Shown in pieces: positions 1 to 64,000 of a DNA stretch of 64,000 nucleotides; position 1 is the stretch's first letter; each line of letters starts with the position of its first letter. Position numbers and translations under genes: made by a program. This DNA comes from Bacteroidota bacterium. Its GTDB lineage: Bacteria; Bacteroidota; Bacteroidia; Palsa-965. The stretch covers positions 1 through 64,000 of the forward strand of contig JACQAM010000022.1 in assembly GCA_016194975.1 (NCBI GenBank), read 5' to 3'. Under the pieces are notes generated by a model. The model made no database searches, was not told where the DNA came from, and saw only the letters and a program-made list of their open reading frames with translations.

Positions 1-1
1 A

Positions 2-929
2 AATCCTACTCCAACTGTTACAACTACTACAACCGGCGCAACTATTTGTTCGGGAAGTTCTACAACGATCACTGCAAGTGGCGCTACAACTTATTCCTGG
101 ATGCCGGGAAGTTTGTCGGGAACTACTGTTACGGTTTCTCCAGCTTCAACTACTACTTACACCGTGACGGGAACCTCTGCCGGATGCAGTAGTACTGCAA
201 CACAACTTATAACAGTGAATCCTTCACCAACTGTTACGACCACTACAACTGGCGCAACTATTTGTTCGGGAAATTCCACCACAATCACCGCGAGCGGCGC
301 AACAACTTACGCGTGGATGCCGGGTAGTTTATCCGGAACTACAGTTACAGTTTCCCCGGCTTCGACTACTACTTACACAGTGACGGGAACGGCGGGCAAT
401 GGTTGCACAGCAACGGCAACAAGAACAATCACAGTAAATCCTACTCCAACTGTTACAACTACTACAACCGGCGCAACTATTTGTTCGGGAAGTTCTACAA
501 CGATCACTGCAAGTGGCGCTACAACTTATTCCTGGATGCCGGGAAGTTTGTCGGGAACTACTGTTACGGTTTCTCCCAACAACTTACGCGTGGATGCCGG
601 GAAGTTTGTCGGGAACTACTGTTACGGTTTCTCCGGCTTCGACTACTACTTACACAGTGACCGGAACGACGGGCAATGGTTGCACTGCAACGGCAACAAG
701 AACAATTACAGTGAATCCTTCTCCAACTGTTACAACAACCACAACCGGCGCAGCTATTTGTTCTGGAAGCTCAACCACGATCACGGCAAGTGGTGCTACA
801 ACTTATGCGTGGATGCCCGGTAGTTTGTCGGGAGCTACGGTTACCGTTTCTCCTGCGTCAACTACTACCTACACTGTGACGGGCACCACTGGGTTGTGTT
901 CTGGCACAACCACACAAATGATCACCGTA
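2..929 (+). repeat. Near-identical tandem repeats of 216-219 bp within a surface-protein gene
   Basis: Unit boundaries (the AAT codon of the NPxP motif) fall at 2, 218, 437, 714 and 930, so units are 216, 219, 277 and 216 bp. Bases 1-141 and 436-576 are identical. The 277-bp unit carries 58 extra bases, which is what breaks the frame. Units after 930 encode the same fold with much lower DNA identity, so the first four units look recently amplified or homogenised. Confidence 0.9.
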
Positions 930-2291
930 AATCCGAATCCGGGCGTAACATCTTCTTCATCGTCCCCATCGGTCTGCCAGAATGGAAACGTTACACTGAC
1001 CGCTTCGGGTGCAACAACCTACAACTGGATGCCGGGAAGCATGAGCGGAACAAGCATTACTGTTACGCCACTATCGACCACAACTTATACTGTTACCGGA
1101 ACAGATGTGAACGGATGTTCGAACACTTCGACACTCACCATTACTGTGAATTCATTGCCAACCGTCACGGCTTCTTCATCAAGTAGCACTGTCTGTTCTG
1201 GAAGCGCAGTTACACTTACTGCATCAGGAGCATCAACTTATAACTGGATGCCGATTAATGTGAATGGAAATCCTGTTACCGGTAATCCTGTTTCAAACAC
1301 TACTTACACCGTAACAGGAACGGATGCTGTTGGATGTTCCAGCACTGCAACGGTCATTGTCAACGTGAATGCTCTTCCGAATGTTACTGCATCAGAATCT
1401 GCAACGTCGGTTTGCACCGGGGATGCTGTTACTCTCAGCGCGAGCGGCGCAAACACTTATTTGTGGCAACCGATAAACACAACGGGAGCAACCGTGACCG
1501 ACGTTCCTGCATCAACAACAACGTATACCGTAACAGGAACCGATTTGAATGGATGCGCAAACACTGCACAGGAAACGGTAACTGTAAATCCGCTACCGAT
1601 AATAACTGCAACAGGGGATTCGCTTATTTGCGAAGGAAATTCAGCAAATCTTTCCGCAAGCGGTGCAACAAATTATACCTGGAATCCGGGTGCGCTCAAC
1701 GGATCAACTGTTGCAGTTTCTCCGGCTGCAACTACTTCCTATACCGTGTTGGGAACGGATGCAAACGGATGCAATGGATCTGCAACTTTTACCGTCACCG
1801 TCGATACGCCACCGGTTGCCGGAAATATTATCATCAATGGAACTACATTAACATCAAGCGTTGTCGGCACAACTTATCAGTGGTATTTAAATGGAAATCC
1901 TGTCTCCGGCGCAACTTCACAATCGTACACCGCAACACAGAATGGAACTTATACCGTGGAAGTATTTGATGCAGCAGGTTGCGGTTCCGGACAATCTTCC
2001 GGCGTAACAGACCCAACAGGTATTTCTGTTTCGTCGTCGGTAGAATTCATCAATCTATATCCGAATCCGAATAACGGACATTTCACACTGAATTTCAATT
2101 TGACAGAAAAATCAGATTGTACAGTGGATATTTACAATGCACTTGGTCAGTTGATCTATCGTGAAGCGCTTGGCGATTTTTCCGGCGAATACAAAAAAGA
2201 TCTTGACCTGAGTAATTATGGAAAAGGCGTTTACTCCGTGCGATTGAAAACCGGAACGAAAGAGCTTGCGATCAAAACGATCGTGTACTGA
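2..2291 (+). CDS. T9SS-sorted Ig-like repeat surface protein, 5' partial, frame broken near base 577
   Basis: Fragment of a large secreted surface protein; the 5' end lies outside the window and the frame is open from base 2. Up to about base 929 it is built of near-identical 72-73-residue Ig/PKD-like units, each with CSGxSTTITASGATTY, WMPGSLSG and TTTYTVTGT. After 930 the units diverge. A QWYLNGNPVSGATSQ-containing module follows (about 1803-2010), and the last 85 residues (from about 2035) are a T9SS type A sorting domain with LYPNPNNGHFTL and YSVRLKTG. The coding frame shifts by one base at about 576/577, inside a 58-bp partial duplication, so either the gene is broken or the assembly misjoined repeats. 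Likely a surface adhesin or filament protein (inference). No ligand or enzyme domain is visible. Confidence 0.85.
521..636 (+). repeat. 58-bp partial tandem duplication that shifts the reading frame
   Basis: A block beginning ACAACTTA occurs at 521 and again at 579, 58 bp apart (3 x 19 + 1). The copies differ at the codons after ACAACTTA (TTCC versus CGCG) and just after the block (CAAC versus GGCTTCG). The second copy resembles the unit near 300-360 rather than its neighbour, so the join links two different units. The net +1 moves the frame. Strand slippage, unequal crossover or misassembly could all make it. Confidence 0.8.
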
Positions 2292-2428
2292 TAACAAAAT
2301 CTGCCGGCTGATTTTAGCTCCATTCGTGATTTTTTCATTCTGAATTCTCCCTTTTTCTCCCGACATTTACTTTCCGTTCCGACTTCCCCGGGGTCCATGA
2401 AATTTCATCTCTAAAAACATCCGCTGCA

Positions 2429-5400
2429 ATGTTCCGCTCCGTAAAAATCTGCACTCTTCTTCTTTCAATTTTTTTCTGCTCCCGGATTCTGTTTGCGCAG
2501 AATTCCAATAACTGGATCGATCTCTGGCAAACGCCGGGAACTAATTTTTTCGTTGTCAAAGCTGCGTTCGATTCCGCTTATTACGATCGTGAACAGGAAA
2601 TGATCCGCGACATGCGCGAGCATCCGCGTGACTCGCACGGAAATGAAGAGCTGGATGGAACTTATTTTCAGTTCAAACGCTGGGAATATTTCATGCAGCC
2701 GCGCGTGGGCGAAACAGGTGATGTTTCTATTGTGAATACGACCAATCAGAAATTCAACGAATATCTTCAAGGCAATCCTGCTGCAATGACAATGCATAAT
2801 TCTTCAGTCGCAAGAATGCAGTCTTCCTCTTCCTGGTCATTCGTAGGCCCAACGGGGGCGCCCACAAATTCAGGCGCGGGAAGATTGTGTTGCATACGAT
2901 TCGATCCGGTTACGACAACGACCATGTACGTGGGTACGCCCGCAGGAGGTTTGTGGAAATCTACCAATAGCGGAACCACGTGGACATGCCTGACCGATTT
3001 TCTTCCTGAGATCGGATGTTCTGATGTTGCTATAGATCCAACCAACACCAACATCATATACATGGCAAGTGGCGACAATGATGCAGGCGACAGTCCAAGT
3101 ATCGGTGTAATGAAAAGTACGGATGGTGGGTTGTCTTGGAACACAACCGGTCTCAGTTTTACTTCGAGCCAGGTTCGCCGCATCGGGCGATTGCTTATCG
3201 ATCCTTCGAATCCGAATATTCTTTATGCAGGAACATCCTCCGGCATTTACAAAACTTATGATGCAGGAGTTAACTGGTATCTTGTTTCGCAGCTCAACAC
3301 ACAGGATATGGAATTCAAACCGGGGGATCCGAATACGATTTATGCTTGTAAAACTTCTTTTTTCAAAAGTACAAATGGCGGATTAACATGGTCGCTCATT
3401 ACTACAGGGCTTCCGCAAAGCAGTATTGTTGCCCGTCTGGCAATTGCAGTTACGCCGGCTGCGCCTGATAATGTTTACGTCGTGGCCGCGCATACCTCTT
3501 CTTATATTTCCGAGGGAGTTTATCTCTCGACGAATTCAGGAAGTTCGTTCACTCCGCAATCCGGTCAACCGAATTTGCTCGGATGGGATCCTTCCGGTGG
3601 CGACAATACCGGGCAGGGATGGTATGATCTTTCTATTGCTGTTGCGCCTTATGATGCGAATATTGTTCTCGTTGGCGGTGTGAATGTCTGGAGAAGTGAT
3701 GATGCCGGTGTGAACTGGACGCTCAATGCGCACTGGACGGGATCGGGCGCACCTTACGTGCATGCGGATGTGCACGATATTGTTTTCGATCCGGTTGCCG
3801 GAGGAAGTTATTACATCGGTTGCGACGGAGGAATTTTTAAAACTGTAAATGACGGTGGAAGTTTTTCCGACTTGAGTCACAATCTCAGCATTGCCCAGAT
3901 TTACAGTCTGGGATTATCTCAGCTTAATTCCGGAACTCTTATCACCGGCCATCAGGATAACGGAACGAATGTAAAAGTCGGCGCAAATTATTTTGAAGGT
4001 CTCGGCGGCGACGGAATGGTTTGTTTTATTGACAGAACCAATGATGGAAATATGTTTGGTGAATTGTATTATGGCGCATTCAATCGCTCAACGAATGGCG
4101 GCGGTTTCTGGTCGGGAATTACCAGTGGATTGACCGGGAGTGCCGATTGGGTAACTCCGTGGTGCCAGGACCCTGTGAATGCAAATACACTTTACGCCGG
4201 GTATGATCAGCTTTTTAAATCGACGGACTTGGGAAATACCTGGAATCCTACGAGTACAACTATGCTCGGTGTTTTAAAAGATATTGAGATCGCTCCTTCC
4301 AACAATCAGATCATTTATACAACAACCGGTGTTGGCGTTACACGATCTTCCGATGGCGGAGTTACATGGGCCAACATCACTCCTTCCGTCAACACTTCTT
4401 CTTCTTCTATTACAAAAATTGCTGTGAGCAGTTATGATCCGAATAAAATCTGGATCTCATTGAGCGGATATACTCCGAATATGAAATGTTTTTACAGCGC
4501 CGATGGCGGAACAACGTGGACCAATATTTCTTACGGACTTCCGAATCTTCCTGCTAATTGTATTACCAGTGTTCCGGGTTCAATGAGTGATGCAATATTC
4601 ATCGGGTGTGACGTGGGCGTTTATTACCGCGATAATTCTTCTGCCAACTGGCAACCTTTTTTTCAATCACTTCCGGATGCGCCTGTTTATGATCTGAAAA
4701 TTTTTAAACCCACAATGATCCTGCGTGCGGCAACTTATGGCCGCGGTGTTTGGGAAGTTCCGATCGATCAGTCGTTGCTGGTTCCGCAGCCAAATTTCAC
4801 AGCTAACCTGAGAAATGTTTGTCCCGGTCAAAGTATTTCATTCACCGATCTCTCGACAATGAATCCTGTTTCCTGGCAATGGAGTTTCCCCGGCGGAAAT
4901 CCTTCTTCGTCCACGGTGCAGAATCCATCCATAGTTTACAATACTCCCGGAACTTATCCGGTAACACTTGTCGCCACCAATGCAGCAGGCAATGCAACAT
5001 TGACACAAACTGCTTACATCACTGTGAACGGAAATGTTCAGCCGCCTTTCGTGGAAGGATTTTTGAATTCAACTTTTGTTCCCGCAGGATGGACAACGCT
5101 CAATGGAGGCAACCAGAATTTTTTCTGGCAACGCAGTAATACAGTCGGACACAACAGCACGAATTCTGCGTACTTCAATAATTATACACAGAATGGCGGA
5201 GGCGACAAAGATGACATCCGCACAATGGGATTGGATTTCACCGGTTATTCTTCGCTGCAATTGCAGTTCGATGTGGCTTACGCGCGCTACAGTAATTCAC
5301 GATCCGATTCACTCGAGGTTCGCGTTTCAACCGATTGCGGTGTAACATGGACAACTGTTTACGTGAAAGGCGGATTGACACTCGCCACTGCGGGAACGCT

Positions 5401-6748
5401 GAGCACCCCCTTCACTCCTTCTAACAATCAGTGGAGAACAGAAACGGTAAATCTCGGTGCATACGCCAATCAAAGTGATGTGATCTTCGCTTTCAGAAAT
5501 CACGCGCGTCACGGAAATTATCTTTACGTTGATAATATCAATATCGCCGGAACTGCAAATGCCGCTCCCGTAGCTTCGTTCTCCATGAATGGAAATGTAT
5601 GTGAAAATAATGCGGTAACATTCAATGATCTTTCATCGCCTGTGCCGGCTTCATGGATGTGGTATTTCCCCGGAGGAAATCCGTCAACCTCCACTTCACA
5701 GAATGCAACAACCATTTTTGCAACGGCAGGCACTTACACTGTTTCGCTTGTTTCCACAAATTCATTCGGCAGCGATTCTGTTTCACAGGTGATCACTGTT
5801 AATTCTTCGCCGGCGATAAATGCAGGAGCCGATTCATCTTATTGCAGCGGAACGTATGTGCAACTCAATGCAAGCGGAGGAACCACTTACAGCTGGTCGC
5901 CATCCACAGGAATGAGCAATCCCAATGTTGCTGATCCCGGAATTTACCTGACCGCTTCCGGAACCTTCGTTGTGTTAGGATACAACCCTCTCGGATGTTA
6001 TTCTTCCGACACCGTTGCCATCACCATCAAACCGAATCCTGCATTCTCTGTTAATGCAGCCCCTTCCATCATTTGCGTGGGAGATACTTCTTTGCTTACG
6101 GTTACAAATCCGGCATGGAGTTATGCGTGGACACCAACGAACACATTGAATATTGCAACCGGCGATAGCGTGGTTGGATCGCCAACGCAAACCACAAATT
6201 ACACAGTGATTGCAACAGATACCAATGGATGCACTGCAACGGGAATAAAAACAGTAACGGTCACTCCTCCGCTTATGACGCCTTCTGTACTCGTGAATGG
6301 GTTCCAGCTCACCTGTTCTGTTTTCGGTTATTCTTATCAGTGGTACCTCAATGGAAATCCGATCGCGGGTGCCACTTCTCAAACCTATACTGCAACGCAG
6401 GTTGGAAATTATTCCGTGGAAGCATTCACTTACCAGGGATGTTCTTCCGGAATTTCTTCGCAGTTGTTCGTGAACGGAATAGAGGATCATTCTTCAATGC
6501 CGATCTTCAGCGTCGCACCGAATCCGAACAGCGGAGAATTCGATCTTTCATTCGTGGCGACAGAGAATGCCGATTACGTGCTGCAGATTTTCAGTATCGA
6601 TGGTAAACTTGTTTTCAATGATGAACTGAAGAAATTTTCCGGTTCCTACACAAAACATATTGACATCCGCAGCTACGGGGCCGGATCCTATGTTGTTCGT
6701 TTGACGAATGAGAAACAGCAAACCGTGCAGCGCGTGATCGTGTTCTGA
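2429..6748 (+). CDS. T9SS-sorted sialidase/BNR-like beta-propeller protein with PKD domains
   Basis: Secreted 1439-residue protein. A signal peptide spans residues 1-24 (ending LFAQ). Residues about 130-770 hold many BNR/VPS10-like motifs (STDGGLSW, STNGGLTW, SSDGGVTW), typical of a sialidase-like propeller, but no sialidase catalytic set is evident. Two PKD domains (about 795-870 and 1055-1130) flank a jelly-roll 'choice-of-anchor' type domain (about 880-1050, with FLYVDNINIAG-like end). Ig-like segments and a QWYLNGNPIAGATSQ module follow, and the last 85 residues are a T9SS type A sorting domain (APNPNSGEFDLSF ... YVVRLTNEKQQ). It lies 137 bp after the previous T9SS gene. Probably cell-surface attached; substrate unknown. 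Confidence 0.9.
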   Translation: MFRSVKICTLLLSIFFCSRILFAQNSNNWIDLWQTPGTNFFVVKAAFDSAYYDREQEMIRDMREHPRDSHGNEELDGTYFQFKRWEYFMQPRVGETGDVSIVNTTNQKFNEYLQGNPAAMTMHNSSVARMQSSSSWSFVGPTGAPTNSGAGRLCCIRFDPVTTTTMYVGTPAGGLWKSTNSGTTWTCLTDFLPEIGCSDVAIDPTNTNIIYMASGDNDAGDSPSIGVMKSTDGGLSWNTTGLSFTSSQVRRIGRLLIDPSNPNILYAGTSSGIYKTYDAGVNWYLVSQLNTQDMEFKPGDPNTIYACKTSFFKSTNGGLTWSLITTGLPQSSIVARLAIAVTPAAPDNVYVVAAHTSSYISEGVYLSTNSGSSFTPQSGQPNLLGWDPSGGDNTGQGWYDLSIAVAPYDANIVLVGGVNVWRSDDAGVNWTLNAHWTGSGAPYVHADVHDIVFDPVAGGSYYIGCDGGIFKTVNDGGSFSDLSHNLSIAQIYSLGLSQLNSGTLITGHQDNGTNVKVGANYFEGLGGDGMVCFIDRTNDGNMFGELYYGAFNRSTNGGGFWSGITSGLTGSADWVTPWCQDPVNANTLYAGYDQLFKSTDLGNTWNPTSTTMLGVLKDIEIAPSNNQIIYTTTGVGVTRSSDGGVTWANITPSVNTSSSSITKIAVSSYDPNKIWISLSGYTPNMKCFYSADGGTTWTNISYGLPNLPANCITSVPGSMSDAIFIGCDVGVYYRDNSSANWQPFFQSLPDAPVYDLKIFKPTMILRAATYGRGVWEVPIDQSLLVPQPNFTANLRNVCPGQSISFTDLSTMNPVSWQWSFPGGNPSSSTVQNPSIVYNTPGTYPVTLVATNAAGNATLTQTAYITVNGNVQPPFVEGFLNSTFVPAGWTTLNGGNQNFFWQRSNTVGHNSTNSAYFNNYTQNGGGDKDDIRTMGLDFTGYSSLQLQFDVAYARYSNSRSDSLEVRVSTDCGVTWTTVYVKGGLTLATAGTLSTPFTPSNNQWRTETVNLGAYANQSDVIFAFRNHARHGNYLYVDNINIAGTANAAPVASFSMNGNVCENNAVTFNDLSSPVPASWMWYFPGGNPSTSTSQNATTIFATAGTYTVSLVSTNSFGSDSVSQVITVNSSPAINAGADSSYCSGTYVQLNASGGTTYSWSPSTGMSNPNVADPGIYLTASGTFVVLGYNPLGCYSSDTVAITIKPNPAFSVNAAPSIICVGDTSLLTVTNPAWSYAWTPTNTLNIATGDSVVGSPTQTTNYTVIATDTNGCTATGIKTVTVTPPLMTPSVLVNGFQLTCSVFGYSYQWYLNGNPIAGATSQTYTATQVGNYSVEAFTYQGCSSGISSQLFVNGIEDHSSMPIFSVAPNPNSGEFDLSFVATENADYVLQIFSIDGKLVFNDELKKFSGSYTKHIDIRSYGAGSYVVRLTNEKQQTVQRVIVF

Positions 6749-6770
6749 TATTTTTTTCCTGTAGTTAATT

Positions 6771-7328
6771 ATGAATGCGAAGATCTCCGAATGGAATATT
6801 GACAGAAGCTGGACGTTATTCCTCGACAGGGACGGTGTGATCAACAAACGTTTTCCCGGCGATTATGTGAAGTGCATGGAAGAATTTGAATTTCTTCCAT
6901 TGGTAAAAGAAAGCATTGCGGAACTTTCATTTCTCTTTGGAAAAATAATTGTCATTACCAACCAGCAGGGAATCGGAAAAGGATATTATTCGCATGAAGA
7001 TCTCGCGCACATACATGCGCACATGAAAAAAGAAATTGAAATGGCGGGAGGAAAAATAGATGCTGTTTTTTACGCGCCTCAACTGGAAGAAGAAAAATCG
7101 CCAATGAGAAAACCCGGGATAGGAATGGCGCTGCAGGCGAAAAAAGTGCTGCCCGAAATTGATTTTGCAAAAAGCATCATCGTCGGAGATTCGGAAAGTG
7201 ATATGGAATTCGGAAAGCGCGCCGGGATGAAAACAATTTTCGTGGGAAAAGAAAAAGATGTAGCCATGAAATGTGATGGCTATGTGAGCGATCTCGGCGC
7301 GGCACGAACTTTTCTGCAGGGATTCTGA
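6771..7328 (+). CDS. HAD-family hydrolase, HisB-N/GmhB type phosphatase
   Basis: A 185-residue cytoplasmic HAD phosphatase of the histidinol-phosphatase/heptose-bisphosphatase (HAD-IIIA) class. Motif I is LFLDRDGVIN with nucleophile D19 and D21; motif II is ITNQQGIGKG (about 58-67); RKPGIGM supplies the motif III Lys region; motif IV is GDSESDMEFGKRAG (about 143-156). GmhB proteins usually bind zinc with cysteines between motifs II and III; here that stretch reads YAPQLEEEKSPMRKP and has no cysteine. It starts 22 bp after the preceding stop. Heptose phosphate is a possible substrate, but the loss of the zinc site makes another sugar or amino-acid phosphate just as plausible. Confidence 0.85.
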   Translation: MNAKISEWNIDRSWTLFLDRDGVINKRFPGDYVKCMEEFEFLPLVKESIAELSFLFGKIIVITNQQGIGKGYYSHEDLAHIHAHMKKEIEMAGGKIDAVFYAPQLEEEKSPMRKPGIGMALQAKKVLPEIDFAKSIIVGDSESDMEFGKRAGMKTIFVGKEKDVAMKCDGYVSDLGAARTFLQGF

Positions 7329-7334
7329 TTCCGG

Positions 7335-7353
7335 TTGGCGGACCAACCGCCAA
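7335..7353 (+). terminator. Stem-loop after the HAD phosphatase gene
   Basis: Inverted repeat with 7-bp arms (TTGGCGG / CCGCCAA) and a 5-base loop, just after the stop at 7328. There is no T-tract downstream, so it could be a 3' stabilising hairpin rather than an intrinsic terminator. Confidence 0.4.
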
Positions 7354-7465
7354 TTCATCATAGCCCGCTGATTAATCGGTGAGTTATGACGAAAATTTTT
7401 CCAAAAAATAATTGTGACTTTCCGCGACCCATGGTATTATGAGTTCAAACGACACATAAAAAGCC

Positions 7466-8830
7466 ATGAAAAATTCGCATTTTATCCCTCTGTGTGCGCT
7501 CGCGGCAGCGCTCACCTGCCTGTGTTTCGCCTCGTGCAAACCCGACCAGAAAACAGCCGGCAACACACGCCACGCTGTTGATCCTGCTCTGAAAGACGAT
7601 GTTCCCTTCCGCGATTTTGATGTGGATGTTGCTAATGACGACACTGTTCGTCTCGGTGAAGGAACAAACATTTACATTCCGAAAAATATTTTTGTGGATG
7701 CCAATGGAAATCCTGTCAATGGAAAAATTCAATTGCATTACCGCGCATTCTATACACCGGGAGAGATCATTGCTTCTGGAATTACCATGGTTTACGATAC
7801 TTCGGGAACCGATCACACATTCGCTTCTGCCGGAATGTTCCAGATCTCCGGAACACAGAATGGAAATCCTGTTTCTATTGCTCCGGGAAAATCGATCAGC
7901 ATGGATTTCGCTTCATCAAAAAATGATGCGGATTATAATTTCTATGAACTCGATACGGCTAATGCCAAATGGGGATTTGTTTCCACTTCTACCGCCGGGC
8001 CGAATACGCTTCGCATGAAATTGCTTGCTGCCATTGATAAATTTTTTCCGAAGCCGGTGGACCCGCATGAATATGATCCTTCCAAAGCAATTCTGAATCT
8101 GGATGTGGATGTTTCCGATCATCCTGAACTTTCGGGTTATTCCAATATTCTCTGGCAATATGCGGGAACAGGAACCGATCCCGAAAAAAATAAATGGATC
8201 TACGATGAAGAATGGACCTCGGCTAAACTGGTGATGAATGATTCCAATACCTGCCGTTACAACATGAAACTTTCTGACAACAGCAGAACTTTTTCTACTG
8301 ATGTTTATCCTTCGCTCAAAGGAGAAAATTACCAGAAAGCAAAAGAGGATTTTAAAACAAAAATGTTCGCCTTCGAAAATTCGGAACGCGGCCGCCAGCA
8401 GAATAGAATAAACGTTGCACTAACGCAACAATTCGAACGCAAATTAAATATTAACCGCTTTGGTATTTGCAACTTCGATATGTGGGCCATCTATGGTAAA
8501 GTGCGCCAGATACGCGCACGTTTTCATTTCGATGATGCCGAATTTGAAAAAAATCTTGAGAACGTTGCCGTGTTCGTGTGCGCCGTGGGAGGAAGATTCA
8601 TCCGCACTTATGTCGGTTCTGAAATTGCGGATATTAGCTATATTCAGGAACGCAATAGTTGTGTCATTGCGGTTTTGCGCGGAACATCCAAAGCGTGTAT
8701 TCTCAATAACAATGAATTCATTGGTGAGTGCCCGAAAGACCGCGATGGAATTGCAGATTTTCATCTGCACAAAACTTCTAAGGCCGTCACCAACAGTAAA
8801 GACATAGATGAACTGATCTCCCAATTATGA
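7466..8830 (+). CDS. Predicted lipoprotein of unknown function
   Basis: A 454-residue protein with a lipoprotein signal peptide: hydrophobic residues 7-22 and a lipobox CFASC with the lipidated Cys near residue 24. I do not recognise the family. Residues about 65-150 look like an extracellular beta-sandwich (IYIPKNIFVDANGNPVNGK, then SAGMFQISGTQNG), and the C-terminal half is mixed alpha/beta with RFGICNFDMWAIYGK near 325-340. Its stop overlaps the start of the following WG-repeat gene by 4 bp (ATGA), so the two are translationally coupled and probably act together at the envelope. The 137-bp upstream spacer has no clear promoter box. Confidence 0.85.
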   Translation: MKNSHFIPLCALAAALTCLCFASCKPDQKTAGNTRHAVDPALKDDVPFRDFDVDVANDDTVRLGEGTNIYIPKNIFVDANGNPVNGKIQLHYRAFYTPGEIIASGITMVYDTSGTDHTFASAGMFQISGTQNGNPVSIAPGKSISMDFASSKNDADYNFYELDTANAKWGFVSTSTAGPNTLRMKLLAAIDKFFPKPVDPHEYDPSKAILNLDVDVSDHPELSGYSNILWQYAGTGTDPEKNKWIYDEEWTSAKLVMNDSNTCRYNMKLSDNSRTFSTDVYPSLKGENYQKAKEDFKTKMFAFENSERGRQQNRINVALTQQFERKLNINRFGICNFDMWAIYGKVRQIRARFHFDDAEFEKNLENVAVFVCAVGGRFIRTYVGSEIADISYIQERNSCVIAVLRGTSKACILNNNEFIGECPKDRDGIADFHLHKTSKAVTNSKDIDELISQL

Positions 8831-11800
8831 TCCGAAAATTTCCTGCGTGCATAAGCGTGATCTTTCTTCTGGCCTTCGCTCATTGCACATCCGCACAAAC
8901 AAAAGACGTGGGCTCCCCGCGTCTTTTGCTTCCTGTGAAGCAGGGAAAATTATGGGGCTATGCCGACACGATGAGAAACATTGTCATCTCTCCTCAATTC
9001 GACATGGCTTATCCTTTCAGAAAAAAAATCGCTGTTGTTGAAAAAGGACGCAAAGGATACGCGATCGATTCCACAGGAAAAATTCTTACACCCGGATTCG
9101 ACCAGGTTTTTCAACTCGACGATTCTATTCTTGCTGTTTATGTCAATGAAATCAGCGATACGCTCGGCGGGTGGGGAATCAGCACTGTGACTGGAAAAAA
9201 TATTCTTGCGCCCGCTTATGACCAGATCCTGCGCCTGAGTCCCGATGTTTTCACTTACAGGAAAGATACGCTGTGGGGCGCGGTGAATAAAAACGGAGTG
9301 CTGCTTACCAAAGCGGTTTACGATACGATCACACTTGTGTATGGAAAATATGTGGAGCTGCACACCGGAAAAAAAATCGGACTCATTGGAGCAGACGGAA
9401 AAAGATTTCTTGAAGATGAGTTCTCGATAATTTATTTGCCCAATGAAAATATCATAGGCGCTTATCATGAAAAACAAAATGCCGATCATCCGAAAGGATG
9501 GGGCGCCGTTGATCTTTCTTCCCGAGAAGTAATTCCATTCGGGTTCGACAGTCTTTTCCGCATCGGCTATTATTTCACGGGCGTAAAAGAAAAAGATTCG
9601 CTCGGAATTTATTTCACATCGGAGATCGGCATGCCTACTCCTGTTCATTACAAAACCATTCTTCCTCTCGATCTCTATTGGGCAAAACTCATCGACTTCT
9701 CCGGAAAATGCGGGCTCACAGATACGACGGGAAAAATAATTGTCCCGGTTCTTTACAACGACGTGATCATTGGCGGAAACGGATTATGGTTTGCTGCGGA
9801 TGCAAAAAATAACTGGGGAATTTATTCTCCCGATGGAAAAATGATCGCGCCCACTTCCTATTCGCACATCGATCCTTTCCGTTCGAGAGTGGCCGTCTTT
9901 TATTCCGGTAACGAGCAGGGACTCATCAATGATCGCGGAATGGTTCTGGTGCCTCCCGGAATTCAGCAGATCATTGTGCGTGATCTTACTGTGAAGGTTC
10001 TGCATACAGATAGTTCTGCAACTTACATTACACTCGATGAAAATGGGAATATTTTCAGCAAGGATAACTACGATGTTTTTCGTGTAATAAAAATTACCGG
10101 GAGAGAAGCGCCTGTAAAATTACCGGTGAATAGTTCTTCCGCAGGAACAACAAATGGCTATACGCCGCGCATCGATTCGCTCGACTGGTTCATGAATAAC
10201 AAAACAGGATTGTGGGGAATGCGGAATACTTTCACCGGCGATACTATTCTTCCTGCGCAATTTGAATACGTAACTCCGGCAGGAAATTTTCTTACGTTGG
10301 TTGCGATCAAAGAAGAAGTTCCCTCCGTGATCGTTGATGAAAGAATTTCTTACGCAATGGATCGTGTGGGGCTGGTGAATGACACCACCGGAAAATTCAC
10401 GCTCAAACCGGAATATGCATCCATCCTCACCACCGACATCGGGAACAAAAGATTTTACGGGTACGTGCGCGCTACACTCACCGACGGGAGCATGGCGCTC
10501 GTGAGTACAGACGGAAGCGCGCGCACATTCCGCTGCACGTACGTGGAAAATGTTGCGAACGGTTACGCGCGTTTCTGCACCGGGGGAAAATGGACGATCG
10601 ATGATCCGGGCGAAATGATCACGAATGTTTTTCATTTCACAACCGAACAGAATTTAAACCAGATGAGATCATTCGGCATTGCCAGCACTTCAAAAACATT
10701 CATGGAAAAAAATATCTGCATTGCCGGCGGAAAATGGGGCTATCTCGATTCCACCGGAAAAATTGTGATCGCTCCCGTTTACGATGGAGCAAAACCTTCG
10801 CAGAAAAAAACCGGCATTGTAAAACAAAATAAAAAATGGGGCGTACTCAGAATGGATAATTCTTCCATTATTCCCTGCGCGTACGATGTAGTCAGCTACC
10901 TGCCGGCCGATACCAACACGATGATCCTTGCGCAGAATAATGGTTTGCGTTATGGCTATATCGATCGCAATGGAAATATTGTTATTCCTGCCGATCTTAA
11001 AATGAGCAAACCACTCGGAGAAGGATTCATTGGTTTTACACGAACAGGAAAATGGGGAGTGATGAATGTAAGAGGAGAAATAATTTGTCCGGAAAATTAC
11101 AATGAAATACTTCCGTTCTCCGAGGGAAAAGCAGCCGTGCGCAAAGGAACGAAATGGGGATTCATCGATACACTCGGTACCGAGATCATAGAACCCGGAT
11201 TCGACAAAGCAGGTGGATTTCACAATGGAATTGCGCGCGCAAACAGTAATCACAAATGGGGATTCATTGATGTTTCCGGAAATTTCATTGTGGAACCAAA
11301 GTATTTACAGGCCGGTGATTTTTCTGTTTCATCTGCTCCTGCGAAAACGCGCGATGGCTGGGGCCTCATTGACAAAGACGGAAAATGGCTGCAGAAACCG
11401 GTGTGGAATAAAATAACATTGCTCGACTCTTTGCTTCCCGGATTTTTTGTGCTGAGGAATGAATATGTGAATGGCGTTTGCCGCGCCGACGGAAAAATAA
11501 TTATCACGCCGCGCTATGATCAGTTTAAATATCTTGGCGAAGGCCGCATTGCTTATCTCTCCGGAACAGCATGGGGAATTACCGACACCAGCGGAAAAAT
11601 AATTACTGCTTCTATTTTTGATCAGCTAAAATCATTTTCGGAAAATCTTGCTGCGGCGTCTTATGACAGTAAATGGGGATACATCCGCACCAATGGAAAA
11701 TTCGCGATTGAACCGCAATACATGATTGCCGGAAAATTTCAGGATCACCGCGCGTACACGTACACGATGGATCACAAAGGACAATTCATCGATACTTCTG

Positions 11801-12261
11801 GAACTGTTTTTTTCAGCATTCCGCGTTCTTGCGTTTTGCTCGGTTATAGCGAAGGAAAATATCTTCTCGGAAGACTCAACAAGAAAAAAGAGGTAGAAAA
11901 AATGTATTTCATTACGCGACACGGCGTACTGGTGAACCGGTGCGAATACAAAGAAGCGCTTCCATTCCAGGATGGCGCTGCGCGCGTGCGCGAAGGAATG
12001 ACGTGGGGCCTCATCAGTTACACCGGGTTTTACATTGTGCGTCCGCGTTATTTCATGATCTCTCCATTCGACCAGGGCCTCGCGCGATTCCAGATGCATT
12101 ACACGCAAGGGCTTTTTTCCATTGACGGAAAAGAAATTCTTCCTGCTGAATACGATGCTATAGATTATGATGCTGAACTGAAGATGGTGCGTTTCGATAA
12201 AGGAAATGCAATGGGATATTTGTTTCCCGACGGAAGGATATGCTGGCCGGAAGGCGAATGA
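8827..12261 (+). CDS. Large secreted WG-repeat protein
   Basis: An 1144-residue protein with an N-terminal signal peptide (residues 1-24, ending CTSAQ). Nearly the whole mature part consists of WG (KWG) repeats of about 45-50 residues with the pattern KWGYxDSTGKIVIxPxYD; I count about twenty, for example KWGYLDSTGKIVIAPVYDG and KWGFIDTLGTEIIEPGFD. WG repeats are a binding or structural module of poorly known role. There is no T9SS sorting domain, so it is probably periplasmic or otherwise envelope-located. It starts inside the stop codon of the upstream lipoprotein gene. Several repeats are degenerate. A palindrome covers its stop codon. Confidence 0.92.
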   Translation: MIRKFPACISVIFLLAFAHCTSAQTKDVGSPRLLLPVKQGKLWGYADTMRNIVISPQFDMAYPFRKKIAVVEKGRKGYAIDSTGKILTPGFDQVFQLDDSILAVYVNEISDTLGGWGISTVTGKNILAPAYDQILRLSPDVFTYRKDTLWGAVNKNGVLLTKAVYDTITLVYGKYVELHTGKKIGLIGADGKRFLEDEFSIIYLPNENIIGAYHEKQNADHPKGWGAVDLSSREVIPFGFDSLFRIGYYFTGVKEKDSLGIYFTSEIGMPTPVHYKTILPLDLYWAKLIDFSGKCGLTDTTGKIIVPVLYNDVIIGGNGLWFAADAKNNWGIYSPDGKMIAPTSYSHIDPFRSRVAVFYSGNEQGLINDRGMVLVPPGIQQIIVRDLTVKVLHTDSSATYITLDENGNIFSKDNYDVFRVIKITGREAPVKLPVNSSSAGTTNGYTPRIDSLDWFMNNKTGLWGMRNTFTGDTILPAQFEYVTPAGNFLTLVAIKEEVPSVIVDERISYAMDRVGLVNDTTGKFTLKPEYASILTTDIGNKRFYGYVRATLTDGSMALVSTDGSARTFRCTYVENVANGYARFCTGGKWTIDDPGEMITNVFHFTTEQNLNQMRSFGIASTSKTFMEKNICIAGGKWGYLDSTGKIVIAPVYDGAKPSQKKTGIVKQNKKWGVLRMDNSSIIPCAYDVVSYLPADTNTMILAQNNGLRYGYIDRNGNIVIPADLKMSKPLGEGFIGFTRTGKWGVMNVRGEIICPENYNEILPFSEGKAAVRKGTKWGFIDTLGTEIIEPGFDKAGGFHNGIARANSNHKWGFIDVSGNFIVEPKYLQAGDFSVSSAPAKTRDGWGLIDKDGKWLQKPVWNKITLLDSLLPGFFVLRNEYVNGVCRADGKIIITPRYDQFKYLGEGRIAYLSGTAWGITDTSGKIITASIFDQLKSFSENLAAASYDSKWGYIRTNGKFAIEPQYMIAGKFQDHRAYTYTMDHKGQFIDTSGTVFFSIPRSCVLLGYSEGKYLLGRLNKKKEVEKMYFITRHGVLVNRCEYKEALPFQDGAARVREGMTWGLISYTGFYIVRPRYFMISPFDQGLARFQMHYTQGLFSIDGKEILPAEYDAIDYDAELKMVRFDKGNAMGYLFPDGRICWPEGE

Positions 12262-12320
12262 ATTCCGCTCGTCGATGAGTAGAATTCATTCACCGATTTT
12301 CGCCTGTAAAACAGGTTTTT
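12256..12320 (+). terminator. Inverted repeats at the 3' end of the WG-repeat gene
   Basis: A perfect 10-bp inverted repeat (GAATGAATTC ... GAATTCATTC, 12256-12291) includes the stop codon. It is followed at 12303-12320 by CCTGT-AAA-ACAGG and five T, a weak intrinsic-terminator shape. Together they probably end the lipoprotein/WG transcript before the nuo operon. Confidence 0.5.
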
Positions 12321-12336
12321 CATTATAATAATTACT

Positions 12337-12382
12337 TATTTTTACCTCGTCTCCTGAGTTTCATTTTCAGAATGAAATCAGG
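12337..12382 (+). promoter_or_regulatory. nuo leader: possible -7 box and a 12-bp stem-loop
   Basis: TATTTTTA at 12337-12344 is one base from the Bacteroidota -7 consensus TAnnTTTG, but no good -33 box is seen. Just downstream, 12353-12382 forms a hairpin: CCTGA/TCAGG and TTTCATT/AATGAAA arms, one bulged G and a 5-base loop. No T-tract follows, so it is more likely a 5' leader structure than a terminator. The nuoA start is at 12446. Confidence 0.35.
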
Positions 12383-12445
12383 TTAGGAAAAAAGTTTTTG
12401 TAAAACGAAAATCTCGGGTCTTCTCCATCCATACTCCAAACTATC

Positions 12446-12841
12446 ATGAACTCAGGCGCTGTTGATTATGTTCCCATTATTTTCACCATAGTTGTCGCTG
12501 CGGGATTTGTAGTGACGACCATGGTAGCAACGCATTGGCTGGGGCCTAAAAGAAACACGAAGAAAAAACTCGATACGTTCGAATGCGGAATTGAAGTGCA
12601 GGGCAATGCGCGGGTTCCATTCTCTGTAAAATTTTTTCTTGTCGCAATTCTCTTCGTGCTTTTCGATGTGGAAGTGATCTTCATGTATCCGTGGGCGGTG
12701 AATTTCCGCGATCCCGATGGAGCAGGGCCTTTGAAAGGCCTCGGCCCATTAGGACTTTTTGAAATGATCTCTTTCATGGCGGTTTTCCTTGTGGGATTTT
12801 ATTACATCCTCAGAAAAGGTGCATTGAAATGGGAAGATTGA
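12446..12841 (+). CDS. nuoA: NADH-quinone oxidoreductase subunit A
   Basis: Membrane subunit A of respiratory complex I (131 residues), in the arm joining the peripheral and membrane parts. Three transmembrane segments are visible (about 10-30, 65-85, 98-120). Family landmarks are KLDTFECGIEVQGNARVPFSVKF cut here to FECGIE near residue 47, and the acidic FDVEVIFMYPWAV around 75-87. The length is typical. It is the first gene of a complete nuo set. A 44-bp spacer of short TTCAAGATT-like repeats separates it from nuoB. Confidence 0.97.
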   Translation: MNSGAVDYVPIIFTIVVAAGFVVTTMVATHWLGPKRNTKKKLDTFECGIEVQGNARVPFSVKFFLVAILFVLFDVEVIFMYPWAVNFRDPDGAGPLKGLGPLGLFEMISFMAVFLVGFYYILRKGALKWED

Positions 12842-12885
12842 AAATTCAAGATTCAAGATTGAAAATTGAATTAAAAAAATAAAAA

Positions 12886-13449
12886 ATGTCTGATATAATC
12901 ACACCAAGAACAAAACTCCAGATGTCTCACTCTCCTGCGGGAGTGGAAGGTCCGGGATTTTTCGCGACTTCGCTCGAGAAAGTGGTGGGGCTTGCAAGAA
13001 AAAATTCCATCTGGCCATTGCCATTTGCAACTTCGTGCTGCGGAATTGAATTCATGGCAACGATGGCATCCACTTATGATCTCGGAAGATTCGGTGCAGA
13101 ACGATTGAGTTTTTCTCCGCGCCAGGCCGACTTGCTGATGGTGATGGGAACGATCGCAAAAAAAATGGGGCCTGTTTTAAAACAAGTGTATGAGCAAATG
13201 GCAGAGCCACGCTGGGTTTTGTCAATGGGCGCGTGCGCATCGAGCGGTGGAATTTTCGATACCTACAGCGTGCTGCAGGGAATTGACAGAATAATTCCGG
13301 TTGATGTTTACATTCCCGGTTGCCCTCCACGGCCGGAGCAAGTTCTCGACGGAATTCTCCAGATACAAAAACTCGTGGAGAGTGAATCGCTGCGCAGAAG
13401 AGATTCTCCCGAATACAAAGCATTGTTGGCTAAATATGGAATTGAATAG
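12886..13449 (+). CDS. nuoB: NADH-quinone oxidoreductase subunit B
   Basis: Peripheral-arm subunit carrying the last [4Fe-4S] cluster, N2, that hands electrons to quinone (187 residues). All four cluster cysteines are present: the adjacent pair in ATSCCGIEF (C51, C52), one in GACASSGG (about 117) and one in YIPGCPPRPE (about 146). The length is typical, with a short extra C-terminal tail. The following 49-bp spacer contains TTCGACAAGCTCAGG, which resembles a small genomic repeat. Confidence 0.98.
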   Translation: MSDIITPRTKLQMSHSPAGVEGPGFFATSLEKVVGLARKNSIWPLPFATSCCGIEFMATMASTYDLGRFGAERLSFSPRQADLLMVMGTIAKKMGPVLKQVYEQMAEPRWVLSMGACASSGGIFDTYSVLQGIDRIIPVDVYIPGCPPRPEQVLDGILQIQKLVESESLRRRDSPEYKALLAKYGIE

Positions 13450-13498
13450 CCTTCGATCCGTTCGACAAGCTCAGGACTCAATCTGACAAAAAATAAAA

Positions 13499-14026
13499 AT
13501 GACAATAGCAACACAAGAAAATATTCAAACACTTCACAACACAGTTCTCTCGCGGCTGAAAGATAAATTCGGTGATGAAATAATTTCCTCAGGCATTAAT
13601 TATGATTTCCCGGTTTTCATTGTGAGGCGCGAAAAAATAATTGACATTCTCCGTTTCCTGAAAGAAGATCCGGAATTGAATTTTCATTTTCTCACTACCC
13701 TGTGCGGATTGCATTATCCCGATAACAAGGGCGGGGAGTTTGGTGTGATGTATCAATTGCACAACATGCCAAAGAATTTCCGCATTCGCCTGAAAACTTT
13801 CGTTCCGGCGAATGATCTCGACATCGATTCCGCAACTGCATTGTGGCCAACTGCCAACTGGATGGAAAGACAGGAATATGATTTCTTCGGAATTATTTTC
13901 AAAGGGCATCCAAATCTCAAACGCATTCTCAATATGGACGACATCACTTTCTTCCCGATGAGAAAAGAATTTCCATTGGAAGATCAAACGCGCGATGATA
14001 AGGATGATTCTATGTTCGGACGATAA
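13499..14026 (+). CDS. nuoC: NADH-quinone oxidoreductase subunit C
   Basis: Complex I 30-kDa type subunit (175 residues) that packs against NuoD near the quinone site. Family signatures near the C-terminus are NWMERQEYDFFGIIFKGHP and LKRILNMDD (about 119-147), ending FPLEDQTRDD. It is a separate gene, not fused to nuoD as in some proteobacteria. A 68-bp spacer full of TACGAA repeats separates it from nuoD. Confidence 0.97.
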   Translation: MTIATQENIQTLHNTVLSRLKDKFGDEIISSGINYDFPVFIVRREKIIDILRFLKEDPELNFHFLTTLCGLHYPDNKGGEFGVMYQLHNMPKNFRIRLKTFVPANDLDIDSATALWPTANWMERQEYDFFGIIFKGHPNLKRILNMDDITFFPMRKEFPLEDQTRDDKDDSMFGR

Positions 14027-14033
14027 ACCTTTT

Positions 14034-14078
14034 GTACGAACTACGAAATTGACGAACTACGAACTACGAAAAAAACGA
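14034..14078 (+). repeat. TACGAA-type repeat in the nuoC-nuoD spacer
   Basis: Spacer built of GTACGAACTACGAA-like short repeats (four TACGAA copies plus GACGAAC). The same motif recurs at 15313-15360, 15902-15949 and in the long inverted repeat at 39370-39462, so it looks like a dispersed small element. Confidence 0.6.
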
Positions 14079-14094
14079 ATGAGCCAGGAATAAA

Positions 14095-15312
14095 ATGGAA
14101 AATATCGTTGACGAAAATGTAAATACCGCACATCCCGAAGAGAAAGAGTACACCACGCTCAATCTCGGTCCTACGCATCCTGCCACGCACGGAATTTTTC
14201 AGAACGTGCTGAAGATGGACGGAGAAAAAATTGTTGACGCGGAATCCACCATCGGTTACATTCACCGCGCATTCGAAAAAATTTCGGAACGCAAGCCGTA
14301 TTACATGCTCACCACGCTCACCGATCGTATGAATTATTGTTCTTCACCGATCAACAACATGGGCTGGCACATGACGGTGGAAAAACTCCTCGGTGTGAAA
14401 TTGCCGAAGAGAATTGAATACATGCGCGTCGTGATCATGGAACTTTCGCGAATCTCCGATCATATCATTTGCAATTCGGTCATTGGTGTTGACACCGGCG
14501 CAATGACCGGGTTCCTCTACATTTTCCAGTGGAGAGAATTCATCTACGAAATTTTTGAAAATATCTGCGGAGCGCGACTCACAACAAACATCGGACGCAT
14601 AGGAGGATTCGAACGGAATTTTTCTGCGGAAGTGTGGCAGAAGATCGACAACTTCCTGCGCGATTTTCCGAAAGCATTGAAAGAATTTGAAAATCTCCTC
14701 GTGCGTAACAGAATTTTCATGGATCGCACGATCAACGTTGGCCCGATCAAAGGCGATCGCGCACTCGAGTACGGATTCACCGGCCCGAACCTGCGCGCTG
14801 CGGGCGTGGATTATGATGTGCGCGTGATGAATCCTTATTCTTCTTATGAAGATTTTGATTTTAAAATTCCTGTCGGGCAGCATGGTGATACGTACGATCG
14901 TTTCATGGTGCGCGAACAGGAAATGTGGGAATCACTTTCCATCATCAAACAGGCACTCGCAAAAATTGATCGCAAGGAAAATATTTTTCATGCTGAGGTT
15001 CCTGAATTTTATTTGCCTCCGAAAGAAGATGTGTACAACAAAATGGAAGCGCTCATCTATCATTTCAAAATTGTAATGGGAGAAGCCGACGTTCCGGTTG
15101 GTGAAGTTTATCATTCGGTAGAAGGCGGAAACGGAGAACTCGGATTCTATCTCATCAGCGACGGAGGAAGATGTCCTTACCGTTTGCATTTCCGTCGCCC
15201 GTGTTTCATTTATTACCAGGCATATCCTGAAATGATTAAAGGCGGAATGTTGTCTGACGCAATTCTCACTATGAGTTCCATGAATGTTATCGCCGGCGAA
15301 CTCGACGCATAA
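14095..15312 (+). CDS. nuoD: NADH-quinone oxidoreductase subunit D
   Basis: The 49-kDa subunit (405 residues), related to [NiFe]-hydrogenase large subunits, which forms the quinone pocket with NuoB. Landmarks are LNLGPTHPATHGI (about 22-34; the His of this loop lines the quinone site), ERKPYYMLTTLTDRMNY, and the C-terminal GEVYHSVEGGNGELGFYL and MSSMNVIAGELDA. The hydrogenase cysteines are absent, as expected. Start chosen at 14095, after GGAATAAA. Confidence 0.98.
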   Translation: MENIVDENVNTAHPEEKEYTTLNLGPTHPATHGIFQNVLKMDGEKIVDAESTIGYIHRAFEKISERKPYYMLTTLTDRMNYCSSPINNMGWHMTVEKLLGVKLPKRIEYMRVVIMELSRISDHIICNSVIGVDTGAMTGFLYIFQWREFIYEIFENICGARLTTNIGRIGGFERNFSAEVWQKIDNFLRDFPKALKEFENLLVRNRIFMDRTINVGPIKGDRALEYGFTGPNLRAAGVDYDVRVMNPYSSYEDFDFKIPVGQHGDTYDRFMVREQEMWESLSIIKQALAKIDRKENIFHAEVPEFYLPPKEDVYNKMEALIYHFKIVMGEADVPVGEVYHSVEGGNGELGFYLISDGGRCPYRLHFRRPCFIYYQAYPEMIKGGMLSDAILTMSSMNVIAGELDA

Positions 15313-15360
15313 CGGTTGTACGAAATACTAAAAGTTTACTAAAAGTTAGGAAATACGAAT
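15313..15360 (+). repeat. TACGAA/ACTAAAAGTT repeats in the nuoD-nuoE spacer
   Basis: The 62-bp spacer contains GTACGAAATACTAAAAGT, a second ACTAAAAGTT and AATACGAATAAGTAC. It is a looser version of the TACGAA family seen in the two neighbouring nuo spacers. Confidence 0.5.
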
Positions 15361-15374
15361 AAGTACAAATTGAA

Positions 15375-15926
15375 ATGGCAAAAGAGATAAAATTTTCGGA
15401 TGATACTTTAGCGGTGGTGAACACCATCCTCAAACGTTATCCCGAAGGAAAACAAAAATCGGCGGTCATTCCATTGTTGCATCTCGCGCAAATGGAATTC
15501 GATGGCTGGCTCGATGCTCCCGTAATGGATTACGTTGCTTCCATTCTTAAAGTTCAACCGATCGAAGTGTACGAAGTTGCTTCCTTCTATTCCATGTTCA
15601 ATCTTAAACCGGTTGGAAAATGTTTGATCGAAGTTTGTCGTACGGGTCCTTGCTGGTTGCTTGGCGCGGAAGACATCGTTCGCCACATTGAAAAAAAATT
15701 AAACATCAAAGACGGAGAAACAACTTCAGACGGAATGTTCACATTGAAAACGGTGGAGTGTCTTGCTGCTTGTGGAACCGCCCCGGTGATACAAGTCGGA
15801 GAAAAATATCACGAAGGCATGACGTGCGAATCGGTTGACAACATGCTGAATGATTACAGATCGAAAGGTGAAAGAAAAACGCATTGGGATAAAAAACATG
15901 TCGTACGAAATACGAATCAACACTAA
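15375..15926 (+). CDS. nuoE: NADH-quinone oxidoreductase subunit E
   Basis: Peripheral 24-kDa type subunit (183 residues) with a thioredoxin-like fold and the [2Fe-2S] cluster N1a. Cysteines: CRTGPC (about 94-99) and CLAACG (about 131-136), matching the CxxxxC...CxxxC pattern. The last residues (VVRNTNQH) are encoded by a TACGAAATACGAA repeat, so the extreme C-terminus seems to come from an inserted intergenic repeat. nuoF starts 23 bp later. Confidence 0.97.
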   Translation: MAKEIKFSDDTLAVVNTILKRYPEGKQKSAVIPLLHLAQMEFDGWLDAPVMDYVASILKVQPIEVYEVASFYSMFNLKPVGKCLIEVCRTGPCWLLGAEDIVRHIEKKLNIKDGETTSDGMFTLKTVECLAACGTAPVIQVGEKYHEGMTCESVDNMLNDYRSKGERKTHWDKKHVVRNTNQH

Positions 15927-15949
15927 TCTACGAAATACGGATTTGACGA
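15902..15949 (+). repeat. TACGAAATACGAA repeat spanning the nuoE stop and nuoF spacer
   Basis: CGTACGAAATACGAATC followed by CTACGAAATACGGATTTG. The first part lies inside nuoE and supplies its last codons; the second part fills the spacer up to the nuoF start. Confidence 0.55.
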
Positions 15950-17293
15950 ATGGGAAAACAACTTCTTCTTGAAAACATCAACGTCCCGGGAATAGAAACT
16001 CTCGATGTTTATAAAGCGCACGGCGGATATTCCGCACTGGAAAAAGCGCTGAAGAAAAAACCGGAAGAGCTGGTGGATGAAGTAAAAAAATCCGGATTGC
16101 GCGGACGTGGTGGTGCAGGATTTCCAACAGGAATGAAATGGAGTTTCATCGCGAAACCGGAAGGCGTTCCGCGTCACGTTGTTTGTAATGCTGATGAATC
16201 AGAACCGGGAACGTTCAAAGACCGTTACCTGATGCAGCACAATCCGCACCTGCTCATTGAGGGAATGATCATTTCCAGTTTTGCGCTCGGTGCGAATGTT
16301 TCCTACATCTACATCCGTGGCGAGTTGCTTTACGTTTACCACATTCTCGAAAAAGCAATTGCTGAAGCTTATGCCGCAGGATTACTTGGAAAAAATATTC
16401 TCGGTTCCGGATTTGATTGTGATCTCTATGTTCACCCTGGCGCAGGCGCATACATCTGCGGAGAAGAAACAGGATTGATCGAATCGCTCGAAGGGAAACG
16501 CGGTAATCCGCGTATCAAGCCTCCGTTCCCTGCGGTGTCTGGAGTTTGGGGAAGACCGACCGTTGTGAATAATGTCGAGACCATTGCGGCGGTTGTTCCG
16601 ATCATAAATATGGGCGGAGAAGAATACGCGAAGATCGGCGTTGGAAAATCTACAGGAACAAAACTCATTTCCGCTTGCGGACATATCAATAAGCCGGGGG
16701 TTTATGAAATTGATCTTGGTTTACCCGTTGAAGAATTTCTTTACTCGGAAAATTATTGCGGTGGAATCAAGAATGGAAAAAAATTAAAGGCAGTTGTTGC
16801 CGGCGGATCTTCCGTTCCTATTCTTCCTGCAGAATTATTTCTCAAAACAGCGAAAGGAGAACCGCGACTGATGAGTTATGAATCACTCGCTGATGGAGGA
16901 TTTGCAACAGGAACAATGCTGGGTTCCGGCGGATTCATCGTGCTGGATGAAACAGCTTCTGTCGTAAAAAATCTCTGGAACTTCACGCGCTTTTATCATC
17001 ATGAAAGTTGCGGTCAGTGTTCGCCTTGTCGTGAAGGAACAGGATGGATGGAAAAAATTCTTCATCGCATTCTTGACGGACACGGAAAACAAACGGACGT
17101 TGATCTGCTCTGGGATATTCAGCAGAAGATCGACGGAAAAACAATTTGTCCGTTGGGGGATGCTGCGGCATGGCCGGTGGCGAGTGCGATCCGCCATTTC
17201 AGAAAAGATTTTGAAGAGTACATCAATAATCCATCTTCGATAAAAGATGTGAAGCATTATTACTCACTGAGAAATCAAACTGCAATGGTGTAA
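15950..17293 (+). CDS. nuoF: NADH-quinone oxidoreductase subunit F (NADH-binding)
   Basis: The 51-kDa subunit (447 residues) where NADH reduces FMN. Visible sites: the NADH/FMN loops GLRGRGGAGFPTG (about 49-61), NADESEPGTFKDR (about 84-96) and GAGAYICGEETGL (about 164-176), and the [4Fe-4S] N3 cysteines in SCGQCSPCREGT (about 350-361) with a fourth Cys in TICPLGD (about 402). The length is typical. Its TAA is directly followed by the ATG of the next gene, an MNT nucleotidyltransferase that is not a complex I subunit. Confidence 0.98.
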   Translation: MGKQLLLENINVPGIETLDVYKAHGGYSALEKALKKKPEELVDEVKKSGLRGRGGAGFPTGMKWSFIAKPEGVPRHVVCNADESEPGTFKDRYLMQHNPHLLIEGMIISSFALGANVSYIYIRGELLYVYHILEKAIAEAYAAGLLGKNILGSGFDCDLYVHPGAGAYICGEETGLIESLEGKRGNPRIKPPFPAVSGVWGRPTVVNNVETIAAVVPIINMGGEEYAKIGVGKSTGTKLISACGHINKPGVYEIDLGLPVEEFLYSENYCGGIKNGKKLKAVVAGGSSVPILPAELFLKTAKGEPRLMSYESLADGGFATGTMLGSGGFIVLDETASVVKNLWNFTRFYHHESCGQCSPCREGTGWMEKILHRILDGHGKQTDVDLLWDIQQKIDGKTICPLGDAAAWPVASAIRHFRKDFEEYINNPSSIKDVKHYYSLRNQTAMV

Positions 17294-17602
17294 ATGAATT
17301 CAGTTATCTCAAATAATATGTCCGCTATTTCAGAAGCTTGTAAAAAATACAAGGTGAAAGAGCTATATGCTTTCGGTTCGGTCACTGATGAAAATAAGTT
17401 CAACGAGAAAAGCGATATTGATCTTCTTGTGGAATTCGGCGAAGCTTCGCTTGCAGATTATGCCGACAATTATTCTTCTTTCGTTGAAACAATGGAAAAA
17501 CTTTTCGGAAGAGAAGTTGACCTCGTAACGGCGAAATACCTGAGAAATAGATTTTTTATTCAACGGGTCAATGAAACCAAACAAAAACTGTTTCAAGCAT
17601 AG
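17294..17602 (+). CDS. MNT-type nucleotidyltransferase domain protein
   Basis: A 102-residue minimal nucleotidyltransferase (MNT/pol-beta superfamily). The active-site pattern is complete: GSV near residue 27, then SDIDLLVEF (about 38-46) giving two Asp, and a third Asp in REVDLVTAKYL (about 75). MNT proteins usually pair with a HEPN protein in toxin-antitoxin or defence modules, where MNT can transfer AMP to the toxin. No HEPN partner is seen on either side. The gene starts at the base after the nuoF stop and is followed 13 bp later by an outer-membrane-type gene. ATG at 17330 is an alternative start. Its function inside the nuo operon is unknown. Confidence 0.88.
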   Translation: MNSVISNNMSAISEACKKYKVKELYAFGSVTDENKFNEKSDIDLLVEFGEASLADYADNYSSFVETMEKLFGREVDLVTAKYLRNRFFIQRVNETKQKLFQA

Positions 17603-17615
17603 ATTAAAAAAGTAA

Positions 17616-18494
17616 ATGAAATTGCGGCTCCATATCCTCCTGGTTTCCGTAGCGTTGTATTCCAATACAACTGCGCAGAATTCCACCTGGAAATTTCAGA
17701 AAGGCGGCAACTGGTATTTCTCCTGGGGCTATGGAAAATTCTGGTACCCGAAAACGAATCTTTATTTCGATGAGAATTATACGGACCCTGTTGCGAAGGA
17801 AGTGGTGCACAGCGAATACACTTTGTATAATGTGAAAGCGCATGATCGGCTTGGTCTTGAAAAATTGTACAATGTTCCGCTTACTGTTCCTCAATTCTGC
17901 GTTCGCATCGGCTATTTCTTCAATGAAAAACAGGATCTCGGAATTGAGTTGACTTACGATCATGCAAAATTCATTGCTTCCGATTACCAATATGTGGAAA
18001 TGAAAGGCACTACCAATGGAGTTGCATTTGACTCGCTCGCTTATTTGTATCCCGACAGAACGACGGGGCCAAAACCATTTGTTTACAAACTGAACAACGG
18101 TGCAAATTTTTTCGAATTCAACTTAGTCAAAAAATTTATTCTGTTCGACAGTAAAAACGGGATGATCCATTTGTCGTACATCACAAAATGCGGCGCGGGA
18201 TGGAATACGCCTCACGTAGAAAATGAAATTTTCGGAGAAAAAAACAAACCGCATTTTCAACCTATAGGCGGGTGGAATGTGGGAGCGGAGGCCGCTGTGC
18301 GTTGCGTGTTTTTCAATCGCGCTTATCTTGAGTTCGGACAAAAAGGAGTTTATGCAAATTATTACAAACTAAGAAATGCACAGGGAGTTTCACGCCAGCA
18401 GATCGCAACTTATGAACTTGTTCTTTCGCTCGGAGTGAATTTTCCTTCGCACATTCACGCAATTCCATTGACAGATTCAGAAAAATCTAAATAA
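17616..18494 (+). CDS. Predicted outer-membrane beta-barrel protein of unknown function
   Basis: A 292-residue protein with a signal peptide (residues 1-21, ending NTTAQ). The mature part has alternating hydrophobic/polar stretches rich in Tyr, Phe and Trp (GGNWYFSWGYGKFWYP, VRIGYFFNEKQDLGIELTYD, AYLEFGQKGVYANYYKLR), as in small Bacteroidota outer-membrane barrels, and a near-terminal strand YELVLSLGVNF. It ends 6 bp before nuoG and so is co-transcribed with complex I. It is not a known complex I component; I do not recognise a family name. Confidence 0.8.
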   Translation: MKLRLHILLVSVALYSNTTAQNSTWKFQKGGNWYFSWGYGKFWYPKTNLYFDENYTDPVAKEVVHSEYTLYNVKAHDRLGLEKLYNVPLTVPQFCVRIGYFFNEKQDLGIELTYDHAKFIASDYQYVEMKGTTNGVAFDSLAYLYPDRTTGPKPFVYKLNNGANFFEFNLVKKFILFDSKNGMIHLSYITKCGAGWNTPHVENEIFGEKNKPHFQPIGGWNVGAEAAVRCVFFNRAYLEFGQKGVYANYYKLRNAQGVSRQQIATYELVLSLGVNFPSHIHAIPLTDSEKSK

Positions 18495-18500
18495 TACAGA

Positions 18501-19505
18501 ATGCCAAAAGTTACCATAGACGGTCACGAAATTGAAGTTCCAAAAGGAACAACGATTCTGCAGGCGGCAAGAATGCTCGGGCCTCATGTTGCTCCGCCGG
18601 CAATGTGTTATTATTCCAAATTAAAAACGAGCGGCGGATATTGTCGCACGTGCATTGTGCGTGTATCAAAAGGATCTGCACAAAATCCGAATCCAATGCC
18701 CAAGCCAGTTGCTTCTTGCAGAACTGAAGTGATGGATGGAATGGTGGTGGAAAATAATACTTCTCCGCAAGTACTTGAAGAGCGCAGAGGTGTTGTCGAA
18801 TTTTTATTGCTGAATCATCCGCTCGATTGCCCGATCTGCGACCAGGCGGGCGAATGTCATTTGCAGGATCTCGGTTATGAGAATGGCGCCGAAGCAACAC
18901 GATACGATTTTGAACGCCGCACCTTCGAGAAAATTGACATTGGCACAAAAGTTCAGTTGCACATGACGCGTTGCATTCTCTGTTACCGTTGTGTGAAAGT
19001 TGCCGATCAACTCACTGACAAACGCGTGCATGGAGTTCTGAATCGCGGAGAAGTTTCTGAGATTTCCACTTACATACACAACGTGATCGAAAATGAATTT
19101 TCCGGAAATGTCATTGACGTTTGTCCTGTTGGGGCGCTCACCGATAAAACTTTCCGTTTCAAATCGCGCGTGTGGTTTACAAAACCCGTGGATGCGCATC
19201 GCAATTGTAAAAAATGTTCCGGGCGCGTGCGCTTGTGGTTCAAGGGCGCAGATGTGTTGCGTGTAACTGCGCGTAAAGATCAATGGGGAGAAGTGCAGGA
19301 TACGCCCGATGGAAAACCGGGATGGATTTGCAACGATTGCCGCTACGATCACAAAAAAGTTTCGGACTGGACGATCGAGGGCCCGTCACATGTTGATCGT
19401 CATTCGGTGATCTCGCAGAATCATTATGAATTAGCGAAACTGAAATTGGACACGGGAAAACAATTGAATGAATTGAAGGAGAAAAAAATAAAAGCTTCAA
19501 AATAA
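18501..19505 (+). CDS. nuoG: NADH-quinone oxidoreductase subunit G, short form
   Basis: Short complex I subunit G (334 residues; classical NuoG is about 700-900). The N-terminus binds a [2Fe-2S] cluster (cysteines in MCYYSK, GGYCRTC and ASCRTE). Next come HPLDCPICDQAGEC with upstream His for N5, and CILCYRC plus VIDVCPVGALTD for N4. The molybdopterin-like C-terminal domain is absent. A tail keeps two CxxC pairs, NCKKCSG (about 234-240) and ICNDCRYD (about 274-281), that could bind another cluster or zinc. Short NuoG is, as I recall, common in this phylum. Confidence 0.95.
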   Translation: MPKVTIDGHEIEVPKGTTILQAARMLGPHVAPPAMCYYSKLKTSGGYCRTCIVRVSKGSAQNPNPMPKPVASCRTEVMDGMVVENNTSPQVLEERRGVVEFLLLNHPLDCPICDQAGECHLQDLGYENGAEATRYDFERRTFEKIDIGTKVQLHMTRCILCYRCVKVADQLTDKRVHGVLNRGEVSEISTYIHNVIENEFSGNVIDVCPVGALTDKTFRFKSRVWFTKPVDAHRNCKKCSGRVRLWFKGADVLRVTARKDQWGEVQDTPDGKPGWICNDCRYDHKKVSDWTIEGPSHVDRHSVISQNHYELAKLKLDTGKQLNELKEKKIKASK

Positions 19506-19509
19506 TTTT

Positions 19510-20571
19510 ATGACACCACTCATCGCACTCTTTGTTTTCCACTGGTATCCGCTGATACTCGCCATTTGCGTGTTCGGCGTTTCACTTGGAATTGCCGCCT
19601 ACTCCACTTATTTCGAACGCAAGATCGCCGCATTTTTACAGGATCGCCTCGGGCCGAACCGTGCGGGCCCTTATGGAATTTTTCAGCCGCTTGCCGATGG
19701 ATTGAAAATGTTCATGAAGGAAGAAATTATTCCGAATGTGTCGAATAAATTTCTTTTCATTCTCGGCCCTTCCATCGGGATGTTTACTTCACTCATTACC
19801 GGCGCTGTTATTCCGTGGGGGCCAAACATTCGCTATCACGGAGAAAGTCTTCCGCTGCAGGTGGCCGATGTGAATATCGGCGTGTTGTATTTGCTCGGCG
19901 TTGTTTCCATTGGCGTTTATGGCGTAATGATCGGCGGATGGGCATCAAACAATAAATATTCGCTGATCGGCGCATTGCGCGCTTCTTCACAAATGATAAG
20001 TTACGAAGTGGCAATGGGAATTTCAGTGGTAACGCTCATCATGATCACGGGATCGCTGAGCACTTCACAGATCGCAGCAGAGCAACACGGATTCATGAAT
20101 GAACATTGGCTCACGTGGAATTTTTTCAAAAACCCATTGACGTTTTTCATCTTTTTCATTTGCGCCCTGGCAGAAACGAATCGCACGCCATTCGATCTTC
20201 CCGAATGCGAAACAGAATTGGTGGGCGGATATCACACGGAATATTCCTCGATGAAACTCGGATTTTATTTATTCGCCGAGTATGTGAACATGTTCATCTC
20301 TTCTGCGGTGATGTCGCTTTTTTTCTTCGGCGGATATAATTTTCCGTGGATGGATAAAATTCATGATCCGAATATGCTCGCGCTCGCGGGCACCTGCGTA
20401 ATGTTTGCCAAAACACTTTTCTTCATTTTTGTTTTCATGTGGATACGCTGGACCATTCCGCGTTTCCGCTATGACCAACTCATGAATTTGGGCTGGAAAA
20501 TCCTGATACCTTTGTCCGTCATCAATCTCGTTGCAACGGGATTCTTATTGTGGGGAACAGGAAAATTGTAA
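19510..20571 (+). CDS. nuoH: NADH-quinone oxidoreductase subunit H
   Basis: Membrane subunit (353 residues, about eight helices) that forms the entry to the quinone tunnel next to NuoB and NuoD. Signatures: AAYSTYFERKIAAFLQDRLG near 32-50, GPNRAGPYGIFQPLADGLK, the ALAETNRTPFDLPECETEL loop (about 219-238) and MWIRWTIPRFRYDQL. It starts 4 bp after the nuoG stop. Confidence 0.98.
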   Translation: MTPLIALFVFHWYPLILAICVFGVSLGIAAYSTYFERKIAAFLQDRLGPNRAGPYGIFQPLADGLKMFMKEEIIPNVSNKFLFILGPSIGMFTSLITGAVIPWGPNIRYHGESLPLQVADVNIGVLYLLGVVSIGVYGVMIGGWASNNKYSLIGALRASSQMISYEVAMGISVVTLIMITGSLSTSQIAAEQHGFMNEHWLTWNFFKNPLTFFIFFICALAETNRTPFDLPECETELVGGYHTEYSSMKLGFYLFAEYVNMFISSAVMSLFFFGGYNFPWMDKIHDPNMLALAGTCVMFAKTLFFIFVFMWIRWTIPRFRYDQLMNLGWKILIPLSVINLVATGFLLWGTGKL

Positions 20572-20606
20572 GCCGTAATTTTATTCAGTAAAAAAAATAA
20601 TTGCAG

Positions 20607-21227
20607 ATGCAGGCATTGACCAACAGATCGAAAATGGTTTCCAACAAGCAGATGACGTTCCTGGAGCGGCTTTATCTTGTTTCCATTTTCAAGGGAATGC
20701 TCATTACCATTTCACATTTTCTGAAAAAGAAAGCCACCATTTCCTATCCGGAAAAACATCGCCCCATCAGCAGCGTGTATCGCGGACAACACGTGCTCAA
20801 GCGCGATGAGAATGGCGCGGAACGATGCACGGCCTGCGGACTCTGTGCGGTTGCTTGTCCGGCGGAAGCAATTACGATGGTGGCGGCTGAAAGAAAAAAA
20901 GGAGAAGAGAATCTTTACCGCGAAGAAAAATACGCTGCCGTTTACGAGATCAATATGCTTCGCTGCATTTACTGCGGCTTGTGTGAAGAAGCGTGCCCGA
21001 AAGAAGCGATCTTTCTCACCGACAGAATTGTTCCTACGGAATTTGAGCGCGGAGATCTTGTTTACGGAAAAGATATTCTCGTGGAGCCCATGGAAAAATC
21101 AAAACGCATTGATGTGAGTAAGCGGCAGACGCCCGATGTTCTCGAATTCAAAACACATTCCGAATACGCACACAACCAGTTGTGGGATCCGAAAAAATCT
21201 TTGCAAACAAAAAAACAATCCCACTGA
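20607..21227 (+). CDS. nuoI: NADH-quinone oxidoreductase subunit I
   Basis: Peripheral ferredoxin-like subunit with [4Fe-4S] clusters N6a and N6b. The two motifs are CTACGLCAVACPAEAI (about 74-89) and CIYCGLCEEACPKEAI (about 119-134). The ATG at 20607 is preferred to the TTG six bases upstream. The N-terminal amphipathic segment (FLERLYLVSIFKGMLITI) is the usual membrane contact. Length (206 residues) is slightly long because of a basic C-terminal tail. Confidence 0.97.
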   Translation: MQALTNRSKMVSNKQMTFLERLYLVSIFKGMLITISHFLKKKATISYPEKHRPISSVYRGQHVLKRDENGAERCTACGLCAVACPAEAITMVAAERKKGEENLYREEKYAAVYEINMLRCIYCGLCEEACPKEAIFLTDRIVPTEFERGDLVYGKDILVEPMEKSKRIDVSKRQTPDVLEFKTHSEYAHNQLWDPKKSLQTKKQSH

Positions 21228-21251
21228 TTCAAAGCACATTTTAATTTCATT

Positions 21252-21761
21252 ATGCACCTAACCATCACACATATTCTTTTCGGCACTCTTTCGTTCATCG
21301 CTATTCTCAGCGGAATTCTCGTCATCTTCAGTAAGAATCCTGTGCACAGTGTCCTTTATCTCATAGTAGCATTCTTTGCCATTGCCGGGCATTACATTCT
21401 GCTCAACGCACAATTCCTCGCTATCGTTCACATCATCGTTTATGCAGGAGCCATCATGGTGTTGTTTCTTTTCGTGATCATGATGCTCAACCTGAATAAA
21501 GAAACAGAACCGCACAAACCGGCGTGGATACAGATCGCAGCAGTGATCGCGGGCGGCGTGCTCATGGTGACGCTCGTGGGCGCGCTGCGTAATGCGGGAT
21601 CTCTGCCATTGACACAACCGAATGATGTGAACATCGGCCTCGTGGGCAATCTCGGGAAAGTTCTGTTCACCGATTTTTTAGTTCCGTTTGAAATTTCTTC
21701 CATCCTGTTCCTCGCCGCAATGGTGGGCGCAGTGATGCTGGGCAAAAAAAATATTAAATAA
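21252..21761 (+). CDS. nuoJ: NADH-quinone oxidoreductase subunit J
   Basis: Small membrane subunit (169 residues) with five hydrophobic helices. The family region HSVLYLIVAFFAIAGHYIL (about 32-50) and IVHIIVYAGAIMVLFLFVIM cut to VYAGAIMVLFLFV (about 64-76; the helix with a pi-bulge) are clear, and it ends MVGAVMLGKK. It lies 24 bp after nuoI and 6 bp before nuoK. Confidence 0.97.
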   Translation: MHLTITHILFGTLSFIAILSGILVIFSKNPVHSVLYLIVAFFAIAGHYILLNAQFLAIVHIIVYAGAIMVLFLFVIMMLNLNKETEPHKPAWIQIAAVIAGGVLMVTLVGALRNAGSLPLTQPNDVNIGLVGNLGKVLFTDFLVPFEISSILFLAAMVGAVMLGKKNIK

Positions 21762-21767
21762 AAAAAT

Positions 21768-22106
21768 ATGTTGCTGTTAGAAGCAGGAAAATCCGCGATA
21801 CAGGTGATACCGATGAACTGGTACATCACACTCTGCGCTGTACTCTTCGGCCTCGGCGTTCTTGGTGTTATGTTCCGCAGGAATGCGATCATCATTCTCA
21901 TGAGTATTGAATTCATGTTGAACGCGGTGAATCTTCTGCTCGTTGCATTCTCTGCGCAACGCAGCGATCCCAATGCACAGGTGTTCGTGTTTTTCATTAT
22001 GGCAGTTGCAGCAGCGGAAGTTGCGGTGGGCCTCGCCATTCTCATGATGGTTTACCGCAATACAAAAACAACGGATATTGATTTTCTGAATAAATTAAAA
22101 TGGTAA
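21768..22106 (+). CDS. nuoK: NADH-quinone oxidoreductase subunit K
   Basis: Small antiporter-like membrane subunit (112 residues, three helices). Conserved glutamates lie in MSIEFMLNAVNLL (about 45-57) and AAAEVAVGLAI (about 82-92), both needed for proton translocation in the family. The start at 21768 is kept because the IPMNWY segment after it is usual for the phylum. The last codon (TGG) and stop (TAA) lie inside the first copy of a small repeat. Confidence 0.96.
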   Translation: MLLLEAGKSAIQVIPMNWYITLCAVLFGLGVLGVMFRRNAIIILMSIEFMLNAVNLLLVAFSAQRSDPNAQVFVFFIMAVAAAEVAVGLAILMMVYRNTKTTDIDFLNKLKW

Positions 22107-22180
22107 ACCTGTGATGTCGGGTGTTTAAAATGGCAAACCTGTGATGTCGGGTGTTAACACCCGACATCACAGGTTTACCA
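22097..22180 (+). repeat. 30-bp tandem repeat plus inverted copy forming a long hairpin between nuoK and nuoL
   Basis: Two direct copies, 22097-22126 and 22127-22156 (core AAACCTGTGATGTCGGGTG), are followed by an inverted copy 22156-22180. The first copy (22101-22125) is the exact reverse complement of 22156-22180; the second (22131-22155) has one mismatch and abuts it, making an almost loopless 25-bp stem. The first copy contains the nuoK stop codon. No T-tract follows and nuoL starts 15 bp later. It could act as an attenuator, an mRNA-processing site or a mobile small repeat. Confidence 0.9.
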
Positions 22181-22194
22181 CAACAAAATAAATT

Positions 22195-24090
22195 ATGATC
22201 AAGCTTGCCGGACTCATTCCTCTTCTTCCGCTGATCGGATTTGCGATCATCGGGCTCGGTGGAAAAAAATTATCGAAGACCATTGTAAGTAGTATAGGTT
22301 GTGGATCTGTTTTACTTGCATTCGCGCTTGCACTCGGAATTTTCTTTCAGTTGCACGGGCATGCGCAGGATGTGCGCGTGATGGACTGGATCGTGACCGG
22401 GAATATGCACGTCGATCTTGCTTTTCTCATTGACCCGCTCTCTGTTCAGTTCCTGCTCATCATTACCGGTGTTGGATTTCTCATTCATGTTTATTCCACC
22501 GGCTACATGAAGGATGATGAAAATTACGATCGCTTTTTTGCTTACATGAATCTGTTTGTCTTCTTCATGCTCCTGCTCGTGATGGGAAATAATTATGTGA
22601 TGATGTTCGTGGGATGGGAAGGCGTGGGATTGTGTTCGTATCTTCTCATCGGTTTCTGGTTTAAAAACACCGCTTACAATAACGCGGCAAGAAAAGCTTT
22701 CATCGTAAATCGGATCGGTGATCTCGGATTTCTATTGGGAATGATCCTCATTTATGTGACGTTCGGCCATCTCGATTTCAATCACGTTTTCGGAAGAGCT
22801 TCTGAAATGTCGCACGATGAATCTGCGGTGCTCAACACCATCGGAATTCTTCTTTTCATTGGCGCTTGCGGAAAATCGGCGCAGATCCCATTGTACACGT
22901 GGCTGCCCGATGCAATGGCCGGGCCTACTCCTGTTTCTGCACTCATCCACGCAGCAACAATGGTCACTGCAGGAATTTACATGATCGCACGTTCCGGTGT
23001 AATTTTCGCTCAGGCAGAAATTGCATCTGAAGTAGTGGCCATAGTTGGATTACTCACTGCGCTTTTTGCCGCAACGATCGGATTATTTCAGAACGATATC
23101 AAAAAAGTTCTTGCCTACTCCACCGTCAGTCAGCTTGGATATATGTTTCTCGGATTAGGAGTGGGCGCATACACCGGCGCAGTTTTTCACGTTACGACTC
23201 ATGCATTTTTCAAAGCGTGTTTATTTCTCTGCGCAGGAAGTGTGATCCACGCCATGGGAGGAGAACAGGATATTCGCAGAATGGACGGACTGAAAAAAGC
23301 ATTGCCCATTACACACCTCACATTTCTCATTGCTACGATCGCCATTGCGGGAATTCCTCCATTCTCCGGATTTTTCTCGAAAGATGAAATTCTTTCGCAC
23401 GCTTACGATCACAATAAATTGTACTGGATGCTTGGCGTTATCGGATCAATGCTCACTGCGTTCTATATGTTCCGTTTGTATTTTCTCACGTTCGGTGGAA
23501 AATTCCGCGGCACACACGATCAGGAACATCATCTTCATGAATCGCCGAAGAGCATGACGGTTCCGCTCATGGTGCTCGCTGCACTTTCTCTCGTGGGCGG
23601 ATTCATCGGAATTCCATTGATGAAGAACGGACACCTGCTCGATAAATTCCTTCGTCCTTCTCTCGATGGCGCTTACAGCAAATTGCTCGAGCCGAATATC
23701 ATTCACCTGCAGCATGAACTTACGCTGATGGGAATTGCAGTTGCTGCAGCGGCGGCAGCAATTTATTTTGCTTATTCCATTTTTGTGAAGAGCGGATTTC
23801 TTCCGCAGGAAACAGAAGCAGAAATGTCGAAACCGCAGCGTGTTATTTACAATAAATATTATGTCGATGAATTTTACGATAGCATCATTCGCAAGCCGCT
23901 CGACTGGAGTTCCGATAAATTATACCGCTTCTTCGAATTGCGCGTCGTGGATTCATTCGTGAATGGAATCGGAACTGCCGTGAAATGGAGCGCAAATTCT
24001 GTTCGCTATCTCCAGGCGGGAAATGTGGGTTCTTACATTTTCGCAATGGTGATCGCCGTCATCGCTATTCTACTGATAAAATTATTCTGA
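22195..24090 (+). CDS. nuoL: NADH-quinone oxidoreductase subunit L
   Basis: Distal antiporter-like proton-pumping subunit (631 residues, about 16 helices, with the long lateral helix near the C-terminus). Landmarks are GWEGVGLCSYLLIGFW (about 140-155; the key Glu), ACGKSAQIPLYTWLPDAM (about 223-240; the key Lys) and GPTPVSALIHAATMVTAGIY. Residues 540-631 include the NKYYVDEFYD segment before the lateral arm. Its start is 15 bp after the hairpin repeat. Confidence 0.98.
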   Translation: MIKLAGLIPLLPLIGFAIIGLGGKKLSKTIVSSIGCGSVLLAFALALGIFFQLHGHAQDVRVMDWIVTGNMHVDLAFLIDPLSVQFLLIITGVGFLIHVYSTGYMKDDENYDRFFAYMNLFVFFMLLLVMGNNYVMMFVGWEGVGLCSYLLIGFWFKNTAYNNAARKAFIVNRIGDLGFLLGMILIYVTFGHLDFNHVFGRASEMSHDESAVLNTIGILLFIGACGKSAQIPLYTWLPDAMAGPTPVSALIHAATMVTAGIYMIARSGVIFAQAEIASEVVAIVGLLTALFAATIGLFQNDIKKVLAYSTVSQLGYMFLGLGVGAYTGAVFHVTTHAFFKACLFLCAGSVIHAMGGEQDIRRMDGLKKALPITHLTFLIATIAIAGIPPFSGFFSKDEILSHAYDHNKLYWMLGVIGSMLTAFYMFRLYFLTFGGKFRGTHDQEHHLHESPKSMTVPLMVLAALSLVGGFIGIPLMKNGHLLDKFLRPSLDGAYSKLLEPNIIHLQHELTLMGIAVAAAAAAIYFAYSIFVKSGFLPQETEAEMSKPQRVIYNKYYVDEFYDSIIRKPLDWSSDKLYRFFELRVVDSFVNGIGTAVKWSANSVRYLQAGNVGSYIFAMVIAVIAILLIKLF

Positions 24091-24111
24091 AAAATACAGA
24101 GCTGAAAAACT

Positions 24112-25611
24112 ATGATCACCGCATTACTCATCGGGTTACCACTTCTCTTCGCATTGCTGCTCTTATTCACGAGCGGCGAAGGTTCGAAAAAGATCGCGTT
24201 CGTCGCATCCGGACTTGAATTGGTTCTTGCACTTGTTGCTTACTGGTTCCTTCATAAAAATCCGGCAGATGCGCATCGTCTGGTGATGAATGTTCCGTGG
24301 ATCACTTCAATGGGAATTAATTTCAACGTGGCGCTCGACGGAATAAGTATGGTGCTTGTGTTGCTCACCGCATTTCTTGTTCCGCTTATTATTCTCAGCA
24401 GCTTTAAAAATAATTATGAGAATCCCGCATTATTTTATTCGCTCATTCTTTTCATGCAGATGGCGCTCGTGGGCGTGTTCGTTGCGCGCGACGGATTTTT
24501 ATTTTATGTGTTCTGGGAACTGGCGCTGATTCCTATTTATTTCATTTGCCTGATGTGGGGCGGAGAAAACCGCGGAGCGATCACTTTAAAATTTTTCGTG
24601 TACACGCTCTTCGGAAGTTTATTCATGCTGGCCGCACTCATTTATCTTTACCTGAACACTTCCATTGGAGAAACCGGCATTCACACATTTGATCTCAACG
24701 CACTTTACGATGCAGGACAACATCTTTCCGGAACAGAACAGACGTATGTTTTCTGGGGATTATTTCTTGCATTCGCAGTGAAGATGCCCATCTTTCCTTT
24801 CCACACCTGGCAACCCGACACGTACGTGGTTGCGCCTACGCAGGGAACCATGCTCCTCTCGGGGATCATGCTCAAAATGGGAACGTATGGATTGATCCGC
24901 TGGTTGCTGCCAATGACGCCGATCGCATTGAAAGAATGGGGACACGTGGTAGTCGTGTTGTGCGTGATCAGTATTATTTATGCATCGTGCATGGCAATCG
25001 TGCAAAAAGATTTTAAACGGCTCATTGCTTATTCTTCCATTGCGCACGTTGGACTCATTGCTGCAGGCATCATGGCATTCTCGGTTGAAAAAGGAAACGT
25101 GGAAGGAATAACCGGCGCCATTGTACAAATGTTTTCGCATGGCGTGAATGTCATCGGCCTGTTCTTCATTGCGGATATTATTTTTTCGCGCACAGGTACG
25201 CGCGATCTCGAGAAACTCGGCGGCATCCGTAATCTTTCTCCGCAGTTCACTTCGTTCTTCATGATCATCATGCTCGGTTCTGTTGCATTGCCGCTCACCA
25301 ATGGATTCGTAGGAGAATTTCTCATCATCAACGGAGTTTACCAATACAGCGCGTGGATCGCGGCATTCGCAGGACTCACTATTATTCTGGGCGCGGTGTA
25401 TATGCTGCGCAGTTTTCAGGTGATCATGCTTGGCGAGAGAAGAACGGCTACCGCATCATTCACTGCATTATCCACGAATGAAATTCTTGTTCTCGTTGGT
25501 ATTTGCGCCGCAGTACTCGTACTCGGAATTTATCCGAAACCTATTCTCGGAATAATTCAGAATGATGTGCAGGAACTTGTCAACCGTATGGACGCTGTGG
25601 CCCACACTTAA
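24112..25611 (+). CDS. nuoM: NADH-quinone oxidoreductase subunit M
   Basis: Second antiporter-like proton pump of complex I (499 residues, about 14 helices). Conserved features: FWELALIPIYFICLMWGG (about 134-151; the key Glu), FAVKMPIFPFHTWQPDTY (about 220-237; the key Lys), QGTMLLSGIMLKMGTYG and KRLIAYSSIAHVGLI. It follows nuoL by 21 bp. Confidence 0.98.
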   Translation: MITALLIGLPLLFALLLLFTSGEGSKKIAFVASGLELVLALVAYWFLHKNPADAHRLVMNVPWITSMGINFNVALDGISMVLVLLTAFLVPLIILSSFKNNYENPALFYSLILFMQMALVGVFVARDGFLFYVFWELALIPIYFICLMWGGENRGAITLKFFVYTLFGSLFMLAALIYLYLNTSIGETGIHTFDLNALYDAGQHLSGTEQTYVFWGLFLAFAVKMPIFPFHTWQPDTYVVAPTQGTMLLSGIMLKMGTYGLIRWLLPMTPIALKEWGHVVVVLCVISIIYASCMAIVQKDFKRLIAYSSIAHVGLIAAGIMAFSVEKGNVEGITGAIVQMFSHGVNVIGLFFIADIIFSRTGTRDLEKLGGIRNLSPQFTSFFMIIMLGSVALPLTNGFVGEFLIINGVYQYSAWIAAFAGLTIILGAVYMLRSFQVIMLGERRTATASFTALSTNEILVLVGICAAVLVLGIYPKPILGIIQNDVQELVNRMDAVAHT

Positions 25612-25654
25612 AAAATCAGAAAAAATAAAACGGCATTTTTCCGGATAAAAAAAT

Positions 25655-27151
25655 ATGAAAGTAATTCTTGTATTAAGCGGTCTTGGAATACTGGTGCTTT
25701 TCGCCGAGATGTTCCGTATGCGAAAAGCGCTTTTTCCATTGGTGATCCTGGGAATGATCGCTTCCATTGCAACTGCTATTTCCTATTGGTGGTACGACGA
25801 CGGAAAACTGGGCCCGCTGTTCAACGGAATGACGGATATGCATCATCACATTCCAACTTCTGCAGAAATTACACCGTTGCATTCCTTCAACCAGATGATC
25901 GACTTCGGCCATTCTTCCATCATTCTTTCTTCCATAATTCTTGTCACTGCATTATTGTGGTTCATCATGTCGTTTAAATTTTTCAGGGAAGAATCGAACG
26001 AGAGCGATCATTATGCGCTGGTAATATTTTCTCTCGTTGGCGCGGTGATCCTAACGTGCTACAGTAATATGGCGATGCTTTTTCTGGGAATAGAAATTCT
26101 TTCCATTCCGCTTTACGTTCTTGCAGGAAGCAACAAAAGTGATCTTTCTTCGAATGAATCGGCGTTCAAATATTTTCTGCTCGGATCTTTTGCTTCTGCA
26201 TTTTTATTATTCGGCATCGCATTAATTTATGGAGCAACGGGTTCGTTCGATCTGAAAATGATCAGCTACGTGGTGAGCAACACCGCGCCGGGAACTTCCG
26301 CAAGTTTGCTTTACGCAGGCGTTCTTCTATTGCTTGTCGGTTTGCTTTTCAAGATCGGCGCTGCGCCATTTCATTTCTGGACGCCTGATGTGTACGAAGG
26401 CGCACCCACGCAGGTGACCGCATTCATGGCAACCGTCGTAAAGACCGCAGCCATTGCAATGATCATGCGTTTGTTTCTCACTTCCGTTTTCAACGGCATT
26501 ACTCCATTCTGGATCCCGGTAATTTCCGTTTGCGTCGGACTCACATTTGTCATTGGAAATATTACTGCTGTTGCGCAGGATCGTGTGAAACGCATGCTGG
26601 CTTACTCAAGTATTTCTCACGCCGGATTTTTATTGCTTGCTGTTGCGGCGTTCAGTAATTTTTCTGCAAAGGCAATTATTTATTATGTCGCGGCTTATTC
26701 CATTGCTACTATCACTGCATTCACCGTGCTGCTCAATGTGAGCGAACAAACGGGCAGCGATCGCATTGACAATTTCAACGGGCTCGGAAAAAAGAATCCT
26801 ATGCTCGCGGTTGCCATGACGATCGCTTTACTTTCTCTTGCGGGAATTCCGCCGGCTGCAGGTTTCTTCGGAAAATATTATGTGCTGAATGCAGCTCTCG
26901 TCAGCGGGCATTACTGGCTTGCTATTCTCGGAATTCTTGCGTCGCTCGTCGGTGTGTATTATTATTTCCGCATTATCATCGCGATGTATTTCAAAGAAGC
27001 GCCGAATGAAAATTTAATCAACGCCGGCATCCCGCACCAGGCGTTGCTTTTTGTGACCGCCGTGGCTACACTCGTTCTCGGTTTGCTTCCTGATCTTTTG
27101 CTGAATATAGGAACAGCAACTCCGAATCCAACGACGATCATCACTCCCTAA
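25655..27151 (+). CDS. nuoN: NADH-quinone oxidoreductase subunit N
   Basis: Third antiporter-like subunit (498 residues), the last of the complete nuo set. Signatures include FLGIEILSIPLYVLAGSNKS (about 144-163; the key Glu), LFKIGAAPFHFWTPDVYEG (about 229-247; the key Lys), GAPTQVTAFMATVVK and KRMLAYSSISHAGFLLL. A His-rich loop (MHHHIP, about 62-67) lies after helix two. It ends 9 bp before the next gene, a transporter. Confidence 0.97.
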   Translation: MKVILVLSGLGILVLFAEMFRMRKALFPLVILGMIASIATAISYWWYDDGKLGPLFNGMTDMHHHIPTSAEITPLHSFNQMIDFGHSSIILSSIILVTALLWFIMSFKFFREESNESDHYALVIFSLVGAVILTCYSNMAMLFLGIEILSIPLYVLAGSNKSDLSSNESAFKYFLLGSFASAFLLFGIALIYGATGSFDLKMISYVVSNTAPGTSASLLYAGVLLLLVGLLFKIGAAPFHFWTPDVYEGAPTQVTAFMATVVKTAAIAMIMRLFLTSVFNGITPFWIPVISVCVGLTFVIGNITAVAQDRVKRMLAYSSISHAGFLLLAVAAFSNFSAKAIIYYVAAYSIATITAFTVLLNVSEQTGSDRIDNFNGLGKKNPMLAVAMTIALLSLAGIPPAAGFFGKYYVLNAALVSGHYWLAILGILASLVGVYYYFRIIIAMYFKEAPNENLINAGIPHQALLFVTAVATLVLGLLPDLLLNIGTATPNPTTIITP

Positions 27152-27160
27152 TTTTTTTTC

Positions 27161-28426
27161 ATGCTTAAAAAGTCCGGCCTTTCCTTCTGGATCCTCATCG
27201 GACTCGTACTCGGCATTGTTGCCGGAATTATTGCGCATCATCTCATCTGGCAAAATGTAAATGAGGATGCGCTTCCTCCCGCGGTGCGCGAAGGCGTGAA
27301 AAAATTCGCAACAGAAAAAGTGCTCGGCTATCATTTGCTCAGCGATATTTTTCTTTCGCTGGTGAAAGTGATCGTTGCTCCATTGGTGTTTTCGCTTTTA
27401 CTCACCGGCCTTGTCAAGTCTGGAAGTTTTTCTGCGATGGGCCGCATTGGCGGAAAAACACTTTTGTATTTCACCTGTGCAACATTGATCGCGCTCACAA
27501 TGGGATTGCTCATCGTGAATTTATTTCATCCCGGAACTTCGCTCGACGTGCACGATGCAACGCAGAAGATCGTTGCCACGCAAAAATTCAATGCGCCTGA
27601 ATTCATCCTGCACATTTTTCCGAAGAACATCATCGACTCCATGGCGAAGAATGATATTCTGCCGATCATCATTTTTGTTTTATTCTTCGCTGCGGCGGTT
27701 TCTGCCGTTGGAGAAAAAGGAAAGATCGTAGTAGAATTTTTTGATGCGATCGCGCACATCATGCTCAAGGTTACGGGATACGTAATGTACTTTGCGCCGC
27801 TCGCGGTTTTCGGTGCGGTAGCCGCAGTGATCGCTGTGCACGGATTGGGAATTCTTGTTGGTTATTTAAAATTAATTCTTTGTTTCTTCGGCGGACTTGT
27901 CGTTTTTGTTTTCGGGATTCTTCCGCTGATCTGTTTTTTATTCCGCATAAAATATTTTCAATTGATGCAACTCATTCGCGAGCCCATGCTCCTTGCATTC
28001 GGCACTTCGAGTTCAGAAGCTGCATTGCCCAAAACGATGAATGCACTTGAGAAATTCGGATGCAGCGACAAGATCATCGGATTTGTTTTGCCATTGGGAT
28101 ATTCTTTCAATCTCGATGGAAGCATCATGTACATGACCTTCGCAACAGTTTCTATTGCGCAGGCATACGGAATGCATCTTTCGATCGGGCAACAAATAAC
28201 TATGATGCTGATGTTGCTCGTAACGAGCAAGGGCCTCGCGGGTGTGCCGCGTGCGTCGCTCGTAGTGATCGCGGGCATGCTCGACACATTTCATATTCCC
28301 GCAGAAGGACTTTCCATCATCATTGCCATTGACTGGTTGCTCGACATGGGACGAAGCGCTACGAATGTTGCGGGCAATGCAGTAGCAACCGCGGTGGTGA
28401 GCAAGTGGGAGGGTGAATTGAAATAA
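27161..28426 (+). CDS. Dicarboxylate/amino acid:cation symporter (DAACS family)
   Basis: A 421-residue inner-membrane carrier of the GltP/DctA (SLC1-like) family that imports C4-dicarboxylates or acidic/neutral amino acids with H+ or Na+. Visible: first helix SFWILIGLVLGIVAGII, SDIFLSLVKVIVAPLVFSLL (about 66-85), the hairpin LAFGTSSSEAALPKTM (about 278-293; the serine-rich motif), LPLGYSFNLDGSIMYMT (about 310-326) and the C-terminal DWLLDMGRSATNVAGNAVA (about 388-406). It is only 9 bp after nuoN and probably co-transcribed. Substrate cannot be fixed from sequence; the DMGRSATNVAGNA region resembles DctA/GltP alike. Confidence 0.92.
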   Translation: MLKKSGLSFWILIGLVLGIVAGIIAHHLIWQNVNEDALPPAVREGVKKFATEKVLGYHLLSDIFLSLVKVIVAPLVFSLLLTGLVKSGSFSAMGRIGGKTLLYFTCATLIALTMGLLIVNLFHPGTSLDVHDATQKIVATQKFNAPEFILHIFPKNIIDSMAKNDILPIIIFVLFFAAAVSAVGEKGKIVVEFFDAIAHIMLKVTGYVMYFAPLAVFGAVAAVIAVHGLGILVGYLKLILCFFGGLVVFVFGILPLICFLFRIKYFQLMQLIREPMLLAFGTSSSEAALPKTMNALEKFGCSDKIIGFVLPLGYSFNLDGSIMYMTFATVSIAQAYGMHLSIGQQITMMLMLLVTSKGLAGVPRASLVVIAGMLDTFHIPAEGLSIIIAIDWLLDMGRSATNVAGNAVATAVVSKWEGELK

Positions 28427-28513
28427 TTTGCCAATGAAAATTTACAATGAAAAAGTTGTTTCAAACAATATCCCGCACTAACTTGCGTATAAGAAATTTC
28501 TTCCTTCGTCCCA

Positions 28514-30133
28514 ATGAAAAGTTGCTTTTACATTTTCTTCATTTTTATTTTCTCATGCGCGTATTCGTATGCACAGGCGCCGGCATGGGACTGGGCGATG
28601 CGTTACATTGGAACCGGAAATGATAAAGCGTACGACATTTGTGCTGATGCATCCGGAAATATTTACATGTGCGGATCTTTTTACAGCGACACGCTTTTTT
28701 TCGGGAATTGTTTTGCGGTCCGCACCACGAGTGGCGGTGAAAGTTTTTTCCTTGTGAAATTTGATGCGAATGAAAATGCCTTGTGGGTGCGCACACAGGG
28801 AGGCGGGCCCGGAACTACAAAAGCAACTGCAATTTCCATTGATGCCGCAAATCACATTCACATTTGCGGTTCGTTTGTCGGTGATCCGTATGTTGGAACT
28901 GCAACGCTTTTCGACGGATACCCGTCTATGTTTTTTGCATCGTATGACGCGAATGGAAATTTTATTTCGGCCGGTGCAAACTGGGGCGGCTGCCAGACCT
29001 GCAAGTCGTATGCGAAAGGATATATCAATTCTGCAAGCGGCAATTATTCTGTTGGGTCAAGAGAATTTATTAATAACACTATTTCGTATTACAACATTTC
29101 TATTTCAACTCCGGGTGGCGGTCAAACTTTCGGGGGAACAAACCATGATTATGGAAACGCGGTTTGTGCAGATGCCGCCGGTAACGGATATTTTACCGGC
29201 GACTACAGCAGCGCTTCTATTACATTCGGATCAATCACATTGACAAATTCAGGAACTGATGATGTTTTCCTTTTTAAAACAAACCCGGCGGGAAATATTC
29301 TGTGGGCAAAAAAATTCGGCAGCAATGGAGACGATGTCGGTTACAAATTAGCAGCGGATGCTTCGGGAAATATTTTACTCACCGGGTATTTCAGCAGCAA
29401 TTCCATTCAGTTTGGAAATTTCACGCTCACGAATGAAAATCAGAATTCTTACCTGTACGATGTTTTTGTTGCCAAACTCGATACGGCCGGAAATATTCTG
29501 TGGGCAAAAAGTTTCGGTGGAAGCGGGCAGGATTATTGTTCAGGAATAACCAGCGATGCGAATGATAATATTTTTCTCAGCGGGTATTTCGGTTCTTCGT
29601 CCATTGCCATTGGCAATACAACACTAACCAATACTTCGGGCAACCAGGTCTTTCTTGCAAAGATGGATGCAGCCGGAAATGTGCAGTGGGCAAAGAGCGC
29701 CGGAAATCCAACTACTATTTTCAGCGGCGGGGTAGCGGTTACCTCCTTGGGAAATGTTTTTGTCGGCGGATATTTCAATTGCTCTTCGGTTTCTTTCGAC
29801 AACATCACGCAAACGAATACGGAATTCAACAACACGAGCGATGCTTTTCTTGCGCGGCTTTCTTCTCCCACGGGCGTGAATGAAAATAATTTTTCTCCGG
29901 ATTTTAATATTTATCCGAATCCGTCTTCCGGGATTTTCAATCTTCATACTGATTTTTCGGGTGCTTATGATGTGAAAATTTATAATTCGCTTGGGGAAAT
30001 TGTTTTTGCAAAAGAAAATATTTCCGGGAATGATCTTCCGATCGATCTGCAGGACGAATCAAACGGAATTTACTTTTTGAATATTGTTTCCGGCGAAAAA
30101 GTTTCGGCGCTGAAGATTGTGAAAACGGAATGA
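28514..30133 (+). CDS. T9SS-sorted SBBP/beta-propeller repeat protein
   Basis: Secreted 539-residue protein. Signal peptide residues 1-20 (ending SYAQ). The body holds about eight SBBP-type propeller repeats of about 55 residues with the pattern DASGNIYxxGxFxS and GNILWAKKFGSNGDD, for example DAAGNGYFTGDYSSASITFG and DANDNIFLSGYFGSSSIAIG. The last 80 residues are a T9SS type A sorting domain (IYPNPSSGIFNLH ... IYFLNIVSGEKVSALKIVK). Export through T9SS to the surface or medium is expected; no catalytic residues seen. It stands 87 bp after the symporter gene. Confidence 0.93.
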   Translation: MKSCFYIFFIFIFSCAYSYAQAPAWDWAMRYIGTGNDKAYDICADASGNIYMCGSFYSDTLFFGNCFAVRTTSGGESFFLVKFDANENALWVRTQGGGPGTTKATAISIDAANHIHICGSFVGDPYVGTATLFDGYPSMFFASYDANGNFISAGANWGGCQTCKSYAKGYINSASGNYSVGSREFINNTISYYNISISTPGGGQTFGGTNHDYGNAVCADAAGNGYFTGDYSSASITFGSITLTNSGTDDVFLFKTNPAGNILWAKKFGSNGDDVGYKLAADASGNILLTGYFSSNSIQFGNFTLTNENQNSYLYDVFVAKLDTAGNILWAKSFGGSGQDYCSGITSDANDNIFLSGYFGSSSIAIGNTTLTNTSGNQVFLAKMDAAGNVQWAKSAGNPTTIFSGGVAVTSLGNVFVGGYFNCSSVSFDNITQTNTEFNNTSDAFLARLSSPTGVNENNFSPDFNIYPNPSSGIFNLHTDFSGAYDVKIYNSLGEIVFAKENISGNDLPIDLQDESNGIYFLNIVSGEKVSALKIVKTE

Positions 30134-30134
30134 G

Positions 30135-30231
30135 GTACGATGTACAATTTTTGATGCTCCCGGTTTCCGGCAAAATCTTCTTCCTTCCCACTTCCAAATT
30201 GTAAATCGTAAATCGTACATTGTAAATACAA
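30135..30231 (+). repeat. GTAAATCGTA-type repeats with an imperfect inverted copy in an intergenic spacer
   Basis: The 98-bp spacer before the DedA gene has GTACGATGTACAATTT at 30135-30150 and, inverted, AAATTGTAAATCGTAAATCGTAC at 30196-30218. The right arm has an extra ATCGTAA copy. The style matches the arms at 39370-39462, where the left arm also has one extra short unit. Confidence 0.5.
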
Positions 30232-30849
30232 ATGTGGGGTTTTCTGAAAGAGCTTACCGATCCGGCTTCCATCATTCAATATGGCGGGCTCGCATTATTG
30301 CTGTTCGTTGTATTTGCCGAAACCGGTTTGATGATCGGATTTTTTCTTCCCGGCGATTCGCTCATTTTTATTTCCGGAATGTTCTGCACGGTGCATCCTT
30401 CTTTACTCGGAATTAATATTGTTCTTCTTCTTATTCTTCTTTCGCTCGCAGCCATTCTCGGAAATTATTCAGGTTACTGGTTCGGAAAAAAATTAGGCCC
30501 GGCATTATTCAGAAAAGAAGATTCACTCATTTTCAAAAAGAGATACCTCGAGGTGACTCGTATTTTTTATGCAAAACACGGAGGGAAAACACTCTTTCTC
30601 GGAAGATTTCTTCCCGTGATACGCACCTTCGCGCCCATCCTCGCGGGAGCCATCCGCGTCGATCTTGTGCGCTTTTCAATTTTCAATTTTCTGGGCGCCC
30701 TCGCGTGGATCTTTATCCTGGGATTGAGCGGATACTTTCTGGGAAGAATAGAATGGGTGAAAAATAACGTGGGCTATGTTGTAATATTTCTCATTGTCAT
30801 CACGCTCATTCCCCTGCTGGGGGTTGGCAAAAAAAACCAGAAAAAATAA
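30232..30849 (+). CDS. DedA family membrane protein
   Basis: A 205-residue inner-membrane protein of the DedA/SNARE-associated (VTT) family, thought to move lipids such as undecaprenyl phosphate or phosphatidylethanolamine across the membrane. Family motifs are visible: the acidic FAETGLMIGFFLPGDSLIF (about 24-42), GNYSGYWFGKKLG (about 80-92) and FLGRFLPVIRTFAPILAGA (about 122-140; the conserved RxxPxxR-like Arg). Four to five membrane segments. The start sits directly after the spacer repeats at 30135-30231. Confidence 0.93.
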   Translation: MWGFLKELTDPASIIQYGGLALLLFVVFAETGLMIGFFLPGDSLIFISGMFCTVHPSLLGINIVLLLILLSLAAILGNYSGYWFGKKLGPALFRKEDSLIFKKRYLEVTRIFYAKHGGKTLFLGRFLPVIRTFAPILAGAIRVDLVRFSIFNFLGALAWIFILGLSGYFLGRIEWVKNNVGYVVIFLIVITLIPLLGVGKKNQKK

Positions 30850-31139
30850 TTTTTCCCTCTGAAATTTGCCATTTATCCTTCTTCATTTGCCACTTATTAA
30901 AAGTCCGGAGAAGGCCGCGTTTTTTGCCGTTACTTCGTGTAAGAATCCATGGAAAAACGCCCTCATCGCGGCCTTGTAAAGGTTTCAGTAATCGGCGGCT
31001 TTTTTGTAAGTTTGACCCCCTTGTGCGAGAGCGGTTTTTCCGTTTTCTCCTTCTGAAAAAGAAAAATGCTGACGGAAGATCGTTCGCCTCGGAAACCACG
31101 AATAATTTAACCAATACCAAACCAATAAATCCAATCACT
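30850..31139 (+). other. Gene-free leader region before exbB
   Basis: 290 bp without a supported gene. It holds a 9-bp inverted repeat (AAGGCCGCG at 30911-30919 and CGCGGCCTT at 30967-30975), a second GGCGGCTTTTTT stretch near 30994-31005 and the promoter candidate at 31007-31014. The open frame that runs into exbB from 30924 has no start context and is better read as untranslated leader. Confidence 0.5.
30983..31014 (+). promoter_or_regulatory. Candidate Bacteroidota-type promoter for the exbB-tonB cluster
   Basis: TAAGTTTG at 31007-31014 matches the -7 consensus TAnnTTTG exactly. TTTC at 30983-30986, 20 bases upstream, is one mismatch from the -33 TTTG box. It would give a 5' leader of about 120 bases before the exbB start at 31140. 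Confidence 0.5.
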
Positions 31140-31937
31140 ATGAACAAGAAGACCTCGAACCTGCAGGCCTACTTTACTTTTGCGGTGATGATCGTAGAGC
31201 TCATCATTGCCATCGTTATCTTCAAAAAATTTCTGGGCAATCCCGACAATTTTGAAAACCACGATTTAGAAAAAGGTCATCCGCTGAATATTTTCGGCAC
31301 CGTTTATAAGGGCGGCGTTATCGTGCCTATCCTCATCACCATCGTGTTGATGGTAATTACTTTCGCCATTGAGCGCCTCATCACCATCATGCGCGCGCGC
31401 GGCACAGGAAACATTTCCAATTTCGTGCGCAACATCCGCGAACTCGTGGAGAGCGGAAATATAGAAGAAGCAATGGCCGCTTGCGATCGCCAGAAAGGTT
31501 CCATTGGTAACGTGGTTCGTTCCGGCCTCGAGAAATACCGCATTGTGGAAAATGATACGCAGCTCGATAAAGAACAAAAAATTGCAGCCATACAGAAAGA
31601 CCTGGAAGAAGCAACTTCTCTTGAACTTCCGATGCTTTCTAAAAATCTTGTCATTCTTTCTACCTGCGCTTCCATTGCTACACTTATCGGACTGATCGGA
31701 ACGGTAATGGGAATGATCCGCTCCTTCTCTGCGCTTGCAACTTCTGGCGCACCGGATTCGAACGCACTTGCAACCGGTATCTCTGAAGCGCTCGTGAATA
31801 CATTCATCGGTATCACCGGCTCCTGTCTCGCGATCATTTTCTTCAACGTGTTTTCCACGCAGATCGATCGCATCACTTACGGAATTGACGAAGCAAATTT
31901 CAGCATCCTTCAGACTTTTGCTGCCAAAAAACACTAA
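31140..31937 (+). CDS. exbB: MotA/TolQ/ExbB proton channel family protein
   Basis: Inner-membrane proton-channel subunit (265 residues) that, with ExbD, uses the proton gradient to drive TonB. Start is at ATG 31140 (MNKKTSNLQ). One membrane segment lies near 12-32 and another near 58-78 (GVIVPILITIVLMVITFAIER); the conserved pair of helices near 165-235 contains LVILSTCASIATLIGLIGTVMGMI and GISEALVNTFIGITGSCLAI cut here to TFIGITGSCLAI. The cluster order exbB-exbD-exbD-tonB is typical of Bacteroidota. Confidence 0.93.
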   Translation: MNKKTSNLQAYFTFAVMIVELIIAIVIFKKFLGNPDNFENHDLEKGHPLNIFGTVYKGGVIVPILITIVLMVITFAIERLITIMRARGTGNISNFVRNIRELVESGNIEEAMAACDRQKGSIGNVVRSGLEKYRIVENDTQLDKEQKIAAIQKDLEEATSLELPMLSKNLVILSTCASIATLIGLIGTVMGMIRSFSALATSGAPDSNALATGISEALVNTFIGITGSCLAIIFFNVFSTQIDRITYGIDEANFSILQTFAAKKH

Positions 31938-31976
31938 GCAGAAATTTTTCTGAAACGAAATTAATACCACCTGCAA

Positions 31977-32669
31977 ATGCCAAAAATAAAAGTATCGAAA
32001 TCAAGTCCTGCACTGGACATGACGCCGATGGTGGATCTTGCATTTCTGCTCGTAACATTCTTCATGCTTACCGCAACCATGCGCGCACCGGAACCGGTCA
32101 TTGTTGACACGCCGAGTTCCATTTCAGATATTATCCTTCCGAAGAATACCATGCTGATCACTGTAGATACTGCAGGGCGTGTTTTCTTTAACCTGGAAGG
32201 AAAAGATGTGCGCATAGAAATGCTCAAGCGGATGATGAATTCCATGGCGAGATATTATCCCGATGTGAAATTCACAGAAGAAGAGATCCAGAAATTCGGA
32301 TCACTGCAATCGTTCGGTGTTCCTTTCTCACAACTGCCCGATTTCATTGACGCAGATCAAACGGAAAGAGACCGGATGAATAAAGCCACGAAAGGAATTC
32401 CGCTTGACACGGCCGCAACTAATGCCGATGAGAAAGATCAGCTTTCTTATTGGATCAATGCAGGGCGTGTAGAAGAATTCAAATGGGCTAAAGACCAGGA
32501 ATCGGATAATAAAAAAGTGGAGCCACTCCGTTACGCAATAAAAGCCGATGGAAAATCTTCTTACAAAAAAGTAGATGCCGTAATTGCGCTTTTCAAAAAA
32601 CAGGAAGTGTACACCTTCAACCTGATCACCTCGCTGGAAAGCGATCCTAATAATCCTCCGGGAAAATAA
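31977..32669 (+). CDS. exbD: ExbD/TolR family protein (first copy)
   Basis: A 230-residue ExbD/TolR-type protein, one N-terminal transmembrane helix with the proton-carrying Asp in DMTPMVDLAFLLVTFFML (about 15-32) and a periplasmic domain. It is longer than classical ExbD (about 140 residues) because of a charged insertion around residues 75-190. It lies 39 bp after exbB and pairs with the second copy 56 bp downstream. Confidence 0.92.
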   Translation: MPKIKVSKSSPALDMTPMVDLAFLLVTFFMLTATMRAPEPVIVDTPSSISDIILPKNTMLITVDTAGRVFFNLEGKDVRIEMLKRMMNSMARYYPDVKFTEEEIQKFGSLQSFGVPFSQLPDFIDADQTERDRMNKATKGIPLDTAATNADEKDQLSYWINAGRVEEFKWAKDQESDNKKVEPLRYAIKADGKSSYKKVDAVIALFKKQEVYTFNLITSLESDPNNPPGK

Positions 32670-32725
32670 TTTATGGAAACTTTCTTTTTCCTGCATCTTA
32701 TGGAAAGAGAAGAAAAAAAATAAAA

Positions 32726-33433
32726 ATGGCAGAAGTAAATACCGATAGTGGCGGAGGTGGTGGTAAACATCACAAAAAAGGCCGGAAAAAAGGCGGCGGA
32801 AATCCACGCGTTGACATGACGCCGATGGTGGATCTTGCATTTCTGCTTCTCACGTTCTTCGTCCTCACTTCGCAGTTGAATAAATCCAAGACCATGGAGA
32901 TCCGCATGCCGAAGGATGTGAAGGACACTAACACTACGAAGATCAACAACAAACTTGCGATCACGCTTCTCCTCGATGGAAATAAAGACCACAAGGTTTA
33001 TTATTACGAAGGAATGCTCAACGATCAGACCGTGCTTAACGAAGTAAATCTCGATCCGAAAAAAGGCGGACTGCGCGAATACGTAGCAGGAAGAAACGCT
33101 GCGATCATTGCTGAAACAAAAGCGCTACGCACAAAATACAAAGCGGGCGGCATGGCCGATTCTACTTTCCGGAAAGAAAAATTCAAGATCGAAGAAACTC
33201 ACGTGAAGGCGAAAGATGCGCCATTCTTCATTGTGAAATGGGGAGGAGAGGCACATTACGGCGACGTGGTGAACGTGATCGATGAATTGAAAATATGTGA
33301 TGTGGAACACCAGTTCGCGCTCACGCCCATTACGCGCGTAGAGCTTGAAGCGCTTTCGAAAAAAACAGGAACGCATTACAAAGAACTTGACACCCCCGAT
33401 CCGACCGCAGCAGCTGCAGGGGCGCCTCACTAA
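32726..33433 (+). CDS. exbD: ExbD/TolR family protein (second copy)
   Basis: A 235-residue paralogue of the previous gene. A Gly/Lys-rich N-terminus (GGGGGKHHKKGRKKGGGN) precedes the single helix with VDMTPMVDLAFLLLTFFVL (about 29-47; the key Asp). The periplasmic part is again enlarged and ends in Pro/Ala-rich TAAAAGAPH. Two ExbD copies per cluster are usual in the phylum and may form a heteromeric channel (inference). Confidence 0.92.
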   Translation: MAEVNTDSGGGGGKHHKKGRKKGGGNPRVDMTPMVDLAFLLLTFFVLTSQLNKSKTMEIRMPKDVKDTNTTKINNKLAITLLLDGNKDHKVYYYEGMLNDQTVLNEVNLDPKKGGLREYVAGRNAAIIAETKALRTKYKAGGMADSTFRKEKFKIEETHVKAKDAPFFIVKWGGEAHYGDVVNVIDELKICDVEHQFALTPITRVELEALSKKTGTHYKELDTPDPTAAAAGAPH

Positions 33434-33476
33434 AAAAATAAAACGCTGAATTTTTACCAATTAAAATTCAACTCAC

Positions 33477-34256
33477 ATGGCTAACTGGAACAATGAAATT
33501 TTAGGCGAACGCAACGAACTTGTTTTCGAAAACAGGAATCGTTCGTACGGCGCTTATCTCATTCGCCGCAACTACGGAAAGGTGGTCCTCATTTCTGCAG
33601 GGCTTTCCACGGTGCTGCTTTTGTTCTGGGTTTTTCTCGCGATCGTCATGAAACACAATGATGGCCCGACAAAACCAAAAGAAAAAATTACCGAAGTAAC
33701 ATTGAAAGATGCACCGCCGGTAAATAAAGATGCGCCACCACCACCACCGCCGCCGCCGCCGCCGCCGCCTCAGCAAAAAATGATTCACTTCACTACGCCT
33801 GAGATCACGGAAAAAGATGTGGAACCGCCGCCGCCTGATACCACACATTCAAAAAGCGGTATCACTACGCAGAGCGGGCCGGATGATGATCAGCCGACTG
33901 AACTAACGCCAACATCTTCTACTCCTGTTGAACAGGAGAAGCCCGAAGAGATCTTCACTTACTCTGAGCAATTGCCGCAGGCCGCGTATGATTTCAATGC
34001 TTACCTGCAGAAAAATATTAAATACCCGGTGATCGAAAAAGAAGCGAATAAAACCGGAACGGTTTGGGTTTCTTTCGTTGTGGAAAAAGACGGCTCGATC
34101 ACGAACGTTGATATTGCAAAGACCGCCGGTTCTCCCGGATTCGACAAAGAAGCAAAACGTGTGATAGAGCAAATGCCGAAGTGGAATGCAGGAACAACAA
34201 ACGGCCGCACAGTTCGTGTGAAAGTAATTCAGCCGGTAAAATTCCTGTTGCAATAA
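33477..34256 (+). CDS. tonB: TonB family energy transducer
   Basis: A 259-residue energy-transducing protein linking ExbB/ExbD to outer-membrane TonB-dependent receptors. N-terminal cytoplasmic residues 1-35 (NELVFENRNRSYGAYLIRR, typical of the phylum), transmembrane helix about 36-57, a proline-rich spacer with twelve consecutive Pro (around 85-97) and the C-terminal TonB domain (about 170-258) with KYPVIEKEANKTGTVWVSF and RTVRVKVIQPVKFLL. The Pro run is coded by a CCR trinucleotide tract at about 33737-33771 that may vary in length. Confidence 0.94.
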   Translation: MANWNNEILGERNELVFENRNRSYGAYLIRRNYGKVVLISAGLSTVLLLFWVFLAIVMKHNDGPTKPKEKITEVTLKDAPPVNKDAPPPPPPPPPPPPQQKMIHFTTPEITEKDVEPPPPDTTHSKSGITTQSGPDDDQPTELTPTSSTPVEQEKPEEIFTYSEQLPQAAYDFNAYLQKNIKYPVIEKEANKTGTVWVSFVVEKDGSITNVDIAKTAGSPGFDKEAKRVIEQMPKWNAGTTNGRTVRVKVIQPVKFLLQ

Positions 34257-34266
34257 AATTTTTCGC

Positions 34267-34503
34267 TTGCAGATCTTCAATAACCCGGGCCCGGGCAAGA
34301 TCACCCTCCTGCTTTCATTCTCGATGGTGTTCATTTTCCTCGGCCTGGGTTATTTGTTTCTTGCAACTAATGTGATGCCCGATCGCTTTCCGAAGCCGAA
34401 CAGAATTTATATCGGATTAGTTCTCGTAGTGTGGGCGCTCTTCCGCGGAGTTACCGTGTGGCTGAAATACAAACGTGAATTGAAAGATGAAGAAGATGAA
34501 TAA
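34267..34503 (+). CDS. Small two-helix membrane protein downstream of tonB
   Basis: A 78-residue protein with hydrophobic segments at about 12-33 and 46-62 and a charged C-terminus (KYKRELKDEEDE). The apparent start is TTG at 34267, 10 bp after tonB; ATG at 34324 would cut into the first helix, so TTG is preferred. It overlaps the next gene by 17 bp. I do not know its function; similar short proteins sit after tonB in related genomes as far as I recall. Confidence 0.7.
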   Translation: MQIFNNPGPGKITLLLSFSMVFIFLGLGYLFLATNVMPDRFPKPNRIYIGLVLVVWALFRGVTVWLKYKRELKDEEDE

Positions 34504-35419
34504 TAAATTTCTTTTTTTCGCCGCGATCTTTTTTTTCGCCTGCAACGATCCTATTGCCCATCCCGATGACATCGATACGCCGACGCGTGGAAAAATAAAA
34601 ATTTTCATTGACGAAAATGTGCGGCCCGTCTCCGACGAACTCATCGACGCATTTGAATATTCTTATCCCGATGCATTTCTTTGCCAGAATTACGGAACAG
34701 AACCATTCGTTCTCAAAGCGCTTTTCGACGACACTTCGCGTCTCGCGATCATGACGCGTCAACTGAACAAACAGGAAATTGATTTTTTCCATTCCAAAAA
34801 ATTCGGCATCGAACAAATACTGATCGGTTCTGATGCGGTGGTGCTGCTGGTGAACCGCGAAAATCCCGACAGTATTTTTTCTGTAGAGCAGATTCGTGAT
34901 ATTCTTTCGGGAAAAGATTCGCTGTGGTCTTCGATCAATTCCAATTCGAAACTCGGAAATCTGAATCTCGTTTTTGACAACGGAACTTCTTCCAACCTGC
35001 GCTATCTCTGCGATACACTTCTTGGCGGAAAAGCGCCGGGGAAAAATTGTTTCGCCGTGAATTCCAGCGACAGTGTGATCAACTATGTTTCGCATAATGC
35101 CAATGCCATTGGCGTAGTTGGACTCAACTGGCTGGGCGAAAAATACAGCGATGAAGATAGTAAGCGCCGTTCCCTCATCAGTATGGCCATGATCGGCAAT
35201 GAAACAAGCGCTGCTGTTCATCCCACGCAGAGCGATCTTGTAACAAAAGCATATCCGTTTACACGAGGCATTTACATAGTGAAAATAGGAATGCGGGCGG
35301 GGCTTGGCACAGGCTTTGCCACCTTCTGTTACAGGGACAGGGGCCAATTGATCATACAGCATGCCGGGCTGGCACCTTCAAATCCCACAGAAAGAAAAGT
35401 GTTAATTGATTACCAATGA
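34487..35419 (+). CDS. PstS-like phosphate/anion-binding lipoprotein
   Basis: A 310-residue lipoprotein of the PstS-like periplasmic binding superfamily. Signal and lipobox: FFAAIFFFAC with the lipidated Cys near 20. The binding fold shows IDENVRPVSDELIDAFE, the FDNGTSSNLRYL loop (about 164-175; contacts the bound anion in PstS) and NAIGVVGLNWLG. No pstCAB genes are nearby. Its steady place between tonB and a TPR protein suggests an envelope role other than classical phosphate ABC uptake. Overlaps the previous gene by 17 bp. Confidence 0.88.
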   Translation: MKKMNNKFLFFAAIFFFACNDPIAHPDDIDTPTRGKIKIFIDENVRPVSDELIDAFEYSYPDAFLCQNYGTEPFVLKALFDDTSRLAIMTRQLNKQEIDFFHSKKFGIEQILIGSDAVVLLVNRENPDSIFSVEQIRDILSGKDSLWSSINSNSKLGNLNLVFDNGTSSNLRYLCDTLLGGKAPGKNCFAVNSSDSVINYVSHNANAIGVVGLNWLGEKYSDEDSKRRSLISMAMIGNETSAAVHPTQSDLVTKAYPFTRGIYIVKIGMRAGLGTGFATFCYRDRGQLIIQHAGLAPSNPTERKVLIDYQ

Positions 35420-35447
35420 GAATTAGATAATTATTTTTGCATCGCAT

Positions 35448-37136
35448 ATGAAAACGCAAACAAAATACATTTCTGTCATTTCCGCTCTCCTGATCGGAAC
35501 AGGAATATCCGCGCAAACGCTGCAGGATGCGATTCGCCTTACCGACGATGAACAATTTCCGAAAGCGAAAACTACGTTCGATCAGCTCGTGGCAAAAGAT
35601 CCAACCAACGGAGATAATTTTTTCTACTACGGCGATCTGCTCCTGAAATCGGATGATCCCGAAGGGGCGAAAGCACAATTTCAGAAGGGAATTGATATCA
35701 ACGCAACAAATCCCCTTGTACACATAGGCATGGCGCGCTATTCACTATCATCCGGAAAAGCAGATGATGGAATGAAAGAGATCGCATATGCCCAAGCGCT
35801 CATTGCAACAGAAGTTGGAAAAAAAGGAACAACACTCACTCCGCAGCGACAAGCGCAACTGGATCTTGAAATGGCAAAATCATTGCTGGCTGCAACGGCT
35901 CCCGATTTCCAGGCGGCACTCGATCTTACTGCGAAGGCAGAAAAACTTGATCCGAAAAATCCGGATGTGTTTCTTACACGCGGCGATATTCTTTACAAAA
36001 AAAATCCGGTGGAAGGCAGCGCTCCAGTCACCAATTACACCAATGCTGCGAAGCTCGATGCAAAATCGTGCAAAGCGTATGTGCGCATCGGTAATCTTTA
36101 TGCGAACGGAAAAAATATGCAGTCGGCGATCGGTTATTATAATCTTGCGCTGAAGATCGATTCTACTTTTGCGCCAGCGTATCGCCTGCGCGGAGAGGCG
36201 CAATACCAGATCGGGAAATTCGATTCCGCTTCTTACAGCTATTCAAAATACCTCGCGCTCAATCCCGATTGTTATTCGCGTTACCGCTATTGCGCATTCC
36301 TTTACAAGAGCGGCGACTTTGATAATTCCATCAAACAGGGACAACAGGTTTTACAGTGCGACAGCACGATCTCTGTGGTGTATCGCATCGTTGGCCGTTC
36401 TTATCTCGACATGAAAACTCCTGATGCTGCAAAGTGCGTGGACTATTTCAATAAATTTTTTGCGAAGCAGAAATTGTATGGAAAACCGGCGCTGCTTGCC
36501 GACGATTACATTTATCGCGCGCGCGGATATGCAAAACAGAATATGGATTCACTTGCCATTATGGATTACGAAGCCGGATTGAAAACAGACACTTCACGAA
36601 AAGATATTTACTTCGAGTTGGGCGGGGAATATTTTAAAATGAAGAAGTACGATCAGGCCGCGGCCACTTACAAAAAGAAGATAGACGGCAACCCGGCAAA
36701 GGCGAACATCTCTGATTACAATGCTTATGGCCGTTCTTTATTCCTGCAGAAAGATTATGTAAATGCCGACAGCGCTTTCAAAAAAGTGTGCGTGCTCGAT
36801 CCGAAAAATCCGATTGGCTGGTATTGGAGGGGCCGCTGCAATGCATCGCTCGACCCGGATGTAAAGTCAGACAGTGCGCGGAAATTCTACGAGGCGTTCT
36901 ATGATCTTGCCATTGCCGATAAAGACAAAAACAAAAAAGAACTCATTGTGGCCGGCAAATATTTTGCGAGCTACAACTACATCAGGAAAAATTATGCCTG
37001 CTCAAAAGCGTGGTTCCAGTTTGTTCTTGAACTTGACCCGAATGACGGTAATGTGAAAAGTCAACTGGATACAGATAAATCGCTTAAGGCCGTTGCCGCT
37101 GCTTCTGATTTGAGTACGTGCAGGATGGGGAAATAA
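35448..37136 (+). CDS. Secreted TPR-repeat protein
   Basis: A 562-residue protein with signal peptide (residues 1-23, ending GISAQ) and tetratricopeptide repeats over most of its length: for example GDNFFYYGDLLLKSDDPEGA, CKAYVRIGNLYANGKNMQSA and IYFELGGEYFKMKKYDQAAA. Probably periplasmic and part of the exbB-tonB gene cluster. A possible -7 box, TATTTTTG (35432-35439), lies only 8 bp before the start, so it may also be expressed from its own promoter with almost no leader. Confidence 0.9.
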   Translation: MKTQTKYISVISALLIGTGISAQTLQDAIRLTDDEQFPKAKTTFDQLVAKDPTNGDNFFYYGDLLLKSDDPEGAKAQFQKGIDINATNPLVHIGMARYSLSSGKADDGMKEIAYAQALIATEVGKKGTTLTPQRQAQLDLEMAKSLLAATAPDFQAALDLTAKAEKLDPKNPDVFLTRGDILYKKNPVEGSAPVTNYTNAAKLDAKSCKAYVRIGNLYANGKNMQSAIGYYNLALKIDSTFAPAYRLRGEAQYQIGKFDSASYSYSKYLALNPDCYSRYRYCAFLYKSGDFDNSIKQGQQVLQCDSTISVVYRIVGRSYLDMKTPDAAKCVDYFNKFFAKQKLYGKPALLADDYIYRARGYAKQNMDSLAIMDYEAGLKTDTSRKDIYFELGGEYFKMKKYDQAAATYKKKIDGNPAKANISDYNAYGRSLFLQKDYVNADSAFKKVCVLDPKNPIGWYWRGRCNASLDPDVKSDSARKFYEAFYDLAIADKDKNKKELIVAGKYFASYNYIRKNYACSKAWFQFVLELDPNDGNVKSQLDTDKSLKAVAAASDLSTCRMGK

Positions 37137-37171
37137 ATTTTATTCCTTCACAACTTTTCGGATTCGTAAAA

Positions 37172-37253
37172 TTATTTAACTATACACAACTTCTCTGATC
37201 TCACATCTCCGTCACTTGCACTTATTCTTAAAACATAACACCCAACAGAAAGA
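37172..37253 (-). pseudogene. Orphan C-terminal end of a T9SS type A sorting domain, cut by the IS element
   Basis: Read on the minus strand, the DNA next to the left IS end encodes LSVGCYVLRISASDGDVRSE and then KLCIVK followed by TAA (37174-37172). This matches the last strand pair of a T9SS type A domain (GVYVLRI ... KIVIVK). The frame runs straight into the IS end at 37254. The rest of the gene is not found in the 120 bp beyond the other IS end. Confidence 0.7.
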
Positions 37254-37297
37254 TGGAGTTGATAACTTAGACTGGAGTAATTATTTTTAGCTAAACG

Positions 37298-37612
37298 ATG
37301 CGACCAATGAAAATGAAACAGGTAAGAATGCGTTACGGAAAAGATTTCAAGATCAAAGCCGTAGAATTAAGTAATCAAAGAGGCAGCGTTCAGCAGGTTG
37401 CCGAGGAATTAAATATCAACACCGAGACACTCCGGCTTTGGAAACGTGCGTATCATGAAGGAAAACTTACGCATGAATCAGCAGCGAAAGAACGACCACG
37501 AAGTAAGGAAGAGGACGAGTTGCGTAGGTTGAAAAAGGAATTGTATGAAGTAACATTGGAACGGGACATCTTAAAAAAGGCGGTCACCATCTTCTCCAAG
37601 AGCGGCAAATGA
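37298..37612 (+). CDS. IS3-family transposase OrfA
   Basis: A 104-residue helix-turn-helix protein of the IS3 OrfA type (transposase_8): MRYGKDFKIKAVELSNQRGS, AEELNINTETLRLWKRAYHEG (HTH about 31-50) and a leucine-zipper-like C-terminus (LRRLKKELYEVTLERDILKKA). It overlaps orfB by 4 bp (ATGA) and carries an in-frame A AAA AAG slippery heptamer at 37573-37579. Confidence 0.94.
   Translation: MRPMKMKQVRMRYGKDFKIKAVELSNQRGSVQQVAEELNINTETLRLWKRAYHEGKLTHESAAKERPRSKEEDELRRLKKELYEVTLERDILKKAVTIFSKSGK
37573..37579 (+). other. Slippery heptamer for programmed -1 frameshift (OrfAB)
   Basis: The heptamer A AAA AAG lies in the zero frame of orfA (codons TTA AAA AAG, 37571-37579). A -1 slip continues in the orfB frame (GGC GGT CAC ... 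CAA ATG) with no stop before the orfB ATG, so an OrfAB fusion of about 394 residues is expected. Confidence 0.75.
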
Positions 37613-38481
37613 AATTTAGTTTTATTGACAAGCATAAAACTGAGTTTCCTGTCGGGAAGATGTGTAGGATAATGAAAGTGAGTGAGAGCGGATTTTACAA
37701 TTGGCAAGTGCGTGTTCCCTCTGTACGCGCAAGGCGTGGTGCATACCTGCAAGAGCAAGTGAAACGCGTGCATGAGCGAAGCAGAAAACGATATGGCAGC
37801 CCGAGAATAACTGCTCAGTTGAATAGTGAAGGAATAAAAGTATCACAACCTACAGTTGCAAAACTGATGAGAGTACAAAGCATAAGAAGCATCGTAAGAA
37901 AGAAATTCAAAGTGACGACTCAGTCTTCGCATCGTTATCCTGTGGTTGAAAATATAGTGAGTAGAAATTTCAACCCCGCAAGAATGAATCACACCTGGGT
38001 GTCAGATCTCACTTACATTTACACTGGAGGCGGTTGGATTTACTTGACAACAGTGATCGATCTTTTTGATCGCAAAGTGATCGGATGGGCGCTGAGTGAA
38101 ACGATGAAAACCTGTGACACAAGTGTTCCAGCATTTAGAATGGCAGCAACAAATCGAAAACTATCGAGGGATCAGCAACTCACTTTTCATTCTGACCGAG
38201 GTATTCAGTATGCGTGCGATGAATTTGTGGACGAGATGAAGAGGTTTCCTAAACTTCAGAGAAGCATGAGCAGAAAAGGTGATTGCTGGGACAATGCTGT
38301 TGCGGAGAGTTTTTTCAAGACCCTCAAGACAGAGTTGGTCTATCAGGAAAAATACGAATCAAAATTTCAGGCTAAATTAGCGGTGTTCGAATACATTGAA
38401 GGTTGGTACAACAAGCATCGCCGTCACAAACATCTGAACAACCTCACCATTGAAGAATTCCACGGATCAATTAACAACTAA
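37609..38481 (+). CDS. IS3-family transposase OrfB (DDE integrase)
   Basis: A 290-residue catalytic subunit with the rve-type DDE fold. Acidic residues: the first Asp in TWVSDLTYIYT (about 126), the second in FHSDRGIQYA (about 193) and the Glu in WDNAVAESFFKTLK (about 229). An HTH_21-like N-terminus (RVHERSRKRYGSPRITAQL, about 47-65) precedes it. Length and motifs are normal, so the element may be active. Confidence 0.95.
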   Translation: MKFSFIDKHKTEFPVGKMCRIMKVSESGFYNWQVRVPSVRARRGAYLQEQVKRVHERSRKRYGSPRITAQLNSEGIKVSQPTVAKLMRVQSIRSIVRKKFKVTTQSSHRYPVVENIVSRNFNPARMNHTWVSDLTYIYTGGGWIYLTTVIDLFDRKVIGWALSETMKTCDTSVPAFRMAATNRKLSRDQQLTFHSDRGIQYACDEFVDEMKRFPKLQRSMSRKGDCWDNAVAESFFKTLKTELVYQEKYESKFQAKLAVFEYIEGWYNKHRRHKHLNNLTIEEFHGSINN

Positions 38482-38659
38482 AAAAATGCGGAGTGAAGCA
38501 GAAATTAAATACTCCAGAAAATGTTTGCAATTCCATTCCATGTCTTAATGCGGGGACCACACATTTTATCCGATCATAAGCGGTTGAAAACGAGTATCAC
38601 GAAATGTTTTTATTTCTTTTGCGGACAATAAAAATCAAACCATTTAAAAACCAATTTTT

Positions 38660-39280
38660 ATGAAACCAAAAATCAACCTTGATCTGAAAAGAAAAAGCGT
38701 TCCGCAACTCATTGAGTTGGGCAATCACATTGTGGCATCCATGACCGGCAATGCAAATTTTCCAACTCCGCATCCGGCGCTTGCGGCAGTTACCACTGCG
38801 ATCACCACATTGCAGAACGCCGACACGGCTGCTCTCGGTGGAGGCGCGGCGCTCAAAAGTGTAATGCATCAGAAACAGGAAGTGCTCAACCAGTTGCTCA
38901 CACAACTTGCATTGTATGTAGAAGGAATTGTGAACGATCCTTCGGTTGCCGATGCAAACAAAGAAGTAATGATCCTCAGTTCCGGAATGCAAATGAAAAC
39001 ACTGACCCATCCGCAGCATCACGTATTCGGAGTGAAACACGGATCGGTTTCCGGGTCTATAGATTTAAGGGCAGAAGGAATAGAAAGAGGAATGCACAAC
39101 TGGGAATATGCAATGGAACCTTCCATGGCCAATGGCTGGCACCTCGCCCCGGCTACCATGCAGGCGCATACTACTATAAACGGACTGACCGTGGGGGCGC
39201 AGTATTCTTTCCGTCACCGCGCGGTTACAAAAGAGGGGGAACAGGACTGGGGACAGCCGCTCTCGATTGTGGTGGTGTAG
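38660..39280 (+). CDS. Conserved-type protein of unknown function with a fibronectin III-like C-terminus
   Basis: A 206-residue protein without a signal peptide. Residues 1-110 are helical (KPKINLDLKRKSVPQLIELG, HPALAAVTTAITTLQNADTA). Residues about 120-206 resemble a fibronectin III fold: MHNWEYAMEPSMANGWHLAP, TTINGLTVGAQYSFRHRAV and WGQPLSIVVV. Start ATG 38660 follows an A-rich leader. An intrinsic terminator follows. I do not know its role; single-domain proteins of this type exist in Bacteroidota as far as I recall. Confidence 0.8.
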   Translation: MKPKINLDLKRKSVPQLIELGNHIVASMTGNANFPTPHPALAAVTTAITTLQNADTAALGGGAALKSVMHQKQEVLNQLLTQLALYVEGIVNDPSVADANKEVMILSSGMQMKTLTHPQHHVFGVKHGSVSGSIDLRAEGIERGMHNWEYAMEPSMANGWHLAPATMQAHTTINGLTVGAQYSFRHRAVTKEGEQDWGQPLSIVVV

Positions 39281-39310
39281 AAAAATAATGCTAATGATCC
39301 TGGAAAAGGG

Positions 39311-39337
39311 GCCGTTCTCAGGGACGGTCTTTTTTTA
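39311..39337 (+). terminator. Rho-independent terminator
   Basis: Hairpin with arms GCCGTT/GACGGT (one end pair and one inner pair are G-U) around a CTCAGG loop, then a run of eight T. It lies 30 bp after the stop of the 206-residue gene. Confidence 0.75.
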
Positions 39338-39369
39338 TTTAGGTATGCCTGTTGTGCTGCAATACAACT

Positions 39370-39462
39370 ACTGTACGAACTACGAAATACGAAATACACG
39401 AAGTACGAAGTACGAAACGAATACGAAACTTCGTACTTCGTGTATTTCGTAGTTCGTACAGT
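39370..39462. repeat. 93-bp inverted repeat made of TACGAA units
   Basis: Left arm ACTGTACGAACTACGAAATA... and right arm ...TATTTCGTAGTTCGTACAGT pair over about 35 bp. The left arm has one extra GAAATAC unit. The loop holds more TACGAA copies. It lies between a plus-strand terminator and a minus-strand stop (39469), so it could end the minus-strand transcript, but it also belongs to the TACGAA repeats of the nuo spacers. Confidence 0.85.
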
Positions 39463-39468
39463 ATAGTT

Positions 39469-41682
39469 TTAACGCTGCACCATTACTTTCTCCGTCACCA
39501 CTCCATCGTTCGTGAGAATTCTCACTAAGTACATTCCGTTATCGGCGGCGGTAAGGCCGATCTCTTTTTTGAAAGAAGTGATGTTGCTTTCTTCGTCGGT
39601 GAAAATATTTCTTCCCGCTACATCCACCACTTCTATGGTTACATTTTTCGCTTTGGAGAATTCAAATGAAACGGTGAATTGCCCGTCATTCGGATTCGGA
39701 TAAATGCTCAGCGAATTGGCGAGATCCACATCCTGCAATCCCACCTGCGTGATTGTGACCACCTGTGTGTACGTATCTGTTCCGCATGGGCCGGTAACCG
39801 TAAGCGTAACGGTGTACGTTCCGTTTACATTGTAAGTGTGGCTTGGATTTGCGCTGGTGTTTGTGCCGCTTGCATCGCCAAAATTCCAGCTGTAAGAAAC
39901 AGCATTGGTAGATTGATTGGTGAAGTTTGCCGTTGCGCCTGTGACGTTGAAAATAAATTGCGCATTGGAGCCGGGAAGTACATTCACCAGCACCACATCA
40001 GAAGCAGAACATCCGTTAATGTCTGTTCCCGTTACATAATAAGTTGTCGTAGTACTCGGACTGACCGAAATACTTTGCGTAGGCGCACCTGTACTCCACA
40101 CATAAGTTAATCCGCCGGAGCCGGTAAGTGTTGCAGATTGTGAAGGACAAATATCCTGGTCGGGCCCTGCAGAAACTGAAGGCGGAACATTAGCAGTTAC
40201 TACAACAGTGTCCTGCGCAGAACATCCTGATGGGTCTGTGATCTGCACCGACCACGTTCCTGTTCCTGCAGAAATAGTTTGAGAAGTTGCTGCGTTGTTC
40301 CACAAATAAGTTGCTCCCGGATTTCCGGCATCAAGAACAATTGCAGCAGTACAGATGGCGGTATCGGGGCCAAGATTTGCATTCGGCTGATTATTGATCG
40401 TAACGTTGATCGTGTCGGAGTTGGAACATCCTGCTGCGGTTATTACATCCACAGAATAAGTTCCTGTTGAAGAAACAGATGTTGTTTGCGATGAAGTGGA
40501 ATTGGACCAGAAATAAAGTGCGCCGGGATTTCCGGCATTGAGTGTAACTGTTCCTCCGCATTGTGTAGTGTCGGCTCCTAAATTCACTGTGGGCGCCGGA
40601 TTCATAGTCACATTCACCGTATCGCTGGCCTGGCATCCGTTTCCATCAGTAACAAGCACAGCCACATTTCCTGTTGAAGTAACGTTGGTGGTTTGAACGC
40701 TGGATCCTGTGGTCCACGAATAATTAGAAAAACCTGCGCCGGCGTCGAGCGTAAGATTTGCATTGCACGTGCTGGTATCATTTCCCAATGAAACAACCGG
40801 ATTCGGATTAATGGTGATGATAATGTTATCGGAATTCATACAACCGTTCAGGTCCTGCACGGCAACAGAATAATTTCCACTCAGCGTTACATTCAGCGTT
40901 TGTGTTCCTGCGCCGGTGCTCCACAAATAAGTTGCTCCCGGATTTTGTGCATCGAGAAGAATAGGCCCGCCGCACAGCGTAGTATCATTTCCGAGATTCA
41001 CCGTCGGCGCCGGCAATAGCGTTACTAAAACCGTATCGGTGGCTTTGCATCCATTCGCATCAGTAAGTGTAAGTGTATAATCCTGCGTAGCGGTAACTGT
41101 TGCTGTTGTTTGCGGCACGGTGCTGCTTGCAAGATTAGTTGGTGGTTGCCAATCATAAGCGTAAGGAGTTGTTCCCCCGCTGCCGTTGTTTGCAATTCCA
41201 AGAGTAACCGTATTGTTCGTGCATGCCTGCAGGTCGGGCGCAGAGGTGAGCGAAGGAATGCCCGATCCGGCAGTATTCATTGTCATTGTTACATCAACCG
41301 AAGAAGTGGAAGTGGAACAGAAAAAAAGATCGACGAGTACACGAACTTCTCCGCAAAAATTCGGAGTGAAGCTTGTCTGCGATCTCAGTCCGCAGAAATC
41401 GTCATTATAGGCGAGAAAAGCTCCTGTTGCATCATTGTAAACAGTAAGCTGTGTGTCGAACGAAGAATTGCTGCACGTGGAGACGGTGTAATTTGCTCCT
41501 GCAACAACATTCGCAAGCACGTACTGGCCGAATTGATAATTCTGTGTGGTGGAAAGTGTGACTCCGGGGGGAGTGAGATTTCCTGCGACGAGTACATTGT
41601 CATTCGGACATTGGGATTTACCCAATTCCGGAAAAATAAAAAGAGAAAAAATGACAACGAGGTTTCGTAACGTTTGTTTCAT
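39469..41682 (-). CDS. T9SS-sorted multi-Ig/PKD surface protein
   Basis: Secreted protein of about 737 residues; the start is taken at 41682 (MKQTLRNLVVIFSLFIF..., a clear signal peptide) rather than nine codons upstream. An N-terminal pre-peptidase-like beta domain (about 20-140: YTVSTCSNSSFDTQLTVYND) is followed by about eight Ig-like units with the pattern NLGADTTQCGGTVTLNAGNP and GCxASDTVxVTV, one PKD domain (VSYSWNFGDASGTNTSANPS) and a T9SS type A domain (SIYPNPNDGQFTVSF ... MYLVRILTNDGVVTEKVMV). Probably a surface adhesin-like protein. A good TTG-N19-TATTTTTG promoter precedes it. Confidence 0.92.
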   Translation of the reverse strand: MKQTLRNLVVIFSLFIFPELGKSQCPNDNVLVAGNLTPPGVTLSTTQNYQFGQYVLANVVAGANYTVSTCSNSSFDTQLTVYNDATGAFLAYNDDFCGLRSQTSFTPNFCGEVRVLVDLFFCSTSTSSVDVTMTMNTAGSGIPSLTSAPDLQACTNNTVTLGIANNGSGGTTPYAYDWQPPTNLASSTVPQTTATVTATQDYTLTLTDANGCKATDTVLVTLLPAPTVNLGNDTTLCGGPILLDAQNPGATYLWSTGAGTQTLNVTLSGNYSVAVQDLNGCMNSDNIIITINPNPVVSLGNDTSTCNANLTLDAGAGFSNYSWTTGSSVQTTNVTSTGNVAVLVTDGNGCQASDTVNVTMNPAPTVNLGADTTQCGGTVTLNAGNPGALYFWSNSTSSQTTSVSSTGTYSVDVITAAGCSNSDTINVTINNQPNANLGPDTAICTAAIVLDAGNPGATYLWNNAATSQTISAGTGTWSVQITDPSGCSAQDTVVVTANVPPSVSAGPDQDICPSQSATLTGSGGLTYVWSTGAPTQSISVSPSTTTTYYVTGTDINGCSASDVVLVNVLPGSNAQFIFNVTGATANFTNQSTNAVSYSWNFGDASGTNTSANPSHTYNVNGTYTVTLTVTGPCGTDTYTQVVTITQVGLQDVDLANSLSIYPNPNDGQFTVSFEFSKAKNVTIEVVDVAGRNIFTDEESNITSFKKEIGLTAADNGMYLVRILTNDGVVTEKVMVQR

Positions 41683-41706
41683 AGTTTGCCGGGTTAACGT
41701 TATAGA

Positions 41707-41736
41707 CAAAAATAATTAAATATGCCACGTGGGCAA
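41707..41736 (-). promoter_or_regulatory. Bacteroidota-type promoter for the minus-strand T9SS gene
   Basis: On the minus strand, TTG (41736-41734) is followed after exactly 19 bases by TATTTTTG (41714-41707), matching TTTG-N19-TAnnTTTG with one missing T. The start codon at 41682 is about 25 bases downstream of the -7 box. Confidence 0.6.
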
Positions 41737-41769
41737 TAGGGGGCTTCTTGCTATTTTCGCTTTCGTTAA

Positions 41770-44031
41770 ATGTCGGGCGGTAAAAAAAACAAATCAAAGT
41801 TACAGGGCAGGCAAGCTGTTTCGAATATTCGGCAAGGAGATAAGCCGGCGCCGAAGCAACGGACGGCCCGCCCGGTTCAAAAGGGCGGCATTTCCGGTTT
41901 TTTAAGCAGGAATTTATTTCAGAAGGTCCTGTTTCTTCTGTGTTTTGTTGTTTACGGAAACGGAATTTACAATGGGTATGCGCTCGACGATGAATTTTAT
42001 ACTAATTCGAAAGAGGGGGGAAATAAACTTACACAGAAGGGCTGGAAGGGAATTCCGGCTATCTGGCACACGCGTACTTTTTTCAATAACGACGGTTCGG
42101 GATATTCCTGGAGGCCGGTGGTGCTTACTACATTTGCAATAGAGGCCGCGCTCTTCGGCGAGCATCCTCACATCAGTCATTTCATCAGTGTTTTTTTATA
42201 CGGGATCATTCTCGTTCTTCTTTTCGGAATTCTGCGTAAATGGTTTTCTACGCAGGGCGACTGGTTCAGTTTTTTTGTGTGCCTGATCTTTCTTGTTCAT
42301 CCGCTGCATACCGAAGTGGTGGATAATATCAAATGCCGCGATGAATTGCTCGCCTTGCTTTTTTCGCTGCTCACGATCCGTTCCATCTGGTTTCAGTTTG
42401 ATGAGAATCGGCCGAAGAGTCATTTTTCAATACGTATTTTCTCGCAAACATTTCCGCCGCTTGCGGGCCCTGATCCTTTTCCAAACAGATCTCGGCTGAG
42501 TATTTGTCTCGGAAAAATGCAGCATCTTATTATTGCCCCTGTTTTTTTCGGGCTGGGAATGTTATCAAAACATACGGTGATCCCTTTCTATGCAACCCTT
42601 CCGCTTGCACTTTGGTTTTTCACGAATGCTAATTGGAAAAAGATCGCGCTGTATGTTTTGCCGCTTATTGCTGTCGGGCTTTTTACAGTGTTGCTTCAGA
42701 AAATGCTTTTGCCTCCACAAACGAGAACGTTCCAGCAATTTGAAAATCCTCTGCCTACACATCCGGGAATTCTGAATCTCTTCGCAACTGCATTTTATGT
42801 ACTCGCAAAATATATATGGTTACACGTTATTCCTTATCCGCTCGTTTATTATTACGGTTACAATTATGTTCCGCTGGCAACCTGGTCAAATCCTGTTTCC
42901 ATCTTCGGTTTGGTTGCGTACGGCGCACTCGGAATTATTGCGCTTCGCGAGTTGAAGAAAAAAAGTATTGTTGGTTTCGGATTATTATTTTACCTCATTA
43001 ATCTTGCAGCATACTCCAATATCCTGGAGCCCGCTCCCGGTTTAATGGCGGAGCGATTTGTATTCGACGCCTCGCTCGGATTCTGCATAATCGCGGTGTG
43101 GTTTATTTTTCGATGGATGAAAACCGAACCGCTGAATTTCAAATGGGGAATTGCACAATTCGCCCAGACGCGCGCGGTGCTTATTTTTCTCGCATTGATC
43201 TTTACGGTGCGCTGTTGGTTCCGCAATGAGGATTGGGAAAGCAAAATGACTCTTTATTCGCATGACATTGCATTCACACACGAGTCGGCAAAAGCAAATA
43301 TGCTGCTCGGTGCGCTCGTTGCCAAAAGCGCTATGCAGGCCCGGCTCGATGCGAGTCGCTTGCAGAATCAACGTAAGAACGCCGAGGCAAAACAGAAAAT
43401 GGACGAATCTGCGTCCCTGTTTCTGGAGGCGCGATCTTATTATAAAAAAGCAACAGAGATCGCCGATTATTATCCTACTGCATGGAGTAATCTTGGAACA
43501 ACTTATTTTTTCGTGGATGAACCCAAACCGGCGCTCAGTTATTTTCTGAAGGCGGTGAAATTGAATCCGAAATACGGGGAAGGGCTTTTCAATACCGGAA
43601 TGGCGTACGACAAACTGGAGAATCATGATTCGGCTGTGTGGTACCTCAGTGCCTGTATTCGTGTCGATTCTACTTATGTTTCTGCTTACGAACAATTGGG
43701 CCGCATACAATTCTCACAGGATCACGATACCGCCGGCACGATCAATCTTCTTCACATTGCCGCAAGAAAAAAACCCGATTCAGAAGCGCCGTGGAATAGT
43801 CTTGCAAATTTTTACACGCAAATGAAAGATACCGCGAGTGCAGCCGGCGCAATGGAAATGGCGGCGAAAATAAATCCTGCGAATTACGATCGCATGCGAA
43901 ATCTTGCTGCGTATTTCTATCAGCACCACAATATGGAGAAGTATAATTATTACACCACGCTTTATAACGAGCAGGTGCGCATTGCGAAGAAAAAAGCAGA
44001 AGACGAAGGAACGAATGATCAGCAGCGCTGA
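41770..44031 (+). CDS. TMTC-like polytopic membrane protein with C-terminal TPRs
   Basis: A 753-residue protein. Basic cytoplasmic N-terminus, about ten transmembrane helices (about 45-480) and four to five TPRs (about 500-735: AWSNLGTTYFFVDEPKPALS, GEGLFNTGMAYDKLENHDSA). The layout resembles the TMTC group of O-mannosyltransferase-like proteins (GT-C fold): a first lumenal loop with an acidic pair (LDDEFYTN, about 74-81), HPLHTEVVDNIKCRDELLA (about 177-195) and the WRPVVLTTF segment. It may transfer sugar from a lipid carrier to exported proteins (inference from the family). It ends on the base before the stop of the opposing gene. Confidence 0.82.
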   Translation: MSGGKKNKSKLQGRQAVSNIRQGDKPAPKQRTARPVQKGGISGFLSRNLFQKVLFLLCFVVYGNGIYNGYALDDEFYTNSKEGGNKLTQKGWKGIPAIWHTRTFFNNDGSGYSWRPVVLTTFAIEAALFGEHPHISHFISVFLYGIILVLLFGILRKWFSTQGDWFSFFVCLIFLVHPLHTEVVDNIKCRDELLALLFSLLTIRSIWFQFDENRPKSHFSIRIFSQTFPPLAGPDPFPNRSRLSICLGKMQHLIIAPVFFGLGMLSKHTVIPFYATLPLALWFFTNANWKKIALYVLPLIAVGLFTVLLQKMLLPPQTRTFQQFENPLPTHPGILNLFATAFYVLAKYIWLHVIPYPLVYYYGYNYVPLATWSNPVSIFGLVAYGALGIIALRELKKKSIVGFGLLFYLINLAAYSNILEPAPGLMAERFVFDASLGFCIIAVWFIFRWMKTEPLNFKWGIAQFAQTRAVLIFLALIFTVRCWFRNEDWESKMTLYSHDIAFTHESAKANMLLGALVAKSAMQARLDASRLQNQRKNAEAKQKMDESASLFLEARSYYKKATEIADYYPTAWSNLGTTYFFVDEPKPALSYFLKAVKLNPKYGEGLFNTGMAYDKLENHDSAVWYLSACIRVDSTYVSAYEQLGRIQFSQDHDTAGTINLLHIAARKKPDSEAPWNSLANFYTQMKDTASAAGAMEMAAKINPANYDRMRNLAAYFYQHHNMEKYNYYTTLYNEQVRIAKKKAEDEGTNDQQR

Positions 44032-45489
44032 TCAGGAAATCTTTGCGTGAAGCCAGTCGTTGTAATCGATCACATCATTTGCCAGTGAGTTTCCCGATCT
44101 GTCGGCAATAAATTTCTCGATCTTCTTTCCCAGTATTTTATCGCGGCGCACCGAGGAGGAATGATACATTGCCGTAAGTATGGCGATCATTTCGTGATGG
44201 CGCTTCCCTTCTTTGGTCCGGAACATTTCTGCAAATTCTTTTTTCACCTGCTCCAGTCGGCGCTCCAGCACATCGAAATCACCAAGCTCATACCGGATGA
44301 TCAATTCTGCTACGGCGATCTTCATGCGAAGAACAGGATCGAGATTTGAATAGCCCTGCTCCATAGTGAGTTTCACAAGATGGCGAATGGCCTGGCGATA
44401 ATTTCCAGTATCAAAATTCAGGATCGTGAGGTTGTGATAAATGAAGACGATGTAGAACGGAAGTTTTTTGATGACCGGGTTGTCTTTCGCTTCATTTAGA
44501 ATAGCGATTGCTTTTTCCGGATCTTTTCCTGAATAATTGATGACAAGAATATTGTAATAGAAAAAAAGATATTTATCGTGCAGCGATCCGCCGAATTCTG
44601 CCATTGCGTGTCTTAGTCTTTCCGCAGTAGCCAGTGAATGTTCTATTTCCCCGTTTTTATATTGCGCATTCGCCAGGTAAGTAAGCAACTGAAGTTTGGT
44701 ATCGTGATTATTCCTGTTGAATAATCCTTCGCCGGCAAATTCCTCGAACGTTTGTTTGAGATATTTTTCGAGTGAACTGAAATCCTGTTTCTGCAGGAGA
44801 ATCCTGCTGAGCGAATGATAAATTTTAAATCGCAACTGTATGCTGCTGCGTGTATCCTTGTGCCGCGAAATTTCATTCACTTTTTTCCGGAGCGATTCGA
44901 TCATACGATAATCCTGTCCCGAAAAATTCTGCGTTGTGCGGACTTTGTAAACTACTTCTGCGAGAATATCATCGATCTCCTGCACGCGGTTAAGCTGCTC
45001 GCGGTTATTTTTTCTTTTTCGAATGTATTCCGTCGGATTGATCTCAAGTGTTTCCTGCGAAAAGCGGACATATTCGCTGAACACAAGATCAAGCAGCCCC
45101 GGGTTATCGGCGGCCTGTGCTTTTTTTTCTGCCTTGTGCAGGTAGTGAAGAGCAACCTGCGATTGTGATTTCGAGAGAAACAAACGCGCAAGTACCAACT
45201 GGTGCACCACTTCATTAAAATCATTTTCATCAACATATTGAAGCGACAGGCTTTTTCCAATGTCTTCCAGCAATCGGTTCTTCAGCCGATACAGCGCATT
45301 TTTATCGCGCGGCCCATAGAGCCGGTGTTGAATTTTCGTTTCATCATACTCTTCGTGATGCGCGCGTATGTAGTCGAAAAGCTCCACGTCTTTCCGCTCT
45401 TCGCCCGCATTGGTCCTGCCCATGAATAATTTCAGGTGGCGAACTTCTTCCTTGTTCATTAATCCAATGATGTGCTGTAGCGTTTTCAT
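44032..45489 (-). CDS. Helical protein of unknown function
   Basis: A 485-residue protein with no signal peptide or membrane helix, rich in charged helices, with weak TPR-like helix pairs (VALHYLHKAEKKAQAADNPG, IEHSLATAERLRHAMAEFGG, NYRQAIRHLVKLTMEQGYSN). The N-terminus MKTLQHIIGLMNKEEVRHLK suggests a small regulatory or scaffold domain. I do not recognise the family. Its stop abuts the opposing stop (TGA|TCA at 44029-44034). Promoter-like boxes lie just upstream of its start. Confidence 0.8.
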   Translation of the reverse strand: MKTLQHIIGLMNKEEVRHLKLFMGRTNAGEERKDVELFDYIRAHHEEYDETKIQHRLYGPRDKNALYRLKNRLLEDIGKSLSLQYVDENDFNEVVHQLVLARLFLSKSQSQVALHYLHKAEKKAQAADNPGLLDLVFSEYVRFSQETLEINPTEYIRKRKNNREQLNRVQEIDDILAEVVYKVRTTQNFSGQDYRMIESLRKKVNEISRHKDTRSSIQLRFKIYHSLSRILLQKQDFSSLEKYLKQTFEEFAGEGLFNRNNHDTKLQLLTYLANAQYKNGEIEHSLATAERLRHAMAEFGGSLHDKYLFFYYNILVINYSGKDPEKAIAILNEAKDNPVIKKLPFYIVFIYHNLTILNFDTGNYRQAIRHLVKLTMEQGYSNLDPVLRMKIAVAELIIRYELGDFDVLERRLEQVKKEFAEMFRTKEGKRHHEMIAILTAMYHSSSVRRDKILGKKIEKFIADRSGNSLANDVIDYNDWLHAKIS

Positions 45490-45514
45490 AATTTTTGAAC
45501 GCGTAAGATATTTT

Positions 45515-45554
45515 CAAAAATAGATGTTTTTTTGGATAAACAAGGGTATTTTTG
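45515..45554. promoter_or_regulatory. Divergent promoter region
   Basis: Minus strand: TTG (45543-45541), 18 bases, TATTTTTG (45522-45515), driving the helical gene that starts at 45489. Plus strand: TATTTTTG at 45547-45554, 26 bases before the ATG at 45581, with no good -33 box. Both match the TAnnTTTG -7 consensus. Confidence 0.55.
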
Positions 45555-45580
45555 TTTGGGTTAGACCGTATAACAGACCA

Positions 45581-46318
45581 ATGCGAACCGTTCAATCTTT
45601 ATTTACCCTGCGCAGAAAATTTATTTTCTCCTGTTTCGCATGCGTGGTTTTTTGCGGAACCGCTTCTCTTCGCGCCCAGAATATGGTGAGCTTCGGAGTG
45701 AGTGGATTCAGTGGAATGCCCGACACGGTTTATTCTTCCAACAACGCCGTTCTTGTCGGTGCTTTTCTGAAAAATACTTCGGTCACTTTTTCTTACAACG
45801 ACACGATCCAGGTTGACGGTTATATTGATCGCGGAGCTTCTACTGTTCCTCTTCATTTTCCCCCGGTCGATTCTATTAACATTAATCCGGGCGACAGTTT
45901 ATTTTTCATTATTCCTGTTCAGTTTGCAGATACGTTCATGCAGGGCTTATTCCGAATTGGTGGAAATGTAATCGTGGTTTGGCCAACTGTATTCAATTCT
46001 GTTTTTGCAACCGGCGATTCGCTTACTGCAACTGTTTTCGTACTCGATTCTGTTAATAGCACGGGGGCTCCGCTGCATAATTTTGATGAGGTGCGTTGCT
46101 ACCCGGTGCCCGCAACTGGAATGCTTTACATTACCGGCGGCGGACAACAATTGCATCCTAAAGAAGTTGTGATCTCTGATGCAACAGGAAAAATAATTGT
46201 CCGGTCGAAAGATGTTTCGATGGGAATAAATACGGAGCCCTGGCCTCCCGGAATTTATTTTCTTGATGTTTTATTTGACAACGACACTCATCACGTTTAC
46301 AAGATTTCCAGAGAATAA
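45581..46318 (+). CDS. Small secreted protein with a divergent T9SS sorting domain
   Basis: About 245 residues; the start is taken at ATG 45581 (MRTVQSLFTLRRKFIFSCFA), which gives a normal signal peptide ending SLRAQ, and lies downstream of the -7 box. The central part is a beta-sandwich (TVYSSNNAVLVGAFLKNTS, INPGDSLFFIIPVQF). The last 75 residues look like a type A sorting domain (VRCYPVPATGMLYI, EVVISDATGKIIVRS, GIYFLDVLFDNDTHHVYKI). No catalytic motif. A strong bidirectional terminator follows. Confidence 0.8.
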   Translation: MRTVQSLFTLRRKFIFSCFACVVFCGTASLRAQNMVSFGVSGFSGMPDTVYSSNNAVLVGAFLKNTSVTFSYNDTIQVDGYIDRGASTVPLHFPPVDSININPGDSLFFIIPVQFADTFMQGLFRIGGNVIVVWPTVFNSVFATGDSLTATVFVLDSVNSTGAPLHNFDEVRCYPVPATGMLYITGGGQQLHPKEVVISDATGKIIVRSKDVSMGINTEPWPPGIYFLDVLFDNDTHHVYKISRE

Positions 46319-46344
46319 AAATTCATCGCTCGTTCCAAAATAAA

Positions 46345-46370
46345 AAAGCCCGGAAAATTTTCCGGGCTTT
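46345..46370. terminator. Bidirectional terminator between convergent T9SS genes
   Basis: Perfect 26-bp palindrome (AAAGCCCGGAAAA / TTTTCCGGGCTTT) preceded by A-rich and followed by T-rich sequence, placed between stops at 46318 (plus) and 46387 (minus). Confidence 0.85.
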
Positions 46371-46386
46371 CATTTTTAAATTCACC

Positions 46387-49299
46387 TTATGGTTTGTCTT
46401 TGATCAATGTTACAAATCCGCTGTAGGTGTACAATTTTGTATCGTACCCTGTTGCTGTTACTATGTAATAATACGTTCCATCTGCAGCTACAGATCCGCC
46501 TTTTGATTTTCCGTCCCAGAGTGCAACATCCTGCGGTGAAGAAGAAAGGCCGTGCACCTCTGACTCTCGCACGCGTGCACCCCAGCGATCGAACACTTCT
46601 ATTTTCATATCACTGACCCCTGTTACCGTAGCAGAAAAATTATCATTCGTTCCGTCGGCATTCGGTGTAAATACATTCGGAAGAAGAATAGACGCTTGTT
46701 CAACAACAGTGATAACAAGCGTATCATAAACCGCACAAGATGGGTCATCATTATACGCAGTGAGCACGACAGTATAGGTTCCGGGCGCGGTGTAGGTAAA
46801 ATTGGACGATGTTCCTGTTCCGCCGAATGACCACAAATAATTATTGATACCGCTAGTGCCGCTTGCAGCAAATTGCACATTGAGAGGATAAACACCGAAT
46901 GTAGGATTCGCAGCAGCATTCACTACTGCCGTGTTCACTTCATTGACGCCAACAATCTGTGACGACGTACATCCATTGGCGTCTGTAGTGGTTATCGTAT
47001 AATTTCCTGCAGTGAATCCACTGATCGGTAAAGTAGAATACGTTTGGCTGCCGATCTGGTAAGTGAACGGCCCTGTTCCTGTGACCACTCCTCCATCAGA
47101 GAAAAATCCTGTGGTGTCTCCACATTCGGTTGGGTTACCAAGAATATTTACATTCGGCAGCGGATTAACAGTGATGGTTATCGAAGCAGTATCTCTGCAT
47201 CCATTTGCATCTGTTCCCACAACCTGGTAAGTTGTAGTGTTTGGCGGATTAGCATTTGATGAGCTTGAATTCGGATTAGATAGCGCGACATTCGGAATCC
47301 ATTGATAAGACGTTGCACCATTTGAATTGAGCGTGGTGCTCTGGCCAATACAAATACTTGTGCTGGTTGCAGACGCAGTAACATTCGGAACCGGATTCAC
47401 CGTAAGATTAATTGTATCGGTTGAAATACATCCTCCGGGGCCGGTTACTGTTATGGTGTAAGAAGTATTTGATGTTGGATCAACAACAATATTTTGCGTG
47501 GTGTTGCTTCCGATAATTCCTGTTGTTGATTGCCAATTGTATGTGCCCCCTGTTGCCACAGAAAGTGTTGCCTGTTGTCCATTGCAAATTGCAAAATCAG
47601 GTCCGGCAAAAACTGACGGAGGAGGAGTGATCGAAACAATGATCGAATCGGTACTCATACAGTTTCCATTATTTCCCGTGATCACATAGGTGGTGGTGGT
47701 CATTGGAGAAACCGTAACAGTAGGCCCGCTCATATTTCCTGGCTGCCAGTTATAACTTGTTGCTCCACTCGCATTAAGTGTGGCCATTGCCCCGGCACAA
47801 AGTGCAGTGTCATTCGAAAGCGTAAGTGGTGGCGCTGCAGTAACGGTAACAATAACAGAATCGATAGCAGTACATCCGAATGAATTTACCGCCGTAACGG
47901 TGTAGGTAGTTGTAGATGCCGGTGTGGCTGATGGATTGGCTGTATTGGCGCCGGAGAGGGTCGCTGACGGCTGCCAGCTATAGGTATTTCCCGCAGGACC
48001 ACTTGCAAGCAGAATGGTACTATTGCCAGTGCAAATACTTACGTCGGGACTCGCAGTAACGCTCGCAATAGAAACGCTTACGTCCACCTGGTCTGTTCCT
48101 GTACACCCACTCGCATCAGTCACCGTTAGTGTGTATGTTGTGAAAGAACCCGGACAAACACTAACTGTTGCTCCTGATAAATTGCCCGGCATCCAGTTAT
48201 AACTAACACCTCCGCTTCCTGTGAGATTTGCGCATGAGCCCGAACAAATTGTTGTGTTTGCGCCAGCATTCGCTGTTGGTGAAGGCAAAACTGTGATGAG
48301 TACTGAATTTGATGCAACAGTTCCGCATCCGCTGCCCGGCCATCCGCTGCCTGTTACCAACGCCTGATAATATAGCGATGAAGAAAGAGTGCCGGTATTC
48401 AGCGTGTCGTCGGTTTGTCCTGCGAGATTGAACCAGCTTGTTCCATTGGGAGAAACCTGCCATTGAATATTGTTGGATCCCATTCCCGAGAGAACAATCT
48501 GCGATGATCCTCCCGAACAAATTGACAATGGATTTCCGGTTGCGGTTCCCGGGGTAACATTCGGTGCAAGTGTAATTCCAACAGTGTCATCAGCAGAAGT
48601 GATCGTAAAGCATCCGCCAGAAGTTGTAACCGTATAGGTGATTGCGGTACTTACAAGCGCTGTTGGATTTGCAATATTCGGATTACTCAATCCCGTTGTC
48701 GGCGACCAGGAATAATTATAGGTCGCACCCGGGCAGCCTCCGCTTACACTTGCAGTAAGTTGCAATGTGGTGCCGGGACATGCATCGTATTGATTTGCTA
48801 CCGCAGTAAGAATGGATGATGGCGGAATGCCGGGTGTAGTGAAAGATGCAGAGGCCGACCAGGGCCCTTGTGAATTATCTCCCTGAACATATTCCCGCGC
48901 TCGCCAATAATAAATTGTTCCGGTACACATTTGGGGATACGGAAGTAGTATTGAATTGTAGGGTTCAAGCGCACAGGCATCAGACATGATGTTTGGAATG
49001 TTTTCATTGGAATGAAACCAAGGCATGTTGCCCCATGAAAGACTGCTCGGCACGGGAGGCGCACCGGTAAATCCTGCTGGGTTGCAGGTCACTTCAACCT
49101 CCATCCAGTATGGATCACATCCGCATGTGGAGGGATCAGAATTTGCGTCGATCTGAATTCCTCCTGCAACAGGTGTTGCTGTCAGGTTCAGAAGCGGAAG
49201 GCCGTGACAGGCTTTTGCTTCATTGAAAAAAACAAGCAGAAGCATTGTGAAAAAAACGAAGAGCAGCTTCCGTTTTGCAATGGGGTAGTTTGTTTTCAT
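46387..49299 (-). CDS. Multi-Ig/PKD protein with T9SS type B (CHU_C, gliding-motility type) C-terminal domain
   Basis: Secreted protein of about 970 residues; the start at 49299 (MKTNYPIAKRKLLFVFFTML) gives a clean signal peptide, unlike the upstream in-frame ATG at 49410. A fibronectin-like N-terminal domain (about 30-165) precedes about eight Ig-like units (CSGSCANLTGSGGVSYNWMP, CIGQSTTLNSNGATSYQW) and one PKD domain (NNYLWSFGGTGTSSNFTYTA). The C-terminal ~95 residues are a type B domain: LPNVFTPNADGTNDNFSATV, IEVFDRWGARV, DGTYYYIVTATG and YSGFVTLIK. Type B cargo is processed by T9SS but often needs a partner for anchoring. Confidence 0.93.
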   Translation of the reverse strand: MKTNYPIAKRKLLFVFFTMLLLVFFNEAKACHGLPLLNLTATPVAGGIQIDANSDPSTCGCDPYWMEVEVTCNPAGFTGAPPVPSSLSWGNMPWFHSNENIPNIMSDACALEPYNSILLPYPQMCTGTIYYWRAREYVQGDNSQGPWSASASFTTPGIPPSSILTAVANQYDACPGTTLQLTASVSGGCPGATYNYSWSPTTGLSNPNIANPTALVSTAITYTVTTSGGCFTITSADDTVGITLAPNVTPGTATGNPLSICSGGSSQIVLSGMGSNNIQWQVSPNGTSWFNLAGQTDDTLNTGTLSSSLYYQALVTGSGWPGSGCGTVASNSVLITVLPSPTANAGANTTICSGSCANLTGSGGVSYNWMPGNLSGATVSVCPGSFTTYTLTVTDASGCTGTDQVDVSVSIASVTASPDVSICTGNSTILLASGPAGNTYSWQPSATLSGANTANPSATPASTTTYTVTAVNSFGCTAIDSVIVTVTAAPPLTLSNDTALCAGAMATLNASGATSYNWQPGNMSGPTVTVSPMTTTTYVITGNNGNCMSTDSIIVSITPPPSVFAGPDFAICNGQQATLSVATGGTYNWQSTTGIIGSNTTQNIVVDPTSNTSYTITVTGPGGCISTDTINLTVNPVPNVTASATSTSICIGQSTTLNSNGATSYQWIPNVALSNPNSSSSNANPPNTTTYQVVGTDANGCRDTASITITVNPLPNVNILGNPTECGDTTGFFSDGGVVTGTGPFTYQIGSQTYSTLPISGFTAGNYTITTTDANGCTSSQIVGVNEVNTAVVNAAANPTFGVYPLNVQFAASGTSGINNYLWSFGGTGTSSNFTYTAPGTYTVVLTAYNDDPSCAVYDTLVITVVEQASILLPNVFTPNADGTNDNFSATVTGVSDMKIEVFDRWGARVRESEVHGLSSSPQDVALWDGKSKGGSVAADGTYYYIVTATGYDTKLYTYSGFVTLIKDKP

Positions 49300-49388
49300 G
49301 TACAAATATTTTTGTGCGCTGAAAATATTATTGGTCTTGTTTCGGGCGTAAAAATGCTTTGAATCGTTTGCCGGTTTCAAAGTGTTAA

Positions 49389-49419
49389 CAAAAATAGAAA
49401 AATCCGCCACTTACACCAA
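49389..49419 (-). promoter_or_regulatory. Bacteroidota-type promoter for the type B T9SS gene
   Basis: Minus strand TTG (49419-49417), 20 bases, TATTTTTG (49396-49389). It would leave a leader of about 85 bases before the start at 49299, supporting the shorter start for that gene. Confidence 0.5.
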
Positions 49420-49467
49420 TTTTCATTAGATACTTTTACTTCTGCAGTTAAAGGCAATTTTCGAAAT

Positions 49468-51846
49468 ATGGGGAAAAAAAAAGATCGTGGATCGCGATTG
49501 CTATTTGAAGAAGTGCTAAAATTCCTCGATTCACAACGGGGACAATCTTATAATTACAAACAGGTCGCTTCTGCTCTTGGAATTACTAATGAAGAAGAGC
49601 GCCGCCTGGTTGCTTCACTGCTTGCAGATCTTGCAAAGAAGGGGCTGCTCGAGGAACCAGACCGGGGAAAATTCCGAAGCAATGCTTCTTCAAAAACCAT
49701 AGAGGGGATCATTGATGTTACACAATCGGGCGCGGCCTACGTTACCTCGCCCGATTATGCGCAGGATATTTTCATTTCTGCATCCAACACAAAAGGCGCA
49801 TTGCATCGCGACACCGTGCGCGTGAAAGTTTTTCGCCGCAAGAGAAACGACGGACGCGATGAAGGTGAGGTAACAGAAATTGTGCGGCGATCGCGCAGTG
49901 AATTTGCCGGAACGCTCACGATAGAAAATCGCGTTGCTTTTTTTTCCCCGGACAATAAAAAATTTCCCGATTTCATTATTCCGAAAGAAAAAACCGGGAA
50001 AGCGAAAAGTGGACAAAAGGTGGTGGTGCGCATGACCAGCTGGATCGATTATTCCGATCTGCCCGAGGGAGAAGTTACTGCTGTACTCGGGAATGTGGGA
50101 GAAAATGAAACGGAGATCAACGCGATCATGGTGGAATTCGGATTGCCTTATTCTTTTCCGAAAGATGTGGAACGTTTGGCAGAATTAATTCCTACCGAGA
50201 TCGCGCCGGAAGAAATTTCGCGTCGGCGCGATTTCAGAAAAATCACCACGTTCACAATAGATCCTGCAGATGCAAAAGATTTTGACGACGCGCTCTCTGT
50301 ACAAAAACTTGCCAATGGAAATTGGGAAATAGGCGTACACATCGCCGACGTTTCGCATTATGTAAAACCCGGAACGCTGCTCGACAGGGAAGCGATCGTT
50401 CGTGCGACTTCGGTTTATCTTGTCGATCGTGTTGTTCCAATGTTGCCGGAAGTATTGTCAAATTTCGTCTGCTCGCTTCGTCCCGATGAAGAAAAACTTA
50501 CTTTCTCCGCGGTTTTTGAACTGGACGAAAAAGCGCAGATACAAAAAGAGTGGTTCGGAAGAACAGTGATCAGATCCGACCGTCGTTTTGCCTATGAGGA
50601 TGTACAGGAAATTCTCGAAGGCAAAGACAGTGATCTCAAAGAAGAGATTTTTCTTCTCGATCGGCTTGCAAAAATTCTCCGCGCCGATCGGCTTAAGAAT
50701 GGCTCCATCACTTTTGAAAAAGAAGAAGTGAAATTTCATCTCGATGAAAACGGGAATCCGCTCGGAGTTTATTTCAAAGTGATGAAAGATTCGAACCAGC
50801 TTATCGAGGATTTCATGCTGCTTGCCAATCGTCGTGTTGCGGAATTCTGCACGATCGGAAAAAAAAGGGGCGGAGATCAAAAAAATATTTCTTCGCGCGG
50901 CGTGCGCGGGCCCTTCGTGTATCGCGTGCATGCATCGCCCGATCCTGCGCGCGTAATGGAATTCGGAACTTTCGTCCGCACGTTCGGTTACCGCATGGAT
51001 GTGGGAAGTGAAAAAGCGATTTCGAATTCGCTGAACAAACTTTTAAAAGACGTGCAGGGAAAACCCGAGGCGAACATGATAGAAACGCTCGCTATCCGCA
51101 CCATGGCAAAAGCAATTTACACCACGGAAAATATCGGCCATTACGGTTTGGGTTTTCAGTATTACACGCACTTCACTTCGCCTATCCGCCGCTATCCCGA
51201 TGTACTTGCGCATCGCCTGCTGCAATTATATCTTGACGCTGATGCAAAAGGAAAAGTGGAAAAAATCCCTGACAAAGATGAACTGGAAAACGAATGCAAA
51301 CATTGTTCTGAAAGAGAAAAAGCCGCTGCCGATGCCGAACGCGCTTCCATTAAGTACAAGCAGGTGCAATTCTTACAGGATAAAGTGGGCGAAGAATTTG
51401 ACGGAATAATTTCGGGCGTAACGGAGTTCGGATTTTTCGTGGAGCTCGAAGGAAATAAGTGCGAAGGAATGGTGCATGTGCGCAACCTGAAAGACGATCG
51501 TTATTTTTTCGAACAGGAAAATTATTGCCTCCGCGGACAGCGCAATGGAAAAAAATTCACGATCGGCGATAAGGTGCGCGTCCTGATCAAGAGCGCCGAT
51601 CTCATCAAGAAACAAATTGATTTTGAACTGGCGTCGGGGGAAAAAGCGGAAAGCGGTGAACGAAGAGAAAAAAATTATTCCGGCAGAAAAACTTTTTCGG
51701 AAACTTCCGGCAAAGACGACTGGGATATTTCTTCCATGATGTCGGGAAAGAAAAAACATACGGAGAAGAAAAAACAAAAATCCGGCTGGGAAAATAAAGG
51801 GAAGAAAAAAGACCGGCCGAAAGGGAATTCGAAGAAGCGTTGGTAA
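49468..51846 (+). CDS. rnr: Ribonuclease R
   Basis: Processive 3'-5' exoribonuclease of the RNB family (792 residues) that degrades structured RNA. Domains in order: winged-helix-like N-terminus (about 1-70), two cold-shock OB domains (about 75-230), the RNB catalytic domain (about 250-590) with FTIDPADAKDFDDALSV (about 261-277; metal-binding aspartates) and HFTSPIRRYPDVLAHRLL (about 571-588), an S1 domain (about 635-720; GEEFDGIISGVTEFGFFVEL) and a Lys-rich tail (about 740-792). Length and active-site Asp set are normal. Transcribed alone, divergently from the type B T9SS gene. Confidence 0.97.
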   Translation: MGKKKDRGSRLLFEEVLKFLDSQRGQSYNYKQVASALGITNEEERRLVASLLADLAKKGLLEEPDRGKFRSNASSKTIEGIIDVTQSGAAYVTSPDYAQDIFISASNTKGALHRDTVRVKVFRRKRNDGRDEGEVTEIVRRSRSEFAGTLTIENRVAFFSPDNKKFPDFIIPKEKTGKAKSGQKVVVRMTSWIDYSDLPEGEVTAVLGNVGENETEINAIMVEFGLPYSFPKDVERLAELIPTEIAPEEISRRRDFRKITTFTIDPADAKDFDDALSVQKLANGNWEIGVHIADVSHYVKPGTLLDREAIVRATSVYLVDRVVPMLPEVLSNFVCSLRPDEEKLTFSAVFELDEKAQIQKEWFGRTVIRSDRRFAYEDVQEILEGKDSDLKEEIFLLDRLAKILRADRLKNGSITFEKEEVKFHLDENGNPLGVYFKVMKDSNQLIEDFMLLANRRVAEFCTIGKKRGGDQKNISSRGVRGPFVYRVHASPDPARVMEFGTFVRTFGYRMDVGSEKAISNSLNKLLKDVQGKPEANMIETLAIRTMAKAIYTTENIGHYGLGFQYYTHFTSPIRRYPDVLAHRLLQLYLDADAKGKVEKIPDKDELENECKHCSEREKAAADAERASIKYKQVQFLQDKVGEEFDGIISGVTEFGFFVELEGNKCEGMVHVRNLKDDRYFFEQENYCLRGQRNGKKFTIGDKVRVLIKSADLIKKQIDFELASGEKAESGERREKNYSGRKTFSETSGKDDWDISSMMSGKKKHTEKKKQKSGWENKGKKKDRPKGNSKKRW

Positions 51847-51961
51847 TGTGCTAATATGCAAATGTGCGGATTGATTTAGCGTTTGGAATTGCTGAAAAAA
51901 ATTCTGTAAATCCGTTTACATCCGTAATTTGTATTCGCTGTAAAAAATCTGTAACCCCCCC

Positions 51962-52714
51962 CTACACCTGGTTGATCTTCTTCGCCAGCTCATCACGATA
52001 ACTTCCTCCAATGGGAATTGGTTTTTTATCGTCCTCGAGAAAAAGATTCGGCGGCTCTATAGATGTGATCTTATCAATGCGGACAATGAATGAGCGATGC
52101 ACGCGCACAAATTCATTCGTAGAAAGTTTTTTCTCAATGTCCTTCATCGTGGAATGGATCGTATACCGCGCATTGGAAGTATTGATCACCACGTAATCTT
52201 TCAGCGCTTCGATGTAGAAAATATCTTTCGTGCGGACTTTCACTAACCGTGAATTTGATTTCACGAAAATAATTTCCTTGTTGTCTTTATTCTCGACGAT
52301 GCTGTATAGAAAATCGCGCTCCTTGCGAATGTCGGTTTCCTTCTGATGTTTATACAAAGCCATTTCGATGGACGTGCGCAGATCGATCTCCTTGAACGGC
52401 TTGATAATATATCCGTAAGGTTCGGTAATCTTTGCTTTGCTCAGCGTGCTTTCGTCGGCATAAGCTGTGAGATAAATTATGGGAACATTGCAACGTGATC
52501 GGATTTGCTCTGCTGCATCAATTCCGCTCATATCTCCTTTGAGCATAATATCCATCAGCACCAGATCGGGGTTGTGTTCCTCTGCAGCGGAAATGGCATC
52601 TTCTCCATTGGAGCAAATGGCCACAACGTTATAGCCGAGTTTGCGAAGACTCATCTGGATGTCCTTCGCTACGATGCTTTCGTCTTCGACGATAAGAATG
52701 TTTGTTTTCGACAT
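51962..52714 (-). CDS. LytTR-family response regulator
   Basis: A 250-residue response regulator with a receiver domain (about 4-120) whose phosphorylation site is D55 in DLVLMDIMLKGD, with E11/D12 before it and the conserved Lys in IIKPFKEIDLR (about 105-115), then a LytTR DNA-binding domain (about 150-248: TKDIFYIEALKDYVVI, FVRVHRSFIVRIDKI). It follows the histidine kinase gene by 5 bp and is surely its partner. LytTR regulators bind paired short direct repeats; the target genes cannot be told from here. Confidence 0.95.
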   Translation of the reverse strand: MSKTNILIVEDESIVAKDIQMSLRKLGYNVVAICSNGEDAISAAEEHNPDLVLMDIMLKGDMSGIDAAEQIRSRCNVPIIYLTAYADESTLSKAKITEPYGYIIKPFKEIDLRTSIEMALYKHQKETDIRKERDFLYSIVENKDNKEIIFVKSNSRLVKVRTKDIFYIEALKDYVVINTSNARYTIHSTMKDIEKKLSTNEFVRVHRSFIVRIDKITSIEPPNLFLEDDKKPIPIGGSYRDELAKKINQV

Positions 52715-52719
52715 GTGTT

Positions 52720-55461
52720 TTAAGCGTTGGGAGGGGTGCTGGAAAATTCGATGGTGAATTTAGTGCCTTTTTTTGTATCCGACTTAATTTTCCCGTTGAT
52801 TTGCTCTACCAGCGAGACCACGAGTTGCAATCCCAGTGATTCTGTTTTTCTGAAATCAATTTTTGGAGGAAGCCCTATTCCATTATCAGCGATCACCATT
52901 GTTACGTGTTCTTCTTCCTGTTTGATGTTGATGCTGATCTTTCCTTTTCTTCCGTCGGCAAATGCATATTTAAGAGAATTGGAAAGAAGTTCGTTGATGA
53001 TGAGTCCGCAGGGAATGGCCGTATCAAGATGAAGTTTAATGGGCTGAAGGCTGAGTTTTAATTCCGGAACATTTTCAAGCGCCGAATAAGATTGAACGAG
53101 ATTGCTGCTGATGTTCTCCACGTATTCGCGGAAACTGATATTGGAAAAATCTTTTGTCTGGTATAAACTTTCGTGAACGAACGCCATGGACTTGATCCTG
53201 TTCTGGCTTTCGAGAAGAATGTCAAGAATTTTTTTGTCGCGCACGTATGAAGATTGCAGGTTGAGAATACTGGAAATGACCTGTAGGTTATTTTTTACAC
53301 GATGATGAACTTCTTTGAGCAAAACTTCTTTTTCGCGCAGCGACAGTCGAAGCGATTCGTCCACCTGTTTTTTGTCGGTGATGTCATGCGCAATGGCAGA
53401 AACTTCCACCACATTGCCATGGTCGTCTCTGATCGGGTTAAGATAAATTTCTCTCCACGAAACATCGCCGGATCTGTGCGTGAAGGCCACTTCAAAATTC
53501 TGCACGGCGCCCTTGAGCGTATTGTTCATTTTCTCCACCCAGAAATCATTGTAAATATTTGCAGAGAGCATTCTTCCCGCGGCCATAGGCATGCCGGTGT
53601 ATGCATTCACATTATAAGACCGCTTCAGCCATTTTGCCTGGTTTCCATTGAAAGAGGTAAGCCGGAAATTTTTATCGACCGTCCAGATCATGTGCGATGA
53701 CGTTTCAATAATCGCATTCAACTTCGCTGCCTGTAATCGCAATTGTTCTTCTGCGTGGCGCTTCGGTGTAAGATCTTCGTAAACGTAAACGAAATAAAGC
53801 GGCCGGTTTTCTTCCGAGCGAACAAGGGAAACTGTCACGTTCACAATCACCGCATTTCCATTCTTGTGGCGATAGCGGTGTTCGTCAATGATACGTTCGA
53901 ATCCGCCACGGATAAAATCTTTTCCGCTTGGCAAACGGGAGAGATCGCCTGGAATTCGCAGATCGTGAATTGTTTTATTCCGCAATTCTTCCGGTTCATA
54001 CCCGAGCATGTCACACAGGCGCTGGTTCGCGTCTATGTAACGATCGCTTTGCGTGTCCACGAGCGCAATGCCGATGTAGGCCTGGTTGTAAATGGCGCGG
54101 TATTTTTCTTCGTTCAGTTTTAATTCTGTTTCTGTTCTTTTCCATTCGGTAATGTCGCGCGAAACACCCATGGAGCCGAATACATTTCCATTGCCGTCTT
54201 TGAGAATGCTTGCCGAAAGAAGCGCGGTGAATGTTTCTCCGTTCTTCTTGATGTTCGTTACCTCGCCCGAAAAATATCCACCACCATCAATGAGTTCCTT
54301 CATCACATCCATGCGCTGGTTCGGATCTTTGTAAAGGAATGAAACATGTTTCCCGATCACTTCTTCTGACGTAAATCCGAATGTGCGCTGGGCGGCTTTG
54401 TTGAATTCGGTAACGTAACCTTCTTTATCCGAAGCACAGATCATGTCGATAGAGCTGTTGATGAGCAGTCGCAGATATTTCTGCGTGGAAAAAAGTTCTT
54501 TCTCTGTTTTTTTTCTTACCGAAATTTCTTTTTGTAATTCCAGGTTTGCTTCTTCGGCGATCTGGGCGCGCAGTTGTTCTTTTGCAAGCTGGCGCTCGGC
54601 CGCAATGCTTCGCAGGAAAACAAGTATAGTTTGTTTTCCAAGATAATTATACAGACTTGGTTTTGATTCGCACTGCACGATCCTTCCGTCGCTGTGCTGG
54701 ATCTCGATGACCTCGAACGGAACTTGTCCGCCTTGTGCAATGATCTTTATTCTTTCTGCCGAACGCTTCTGCTGTGCCGGAGAAAGAAATTCAAGAAGCT
54801 TGTGCCCGATGAGATCTTCCATGGCCGCTATGCCGGAAATTTCGAGCACGGATTTATTGGCAAAAAGAATTTTCTGATCGAAGCCGGCTACAATAATTCC
54901 GTCGGGATTCTGCTCGATGAGTGCGCGATAACTTTCGCGGCTTTCAATAATTTCCTGCTCAAATTCTTTTTTTCGGGTGATGTCGCGGGCCACGCCGAAA
55001 ACTTCGAGCAATTTTCCATGCTCGTCGAACTGCGGGAACACGCGTTCTTCTATCCAGATCGTTTTTTCTGTTTTCGGATTCAGAAAACGATAATGATATT
55101 CCTGTGGTTTTTTTTCTTTTTCAAGTGCGGCTGAACTTAGTTTTATCCGCTCAAGATCTTCCGGGTGATAATATTTCAGGAACGCATCTTTATTGCGGAA
55201 AAAATCTTCTTTGGGAATTCCATAAATGGTTTCTGCGCTGTCACTGACGAATCGCAACCTTTTCCCGGATTCAAAGCGCATATCGACATGATAAACCACT
55301 TCATCAATTGTGTTGAGAATTACTTCGAGCGCTTTTTTACTTTCGGTTCCGTCGGGTTGCGCGGCAAGTGTTTCAAGTTGTTTTACAAGCGCATCTGCGC
55401 GCCCGGCTTCGCGCAGCGATTCTTCTTTTTTGTTTTTGCTGGATGATGGTTCGTTTTTCAC
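52720..55461 (-). CDS. Soluble multi-PAS sensor histidine kinase (HisKA_2 type)
   Basis: A 913-residue kinase with no membrane helix, starting at GTG 55461. Five PAS domains can be placed at about 45-155, 175-295, 325-445, 450-575 and 580-700 (for example SYRALIEQNPDGIIVAGFDQ, GYVTEFNKAAQRTFGF, AYIGIALVDTQSDRYIDANQ). The HisKA_2 box LKEVHHRVKNNLQVISSILN (about 713-732) holds the phospho-His, and the HATPase domain (about 800-910) has IINELLSNSLKYAF (N box) and VIADNGIGLPP (G1 box). It probably senses a cytosolic or membrane-permeable signal; ligand unknown. It lies 15 bp after a MORN gene and 5 bp before its regulator gene. Confidence 0.94.
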   Translation of the reverse strand: MKNEPSSSKNKKEESLREAGRADALVKQLETLAAQPDGTESKKALEVILNTIDEVVYHVDMRFESGKRLRFVSDSAETIYGIPKEDFFRNKDAFLKYYHPEDLERIKLSSAALEKEKKPQEYHYRFLNPKTEKTIWIEERVFPQFDEHGKLLEVFGVARDITRKKEFEQEIIESRESYRALIEQNPDGIIVAGFDQKILFANKSVLEISGIAAMEDLIGHKLLEFLSPAQQKRSAERIKIIAQGGQVPFEVIEIQHSDGRIVQCESKPSLYNYLGKQTILVFLRSIAAERQLAKEQLRAQIAEEANLELQKEISVRKKTEKELFSTQKYLRLLINSSIDMICASDKEGYVTEFNKAAQRTFGFTSEEVIGKHVSFLYKDPNQRMDVMKELIDGGGYFSGEVTNIKKNGETFTALLSASILKDGNGNVFGSMGVSRDITEWKRTETELKLNEEKYRAIYNQAYIGIALVDTQSDRYIDANQRLCDMLGYEPEELRNKTIHDLRIPGDLSRLPSGKDFIRGGFERIIDEHRYRHKNGNAVIVNVTVSLVRSEENRPLYFVYVYEDLTPKRHAEEQLRLQAAKLNAIIETSSHMIWTVDKNFRLTSFNGNQAKWLKRSYNVNAYTGMPMAAGRMLSANIYNDFWVEKMNNTLKGAVQNFEVAFTHRSGDVSWREIYLNPIRDDHGNVVEVSAIAHDITDKKQVDESLRLSLREKEVLLKEVHHRVKNNLQVISSILNLQSSYVRDKKILDILLESQNRIKSMAFVHESLYQTKDFSNISFREYVENISSNLVQSYSALENVPELKLSLQPIKLHLDTAIPCGLIINELLSNSLKYAFADGRKGKISINIKQEEEHVTMVIADNGIGLPPKIDFRKTESLGLQLVVSLVEQINGKIKSDTKKGTKFTIEFSSTPPNA

Positions 55462-55476
55462 CGGAAAATAAAATGA

Positions 55477-57042
55477 TCAGTTGCTTGGCTGTGTATCGCT
55501 ATCGGTGTGAGCGTCTTCGAATTTTACTTTCACCCCATCAAATTTTATTTCCACGTCGTCTTTGTAAGTGATCGTAAGTGTCATCAGTCCATCTTCGTCA
55601 TAATATCTCCAGTCGCCGTCTTTTCTTCCGTAAACATATTTTCCTTCCTGCCACACGCGCCCGTTCTCATACCACCACGTAGCTTTTCCATCCGGAACTC
55701 CATTGATATAATTTCCTTCGAAGCGTTGTTTTCCGCTGGGAATGTAGGTGTGTTTCCATGTTCCGTTTCTTTCCCCGGCTACATAATCTCCTTCTTCGCG
55801 GTAATCATCGATCTGGAAAAACCAGTGTCCTTCTTTCAATCCATCCACATATTCTCCCTGTGTAATTATATTTCCTTTCTCATCATAATCAGTAAGAGTT
55901 CCATTGCGCAGGCCGTCAGAATATGTTTCGTCGCGAAGAATTTGTCCGTTCTCAAAATACCATTTCCAGTTTCCTTCGGGCCTTCCCTTGTTGTCATATT
56001 TTCCTTCCTGGTCTGTTTTTCCATCGGAATAATAAAATTTCCACGGGCCCACTTTCACGCCGTCTTTATATTCGCCTTCTCCTTTCAGTTCGCCGGTGTC
56101 ATAATATTCTTTCCAGTGTCCCTGCTGTTGTCCTTTCCCGTCATACACGCCTTCGCCCACGAGAACACCGTCTTCATAAACTTCCGCAGCAACAATATTT
56201 CCTGTGGTATCATACATCCGGAAAACGCCTTCGGGAATTCCGTCTTTGTAATTTCCAATTTCCTTTGGCCTTCCGTTGGGATGATAGGTAATCTTCGTTT
56301 CCAGTTTTGCAAGCTCCGGCGGATTTTTCACAAGTTCTCCATTCGACCACTTGGTAATATTCACCATGTTTCCGAATTCATTGTATTCTTTGAAATAGCC
56401 GTCTTTTTTATCATTCACATAATGCGATTCTGTTTTTATTTTTCCATTCGGGAAAAATTCTTTCCATGTGCCTTGCTTCAGTCCATTCGCGTCACGACGA
56501 TTAATGCGATCGGTACTTTTTACAAATCCTGCGTGGTACTCGGTGATGGTGATGATGGTTCCCGAAGTGTCGTATTCATAAGAGACGCCTTCTTCTTTTC
56601 CTTCGGAGAACGGCGTGCTCTTTTCAACTCTGCCGGAAGGATAAAATGTTTTTTCGGGGCCTTGTTTCATGTTGTTCACAAAAGTTTCTTCGAGCGCTAT
56701 TTTTCCGTTCTGGTCGTATGTCCGCAGCGGTCCGTTCTTTTTTCCGTTAGCGTAGGTGTATTCGAATTGTAATTTTCCCTGCTCGGTATAGAATTTCCAG
56801 GTACTGTCGAGTTCAAAATTCTTGCGGTTGCCCTCTGATTTTATTTTTCCGCTTTCATAATACGTTTTCCAGTAGCCATCCGGTTTTCCATCGCGCATAT
56901 TTCCCTCGCTCGAAAGTTTTCCATTCGGATAATAGAATTTATTGTAGCCATTCGGGTTAACGGGTTGCTTTCCGGTTTGAGAAAAGCAGGCGCTTCCTGC
57001 CAGCAGGAATAAAAAAATAAAAAAATTTCTCGCCGTTTTCAT
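55477..57042 (-). CDS. Secreted MORN-repeat protein
   Basis: A 521-residue protein with signal peptide (residues 1-22, ending ACFSQ) and about 17-20 MORN-type repeats of 20-24 residues across the whole length, with the pattern GYWKTYYESGKIKSEGN and GVKVGPWKFYYSDGKTDQEG. In other proteins these repeats are called YwqK-like. The C-terminus is acidic (DDVEIKFDGVKVKFEDAHTD). No enzyme domain. It begins 3 bp after nadA and ends 15 bp before the kinase gene, so one transcript likely carries all four. Function unknown; an envelope scaffold is plausible. Confidence 0.92.
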   Translation of the reverse strand: MKTARNFFIFLFLLAGSACFSQTGKQPVNPNGYNKFYYPNGKLSSEGNMRDGKPDGYWKTYYESGKIKSEGNRKNFELDSTWKFYTEQGKLQFEYTYANGKKNGPLRTYDQNGKIALEETFVNNMKQGPEKTFYPSGRVEKSTPFSEGKEEGVSYEYDTSGTIITITEYHAGFVKSTDRINRRDANGLKQGTWKEFFPNGKIKTESHYVNDKKDGYFKEYNEFGNMVNITKWSNGELVKNPPELAKLETKITYHPNGRPKEIGNYKDGIPEGVFRMYDTTGNIVAAEVYEDGVLVGEGVYDGKGQQQGHWKEYYDTGELKGEGEYKDGVKVGPWKFYYSDGKTDQEGKYDNKGRPEGNWKWYFENGQILRDETYSDGLRNGTLTDYDEKGNIITQGEYVDGLKEGHWFFQIDDYREEGDYVAGERNGTWKHTYIPSGKQRFEGNYINGVPDGKATWWYENGRVWQEGKYVYGRKDGDWRYYDEDGLMTLTITYKDDVEIKFDGVKVKFEDAHTDSDTQPSN

Positions 57043-57045
57043 AGA

Positions 57046-58035
57046 TCACAAACCTGATTTCGCGGAGATGTCGAGCATTCTTCTGATGGGTTTCGCGGCG
57101 GCCTCTATCAACGCGTTTTCCATTGTAATCTCGGGGGTTTCATCCCTTAAACAAATATACAGCTTTTCGAGGGTGTTCAGTTTCATGTGTGGGCAGTCGT
57201 TACAGGCGCAATTATTTTCCGGCGGAGCAGGAATGAATTTTTTTCCGGGCGAACTTTTCTGCATTTGGTGGAGAATACCGGTTTCTGTTCCTACAATAAA
57301 AATCTCTGCCGAATCTTTTTTTGTGTAGTTTAAAAGTGCAGTGGTAGATCCGATAAAATCTGCAATTTTCAGAAGCGGTTCTTCACATTCGGGATGCGCA
57401 ATGAATTTTGCCCCGGCATTTTTCGCTTTAAGGATCGCAATTTTCTCCAGTGAAAAAATTTCATGCACCATACACGATCCATCCCAGAGTGCCATATCTC
57501 TTCCTGTTTTTTTCGTGATGTATTTCCCGAGATTTTTATCGGGTGCAAAAATTATTTTCTGTCCGGGCGGTAAACTATTCACGATCTGTTCGGCATTGCT
57601 TGAGGTACAAATAATATCACTCAGCGCTTTTATTTCTGCCGAACAATTGACGTACGTGATCACAACGTGTCCCGGATGCGCTGCTTTGAATTCGCTGAAT
57701 TTATCGGCCGGACAGGAATCGGCGAGAGAACAACCTGCGCGCAGATCGGGAAGCAGAACTTTTTTCGAAGGATTGAGGATCTTTGCGGTTTCGGCCATGA
57801 AGTGTACACCTGCAAAAACAATGATATCTGCTTTTGTTTTTTCTGCCTGTTGTGCAAGCCCAAGACTATCGCCGATGAAATCCGCCACATCCTGGATATC
57901 ATCTTCCTGATAATAATGCGCAAGCAGAACTGCATTTTTCTTTTTCCGGAGGCGATTGATTTCATCGAACAAATTTAGCTGTGGATCAATTGCTTTTACT
58001 TTTTCTTCTATTGCAGCGCCTAACATAGTATTCAT
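57046..58035 (-). CDS. nadA: Quinolinate synthase A
   Basis: Condenses iminoaspartate with dihydroxyacetone phosphate to quinolinate, the NAD precursor (329 residues, cytosolic [4Fe-4S] enzyme). Family motifs: [19 protein letters not shown] (about 35-53), [17 protein letters not shown] (cluster Cys about 101), [20 protein letters not shown] with TSSNA after it, HPECEEPLL, and [17 protein letters not shown] (about 277-293; last cluster Cys). No nadB or nadC is in this window. Start ATG 58035 sits in A/T-rich DNA; a (CTA)5 tract lies 19 bp upstream. Confidence 0.97.
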
Positions 58036-58545
58036 TTTAAAAATATTTTAAATCTACTACTACTACTATACTGTTGAAACCGTTCAAAAAAAACTCATTG
58101 ATTTTACGAATGAACAGTTATTCTGTTTCAGCAACAGGATTTGAACATGTTATTATTCTATAAAATGCTGAAATCCCGCAACAATCTTCTTTTTCAACAA
58201 AACACTTGCCTCAACTGAAGAGGCCGATTGTTGATTCTATTTTAAGCAAAGTTCGTGAGTTATCTGTTTGTTTCTTCCCGCTATGTTTTTTTTCACACCT
58301 ATTGTTTATACCGGAAATTATTATAAGGCAAAACGCTTCAGCAATATCCAATAATAGTTTTGATGAATTTGATAACAAAAGAACTGCGTCATCAACAGGG
58401 TGTCTGTTAATTCAAAAAAGGATAATCGCTTCTGTTTCAACGCACATTTTTTCGGGAAAATACACAGATGTTCAAAAAAAAGGTAATTCATCCGGCATGG
58501 TGTTCGTGCGAGTGTGATGTGTAAATTTGTTCAAATTAATCTGTA
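58036..58545. other. AT-rich stretch without a supported gene between nadA and rpiB
   Basis: 510 bp, more AT-rich than the flanks. It contains (CTA)5 at 58054-58068, a small hairpin AACAG-TTATT-CTGTT at 58113-58127 and, near the right end, the rpiB promoter candidate. A 103-codon open frame (58206-58517, TTG start) exists, but it has no ribosome-binding context or recognised domain, so I do not call it a gene. Confidence 0.5.
58522..58529 (+). promoter_or_regulatory. Possible -7 box for rpiB
   Basis: TAAATTTG matches TAnnTTTG, 16 bases before the rpiB ATG at 58546. The -33 region (TGTTCG near 58501) is weak. If real, the rpiB mRNA has a very short leader. Confidence 0.4.
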
Positions 58546-58986
58546 ATGGGATATAAAATTGCAATTGGATGTGATCACGCAGGATTCAAATTAAAAAAGA
58601 CGCTGCTTGAATACCTGGGCTCAAAAGGTTTTTCACTCGAAGATCATGGAACTTTTTCTGAGCAAAGCGTGGACTATCCCGATTTTGCTCATCCTGTTGC
58701 CGACGCGGTTGAATCAGGAAAATGTGATTACGGAATTCTTATTTGTGGAAGCGCAAACGGAATAAGCATGGCGGCCAATAAACATAAAGGAGTAAGAGCG
58801 GCCGTGTGCTGGAAGAAAGAAGTTGCCGAGATCGCGCGCCTGCATAACGATGCAAATATTCTTTCTCTTCCCGCCAGGTTTATCAGCGACGACGAAGCAA
58901 AAGCCTGTGCCGACGTGTTTTTTTCTACTCCTTTCGAAGGAGGAAGACACGCAAATCGTGTAAATAAGATCGGCAACGGTTGTTGA
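58546..58986 (+). CDS. rpiB: Ribose-5-phosphate isomerase B
   Basis: Interconverts ribose 5-phosphate and ribulose 5-phosphate in the pentose phosphate pathway (146 residues, RpiB/LacAB family, usual length). Visible: IAIGCDHAGFKLKK (D10, H11), the catalytic Cys C67 in LICGSANGISMAANK (the family also has CGTGIG), and the downstream ARLHNDANILSLPARF and HANRVNKIG phosphate-binding region. Stands alone on the plus strand with a T9SS gene 56 bp downstream. Confidence 0.95.
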   Translation: MGYKIAIGCDHAGFKLKKTLLEYLGSKGFSLEDHGTFSEQSVDYPDFAHPVADAVESGKCDYGILICGSANGISMAANKHKGVRAAVCWKKEVAEIARLHNDANILSLPARFISDDEAKACADVFFSTPFEGGRHANRVNKIGNGC

Positions 58987-59042
58987 TTTTCAGGAACAGA
59001 ATCAGGAGACAAAACCATATCTTAGCGAATCATTTGAGGAAA

Positions 59043-60017
59043 ATGTTTTTTCGCAGACATACTGTTTTATTGATCGTCGCGCTTTTATTCCGCACCGGGG
59101 CGTACGCGCACACGGGCCCTTCTATTAATGGTTCGAACCTGCCAAACGACTATCAACACATTTCTTCATATACTCCGTACATCGACTCATCAAATCTTTA
59201 CATCCAGAGCGGATACCAAATTGGAAACACGGTTGGCGATTTTACTTTGTTTGATTCGTCGAGCCACGCCACACAGCTGAGCGCGCTGCTCGCACAGGGT
59301 AAACCGGTCATGGTCATTTCCATGTCACTTTCTTGTCCGGCTTCGAGGCACAGTCTCGTTTATGTTTTGCCCGATGTTGTTGCGATGTATGGATCGCAGG
59401 TGAATTTTCTGGTCGTTTATGTTTTAGAGGCACATCCGGTAACGCCAGACGTTAGTCCATATTCAAATACAGTCTGGACCACTCAACTGAATTATAACGA
59501 CAGTATTCTTATCCGGCAGGAGACCAACTATCTTCAGCGGAAAAGCGAGGCCGAAGATCTTATTCATCTCTATCGCCCAAGTTGTCCGCTGCTGATCGAT
59601 CAACCAGGAAATGAATACTGGCGAAATTTCGGTCCTGCGCCAAACAACGCATACCTTATTAATACGGATGGAGTTGTTTATAGCAAATACGGATGGTTCG
59701 ACCAATCAAAACAACAAATCGTTATTGACATCGCATCGTTGTTGTCTGCAACCGGGATCTCATCTTCACAAGCCTCTGAAAGCATAAAATTATTTCCGAA
59801 CCCCGCGCAGGGAAATTTTAATATTCAAACCGGGTTCGACGGAAACTGGTCAATAAGCATCATCGACATTTCCGGCAGAATAATCTGGAGAGAAGAAAAT
59901 ATTCCGGAAAAAAATATTGTTGTTCCTGCCGGAGAATTTGCAGAGGGAGTTTATTCGGTTCGTGTGAATGGACCAGACAAAACAACCGTGCTGAGATTTG
60001 TACGCTCCGGCAATTAA
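59043..60017 (+). CDS. Secreted redoxin/deiodinase-like thioredoxin-fold protein with T9SS sorting domain
   Basis: About 324 residues; start at ATG 59043, preceded by GAGGAAA, gives a signal peptide (FFRRHTVLLIVALLFRTGAY). Residues about 60-230 are a thioredoxin-fold domain: VGDFTLFDSSSHATQLSALL, then PVMVISMSLSCPASRHSLVY (single Cys in SCPAS, the position of the peroxidatic/selenium residue), then VNFLVVYVLEAHPVTPDVSP, as in the iodothyronine deiodinase-like (T4_deiodinase) branch. A second Cys lies in RPSCPLLID. The last 75 residues are a T9SS type A domain (IKLFPNPAQGNFNIQ ... VYSVRVNGPDKTTVLRF). Probably an extracellular thiol/redox enzyme; substrate unknown. Confidence 0.82.
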   Translation: MFFRRHTVLLIVALLFRTGAYAHTGPSINGSNLPNDYQHISSYTPYIDSSNLYIQSGYQIGNTVGDFTLFDSSSHATQLSALLAQGKPVMVISMSLSCPASRHSLVYVLPDVVAMYGSQVNFLVVYVLEAHPVTPDVSPYSNTVWTTQLNYNDSILIRQETNYLQRKSEAEDLIHLYRPSCPLLIDQPGNEYWRNFGPAPNNAYLINTDGVVYSKYGWFDQSKQQIVIDIASLLSATGISSSQASESIKLFPNPAQGNFNIQTGFDGNWSISIIDISGRIIWREENIPEKNIVVPAGEFAEGVYSVRVNGPDKTTVLRFVRSGN

Positions 60018-60086
60018 CATTTTTCCTGTGCATAAACACAAGCGCACGGGAATGCAATTCGCCGGCAACTCCGGTATATTTGTTTC

Positions 60087-61673
60087 GTGAACAATACTTC
60101 CCGTTTTTTTCTTTTTACAATTCCTCTTTTTTGTTTCTCTTTCGGAGGCGACAGCCCGGACCTTAAAAAACAATATTCCCAGGAAATAATTCCCGCCGAC
60201 CTGTGCGTCTATTTATCCGTTATTGCTTCCGACAGTTTTGAAGGAAGAGAAACCGCCACCAGGGGGCTCGACATGACGGCAGAATTCATTGCCGGAAAAT
60301 TCAGATCGTTCGGTATTCCGGAATTGCCTTCTGGCGGATATTACCAGGATGTTCCACTGTTGAAATTCATTCCCGGCAACGGCAGCGTGATGTTTAACGA
60401 TCAGAAATTTGTTTACGGAAAAGATTTTTATTACACACCCGGAATTGATGATGGCAAAACAGACATTCAGAAAATAATTTTCGCCGGCTATGGGATCCAG
60501 GACAGTTTGTATAAAGATTATAGCGGTATCGATATTTCGGGAAGCGCCGTTATGTTTCTCGCCGATGAACCCATTGATAAAAACGGGAATTCGCTGATCA
60601 CCGGGAAAAAAGAATTATCGTCGTGGAGCACGCAGAGAAGAAGAAAGATCAACGAAGCAAAAAAAAGAGGAGCCGCCGCACTGTTGATCATTGTCCCTGA
60701 TTTTCAGAAAAAATTTCTGGAGAATAAAAAATATTTATCAGCGCCCACGCTGAAGCCGGATGAAGATCTTGTCGTGGAAATCAAATCAGATAATCCGCCC
60801 GTGCTTTACATCAGCAAAGAAATGGCGGACATGCTGCTGGTAAAAGCGAAGAAAAAAACCAACACCGGCCAGGCCATTGCTGCGATCGCAAAAAAGAAAA
60901 AAACTTTTCAGGCAGAGATCAATTCACTCCTCGTTATTGACATTGAGCGTGAGTCGGAAAAAGTACATTCTGAAAATGTGCTGGGCTTCATCGAAGGAGG
61001 TGATCTGAAAAAAGAAATTGTTGTGGTGACTGCGCACATGGACCATCTCGGAAAAGACAGCACGGAAATTTACAATGGCGCCGATGACGACGGATCGGGA
61101 ACAACCGCAGTGATCGAGCTTGCGAAAATTTTTGCGCAGGCGAAAAAAGACGGGCATGGCCCGAGAAGAAGCATGTTGTTCATGACTTTCACCGGCGAAG
61201 AAAAAGGATTGCTCGGATCAAGATGGTATTCCGATCACCCGGTTTTCCCATTGGAAAATACTGTTTGCGATCTGAACATCGACATGATCGGAAGAATTGA
61301 TAAAGACCACCAGCAGGACACCGGCTATGTTTACGTGATCGGCTCAGATATGCTGAGTTCTGAATTGAAAAAAATAAACGAAACGAATAACAACAACTAC
61401 ACAAAACTTCAGCTTGATTATCGCTACGACGACCCGAACGACCCGAATTCTTTTTATACGCGCTCCGATCATTACAATTTTGCGAAACACGGAATTCCCG
61501 TTGCTTTTTTCTTCAATGGCGTTCATGAAGATTATCACAAACCCACTGATGAAATTCAGAAAATTGATTTTCCGCTGATGGCGATCCGCGCCCGGCTTGT
61601 ATTCTGCACGGCATGGGAAATTGCCAATCGTGATGCGCGACTCGTAGTTGATAAAAAACAAAAGAACAAATGA
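60087..61673 (+). CDS. M28-family metallopeptidase with PA-like domain
   Basis: A 528-residue exported di-zinc aminopeptidase. GTG start; N-terminal hydrophobic segment (FFLFTIPLFCFSF) acts as signal. A protease-associated-type insert spans about 110-300. The M28 catalytic domain (about 305-515) has all ligands: VVTAHMDHLGKD (His near 317), GADDDGSGTTAV (Asp), FTGEEKGLLGSRWYSD (Glu pair), LNIDMIGRID (Asp) and VHEDYHKPTDE (His). Likely releases N-terminal amino acids from peptides in the periplasm or outside. It overlaps the next gene by 4 bp (ATGA). Confidence 0.93.
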   Translation: MNNTSRFFLFTIPLFCFSFGGDSPDLKKQYSQEIIPADLCVYLSVIASDSFEGRETATRGLDMTAEFIAGKFRSFGIPELPSGGYYQDVPLLKFIPGNGSVMFNDQKFVYGKDFYYTPGIDDGKTDIQKIIFAGYGIQDSLYKDYSGIDISGSAVMFLADEPIDKNGNSLITGKKELSSWSTQRRRKINEAKKRGAAALLIIVPDFQKKFLENKKYLSAPTLKPDEDLVVEIKSDNPPVLYISKEMADMLLVKAKKKTNTGQAIAAIAKKKKTFQAEINSLLVIDIERESEKVHSENVLGFIEGGDLKKEIVVVTAHMDHLGKDSTEIYNGADDDGSGTTAVIELAKIFAQAKKDGHGPRRSMLFMTFTGEEKGLLGSRWYSDHPVFPLENTVCDLNIDMIGRIDKDHQQDTGYVYVIGSDMLSSELKKINETNNNNYTKLQLDYRYDDPNDPNSFYTRSDHYNFAKHGIPVAFFFNGVHEDYHKPTDEIQKIDFPLMAIRARLVFCTAWEIANRDARLVVDKKQKNK

Positions 61674-63052
61674 CGGCTCTTGCAGAACTATTCAACAACG
61701 CGGCAGAAAAGAATACGTTCGATGAAACGCATCGTTCGAAAATGGAAAATAATATTCTGCGTTACGATGAAAAAGTGAAACAGGGAGTAGCGCAGTATTC
61801 CAATCTTGATCTTGCAAAAACAAGAGCAGCAGGGATTCGCCACAAAACCATAGAGCATCTCGACAAATATCTCATCGAATTCGAATCGAATTTCGTCCGG
61901 CATGGCGGCAGGATCATTTGGGCGCAGGACGCAGGAGAAGCGAGCCGGGCAATCATTGAGCTACTAAAGAAAAAAAATATTTCTTCAGTGGTCAAATCAA
62001 AATCGATGGTAACGGAAGAGATCGGTCTGAATGAAGAATTGAAAAAAGAAAATATTGTTTCTGTTGAAACCGATCTCGGAGAATTCATACAGCAGCTTGA
62101 TGGCGAAGCGCCCTATCACATCGTAACGCCGGCCATGCACAAAACAAAAGAAGATGTGGCCGAATTGTTTCACCGAAAAATGAATACGCCGGAAGGATTA
62201 TCTCCTTCGGAAATCACGCAATGGGTGCGCGTATATCTGAAAAAGAAATTCAGGGAAGCGGGGGCGGGAATTACCGGCGCGAATTTTCTTGCTGCCGACA
62301 CGGGCGCCATCAGCATCACGGAGAATGAAGGCAACGCCATGATGAGTTTTTCTGCGCCGAAAATTCACATTGTGATTACGGGGATTGATAAAATAATTCC
62401 TTCATTCAAGGATCTCGATCTTTTCAATTCGCTGCTCGCATCGTATGGAACGGGACAACAGATCTCTTCTTATAATTCCATCATCAGCGGGCCGAAACAG
62501 CAGGGAGAAACAGACGGTCCCGAAGAATTATATCTCGTGCTGCTTGATAACGGAAGAACCAATGCGCTTGAAAAAGTAGATCAGCGTCGCGCGCTCGGGT
62601 GCATTCGCTGCGGCGCGTGCCTCAACGCGTGCCCTGTATATGTGAGCGCAGGAGGCCACGCGTATGCGAGCGCATACCCGGGACCGATCGGCGCAGCTCT
62701 TTTGCCGAATATTTTTCCCGACCATTCTTATGATCATCTCAGCAATGCATCGCCACTCTGTGGAAAATGTACAGAGGTGTGCCCGGTGAAAATCGATGTG
62801 CACAATTTGCTTTTGCTGAACAGGAGAGATGCTGCTGCTACGGGCCGCGCAACGAAAACAGAAAATGTAATGTGGTTTTTCTGGAAGGGCGCCATGATGA
62901 AAAGAAGCAAGATGGATAAAGGCGGAGCGAAGCTGAAGAATTTCATGTTGCGACAGTTCTTCAGAAAATCGTGGGGCGACAGAAGAGAACTACCGCAGGT
63001 TGCACAGAAATCTTTCAACCAGATGTGGAGAGAAAGAAAAGGAATCAGGTAG
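61670..63052 (+). CDS. LutB/YkgF-like iron-sulfur protein (LUD domain)
   Basis: A 460-residue protein of the LutB group, which with LutA and LutC oxidises L-lactate to pyruvate. N-terminal LUD domain (about 65-290) with RAIIELLKKKNISSVVKSKS and LAADTGAISITENEGNAMMS; then two [4Fe-4S] motifs, CIRCGACLNACPVY (about 311-324) and CGKCTEVCPVKIDVH (about 364-378); C-terminal helical segment with MKRSKMDKGG. lutA and lutC are not in this window. It starts inside the stop of the M28 peptidase gene, an unusual pairing that suggests co-translation. Confidence 0.92.
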   Translation: MTALAELFNNAAEKNTFDETHRSKMENNILRYDEKVKQGVAQYSNLDLAKTRAAGIRHKTIEHLDKYLIEFESNFVRHGGRIIWAQDAGEASRAIIELLKKKNISSVVKSKSMVTEEIGLNEELKKENIVSVETDLGEFIQQLDGEAPYHIVTPAMHKTKEDVAELFHRKMNTPEGLSPSEITQWVRVYLKKKFREAGAGITGANFLAADTGAISITENEGNAMMSFSAPKIHIVITGIDKIIPSFKDLDLFNSLLASYGTGQQISSYNSIISGPKQQGETDGPEELYLVLLDNGRTNALEKVDQRRALGCIRCGACLNACPVYVSAGGHAYASAYPGPIGAALLPNIFPDHSYDHLSNASPLCGKCTEVCPVKIDVHNLLLLNRRDAAATGRATKTENVMWFFWKGAMMKRSKMDKGGAKLKNFMLRQFFRKSWGDRRELPQVAQKSFNQMWRERKGIR

Positions 63053-63125
63053 AAAATAAAAAATACAAATCCCAAATTCCAACCGGTCACAATTCCTTGT
63101 TTGGCATTTTTCTTTTGAAATTTTA

Positions 63126-63743
63126 TCAGATGCTTCCCAAAACGATCAGCACAGCAAATACGATCGCAAAGAGCAGCAGAAGTCCGCCGTAATAAAATAA
63201 TCCTACTACGCCCACGCCAAGTAACCAGCAGACAAGATCGATCCAGAAGCGATTGGTAACGCCCTCTTTCAGATAGACCGCGAGCGGAGAAAGAAGAATG
63301 GCAAGTAAAACAAGAATGAGTTGATTGGTATCGCCTCCGCCGCCCGGAGAGGAATTGCTATTTGATTTTTTTCCCGGAGGCAAATATTTTTTCAGAATTT
63401 GTTTTACAGGATTCTTTTTTTCCGGAGCAGAATTTTCCGGGAGATTTTTTTTGTGATTGGAATTTACTGCGGCATTATTTTCCGGCGATGGCCTATCAGC
63501 AACAACAATATTTTCCCGAACATTCAATGCCGGCTCCTGTTTTGCCTGAAGAGCGGTCGGTGTTTTTTCAATTGCCGGATCATTGTCTGCCGGTAAAGAG
63601 TGCTTATTTACCTGGACGAAAAATCCTTTACCGTAATGGCGCTTGTCAACTGTGATGCGCCCGTTGTACGAACAGGAAGAGCCAACAATGGCCAGAACAA
63701 AAAGCAAAGGAAGGTGTGCGTGGAAAAAGTTTTTCATAACCAT
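63126..63743 (-). CDS. Lipoprotein with C-terminal YqaE/Pmp3-like membrane domain
   Basis: About 205 residues (start 63743, or 63737 two codons later). Signal and lipobox VLAIVGSSC with the lipidated Cys near 24; then a polar low-complexity region (about 35-140: PENNAAVNSNHKKNLPENSA, PGKKSNSNSSPGGGGD); then a Pmp3/YqaE-type pair of helices (about 145-200) with LLAILLSPLAVYLKEGVTNR and WLLGVGVVGLFYYGG. Pmp3 proteins are usually about 55 residues and modulate membrane potential or stress; here the module is attached to a lipid-anchored N-terminus. A possible -7 box TATATTTG (63762-63755) is upstream. Confidence 0.8.
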   Translation of the reverse strand: MVMKNFFHAHLPLLFVLAIVGSSCSYNGRITVDKRHYGKGFFVQVNKHSLPADNDPAIEKTPTALQAKQEPALNVRENIVVADRPSPENNAAVNSNHKKNLPENSAPEKKNPVKQILKKYLPPGKKSNSNSSPGGGGDTNQLILVLLAILLSPLAVYLKEGVTNRFWIDLVCWLLGVGVVGLFYYGGLLLLFAIVFAVLIVLGSI

Positions 63744-63920
63744 TAATTTATTTGCAAATATAATCAGGCAGAAATAGTTGCGCGCCTGCTAATAACAATT
63801 CCGGGTGCAAATGTTCATAACAATTAACAGCAAAAAAGGCAGATGTTCAAAATTCAACGTAACAACATTTCTGCAATCCGCGTTTTATTGATGAACTTTG
63901 AGAAAAGACCCCCAAGGAGA
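63744..63920. other. Divergent intergenic region
   Basis: 177 bp between the lipoprotein gene and the gene starting at 63921. It holds the minus-strand TATATTTG box, two AATAACAATT-like short repeats (63791 and 63818) and the ribosome-binding sequence AAGGAGA just before the last gene. Nothing else recognised. Confidence 0.5.
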
Positions 63921-64000
63921 ATGACCCGAGAAGAATTCCGTTCGATTAACGACCAACCCTGCCGCTTCAAGTTAAAATCGGGCGGCGAGGTATTTGGAGT
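63921..64000 (+). CDS. Start of an unidentified gene, cut by the window end
   Basis: ATG at 63921 follows a good ribosome-binding sequence (AAGGAGA, 63914-63920) and opens a frame to the end of the window: MTREEFRSINDQPCRFKLKS followed by GGEVFGV. Only 26 codons are visible. The phrase FKLKSGGEVFGV resembles a small beta-barrel, but the family cannot be named. Confidence 0.6.
   Translation, partial: MTREEFRSINDQPCRFKLKSGGEVFG

Follow-up and report, generated by a model that had tools for sequence, protein, structure and literature searches.

Features of the Locus

The window analyzed in this study comprises the first 64,000 nucleotides of contig JACQAM010000022.1 from the Bacteroidota bacterium assembly GCA_016194975.1. 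An intact insertion sequence (IS) was identified between a TPR-repeat protein gene and a gene for a T9SS type A cargo protein, accompanied by a short coding remnant on its left and an fn3-like gene on its right. The features of this region are as follows:

35448-37136, + strand: TPR-repeat protein gene, left ancestral neighbor, without a hairpin after its stop codon (Pfam TPR; orthologues in relatives)
37172-37253, - strand: probable 3' remnant of a T9SS cargo gene (the stub), consisting of the last 26 codons, the stop codon and one base of a split codon (sequence, tail HMM)
37254-38535, + strand: IS3-family element, intact, 1282 bp (OrfB profile match, inverted ends, alignment with element L030)
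37254-37279, + strand: left terminal inverted repeat of the IS, TGGAGTTGATAACTTAGACTGGAGTA (end comparison)
37298-37612, + strand: OrfA (HTH_Tnp_1), with an A-AAA-AAG slip site at 37573-37579 (Pfam, NCBIfam; slip site read from the sequence)
37609-38481, + strand: OrfB, DDE (rve) transposase, also with HTH_21 (Pfam, NCBIfam)
38510-38535, - strand: right terminal inverted repeat of the IS (end comparison)
38536-38659, + strand: right flank, leading up to the fn3-like gene; minus strand without recognized T9SS coding (stop scan, in silico joining)
38660-39280, + strand: fn3-like gene, 206 amino acids (Pfam fn3 below cut-off)
39469-41709, - strand: PKD/Ig T9SS type A cargo gene (PKD-T9SS gene), right ancestral neighbor, intact (Pfam/NCBIfam; orthologues in the relatives G001, G003, G006, and G007)

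In the first-pass annotation of this DNA, the interval 37172-38535 was assigned to the IS copy. This interval covers the stub in addition to the IS: position 37172 belongs to the stop codon of the stub, and the element itself starts at 37254.

The Insertion Sequence and Its Copy Number

The OrfB product matched the NCBIfam model NF033516 (transpos_IS3) with 313 bits, the cut-off being 160. OrfA and OrfB overlap by the four bases ATGA, and the slip site, which lies in the OrfA frame, is a candidate for -1 frameshifting. The inverted ends, reading TGGAGTTG at 37254 and CAATTCCA at 38535, are imperfect inverted repeats, with 73% complementarity over 40-nt arms. An element from a Sphingobacteriaceae MAG (L030, positions 73-1354), also 1282 bp in length, could be aligned at the DNA level (66%) exactly from 37254 to 38535; since this alignment yields the same limits, the boundaries of the element are independently supported. 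L030 was also the closest relative found, its OrfB being 62% identical. With its overlapping reading frames, slip site, DDE transposase, TGGA...TCCA inverted ends, and length of 1.28 kb, the element corresponds to known IS3-family insertion sequences, but it differs in the absence of a target duplication and in the distance to its closest relative found. Judged by these sequence features, it is a divergent member of the family.

To find further copies, the genome assembly (4,104,499 bases in 28 contigs) was searched. At the DNA level (E 0.001), no copy besides 37254-38535 was detected, and an OrfB search at E 1e-60 recovered only the query itself in this genome and one 40%-identical match in a single one of the other 58 genomes. 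A genome-wide pattern search for the end sequence, allowing up to three mismatches, returned the two ends of the element and one further position (C12:27779), which was rejected as a solo IS end because it is a three-mismatch match inside a tandem repeat. Three rve-domain proteins, OrfB included, were found in the genome; one of the other two (L192) is 28% identical to OrfB over 213 residues, and the other (L193) gave no significant match (E 1.1). The element therefore appears to be present as a single copy.

A Probable T9SS Remnant at the Left End of the Element

On the minus strand, the DNA touching the left IS end encodes LSVGCYVLRISASDGDVRSEKLCIVK (codons 37175-37252), followed by a stop codon at 37172-37174. 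The IS interrupts a further codon, of which base 37253 is the third position, and the stub frame runs straight into the left end of the element. Comparison of the 26 residues with Pfam and NCBIfam produced no match, even at E 10. A tail HMM was built from 30 T9SS domains of the same genome, the best-scoring among those listed, none of them originating from the window. The stub achieved 10.8 bits in this model and ranked seventh among all 26-mers of the window that precede a stop codon (1401); of the six placed above it, five end T9SS genes that are among the matches listed, and the sixth (46318) is absent from that listing. None of 20,000 shuffled versions reached the score of the stub, the best of them scoring 9.9 bits, with the 26-mers and shuffles left unscored by HMMER counted as lower (1066 of 1401 and 16,307 of 20,000 were scored, respectively). 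The stub is thus most likely a real T9SS tail and not a chance frame. Its residues fit the C-terminal end of the type A sorting domains (TIGR04183/PF18962) of the genome's own cargo genes; in contrast to these, it retains about the last third of the domain and lacks the front. The sequence and the tail HMM hence agree with the first-pass annotation, which had described the last 26 residues and the stop codon of a T9SS sorting domain next to the left IS end, in a frame entering the element.

At the DNA level, no paralogue of the stub was found with the 117-bp left flank, the best other match in the same genome having an E value of 0.4 and the best match in 19 relatives comprising 24 bases (E 0.001). 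With 150 of 282 candidates scored, the number of type A sorting domains of the T9SS in the 4.1-Mb genome is at least 150, and a detached 5' part of the stub's gene may lie elsewhere in it.

Beyond the right IS end, a stop codon was encountered within 21 codons in every minus-strand frame, and no T9SS coding was recognized there. A simple insertion with the front half of the gene displaced to the right is rejected because stop codons and non-T9SS sequence follow the right IS end. The earlier statement that the rest of the gene is missing on this side was thereby borne out, and no intact 5' part adjoins the right end. When the IS was removed in silico, the stub frame stayed open for 12 full codons and ran into a stop at the thirteenth; the peptide joined in this way scored 12.0 bits versus 9.6 bits for the stub alone, a score equaled by 94 of 2000 random flanks.

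Target Duplications in Related Copies

The element is flanked by cagaaaga on the left and ttccatgt on the right. As had been noted before, the flanking triplets AGA and TTC differ, and there is no 3-4 bp target duplication. A duplication hidden by a misplaced right end was considered, the right flank repeating TTCCA, and was rejected: a shift by 5 bp leads to AGA and TGT, again without a duplication, and L030 supports the inner end.

To evaluate how much weight this absence can bear, 19 related copies with both ends placed were inspected, namely 11 Entotheonella copies, L030, and seven others, the ends being placed by comparison among copies or by alignment with the window. A duplication of 3-4 bp was present in 10 of these and absent in nine; it was found in 8 of the 11 Entotheonella copies and in two of the eight other copies. 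The tally took in 16 of 79 related loci, eight of them from Entotheonella; a partial Entotheonella copy (L206) was left out, as were some Spirosoma, Fibrella, Cytophagales, and Dactylosporangium loci, whose ends were examined and could not be cleanly placed. A duplication is thus not obligatory for a given IS copy. Because nine of the 19 related copies also lack one, the missing duplication is a weak clue to a rearrangement, and less telling than had been assumed in the first-pass annotation, where it served as a sign of a non-simple insertion; the absence itself is real. The locus can serve as a worked example of an absent target duplication being weak evidence for rearrangement.

The Locus in Related Genomes

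The same locus was compared in five relatives with coverage of the TPR gene and the region 3' of it, four of the same genus (G001, G003, G005, and G006) and one of the same family (G007); two further genus members were left out, G002 because a contig end truncates its TPR match and G004 because it has none. In G001, G003, and G007, the TPR gene is directly followed by the PKD-T9SS gene in convergent orientation, with 288 to 383 bases between the aligned ends, and the PKD-T9SS orthologues match at 61% (739 amino acids), 55% (83 amino acids, contig end), and 54% (513 amino acids), respectively. In G006, the orthologue (44% over 82 amino acids, contig end) follows a 599-aa frame, and in G005 two genes with T9SS-like tails follow the TPR gene before the contig ends. 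Further outward, all five relatives retain the two genes (33477 and 34487) that precede the TPR gene, and G001 and G007 also retain the next gene on the right (41770). The outer gene order is hence ancestral to the left and to the right in G001 and G007, and up to the contig end in G003 and G006.

No match to OrfA, OrfB, or the fn3-like gene was obtained in the corresponding stretches of the five relatives at E 1e-8, and, with the exception of the two G005 tails, no further frame end in them reached the score of the stub. A relative carrying the stub and lacking the IS was not encountered among the five, all of which are devoid of that T9SS gene. The 2.3 kb between the TPR and PKD-T9SS genes, comprising the stub, the IS, and the fn3-like gene, would most simply represent extra DNA that entered at the 3' end of the TPR gene in the lineage of the window. 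This extra DNA begins where the five relatives have the TPR terminator: a strong hairpin follows the TPR stop codon in all of them, with -22 to -49 kcal/mol in the folded stretch, versus -2.2 kcal/mol and no such hairpin in the window (37137-37253). Since the order of the TPR and PKD-T9SS genes is ancestral, any loss of the T9SS front would have been local, that is, inside the extra DNA.

Gene order matching that of the relatives argues against an inversion, a long-range recombination, or a large deletion of ancestral DNA. A chimeric contig joined at the IS was likewise considered unlikely, as the flanking genes adjoin in the relatives and no other piece of the IS was found in any contig. The locus also illustrates that a deletion can be confined to an interval by the gene order of relatives, and that synteny can count against a chimeric assembly.

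The interval between the TPR and PKD-T9SS genes also contains extra genes in G005 (the two genes with T9SS-like tails) and G006 (the 599-aa frame; L221 1-2190 and L222 247-2735 for these loci), and may represent a spot that gains genes repeatedly. With the hairpin being absent in the window, transcription of the TPR gene could continue into the transposase genes, which have the same orientation. A scan of the plus strand for terminator patterns (37000-39520) returned none, which is weak evidence, as the scan also missed a hairpin near 39300.

Proposed Origin of the Junction

A local, IS-adjacent deletion within the lineage-specific DNA is the likeliest account of this arrangement, and we consider it moderately probable. 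According to this account, a block carrying the fn3-like gene and, on the minus strand, a T9SS cargo gene would have entered between the TPR and PKD-T9SS genes, whereupon a single IS3-family element would have transposed into the T9SS gene, approximately 26 codons ahead of its stop codon. Beginning exactly at the right end of the IS, a deletion of the kind known as transposase-promoted adjacent deletion would then have removed the front of the T9SS gene together with one copy of the target duplication, reaching to the upstream region of the fn3-like gene. The account fits the anatomy because the junction is flush, the IS ends are intact, there is no duplication, and no front half adjoins the element. 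We infer that a full T9SS gene once resided here, that the events took place in this order, and that the transposase caused the deletion. The five relatives cannot display the state before the IS because all of them are without that T9SS gene; no genome with an intact T9SS gene at the locus was found among them, and its former presence and deletion were not seen directly.

Deletions next to an IS are an ordinary and well-known behavior of these elements. A comparable case is the IS-adjacent deletion, as with IS150 in the long-term E. coli experiment (PMC11708052), which likewise features an intact IS with one end directly bordering sequence not originally next to it, a truncated neighboring gene, and no target duplication; the window differs from it in that the deletion is deduced, without a time series or an intact ancestor.

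The absent duplication may also require no deletion at all, given the nine of 19 related copies without one. It is conceivable, albeit rather unlikely, that the T9SS gene had already decayed by losing its front through an unrelated deletion, and that the IS was inserted later beside the remnant, with the duplication absent or mutated. Such a history would be in line with the frequency of related copies lacking a duplication, and a remnant near some insertion site is unsurprising in a genome with at least 150 T9SS domains. The joined frame, open for 12 full codons with 12.0 bits versus 9.6, points in the same direction; however, this score was equaled by 94 of 2000 random flanks, and it would be a coincidence for T9SS coding to stop exactly at the IS end. 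The stub, the IS, and the fn3-like gene might also have arrived already joined, the junction having been made elsewhere and imported as one block. The absence of all three from the locus in the five comparable relatives and the start of the extra DNA at the position of the relatives' TPR terminator are consistent with such an import, as is a second fn3-like copy elsewhere in the genome (C5). No second arrangement of this kind was found, though, the left flank having no better match than E 0.4 in its own genome and 24 bases (E 0.001) in the 19 relatives, and we regard the import of a finished junction as improbable.

The first-pass annotation had favored either an IS-driven deletion or a recombination between two IS copies. 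The former is supported by the anatomy of the junction, and the latter is very unlikely in our assessment. Recombination between two direct copies, deleting the intervening DNA, would leave one intact IS without a duplication, as observed, and recombination between ISs is another frequent cause of missing duplications according to PMC11708052. Since only one copy was found, however, there is no second copy to point to; neither a second copy nor a solo end was found in the genome, and both copies would need to have resided inside the lineage-specific insert, the outer gene order being ancestral. Least probable of all is a one-step variant of the deletion account, in which a double-strand break inside the insert would have captured the IS, the deletion being formed together with it and a duplication never being made; IS capture at double-strand breaks was proposed for IS5 and IS481 events (PMC11708052). 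A tandem array preceding the fn3-like gene could have been the site of such a break; arrays of this kind are found upstream of many of its relatives and are absent here.

Repeats Near the fn3-Like and PKD-T9SS Genes

The fn3-like gene was not found in six other genomes of the genus, two of which are 66-72% complete. In another genus of the same taxonomic family, each of four genomes (G008-G011) contains 5 to 12 matches to its gene family. Approximately 30 to 1500 bp upstream of members of this family of ~200-aa fn3-like proteins, tandem arrays were observed whose period is 21 bp or a multiple thereof and whose unit sequences are unrelated from gene to gene. At 19 of 30 loci, such an array is located upstream (L140-L144, L148, L149, L152-L156, L158-L160, L162, L163, L165, and L168) versus one of 30 downstream, these loci being 30 of 41 family matches, including the two of the genome studied here. 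One of the 19 arrays (L152) is a 2.2-copy match approximately 1.4 kb away, residing in a long collagen-like frame. The fn3-like gene of the window has no array, the IS ending 124 bases upstream of it, and the second copy in the genome begins at base 78 of its contig, so that its upstream side lies outside the data.

A class-wide sample (30 loci of 34 matches, minus three already counted, leaving 27) yielded arrays with a period of 21 or a multiple upstream at 11 of 27 loci (L243, L244, L246, L249, L251, L253, L255, L258, L262, L265, and L266) versus two of 27 downstream. Upstream arrays of any period were detected at 15 of the 27 loci, the four others having periods of 22, 40, 41, and 41. As a control, 240 kb of G008-G011 without a listed family member contained no array of such a period with at least 80 bases, the cut-off for the loci being at least 60 bases; the sole array there has a period of 36. 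An array appearing similar by eye lies beside the TPR gene in G011 (L014), indicating that the link to the fn3-like family is not exclusive. Among the literature matches listed, nothing was found on 21-bp arrays upstream of such genes. The same array step with a different sequence each time is unexplained, and looks more interesting than the finding on the IS and the stub.

The intergenic region separating the fn3-like gene from the PKD-T9SS gene contains a long, near-perfect palindrome composed of TACGAA/TTCGTA units, at approximately 39370-39463. The stretch 39281-39470 has a folding z-score of -10.4, and also contains a terminator-like hairpin. With at least 48 blastn matches across the genome, both strands being counted (40 of 70 candidate places scored), the palindrome is, as far as can be read from these matches, a repeat family of this genome.
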